Part shown: positions 1 to 10,569 of the stretch, one piece after another
Numbering within the stretch: the first letter of the stretch is position 1
Layout: the number at the start of each line of letters is the position of its first letter
NCBI GenBank assembly: GCA_021158055.1
Contig: JAGGVJ010000006.1
Span: 1-10,569, forward strand
Reading direction: 5' to 3'
Length of the DNA stretch: 10,569 nt
Source of the DNA: Candidatus Iainarchaeum sp.
GTDB taxonomy: Archaea > Iainarchaeota > Iainarchaeia > JAGGVJ01
The notes under the pieces: model-generated
What the model was told of the DNA's origin: nothing
What the model saw: the letters and a program-made list of their open reading frames with translations, nothing else
Databases searched by the model: none
Position numbers and translations under genes: made by a program

Positions 1-442
1 CTGTTTCCATCAAGCTTTTCAAATTAAGCGCTTTTTGCACGGCTCCCGCTGACCTTGCCTGCAGTTCACCCTGTCCTTTTGGACTGTTCAGGTACGCAAC
101 GACAATTTCCGGAAGAATTTCATCATTGAGTTTGAATGCAATCAGGTTTGCGCTGATTACAAAGTCTTTGATTGATTCGTCAGCTATTGCTGTTTTAAAT
201 GATGAACCTTTTATAGAAATAATGATGTCATTGGGTTCAATCTTTGTCTTGTCAAGAGCACTTGCATCTTTTACATGGATCATGCTGACTGTTGAAGCAT
301 CTACCCCGCCATCCCTGATATTCCCAATATTAATAAATGGAATCTCATCGCCTTCTTTTTGAAGATAGTATGAGGACAAGCCACGCTTCACTGACACAAC
401 AAGGTCTTGCAGTATTTTTGTTGATATTTTATTACTAACCAT
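1..442 (-). CDS. hsdS: Type I restriction specificity subunit (HsdS-like), 3' part outside window
   Basis: Reading leftward from an ATG at 442 there is an uninterrupted frame of 147 codons running off the left edge. It begins MVSNKISTKILQDL and contains IPFINIGNIRDGGVD (about residues 35-49), NDIIISIKGSSFKTAIADE (about 72-90) and VISANLIAFKL, the order seen in a target-recognition domain of type I S subunits. These proteins choose the DNA sequence that the HsdM/HsdR complex methylates or cuts. The later part (PEIVVAYLNSPKGQGEL) matches the end of such a domain, where the partner-binding helix follows. A complete S subunit has about 400 residues and two such domains, or half that for single-domain forms, so which kind this is cannot be told. 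The gene has its own TATA box and no Shine-Dalgarno, and neither hsdM nor hsdR lies between it and the next gene. Family assignment is fairly firm; the system's activity is unknown. Confidence 0.75.
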   Translation of the reverse strand, partial: MVSNKISTKILQDLVVSVKRGLSSYYLQKEGDEIPFINIGNIRDGGVDASTVSMIHVKDASALDKTKIEPNDIIISIKGSSFKTAIADESIKDFVISANLIAFKLNDEILPEIVVAYLNSPKGQGELQARSAGAVQKALNLKSLMET

Positions 443-473
443 TTGGTATCACAGTAGATATGTATTTATTGTA

Positions 474-483
474 CAATATAAAG
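474..483 (-). promoter_or_regulatory. TATA box for the HsdS-like gene
   Basis: On the minus strand CTTTATATTG is centred about 36 nt upstream of the ATG at 442. Transcription would start near 452, giving a leader of about 10 nt. No Shine-Dalgarno is present, which agrees with a nearly leaderless mRNA. Confidence 0.45.
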
Positions 484-560
484 TTATCGAACAGTCCGGC
501 AGGCAACCTTATCTGAACATCGCTTCTTAACACCCACACAATGAACGGAACGAAACAAAG

Positions 561-601
561 ACAAAACTAAAAAACCAACGGCTTGCTGATTTTTAAGTTG
601 G
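561..601 (-). terminator. Probable terminator of the V4R-deoxyhypusine synthase unit
   Basis: Downstream of the deoxyhypusine synthase stop, the minus strand has a 5-bp stem (597-601 with 575-579, CCAAC/GTTGG) followed at once by six T (574-569) and then a second T-rich patch. Archaeal termination depends mainly on the T run, so the hairpin may be incidental. The rest of 443-658 holds the HsdS promoter and no gene that I can support. Confidence 0.4.
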
Positions 602-658
602 CGATTATAATTATTAGTCCTGCCTATTTGTTATCAGTTGTCAACCTTTGACCACTGC

Positions 659-1618
659 TTACTGCTTTTCCATGCCCTTCAAAAGACGGTCCCGCACAGC
701 GCCAAAAATCACGGGCAAGGCAATCGTAACTTCGCTTGTCAAAAAAACAGTGGTGCTTTTCGAGGTAGTCTTTCCCCAGGAAATCGCCTCTTCAAGGGAC
801 GCGCCGCTCAAACCCCCTGTTTCCTCGCGGTCAAGCGAAATCTGGACAACGTACTTGTGAGGGTGGTCGGCAAACAATGCCGCCTGCATGCAGTAATTTT
901 TAGGCACGCCGCCGCCGAGAATTATCAGCCCTGTGCTCTTGTCATTTGCCCGCGCGTCGTAAGCAATGTCAATTATTTCCTGCAGGTTTTCCATGGCGTC
1001 AACCACAATCTTTTTTTCCTGCCAAAACATCCAGACCTGAAAACCCAAAATCGAGTCATCGATTGCGGGAACAAACAAAGGCACGTTGTTTTCAAAGCAC
1101 TTGCGCACAAAAGAATCTTTGTCTTCAATATGCCTACCGATCTCATGCATCAGGACGGCGGAAGACACGTTTTTCCCCTTTAGGTCAACGTGAACTTTTG
1201 AAAGAATATCCTGCAACTTTTTTTCAAACACGACCCCTGACTCGTCAGGCGTGATTATGTCATAAAGCCTGCTTGTGCCAGCCTCCCTGAGTTCCTGGTC
1301 AGAGTTTCCCTTGTATTCAAAGTACTCTTCTTTTCCAAGAGAAATCTGCAGGTCGTGGGTGAGGTTTGCTCCCGTGCTCACGACAACATCAATCCAACCT
1401 TCATCAACCATTTCGCCCAATATCCCCCTCATGCCCGCGGGAACGATTGCGCCCGCCATTGCAAGGTAATTCGTATGGTTTTTTTCCCGCACCATCCCTT
1501 CAACAGCACCCGCTGCCTTTGCAAGCTTTCCTGCCTGAAAAGCTTTCTTTGAGTAAAAATCAGCAAGCTCGGACACAGTTGCATTGCTCTTAAGGGAAGA
1601 ATGCTCAATCAAAGCCAT
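659..1618 (-). CDS. dys: Deoxyhypusine synthase family protein
   Basis: The 319-residue product matches the deoxyhypusine synthase family over its whole length. The enzyme moves the aminobutyl group of spermidine to one lysine of translation factor aIF5A, with NAD, in the cytoplasm. Visible landmarks are VSTGANLTHDL (about 80-90), the HEIGRHIEDKDSF segment (158-170), FVPAIDDSILGFQ (182-194), and LIILGGGVPKNY (231-242), whose Lys240 lines up with the active-site lysine. GGLSGASLEEAISWGK (268-283) follows. The GGGVPKN form and TGANLTHD belong to the divergent subgroup rather than the human-like GGGxxKHH form. Some members of the wider family make homospermidine or lack a proven substrate, so the exact reaction is inferred. 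The start ATG overlaps the stop of the preceding gene (TAATG), and no strong Shine-Dalgarno is seen, suggesting coupled translation. Confidence 0.88.
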   Translation of the reverse strand: MALIEHSSLKSNATVSELADFYSKKAFQAGKLAKAAGAVEGMVREKNHTNYLAMAGAIVPAGMRGILGEMVDEGWIDVVVSTGANLTHDLQISLGKEEYFEYKGNSDQELREAGTSRLYDIITPDESGVVFEKKLQDILSKVHVDLKGKNVSSAVLMHEIGRHIEDKDSFVRKCFENNVPLFVPAIDDSILGFQVWMFWQEKKIVVDAMENLQEIIDIAYDARANDKSTGLIILGGGVPKNYCMQAALFADHPHKYVVQISLDREETGGLSGASLEEAISWGKTTSKSTTVFLTSEVTIALPVIFGAVRDRLLKGMEKQ

Positions 1619-2211
1619 TAATCCATCAACTCGTCAGTCATGCAATTTTTCCCTGTCCTTTCAACCACTATTTCGCAGTACTCGTCGCCTTTTGAAACAC
1701 ACTTTTCCTCTCTCCCGTCAATGCTTACCTTGGGGTGGTTGTGGTTAATGCATTTTTCAAGCGAGTACTTCAATATTCCCGCAACTCCCCCGACCCAGTA
1801 CTGGCACGACGAAACACCTGTTTTTCCAAGGCTTTCCGCTTCAAGTGAATTTTCAATCCTTACGACAATGCACGGCTTATCAAAATCCAGTTCTTCAATG
1901 AAAAAATCCCCCCATCCTCGCGCGTGAGCCATTTCAAGATATTTTTCCATTATGATTTTGCAGTTGCAGTCAAGATTCTTATCAAATTTAAGGTTTTTGC
2001 CGTAATTTTTTGCATATTCAAACGCCGCTTCAAAACCAATCTGCCTTCTTACAGACTGCGCGCCCTTCAGGCCAAGTTTGGATTTCAGCACTTCCTCGTT
2101 GATACTCGCAATGAAATCCGCAGGCACCACAACAACCCTTTTTTCAAACAGGCGAATGACCCCGCCCTTATACACCTCGTAAGGCAATTTAATATCTTTT
2201 TCCAGATCCAA
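1618..2211 (-). CDS. V4R-domain protein
   Basis: This is a small-molecule-binding type domain of the V4R (4-vinyl reductase) family. Seen are VVVVPADFIASINEEVL near the N-terminus, the helical segment RRQIGFEAAFEYAKNYGKN, SSCQYWVGGVAGIL, and the C-terminal cysteine motif EEKCVSKGDEYCEIVV typical of V4R. Further cysteines (DCNCK) could help bind metal. V4R domains occur in regulators and accessory proteins; the ligand here is unknown. The frame is open up to 2376, but that is only 5 nt from the tRNA-Phe 3' end. I prefer the TTG at 2211 (197 residues), because a perfect AAAGGAGG (2227-2220) lies 8 nt upstream. An ATG at 2271 (217 residues) is the alternative, since the TATA box near 2304 would make it almost leaderless. 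The stop shares a base with the deoxyhypusine synthase start, so the two form one unit. Confidence 0.75.
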   Translation of the reverse strand: MDLEKDIKLPYEVYKGGVIRLFEKRVVVVPADFIASINEEVLKSKLGLKGAQSVRRQIGFEAAFEYAKNYGKNLKFDKNLDCNCKIIMEKYLEMAHARGWGDFFIEELDFDKPCIVVRIENSLEAESLGKTGVSSCQYWVGGVAGILKYSLEKCINHNHPKVSIDGREEKCVSKGDEYCEIVVERTGKNCMTDELMD

Positions 2212-2298
2212 GCAACCACCCTCCTTTGAACAGTGACCAATCACACGGCAATCACTGCTTAACAACACCATGCGCAGACAATCACTACTTGACAGCAA

Positions 2299-2309
2299 TG
2301 ATATAATTA
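2299..2309 (-). promoter_or_regulatory. TATA box for the V4R-deoxyhypusine synthase unit
   Basis: The minus strand reads AATTATATCAT. A start about 26 nt downstream (near 2278) gives either a 6-nt leader to the ATG at 2271 or a 66-nt leader to the TTG at 2211, so it does not settle the start by itself. Confidence 0.4.
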
Positions 2310-2380
2310 GTTTGCTGAAAACAAAAATAAATGCATCTGTACCAATCAACCGCAGTTCAATGCTGTGAAAAAACAAGTGA

Positions 2381-2482
2381 TGGGAAGGGAGGGCTTCGAT
2401 CCCTCGACGCCTCGGTCTTCAGCCGAGTGCTCTCCTTAACCAAGATACTGTTCAAGCATCTTTCAGGCTGAGCTACCTTCCC
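2381..2482 (-). tRNA. tRNA-Phe (GAA anticodon) with a D-loop intron
   Basis: The minus strand folds into a tRNA. The acceptor stem is GGGAAGG/CCTTCCC with discriminator A and no encoded CCA. The anticodon stem is CTCGG/CCGAG with loop CTGAAGA, giving anticodon GAA (Phe). The variable loop is GCGTC, and the T stem is GAGGG/CCCTC with loop ATCGAAG. The D loop as written is 37 nt, far too long. Removing 28 nt (2436-2463) gives GCTCAGCCTGGGAGAGC, a standard D arm with G18 and G19 restored, and a 74-nt tRNA. The T loop begins with A instead of the usual T54, which is a mild oddity. No competing anticodon reading fits. Confidence 0.93.
2436..2463 (-). other. 28-nt tRNA-Phe intron in the D loop, bulge-helix-bulge
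   Basis: On the minus strand the D-loop insert forms an inner hairpin AAGATGC/GTATCTT with loop TTGAACA. A 4-bp central helix pairs exon 1 AGCC with intron GGTT. Two 3-nt bulges, TGA on the 5' side and AAG on the 3' side, sit on opposite strands, and an outer CTC/GAG pairing follows. This is the bulge-helix-bulge recognised by the archaeal splicing endonuclease. Cutting between the second and third base of each bulge joins TG to GG and yields a normal D loop. The position, between G18 and G19, is non-canonical: most archaeal tRNA introns sit at 37/38. Confidence 0.85.
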
Positions 2483-2568
2483 AAAAAAACATCAACTAAA
2501 TTAAGATTAAACAATAATGTCCAACATACTTATCTTGTTTTATCTTTTTATCTTTTATCATAAACCTG

Positions 2569-3507
2569 TCACAGTTCATTCAACGCGGATTCAAGCGGAG
2601 GAATCACCTGTTTTTTTCTTGAAAGCATTCCCTTTACAACCAGCGAGTTGTTCTGCGGCCTTGCCCCAAACGCTTTTTCAATGACGCCGTCGTTGTCGCA
2701 CTCAATCAAAAGCTCGCTTTCCTCCTTCATGACATCAGTTATCATCAAGACCACTGCAAAAAGACCTTTTTGCTCTTTTTGTTTTCTGACTGCACTCAAC
2801 AATTCAGGTTTTTTTGCTTCAAGCTCCTTGGTATCAACTGTCTCTATCTGGGAAACGGCAATGTTCTTGCCGTTCATTGAATACTCCTTGTAATCCAGAT
2901 TCAAAAGCTCAACAACGGTCTTGCTGCCAAGATCCGATTTTGCTCTCAAAAGCTCAAGCCCGAAACTGTCAATATCAACACCGACGACTTTGGCAAGCCT
3001 CAAAGCAATGTCCCTGTCTTTTTGAGTGCAGGTCGGCGACTTGAAAAGAATCGTGTCTGAAACAATTGACGCAAGCATCAAGCCGGCCATCGGTATTTCA
3101 AGAGGAACTTTTGAGTCAAAATACTTTTCTGCAATCAGCGTGCATGTGCAGCCCACCGGCTCGTTCAGGAAATAAATGGGTTCGCCTGTTGTGAGGTCAC
3201 CTATGTTGTGGTGGTCGACCACTTCAACAACACGGGCAAGTTTTATGTTCTCCGGGGCCTGCTTGAGCTCGCTGTGGTCGACCAGAATAATGCTTTTTCC
3301 TGCCGCATCTTCCATGATTTCAGGCACCGGGACATTGAATCTGGTCAAGACAAACTCTGTTTCCGGGTTTATCTTTCCCTGGATCACCGGCTTGAAGCTT
3401 TTTCCAGTGAGTTCCCTTTTGAGGTTCGCATAGACAATTGCAGCGCAAACAGAGTCGGTGTCCGGGTTCTTGTGCCCCACTACAAAAACAGTTTCATTTT
3501 CGCTCAT
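2569..3507 (-). CDS. ppaC: Manganese-dependent inorganic pyrophosphatase (family II, DHH/DHHA2)
   Basis: This 312-residue cytoplasmic enzyme hydrolyses pyrophosphate to phosphate and so pulls nucleic acid and aminoacyl-tRNA synthesis forward. It has all the family II signatures: GHKNPDTDS with His12, Asp16 and Asp18, Asp77 in VDHSE, the DHH triad at 98-100, and Asp151 in SDT, all metal ligands. The C-terminal DHHA2 domain ends with SRKKQ (296-300), whose Arg and Lys bind pyrophosphate. Length matches simple family II enzymes without the regulatory CBS insert. The start is supported by GGTGG 5 nt upstream. It lies just downstream of tRNA-Val and probably has its own promoter in the A/T-rich stretch at 3555-3570, which would also stop tRNA transcription. 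No oddities were seen. Confidence 0.95.
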   Translation of the reverse strand: MSENETVFVVGHKNPDTDSVCAAIVYANLKRELTGKSFKPVIQGKINPETEFVLTRFNVPVPEIMEDAAGKSIILVDHSELKQAPENIKLARVVEVVDHHNIGDLTTGEPIYFLNEPVGCTCTLIAEKYFDSKVPLEIPMAGLMLASIVSDTILFKSPTCTQKDRDIALRLAKVVGVDIDSFGLELLRAKSDLGSKTVVELLNLDYKEYSMNGKNIAVSQIETVDTKELEAKKPELLSAVRKQKEQKGLFAVVLMITDVMKEESELLIECDNDGVIEKAFGARPQNNSLVVKGMLSRKKQVIPPLESALNEL

Positions 3508-3575
3508 TCAAACCACCATCTTATCCTGAATATCATCTTGAATACATTGATTTTTGAAAAACTTTAATTTTAAAA

Positions 3576-3648
3576 TGGGCCCGACCGGAATCGAACCGGT
3601 GATTCCCGCCATGTAAAGGCGGTGTCATAGCCGCTAGACCACGAGCCC
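3576..3648 (-). tRNA. tRNA-Val (TAC anticodon)
   Basis: The minus strand gives a complete 73-nt tRNA. The acceptor stem is GGGCTCG/CGGGCCC with one G-T pair, and the discriminator is A. The D arm is GTCT...TGAC. The anticodon stem is CCGCC/GGCGG with loop TTTACAT (anticodon TAC, Val), the variable loop is GAATC, and the T stem is ACCGG/CCGGT with loop TTCGAAT. There is no intron and no encoded CCA. Confidence 0.95.
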
Positions 3649-3763
3649 GAAAAACAAATCAAGACCACGAGTCTGTTTCCGGATATGCTTTTTTACTTAA
3701 AGATAATAATCTGTCAACAAAGTTATTAAAGTTAATCAAAAGCAATTACGTAAACAAAAGTAA

Positions 3764-3773
3764 CTATTTAAAC
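3764..3773 (+). promoter_or_regulatory. TATA box for the small membrane protein at 3794
   Basis: CTATTTAAAC is centred about 26 nt upstream of the ATG at 3794, so transcription should begin at or within a few bases of the start codon. No Shine-Dalgarno is present, consistent with a leaderless mRNA. Promoters of this gene and of tRNA-Val share the 3649-3793 interval back to back. Confidence 0.5.
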
Positions 3774-3793
3774 AAACGCAAACCTTGTTTTTC

Positions 3794-4063
3794 ATGCCTA
3801 ATCTGCAGGAAATTGAAAAGGAAATTGAAAAAATAAAAGAAAGAAACAAGCAAGTTGAAATCAACAAAACATGGGAGACCAGCAATACAAGAAAAATCCT
3901 GCTTATCACATTCACATACATTGCAATCGGGTTTTATCTCCAGGCAATCGAAATACCCGACCCCTGGCTGAACGCAATTGTGCCTGCAGTTGCCTTCTTC
4001 CTGTCAACACTGACACTTCCTTTTTTCAAAAAACTGTGGCTGAATTACATCTACAAAAAATAA
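3794..4063 (+). CDS. Small conserved membrane protein with two transmembrane segments
   Basis: The product has 89 residues counted from the ATG at 3794; an upstream in-frame ATG at 3785 would add three. Residues 1-28 are highly charged and heptad-like (QEIEKEIEKIKERNKQVE), probably a short coiled coil in the cytoplasm. Two hydrophobic segments follow (about 35-52, ILLITFTYIAIGFYL, and 60-78, LNAIVPAVAFFLSTLTL), joined by the short turn IEIPDPW, then a basic end FFKKLWLNYIYKK. From memory this layout, with the ETSxTRK lead-in and STLTLPFFKKLW, recurs in a family of uncharacterised small membrane proteins of archaea and bacteria. No function is known to me. The start is chosen because the TATA box places transcription at this ATG. 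Confidence 0.75.
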   Translation: MPNLQEIEKEIEKIKERNKQVEINKTWETSNTRKILLITFTYIAIGFYLQAIEIPDPWLNAIVPAVAFFLSTLTLPFFKKLWLNYIYKK

Positions 4064-4139
4064 CAAAAACCACGATTGCAACAACTGCAATGCCAACATA
4101 TATGGTTATCGGGAAAAGTTTTGCGACCGGCTTAAGCAA
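4026..4139 (-). CDS. Possible 37-residue single-span membrane micropeptide (tentative)
   Basis: The minus strand between the two small membrane genes has a short frame starting at TTG 4139. It reads LLKPVAKLFPITIYVGI and continues with AVVAIVVFVIFC, then a few residues to a TGA at 4026. This looks like a basic, proline-containing lead followed by one clean transmembrane helix. The palindromic TATA-like CTATTTATATAG (4173-4162) sits about 28 nt upstream, so a leaderless start at this TTG is possible. Against it: no ATG, no Shine-Dalgarno, small size, and a 38-nt tail-to-tail overlap with the plus-strand gene. It could be chance in A/T-rich DNA. Confidence 0.2.
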   Translation of the reverse strand: MLKPVAKLFPITIYVGIAVVAIVVFVIFCRCNSATVF

Positions 4140-4161
4140 ACATTTTTAAACAATATTTCAT

Positions 4162-4173
4162 TTCTATATAAAT
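4162..4173. promoter_or_regulatory. Near-palindromic TATA element in the 4064-4183 gap
   Basis: CTATATAAATAG reads as an acceptable TATA box on either strand. On the plus strand it is only about 17 nt from the ATG at 4184, which is too close for a leaderless start there, and TTTTTAAAC at 4143-4151 fits that gene better. On the minus strand its spacing suits the tentative micropeptide. Confidence 0.3.
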
Positions 4174-4183
4174 AGTGATATTC

Positions 4184-4666
4184 ATGCACAAAGTAATTCA
4201 CATCAGTATCGGGAACAAAAGACTTCACCTGCCAAAACTCCTTGGGGCATTGATGGTGTTCGGCGCACTGTTCAAATTCGTGGAATCAGTGATGGTCATC
4301 TCAATGAAATCAGACGTGTTAAACAATCTTTTAACGCGCGATTTGAATCCGATGCAGGCAATACAGTTTCAGGGAATACTCAACATCAATTACATGCCGA
4401 TGGGGTGGGGCGACGCACTCATGATTCTTTCCGGCTCAATCGGCGACTCACTTTTCTGGCTCTCGCTGTTTGTAATCGGCCTGATTCTCTACAACACTGG
4501 GCGAATCAACATACCTGTCGAAGAAGAAGTATATAACATCCCGGAAACAGAAGAAGAAGTAAAAAGAATAATCGAAAGAGCACCTGTTAAGCCAAAAAAA
4601 ATACCTGTTGCAAAAAGGCCTGTTAAAAAGTCAGGCGCGAAAAAATCCACTTCAAAGAAAAGATAA
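4184..4666 (+). CDS. Membrane protein with a lysine/proline-rich basic tail, function unknown
   Basis: The product has 160 residues from the ATG at 4184; an in-frame GTG at 4175 is an alternative start. I do not recognise a family. Two hydrophobic segments are visible, about 17-38 (LLGALMVFGALFKFVESVMV) and about 80-104 (LMILSGSIGDSLFWLSLFVI and the following LILY), with a polar loop between them. The last 55 residues are soluble: an acidic stretch (VEEEVYNIPETEEEV), then about 30 residues rich in Lys, Pro and Ala (PVKPKKIPVAKRPVKKSG and on) ending in KKSTSKKR. Such a tail could bind nucleic acid or phospholipid heads; this is inference. The gene converges on the LonB-like gene with 80 nt between the stops, and T-rich runs on both strands there (for example plus-strand T5 at 4705-4709) could end both transcripts. 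Confidence 0.7.
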   Translation: MHKVIHISIGNKRLHLPKLLGALMVFGALFKFVESVMVISMKSDVLNNLLTRDLNPMQAIQFQGILNINYMPMGWGDALMILSGSIGDSLFWLSLFVIGLILYNTGRINIPVEEEVYNIPETEEEVKRIIERAPVKPKKIPVAKRPVKKSGAKKSTSKKR

Positions 4667-4746
4667 ACCAAGATTCTGCTTCAAAGAAAAGACAAAGCAG
4701 ACCTCTTTTTCAAAATCAAAAAGTGTATTCGAGCCGACACGCAAAC

Positions 4747-6180
4747 TTATATAAAGTAATTCTTATCCCCTAACTTTTTCTCAAAATCACTTCTAAGCCC
4801 GTTTGAAACAGAACCGTACCTGTAAACAATCTGTTCCTCAATTGAAACAGATTTTTTTACGGCTTCCTTCACATCGCTTCTTTCAATCAGTTTCCTGTCT
4901 TCCGCGACAGCCATGTCACCGGCCATCCTGACTATGCCGCCCATGGAACGCAAACGCAAAGTTATGCTTTTTTTCGCGCCCTCCATTACTTTTGCTCTCT
5001 TGCATGCATCCTTCAAAAGTTCATCTACCGCTGCAGAAGAAGCGTGGGGAATCGAATTGTCTTTTCTTATCTCCTGCGCCACAAAAAAAGCAAATTTTTC
5101 CCTGTTTTCTTTTGTGTCAGGCATGAAAGTGTTGAGCAAAATTTCATAGCCGTTTCCTGTAATCCTTGAGCGAAGCGCCGGGTTTATTTCCTCAACCTGC
5201 ACTATGTTTGAAGCGGCAACAAGCATGAAATCACAGGGCACGTCAATAACTTTCACTGACGCGCCGGCGCTCTGCGGGTTCTTTCCGACAATAGAAAATG
5301 TTTTTTTCTGCATTGCCGTAAGAAGCGACCTCTGCAAATCCCTGATGTGACTGATCTCATCAATGAAAAGAACCCCCTCGTGACTCTCGTGAACTGCTCC
5401 CGGAACAACCCTCTCAAACGGGAGAACCCCGTACTCTCCCCCTCCGTAAGGGTCATGTCTCACATCTCCCAAGATCTCGGTTTCACTTGCTCCCGTGGCT
5501 TCAACAAAAGGGCTTCTTTCAAGCGGAACAAGTACTGCCTCGGCATAATCTTCAAGTTCTTCCTGTTTTTTGATTGCTTTTTCACCAAACCTGAGAAGGG
5601 TTCTTTCCCCGTGCCTCTGGTACACACACCTTTCCTTTTTTCCGGAGGGAAGAGACTGAGTCATCTCAACACTTGCCCTCAGGGTTGAAATCTCTGACGG
5701 GATAATTTTTTTCAAGGCATCTTCAATGGACGCGTCACTTGCAGAACCAAACTTGTCTTTTCCACATTGAGGGCAACTCTCTTCATTTGGAGAACTGAGG
5801 GTCCCGCAGTTACTGCAGCGATAACCAAGAATTTCCGTGACTTTTCTGGGCGCTTTTTCAACCCTGACAAGCGAACCGCCTGCATCAGCCATCTTTTTTT
5901 CAAATGCCCTTATTTGCTTTTCGTTCCTGACAACCACAGTCGGCCTCTGGGGATTATCCGGGTTGTTGACTACAAACAAAGCATGCTCTGGCTTTGGCAA
6001 AAGCGACGCAATACCATCCCCGATCATGGATTTTCCAATACCAGGGGGGCCGACCAAAAGCAGATTTCTCCTTTGCCTGGCTGCAATCTTTGCAATTTCC
6101 ACTGCATTCTCCTGGCCGATTACCTGTTCAAGAGGGGTTTTTTTAATCCTTAATTCTTTTGTTGACTCAAACTTCCGCAT
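4747..6180 (-). CDS. LonB-family AAA+ ATPase with zinc ribbon, lacking the protease domain
   Basis: This 477-residue product has the AAA+ module of archaeal LonB. Walker A is GPPGIGKS (44-51). SPFVEATGASETEILGDVRH (223-242) and GAVHESHEGVLFIDEI follow, with Walker B at 271-276. The sensor-1 region is AASN (322-325), the arginine-finger candidate is LRSRI (336-340), and sensor-2 arginines are near 409-418. Archaeal LonB normally has membrane segments between Walker A and B and a Ser-Lys protease domain after the ATPase. Here the insert has no hydrophobic span but carries a four-cysteine zinc ribbon (C122, C125, C136, C139), and the protein stops just after SIEEQIVYRYGSVSNGL, where the protease domain would begin. 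The 80 nt downstream hold no remnant. It is probably a soluble remodelling ATPase. Its start overlaps the dnaG stop by 14 nt, with GGGAG 6 nt upstream. Substrate and function are unknown. Confidence 0.85.
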   Translation of the reverse strand: MRKFESTKELRIKKTPLEQVIGQENAVEIAKIAARQRRNLLLVGPPGIGKSMIGDGIASLLPKPEHALFVVNNPDNPQRPTVVVRNEKQIRAFEKKMADAGGSLVRVEKAPRKVTEILGYRCSNCGTLSSPNEESCPQCGKDKFGSASDASIEDALKKIIPSEISTLRASVEMTQSLPSGKKERCVYQRHGERTLLRFGEKAIKKQEELEDYAEAVLVPLERSPFVEATGASETEILGDVRHDPYGGGEYGVLPFERVVPGAVHESHEGVLFIDEISHIRDLQRSLLTAMQKKTFSIVGKNPQSAGASVKVIDVPCDFMLVAASNIVQVEEINPALRSRITGNGYEILLNTFMPDTKENREKFAFFVAQEIRKDNSIPHASSAAVDELLKDACKRAKVMEGAKKSITLRLRSMGGIVRMAGDMAVAEDRKLIERSDVKEAVKKSVSIEEQIVYRYGSVSNGLRSDFEKKLGDKNYFI

Positions 6181-7570
6181 AAGATACTCCCTTGGAATTT
6201 ATGCTGATTACTTCAAGGAACTCCGGTTTTTTCTTTATTTTACCATACTTCATTCCCACTAAATAATGTATGTTTTTTTCACTGGCAATATCCACAAGAC
6301 GCTGAGTGACTATGCCATCAAAAACCACTGCATTCACCTTTTCTTTATCGCGAAGGTTTTCAAGCAATTCGCGAACAGTCATCTCTTCAATGGATTTCAG
6401 TTTTTTGTCAAGCAATTTCGCTGTCAACGTGCCTTCAATGTCGTTCATTATCTTTTTGAACACCTCAATATCTTTCTTTAAATCACCTGTCTTCTTTTTA
6501 ACAGGCTTTGTTTCAGACAAAGGTCTTGCCGCCTTTTGACCGCCTGTTTTCCTTGCGTTCCCGGTGGCCAAAGGCTTTCTGGGATTGTGGTTTCTCGCTT
6601 CAGAAGGTGCTGCTTCTTTTCCTGAAACAGGTTTTGACCTTCCATAGTCACCCGCATAATCGCGCTTTTGCCTTGGAGCAGAACCCCTCTGATCATAAGC
6701 CTGGGAAGACAGCCTTGGCCTGGTTCCGACATATGCCCTGTCAGGCGACCTGAAATAATCCCTTGCAGGAAGCTTGCGCCTCAAGCACAAAAGAATCTCT
6801 TTCCTGGCCAATTCCTCAACTTCTTTCCCGTCAGGCGCCTTGGCCACAAAATCAATTTTTCCAACTGCCTTAAGCTCTTTGAGAATTATATCCCCTCCCC
6901 TGTCGCCGTCAACAAAAGCAGTGGTCTGCTTCTTTTTTGTCAAATCAGCGACTGATTTGGAAATGTTCGTCCCTTCAACCGCAACAACGTTTTTCAAGTC
7001 GCATTTCAATAAAGCCAAAACATCTGCCCTTCCCTCAACAACGATTATTGAATCCGAACCCACGAGCTCCGGTCCGGCAGGCAGTCTCTCCGGACCAAAA
7101 GTGACTATTTCCGCAACTTTTGACCTGTTCCTGACTTCCTCTGCCAGTTCCTGCGACTCAGGAATAACATTTATTGTAAGGCCGCTCAAAAGTTTTTTCG
7201 CGCGCTCCACAACAAACTTCCTTTTAGCAGTTCTTGTGTCCTCCATTCTCTTGATGGTTATTCTTGCCTCGCACGGCCCGACCCTGTCAACTGTTTCAAG
7301 CGCCGCTCCAAGAATGGCGGTTTCAACCCTGTCAAGGCTTGAAGGAACCTCTATTTTTGCCTCGGTCTTCCCATCACGAACCCTGATTATAACATCAATC
7401 CTTCCGATCCGGCCGCTTTTCTGCAGCTCCCTCAAATCAAGGCCCTCGCCAAGAAGACCTTCAGTCTGTCCAAAAATAGCACCGACAATGTCTGGTTTTT
7501 CAACCACGCCGTCAATAAACATCTCGGCATAAACAACGTATTTTACTGTATCAACATATACTTTTCCCAT
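6167..7570 (-). CDS. dnaG: Archaeal DnaG primase-like protein (Toprim)
   Basis: This 467-residue protein belongs to archaeal DnaG, which has a bacterial-primase-type Toprim fold, can make short RNA primers, and in several archaea is a stable part of the RNA-degrading exosome. The N-terminal domain (1-165) carries KPDIVGAIFGQTEGLLGEGL (25-44). The Toprim domain spans about 170-255, with Glu179 in IIVVEGRADVL and Asp221, Asp223 and Asp227 in VDGDRGGD. Residues 270-360 form a long low-complexity linker rich in Arg, Lys, Pro, Gly and Ser, with no predicted fold. A conserved-looking C-terminal domain (362-467) follows. The start is supported by GAGGGG 7 nt upstream. It is the third gene of the four-gene unit, 20 nt after the small Toprim gene and overlapping the AAA+ gene by 14 nt. 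Confidence 0.95.
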   Translation of the reverse strand: MGKVYVDTVKYVVYAEMFIDGVVEKPDIVGAIFGQTEGLLGEGLDLRELQKSGRIGRIDVIIRVRDGKTEAKIEVPSSLDRVETAILGAALETVDRVGPCEARITIKRMEDTRTAKRKFVVERAKKLLSGLTINVIPESQELAEEVRNRSKVAEIVTFGPERLPAGPELVGSDSIIVVEGRADVLALLKCDLKNVVAVEGTNISKSVADLTKKKQTTAFVDGDRGGDIILKELKAVGKIDFVAKAPDGKEVEELARKEILLCLRRKLPARDYFRSPDRAYVGTRPRLSSQAYDQRGSAPRQKRDYAGDYGRSKPVSGKEAAPSEARNHNPRKPLATGNARKTGGQKAARPLSETKPVKKKTGDLKKDIEVFKKIMNDIEGTLTAKLLDKKLKSIEEMTVRELLENLRDKEKVNAVVFDGIVTQRLVDIASEKNIHYLVGMKYGKIKKKPEFLEVISINSKGVSYAEV

Positions 7571-7590
7571 TTTAAAACCCCTCGTGTTTT

Positions 7591-7965
7591 TTATTCTGCA
7601 CGGAGTTTTTCCACGGAACCATAGAGAGTTTCAAAAGTACTTATACCTACAAGCGAACGGATCTTAGACCTTGTTTTTATATCGGCTTCGGCTCCCTGCG
7701 CATAAAGCAGTTGAGCCAGCCTTTCCTTCAGCCTTTCACCAGTCCTGTCAAAATCTGTAAGTATTATCGCTTTTGTTATGTTTGATTTTTCAATTGTGTG
7801 AACCCAGCTTTCGCCGGACTGAGATATTGTAATAATTTCACCTTTTATTCCAAGGCTCATCAAATTTTCCTTATCCCGTCTACCCTCTACGATTACCGAG
7901 GCACCCTCCGCAATCTGCCCCTGGATTTCATCCAGAAGCTCAGTCATCTTTTCAATCTTTTTCAT
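7591..7965 (-). CDS. Small Toprim-domain protein (UPF0292-like)
   Basis: The 124-residue protein is a stand-alone Toprim domain, the metal-binding fold shared by primases, topoisomerases and RNase M5. Landmarks are ASVIVEGRRDKENL with Glu27, ILTDFDRTGERL with Asp71 and Asp73, and the basic segment IKTRSKIRSLVG (96-107), as in the archaeal UPF0292 group. Members of that group are thought to act on RNA or DNA ends, but I know of no proven reaction. The start codon lies inside the end of the DUF167 gene (14-nt overlap) and lacks its own Shine-Dalgarno, so translation is probably coupled. With dnaG next in line, two Toprim proteins are made from one transcript, hinting at a shared nucleic-acid process. 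Confidence 0.85.
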   Translation of the reverse strand: MKKIEKMTELLDEIQGQIAEGASVIVEGRRDKENLMSLGIKGEIITISQSGESWVHTIEKSNITKAIILTDFDRTGERLKERLAQLLYAQGAEADIKTRSKIRSLVGISTFETLYGSVEKLRAE

Positions 7966-8245
7966 TTATATCAAGTTTAAATATTGCCTGCTCCGGGGTT
8001 AAACCGTAAACAAGCAATGTTTTTTTGTTATTCTTTTCACCTGAAACAATTTTCACGTCTTTTGAAAAAATTTCGGTGAATTTTTTTATAATCTCTTTAT
8101 TTGCTTTGTTATCCTTTGCTACTGAAGCGCATTTTACTTTCAAACGCCTGCTCCATTCGTCTACTTTGAGAACAGCAAAGTTTTTTGAACCCGCATTGAC
8201 CTGAATGTCAATCGCAGTGTTACTGCCTGTTTTTTTAAAAGGCAT
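7952..8245 (-). CDS. DUF167 (YggU/UPF0235) family protein
   Basis: This 97-residue protein fits the DUF167 family. Seen are AIDIQVNAGSKNFAVLKVDEW at the N-terminus, the conserved DNKANKEIIKKFTEIF helix (about 45-60), then DVKIVSGEKNNKKTLLVYGL. Small proteins of this fold are widespread in bacteria, archaea and eukaryotes and their job is unknown. The start is well set: AGGAG (8255-8251) lies 5 nt before the ATG. It is the first gene of the dnaG unit, and its start is preceded by a structured non-coding leader of about 150 nt. Confidence 0.85.
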   Translation of the reverse strand: MPFKKTGSNTAIDIQVNAGSKNFAVLKVDEWSRRLKVKCASVAKDNKANKEIIKKFTEIFSKDVKIVSGEKNNKKTLLVYGLTPEQAIFKLDINEKD

Positions 8246-8400
8246 TTTTTCTCCTGTAGCCCCAGCCTAACACTCGTCTTCATTGACTGCAAAAGCAAAC
8301 TCCAAGAGCTGAGTGCCAGGGCAAGTAATGTATTGTGTTATGTTGACTCGAGTTCACAGCGTGAGAGATGCTCGACAAGACACCCTAACACAACAATTAA
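8246..8400 (-). ncRNA. Putative structured RNA: leader of the dnaG operon or independent small RNA
   Basis: No reading frame is supported here, but the minus strand folds well. Hairpin 1 has an 8-bp base (8393-8386 with 8340-8333, TTGTGTTA/TAACACAA), an upper stem TTG+TCGAG/CTCGA+CAA (8378-8371 with 8352-8343, a two-base bulge) and a tip TCAC/GTGA. Hairpin 2 has a 10-bp stem (8320-8311 with 8275-8266, CCTGGCACTC/GAGTGTTAGG) with two G-T pairs that would be mismatches on the plus strand, so the minus strand is favoured. It ends about 10 nt before the Shine-Dalgarno of the DUF167 gene. The segment GTGTTAGG occurs in both hairpins, so partners could be exchanged. An H/ACA guide RNA is an alternative: on the plus strand hairpin 1 is followed by ACA (8393-8395) exactly 14 nt from its upper stem. 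Not a family I recognise. Confidence 0.35.
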
Positions 8401-8414
8401 ATAGTGTTATTAAA

Positions 8415-8424
8415 GAATAAAAAC
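8415..8424 (-). promoter_or_regulatory. Candidate TATA box for the dnaG operon leader
   Basis: The minus strand reads GGTTTTTATT. Transcription about 26 nt downstream would begin near 8394, the base of hairpin 1. Other A/T-rich candidates (CTTTAATAAC at 8407-8416, ATTTAATTG at 8394-8402) are close by, so the exact element is uncertain. Confidence 0.3.
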
Positions 8425-8467
8425 CCTCCCCTTTTAAAGGAAACCAAAAAACAGGTGCAAGAGGCAC

Positions 8468-8495
8468 AAAAAAATAACCTGCGCGGATTCCCGCG
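8468..8495 (-). terminator. Hairpin plus T-run terminator downstream of the CBS gene
   Basis: On the minus strand a GC-rich 5-bp stem (8495-8491 with 8486-8482, CGCGG/CCGCG, loop GAAT) is followed after six bases by seven T (8474-8468). It would end the leftward transcript coming from the CBS gene and its repeat tail, before the dnaG operon promoter. Confidence 0.45.
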
Positions 8496-8540
8496 GTTGT
8501 TTTTCAAATGCTTCTTCAAATTTTTTAAGTTATTATTTTT

Positions 8541-8720
8541 TTACTCTTTATCCACGTTATTATTCCCTTTAACTGGTTTTTATCCACTGTATTGCGTTTT
8601 TATGCTTTGCATCACGTTCTTATCCACTGTATTGCGTTTTTATGCTTTGCATCACGTTCTTATCCACTGTGTCGTGCTTTTATCCCTTGTATCCTGTTTT
8701 TACTCTTTGTTTGTCCTGCA
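8541..8720. repeat. Tandem repeat, nine 20-bp units
   Basis: Nine consecutive units of exactly 20 bp can be laid out. On the plus strand each begins TA or TT and most end in a run of T, for example TATCCACTGTATTGCGTTTT. Units 8581-8620 and 8621-8660 are two perfect copies of a 40-bp dimer (types A and B). Outward units (8661-8700, 8561-8580, 8541-8560) are increasingly diverged. The last unit (8701-8720) encodes the final codons of the CBS protein. There are no spacers, so this is not a CRISPR array. Confidence 0.85.
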
Positions 8721-9242
8721 ATCCTCACAAAGAAGTTCCCCGTCAATCATCATCAGCTTGTCGCTGTACTCGTCGCAGGAACTGCACACGCCGCTGACAA
8801 CCTCGTTTTCACTGTATATTCCCGGAAGGTCTGCGTTTGCTTTTTCTTCAAGCAGGTCGATTATTCCCGGGGCAACAACAATGATGTCTGTTTCCGAGAC
8901 AACCCCCACCATTTTCCCTGTGCTGTCAACCACTGCCAGCCTTTCAACCTCAAAGCGCCTCATCTCTTTCATGGCATCCACTATGTTGCAGTTGTGCGAA
9001 ATGGTCTTCACAGGCGTTGACATAACTTCATTAATAACCAACTCACTTGGACTCACTCCCTCTGCAATGCGCCTTACAACATCTGTTTTTGTAAGGACCC
9101 CGACCGGCATGCCTTCATCAAGCACAAAAACCGATCCGATATTTCTTTTTGACATTTTCCTTGCGGCTTCAAGAAGAGTCTCGTCACCACCCGACGTGAC
9201 CACTCCCCTTGTCATCCCATCCGAAACAAGTATATCAATCAT
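8700..9242 (-). CDS. CBS-pair protein with C-terminal zinc ribbon
   Basis: This 180-residue protein has two CBS motifs (about 8-63 and 70-127), the second ending in MVGVVSETDIIVV. Together they form a module that usually binds adenine nucleotides and regulates a partner. A C-terminal ribbon (about 150-178) has two CxxC pairs (C153, C156, C172, C175) and probably binds zinc. Such CBS/zinc-ribbon proteins are frequent in archaea without a known job. I chose the ATG at 9242 because GGGGGG lies about 6 nt upstream and the CBS domain begins at once (MIDILVSDGM). The longer frame to 9296 adds an unlike, cysteine-containing extension. The last seven codons and stop fall in the first unit of the 20-bp repeat. 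Hjc is divergent, with a shared promoter region at 9243-9433. Confidence 0.85.
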   Translation of the reverse strand: MIDILVSDGMTRGVVTSGGDETLLEAARKMSKRNIGSVFVLDEGMPVGVLTKTDVVRRIAEGVSPSELVINEVMSTPVKTISHNCNIVDAMKEMRRFEVERLAVVDSTGKMVGVVSETDIIVVAPGIIDLLEEKANADLPGIYSENEVVSGVCSSCDEYSDKLMMIDGELLCEDCRTNKE

Positions 9243-9433
9243 AAATTTCCCCCCATAAACAAACTCAAGACAGGCAACACACATACCTGATTGCATTTAA
9301 TGAAAACTGAATATTTGCATGTTGCACTCACTTATATTATGGAAGTCACGGTTTTTATTCTTTTAAGTTTCAATTAATACCAATTAAAAACAAAAAACAA
9401 AGTTACCCGAAGTAAATTATCTGAAGTGGTGCA

Positions 9434-9817
9434 ATGGGAAGATATGTCAAAGGCGCAACATCCGAACGCGAACTGATGCGAAAGCTCTGGGAAATGGGTT
9501 ACGCGTCGCTTCGGGTCGCAGGCTCGGGAAGCACACACCTTCCGGCGCCGGATGTAGTGGCTGTTTCTTCTTCAAAAGTGATTGCGTTTGAATGCAAAAA
9601 CTGGGATAGCAACAACCTTTTGATAAAACGAAAAGAAATGAACGAGCTTGAAGAATGGGCAAACCGCGCAGAAGGAAAATTTTACATTGCGTGGAAAATA
9701 CCCCGCAAAGGGTGGTTTTTCCTGAAAAAGTACCACTTCAACAACACGGGAGAGCATTATCTCATTTCAAAAGACGAGGCAATGACCATGGGTGACAGAA
9801 TGGAACTGTTTGAATAG
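9434..9817 (+). CDS. hjc: Holliday junction resolvase Hjc
   Basis: The 127-residue archaeal resolvase cuts four-way DNA junctions in recombination and fork repair, acting as a dimer. The nuclease core is intact: SERELMRKLWEMGY with Glu11 and Glu13, RVAGSGSTHLPAPDVVA with Ser31, Ser33 and Asp40, and IAFECKNW with Glu53 and Lys55, the PD-(D/E)xK metal site. The basic end of the core (RKGWFFLKKYHF) should contact DNA. Length and order match Hjc and no tail extension is present. GGTG lies 5 nt before the ATG. Candidate TATA elements are TTTTAAGTT (9361-9369) and CAATTAAAAA (9381-9390). Divergent to the CBS gene and convergent with pth2, with 25 nt between the stops. Confidence 0.95.
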   Translation: MGRYVKGATSERELMRKLWEMGYASLRVAGSGSTHLPAPDVVAVSSSKVIAFECKNWDSNNLLIKRKEMNELEEWANRAEGKFYIAWKIPRKGWFFLKKYHFNNTGEHYLISKDEAMTMGDRMELFE

Positions 9818-9842
9818 ATTTCAAAATTTTACAAATAATCAA

Positions 9843-10199
9843 TTATAAAAGTTTCAAATCCCCTGTAACCTTGTCAATCTTTTCTTCATCAGCCGGACCA
9901 ATCCCGCAACAAGTATGAGTCCCTGCAGGAATCTGCGTTCTGCCGGCGTCTTTTACCATTGCTGCCGGCAGCCCGGCGTCTTTTGCTTTCTGAAAATACC
10001 TGAACAGTTCCTCTTTTCCGGAAACCTTCAAGACAACCTTTTGCATGCCCTGCGACTCCCAAGTATCCACATCTGATTTGTCTAAAGACAATGCTTTTTT
10101 ATACGCAAGAACCACTGCGTGGCCTGCCTGCGCTGCAATTTTCCCGCGACCCATGTTAAGGTCAGTCCGCATCAAAACAACCTGCTTGAAATTAGACAT
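9843..10199 (-). CDS. pth2: Peptidyl-tRNA hydrolase Pth2
   Basis: This 118-residue enzyme frees tRNA from peptidyl-tRNA dropped by stalled ribosomes; Pth2 is the archaeal/eukaryotic type. The full fold signature is present: QVVLMRTDLNMGRGKIAAQ and AGHAVVLAYKKA near the N-terminus, then AAMVKDAGRTQIPAGTHTCC and GIGP near the end, with the conserved catalytic-site Lys and Asp. Two starts are possible. The ATG at 10199 is preferred because the TATA-like CCTTTTAATG (10222-10231) would start transcription close to it, and the protein then begins MSNFKQVVLMRTD like its relatives. The ATG at 10208 adds three residues, but its AAGGA is only 2 nt away. The stop of the upstream surface-protein gene is 40 nt before the chosen start. 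Confidence 0.95.
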   Translation of the reverse strand: MSNFKQVVLMRTDLNMGRGKIAAQAGHAVVLAYKKALSLDKSDVDTWESQGMQKVVLKVSGKEELFRYFQKAKDAGLPAAMVKDAGRTQIPAGTHTCCGIGPADEEKIDKVTGDLKLL

Positions 10200-10239
10200 A
10201 CTATACATCTTCCTTACTCACATTAAAAGGTTTATGCAT

Positions 10240-10569
10240 TCACGCAAGTTCAACATTGTACTTCCAGCTGCACTTTTCGTTTGCAGGAATGCACGCCTGA
10301 ATATTGTAAACTCCCGGCGGAACTTCAACAGATACCTGCCCGCTGCTTCCAGTGAATGGGCCGAACTCTTCTGAATCACTTACCCTCACTGCCTCTGCAG
10401 TGACGTCTCCGGAATAAGGAGCCGAGCAATCGGTTACAGTTATTTTGAACCGGGAATAATAACTCACGTCCCACGAATCCAAAGACGGAGTGCTTCCTGA
10501 AGTGAAGTTTGCTCTCAGTTTAATTGGAATACTTCCGACCGTTGCTGAAATATTCTGCCCGTTTTTCAC
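10240..10569 (-). CDS. C-terminal part of a probable secreted or surface protein
   Basis: The frame is open to the right window edge, so only the last 109-110 codons are seen, and the apparent GTG at the edge is probably not the true start. The sequence is rich in Ser, Thr, Val, Gly and Pro with no charged helices, as in beta-sandwich modules. One motif, IKLRANFTSGSTPSLDSWDV, resembles repeats of extracellular archaeal and bacterial surface proteins. It is followed by FKITVTDCSAPYSGDVTAEA and a last strand set VSVEVPPGVYNIQACIPANE then KCSWKYNVELA. Three cysteines (in VTDCS, QACIP, EKCSW) could form disulphides outside the cell. No signal peptide or anchor can be judged because the N-terminus is missing. 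Confidence 0.65.
   Translation of the reverse strand: MKNGQNISATVGSIPIKLRANFTSGSTPSLDSWDVSYYSRFKITVTDCSAPYSGDVTAEAVRVSDSEEFGPFTGSSGQVSVEVPPGVYNIQACIPANEKCSWKYNVELA

Follow-up and report, generated by a model that had tools for sequence, protein, structure and literature searches.

LonZ, a zinc-ribbon LonB-like ATPase without a protease domain, encoded beside dnaG in archaea

What role could a Lon-type ATPase play that possesses neither a protease domain nor a membrane anchor? The window analysed here, a stretch of 10,569 nucleotides from Candidatus Iainarchaeum sp. (contig JAGGVJ010000006.1), carries the gene of such a protein next to dnaG. A sequence-only reading of the locus had proposed a repurposed, soluble remodeller. 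We refer to the protein as LonZ, a working label given here for the DnaG-linked zinc-ribbon LonB-like ATPase.

Architecture of LonZ

The ORF call, profiles and orthologues defined lonZ as an intact frame at positions 4747–6180 of the window (minus strand, like all features of the protein given below), which encodes a LonB-like AAA+ ATPase of 477 amino acids without a protease domain. The best NCBIfam match was TIGR00764 (LonB) with an E-value of 1.2e-102 and a score of 344.5 bits, which lies under the model's cut-off of 516.6; five other members of the family that were scanned likewise remained under it. Archaeal LonB proteins (3k1j and 4zpx) were the nearest solved structures, their alignment covering residues 3–101 and 222–453 of LonZ and leaving the intervening insert unaligned, and the best Pfam match was Mg_chelatase. 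The LonB-type AAA+ core that the sequence-only reading had postulated was thus borne out by both the profile and the structures. The ATPase motifs, too, proved to be intact as claimed. Walker A (GPPGIGKS, residues 44–51, positions 6028–6051) is conserved in the alignment, with G44, G47, G49, K50 and S51 in 57/57 sequences covering them, while Walker B (LFIDE, residues 271–275, positions 5356–5370) retains D274 and E275 in all 58 aligned sequences. N325 (5206–5208), the presumed sensor 1 asparagine of this AAA+ protein, was found in 57 of the 57 sequences covering the site, and equally constant were both arginines of R337-S-R339 (5164–5172), presumably the arginine-finger region of this AAA+ protein. 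In the sensor 2 region (R409-L-R411, 4948–4956), assigned from the family alignment, R411 was present in 57/57 covering sequences and R409 in 55, the other two having lysine; with this exchange, every complete LonZ sequence in the alignment has its AAA+ motifs intact. An AlphaFold2 model built from a two-row alignment reached a mean pLDDT of 39.7 and was set aside.

Residues 96–222 (positions 5515–5895), which lie between the two Walker motifs, form an insert at the place where LonB has its membrane helices according to the alignment. It contains a zinc ribbon, C122-x2-C125-x10-C136-x2-C139 (5764–5817), whose four cysteines are located exactly at the residues named before and occur in 58/58 aligned sequences. 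Pfam zinc-ribbon models matched residues ~116–144 with scores under their cut-offs. A profile of the insert matched the window protein with an E-value of 3.1e-33, the window itself being a row of that profile. No membrane helix was detected in the window protein by a 19-residue hydropathy scan, which gave a highest value of 1.48 as opposed to a median of 2.49 in 63 LonB proteins. In 63/63 of the latter, the hydrophobic stretch starts within window residues 75–222, corresponding to the place of the LonZ insert and its ribbon. At the other end, the ORF stops soon after the AAA+ lid and leaves out the Ser-Lys (S16) protease domain, again in agreement with the initial proposal; the GDS[AS] protease motif was found in 0/58 LonZ sequences versus 62/63 LonB sequences. 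The proposed protein end (...VSNGL) was wrong, however: LonZ runs 15 residues further (RSDFEKKLGDKNYFI) and ends in ...KNYFI.

Distribution and relationship to LonB

Whole-protein queries of the window's class and of 371 genomes belonging to a second phylum of the DPANN group returned ordinary LonB only, and divergent LonZ proteins were possibly missed in the second phylum because the search was limited to E ≤ 1e-62. Orthologues surfaced, in other archaea, only with the insert region (residues 82–280) as the query. With the insert profile, LonZ proteins whose insert is complete were recovered from 55 of the 389 archaeal genomes in the sample, representing 18 of 132 family codes; three weak partial matches to the profile were set aside in this count. 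Fifty-seven loci were fetched, which together with the window gave the alignment of 58 sequences, and the open frames comprise 455–551 amino acids in loci not cut by contig ends. The family spans many archaeal lineages, the window copy being the only member found in its class. One member belongs to a cultured methanogen, Methanothermobacter thermautotrophicus (locus L079, gene 6185–7690), the species being assigned from a neighbouring ORF that matches MtH895 (PDB 1ilo) over all 77 residues. Three genomes of family f60, namely G512 (L111/L114), G552 (L109/L124) and G571 (L106/L115), contain two LonZ copies each, the second of which does not adjoin dnaG. A scan of genome contigs revealed LonB-type relatives only, searches of viral contigs and phages gave no match, and plasmids yielded two haloarchaeal LonB proteins only. 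The family has no named model in Pfam or NCBIfam, and the open-licence literature searched (on zinc-ribbon LonB proteins and DnaG, on MTH892-type names, and on Pelota together with DnaG) gave no description of it. It may sit as an unnamed orthologous group in other collections. The fold is known; what appears new, judged by these databases and papers, is the combination: a LonB core with a ribbon in place of the anchor, no protease, coupling to dnaG and pelota, and a conserved aromatic end.

A single copy within a class of genomes could indicate that lonZ is a decayed, truncated or misassembled LonB gene. We attach practically no probability to this explanation, as 57 other loci share the same ends and motifs, the tree described below places the window copy in the LonZ clade, and a separate LonB exists in the genome of the window. 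A frameshift or assembly error, the case that the sequence-only reading had held against itself, is excluded by the same architecture in those 57 further loci. Conservation of architecture and ATPase motifs across 18 family codes supports its view of a repurposed soluble remodeller and not of a decayed gene.

To place LonZ relative to LonB, the shared core (insert excluded) of 43 LonZ and 63 LonB sequences was used to calculate an unrooted maximum-likelihood tree. The two groups formed separate clades across a fully supported branch (support 100), and the same families clustered on the LonZ and the LonB sides (f25/f55/f102; f54/f68/f82/f107/f43; f35/f60/f98/f132; f63/f70/f96). The window copy appeared as a long branch within the LonZ clade. 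Such parallel clustering is consistent with an old duplication in archaea that was inherited mostly vertically and followed by many losses, and judging by these sequences LonZ is most probably an ancient archaeal paralogue of LonB. Regarding the earlier claim that a LonB had lost protease and anchor and gained a ribbon, the architecture stands, but the direction does not follow from sister clades in an unrooted tree.

As had been suggested for inspection, a normal LonB with protease and membrane parts was found elsewhere in the window's genome. LonB was over the cut-off in 42 of the 55 LonZ genomes, an observation that would suit LonZ being LonB's regulatory partner, perhaps as a subunit of mixed rings that lacks a protease, perhaps as a soluble delivery factor. 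Yet LonZ is kept in 13 genomes without LonB over the cut-off, including all four of f32 and all seven of f59, and no linkage between lonZ and lonB was seen, which renders such a partnership very unlikely.

The LonB of the window's genome (L035 2139–4696, G000:C45) carries an intein-like insert after RHDPFQ that spans two ORFs overlapping by four bases (ATGA) and would represent a split or a frameshifted intein. TIGR01445 (intein N-terminal) matched it weakly (E 9.5e-4, under the cut-off). LonB is likewise distributed over two open frames in ten relatives (G038, G051, G046, G023, G033, G061, G002, G067, G075 and G076), with the breaks at about residue 246 of the query, as a same-site intein would produce. 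A LonB-like AAA+ protein without a protease domain was also noted in Marininema halotolerans (Bacillota; L037 5398–7224); no protease ORF follows, and the protein possesses, besides a membrane-type hydrophobic segment, an extra region at its N-terminus.

C-terminal tail and gene neighbourhood

Family comparison drew attention to the C-terminal tripeptide YFI (positions 4750–4758), a tail with a penultimate aromatic residue. This residue is tyrosine in 40 and phenylalanine in 14 of the 57 LonZ proteins with a complete C-terminus (54/57; 15 of 18 family codes), although the last 15–40 residues are otherwise freely variable and the aromatic background in LonZ proteins amounts to 5.5%. LonB tails show no such bias (3/63). 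Proteasomal ATPases dock on the 20S particle by an HbYX tail, the strict form of which wants a hydrophobic third-last residue (PMC11475706). Having no protease itself, LonZ could be an alternative proteasome ATPase that docks on 20S by its C-terminal aromatic residue and supplies it with substrates, which might be stalled nascent chains. Most PAN tails in the LonZ genomes take the form Hb-[YF]-x, and within f54 the tails of both proteins are nearly alike (PAN MFG/LonZ MFN; PAN LYQ/LonZ MYQ). Moreover, 20S proteasome genes were detected in 55/55 LonZ genomes, while PAN was over the cut-off in 35 and missing at this level in 20. The third-last residue of LonZ, however, is mostly serine or glycine instead of a hydrophobic residue, the choice between Y and F agrees with that of PAN in one or two families and does not track it across genomes generally, and another docking partner of the tail is conceivable. 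The genomes of the three members without the aromatic residue were checked for missing 20S genes, and all of them have 20S. Since all LonZ genomes have 20S, gene distribution neither confirms nor refutes the docking. Taken together, a docking of LonZ on the proteasome via its tail is only suggested, and we consider the proteasomal function possible though unlikely.

The three exceptions (L105, L108 and L125) belong to the small-genome families f70, f96 and f63 and group together in the tree; their genomes have no PAN over the cut-off, and dnaG is not adjacent to their lonZ on the same strand. A PIP box in the tail was dismissed on inspection, the YFF tails having neither the required glutamine nor the spacing.

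The gene directly upstream of lonZ in the same operon is dnaG (positions 6167–7570, minus strand; NF003108, 500 bits), encoding an archaeal DnaG-like exosome subunit. Both genes are on the same strand and overlap by 14 bases. Upstream of dnaG follow a gene for a small TOPRIM protein (7591–7965, minus; profile matches), which is also located upstream of dnaG in 11 relatives, and, in the same run, a DUF167/YggU-type gene (7952–8245, minus; profile match). A deoxyhypusine synthase gene (659–1618; profile match) lies ~3 kb downstream of lonZ on the same strand. It was also found near lonZ in three f60 loci, which is a weak hint. Two small plus-strand ORFs are convergent with lonZ, at 3785–4063 (no NCBIfam match) and at 4175–4666 (no Pfam match).

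The sequence-only reading had raised the question whether the CxxC-x10-CxxC insert goes along with a missing protease and a neighbouring dnaG. All homologues with this insert are protease-less (58/58), and dnaG is situated directly upstream of lonZ on the same strand in 43/57 loci, corresponding to 13 of 17 other family codes plus that of the window. Some of the loci without an adjacent dnaG are cut by contig ends. The spacing measured from the homologous start is mostly 5–60 nt, and dnaG is the only neighbour of lonZ that is conserved across families. In 7/7 genomes of f59, which are large, lonZ is additionally coupled to pelota, located directly downstream on the same strand, and the order dnaG-lonZ-pelA was observed in six of these seven loci. 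The assignment as pelota is based on eRF1 domains and on TIGR00111, over the cut-off in the two f59 genomes tested. In f63, pelota is found two genes upstream of lonZ, so that the linkage comes from two family codes. Furthermore, exosome RNase PH subunits were detected in 55/55 LonZ genomes compared with 358/389 overall (hypergeometric p 0.007, not corrected for kinship), a weak test because so many of the genomes possess these subunits.

Archaeal DnaG is an RNA-binding subunit of the exosome (PMC4227792), and links to replication have been reported as well; in some archaea, genes of replication belong to the dnaG neighbourhood (PMC2643942). LonZ could accordingly be a replication or repair AAA+ protein that teams up with DnaG in a primase-like capacity, or else with enzymes of the Holliday junction, given that the window has an Hjc gene ~3.3 kb beyond lonZ, that another one lies near lonZ in L105, and that LonZ gives weak matches to RuvB/MCM-type AAA models. 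Those models are far weaker than LonB, though, replication genes are not conspicuous among the neighbours that recur, of which only dnaG is repeatedly adjacent, and where a further neighbour is conserved, this neighbour is pelota. We thus regard a function in replication or repair as quite improbable. As for the nucleic-acid or exosome/replisome substrate that had been proposed at the outset, the pelota neighbour in one family and the exosome genes in all LonZ genomes favour RNA surveillance and do not prove it.

Proposed role and comparison with known systems

With a probability of roughly one half, we assume that LonZ is a soluble AAA+ remodeller that works with the DnaG-exosome in RNA and ribosome quality control, the partners being deduced from gene order. 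LonZ would form an ATP-driven soluble ring, presumably a hexamer with ATPase activity, and the zinc ribbon together with a contact to DnaG might position this ring on RNA or RNP substrates, whereupon it could pull on or remodel protein and RNP substrates. Such remodelling might let the exosome and ribosome-rescue factors (Pelota) act. A physical interaction of LonZ with DnaG or the exosome is inferred, as is the nature of the substrate. Against the involvement of the exosome it must be held that gene order is not physical contact and that about a quarter of the lonZ loci have no adjacent dnaG. A broader version would make LonZ the ATP-driven hub of archaeal ribosome-associated quality control, with the DnaG-exosome dealing with faulty mRNA, Pelota with the stalled ribosome, and the aromatic tail passing the nascent chain to 20S; this assumption appears rather doubtful to us.

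LonZ, a conserved AAA+ ATPase accompanying the exosome subunit DnaG and, in one lineage, Pelota as well, is a directly testable candidate, the more so as it is present in the cultured M. thermautotrophicus. Sulfolobus acidocaldarius, used as a control, yielded nothing at E ≤ 1e-10 even with the LonB model. LonZ was perhaps overlooked because this control presumably does not have it and no curated model names it.

Among known proteins, archaeal LonB (TIGR00764; 3k1j, 4zpx) is the closest, with an AAA+ core and lid ~45–50% identical to those of LonZ and an insert in the corresponding position between the Walker motifs. LonZ differs from it by the absence of membrane helices and of the Ser-Lys protease, by its zinc ribbon, by its separate clade, and by a score under the model cut-off. 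Lon-like-Ms from Methanobrevibacter smithii is another archaeal Lon relative without membrane helices, but it contains a protease domain, shows peptidase activity and shares <20% identity with the LonA and LonB families (PMC4864567). YifB, the Mg-chelatase ChlI and MCM belong to the same broad AAA+ branch, although their matches to LonZ are local and far weaker than that of LonB. PAN and Cdc48 resemble LonZ as protease-less AAA+ proteins with a penultimate aromatic residue; LonZ, in contrast, stems from another AAA+ lineage, lacks PAN-type N-terminal parts and mostly lacks the hydrophobic third-last residue, its docking on 20S being putative. With the archaeal exosome cap (Rrp4, Csl4, DnaG), lonZ shares the coupling to dnaG and the occurrence only in genomes with RNase PH subunits. 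No ATPase subunit of the archaeal exosome was found in the literature searched. LonZ, unlike the cap, is confined to a minority of exosome-bearing archaea and, being missing from most of them, is not a core part of the complex. In eukaryotes, the role proposed for LonZ as a hub is played by Cdc48 and the Ski-exosome machinery.
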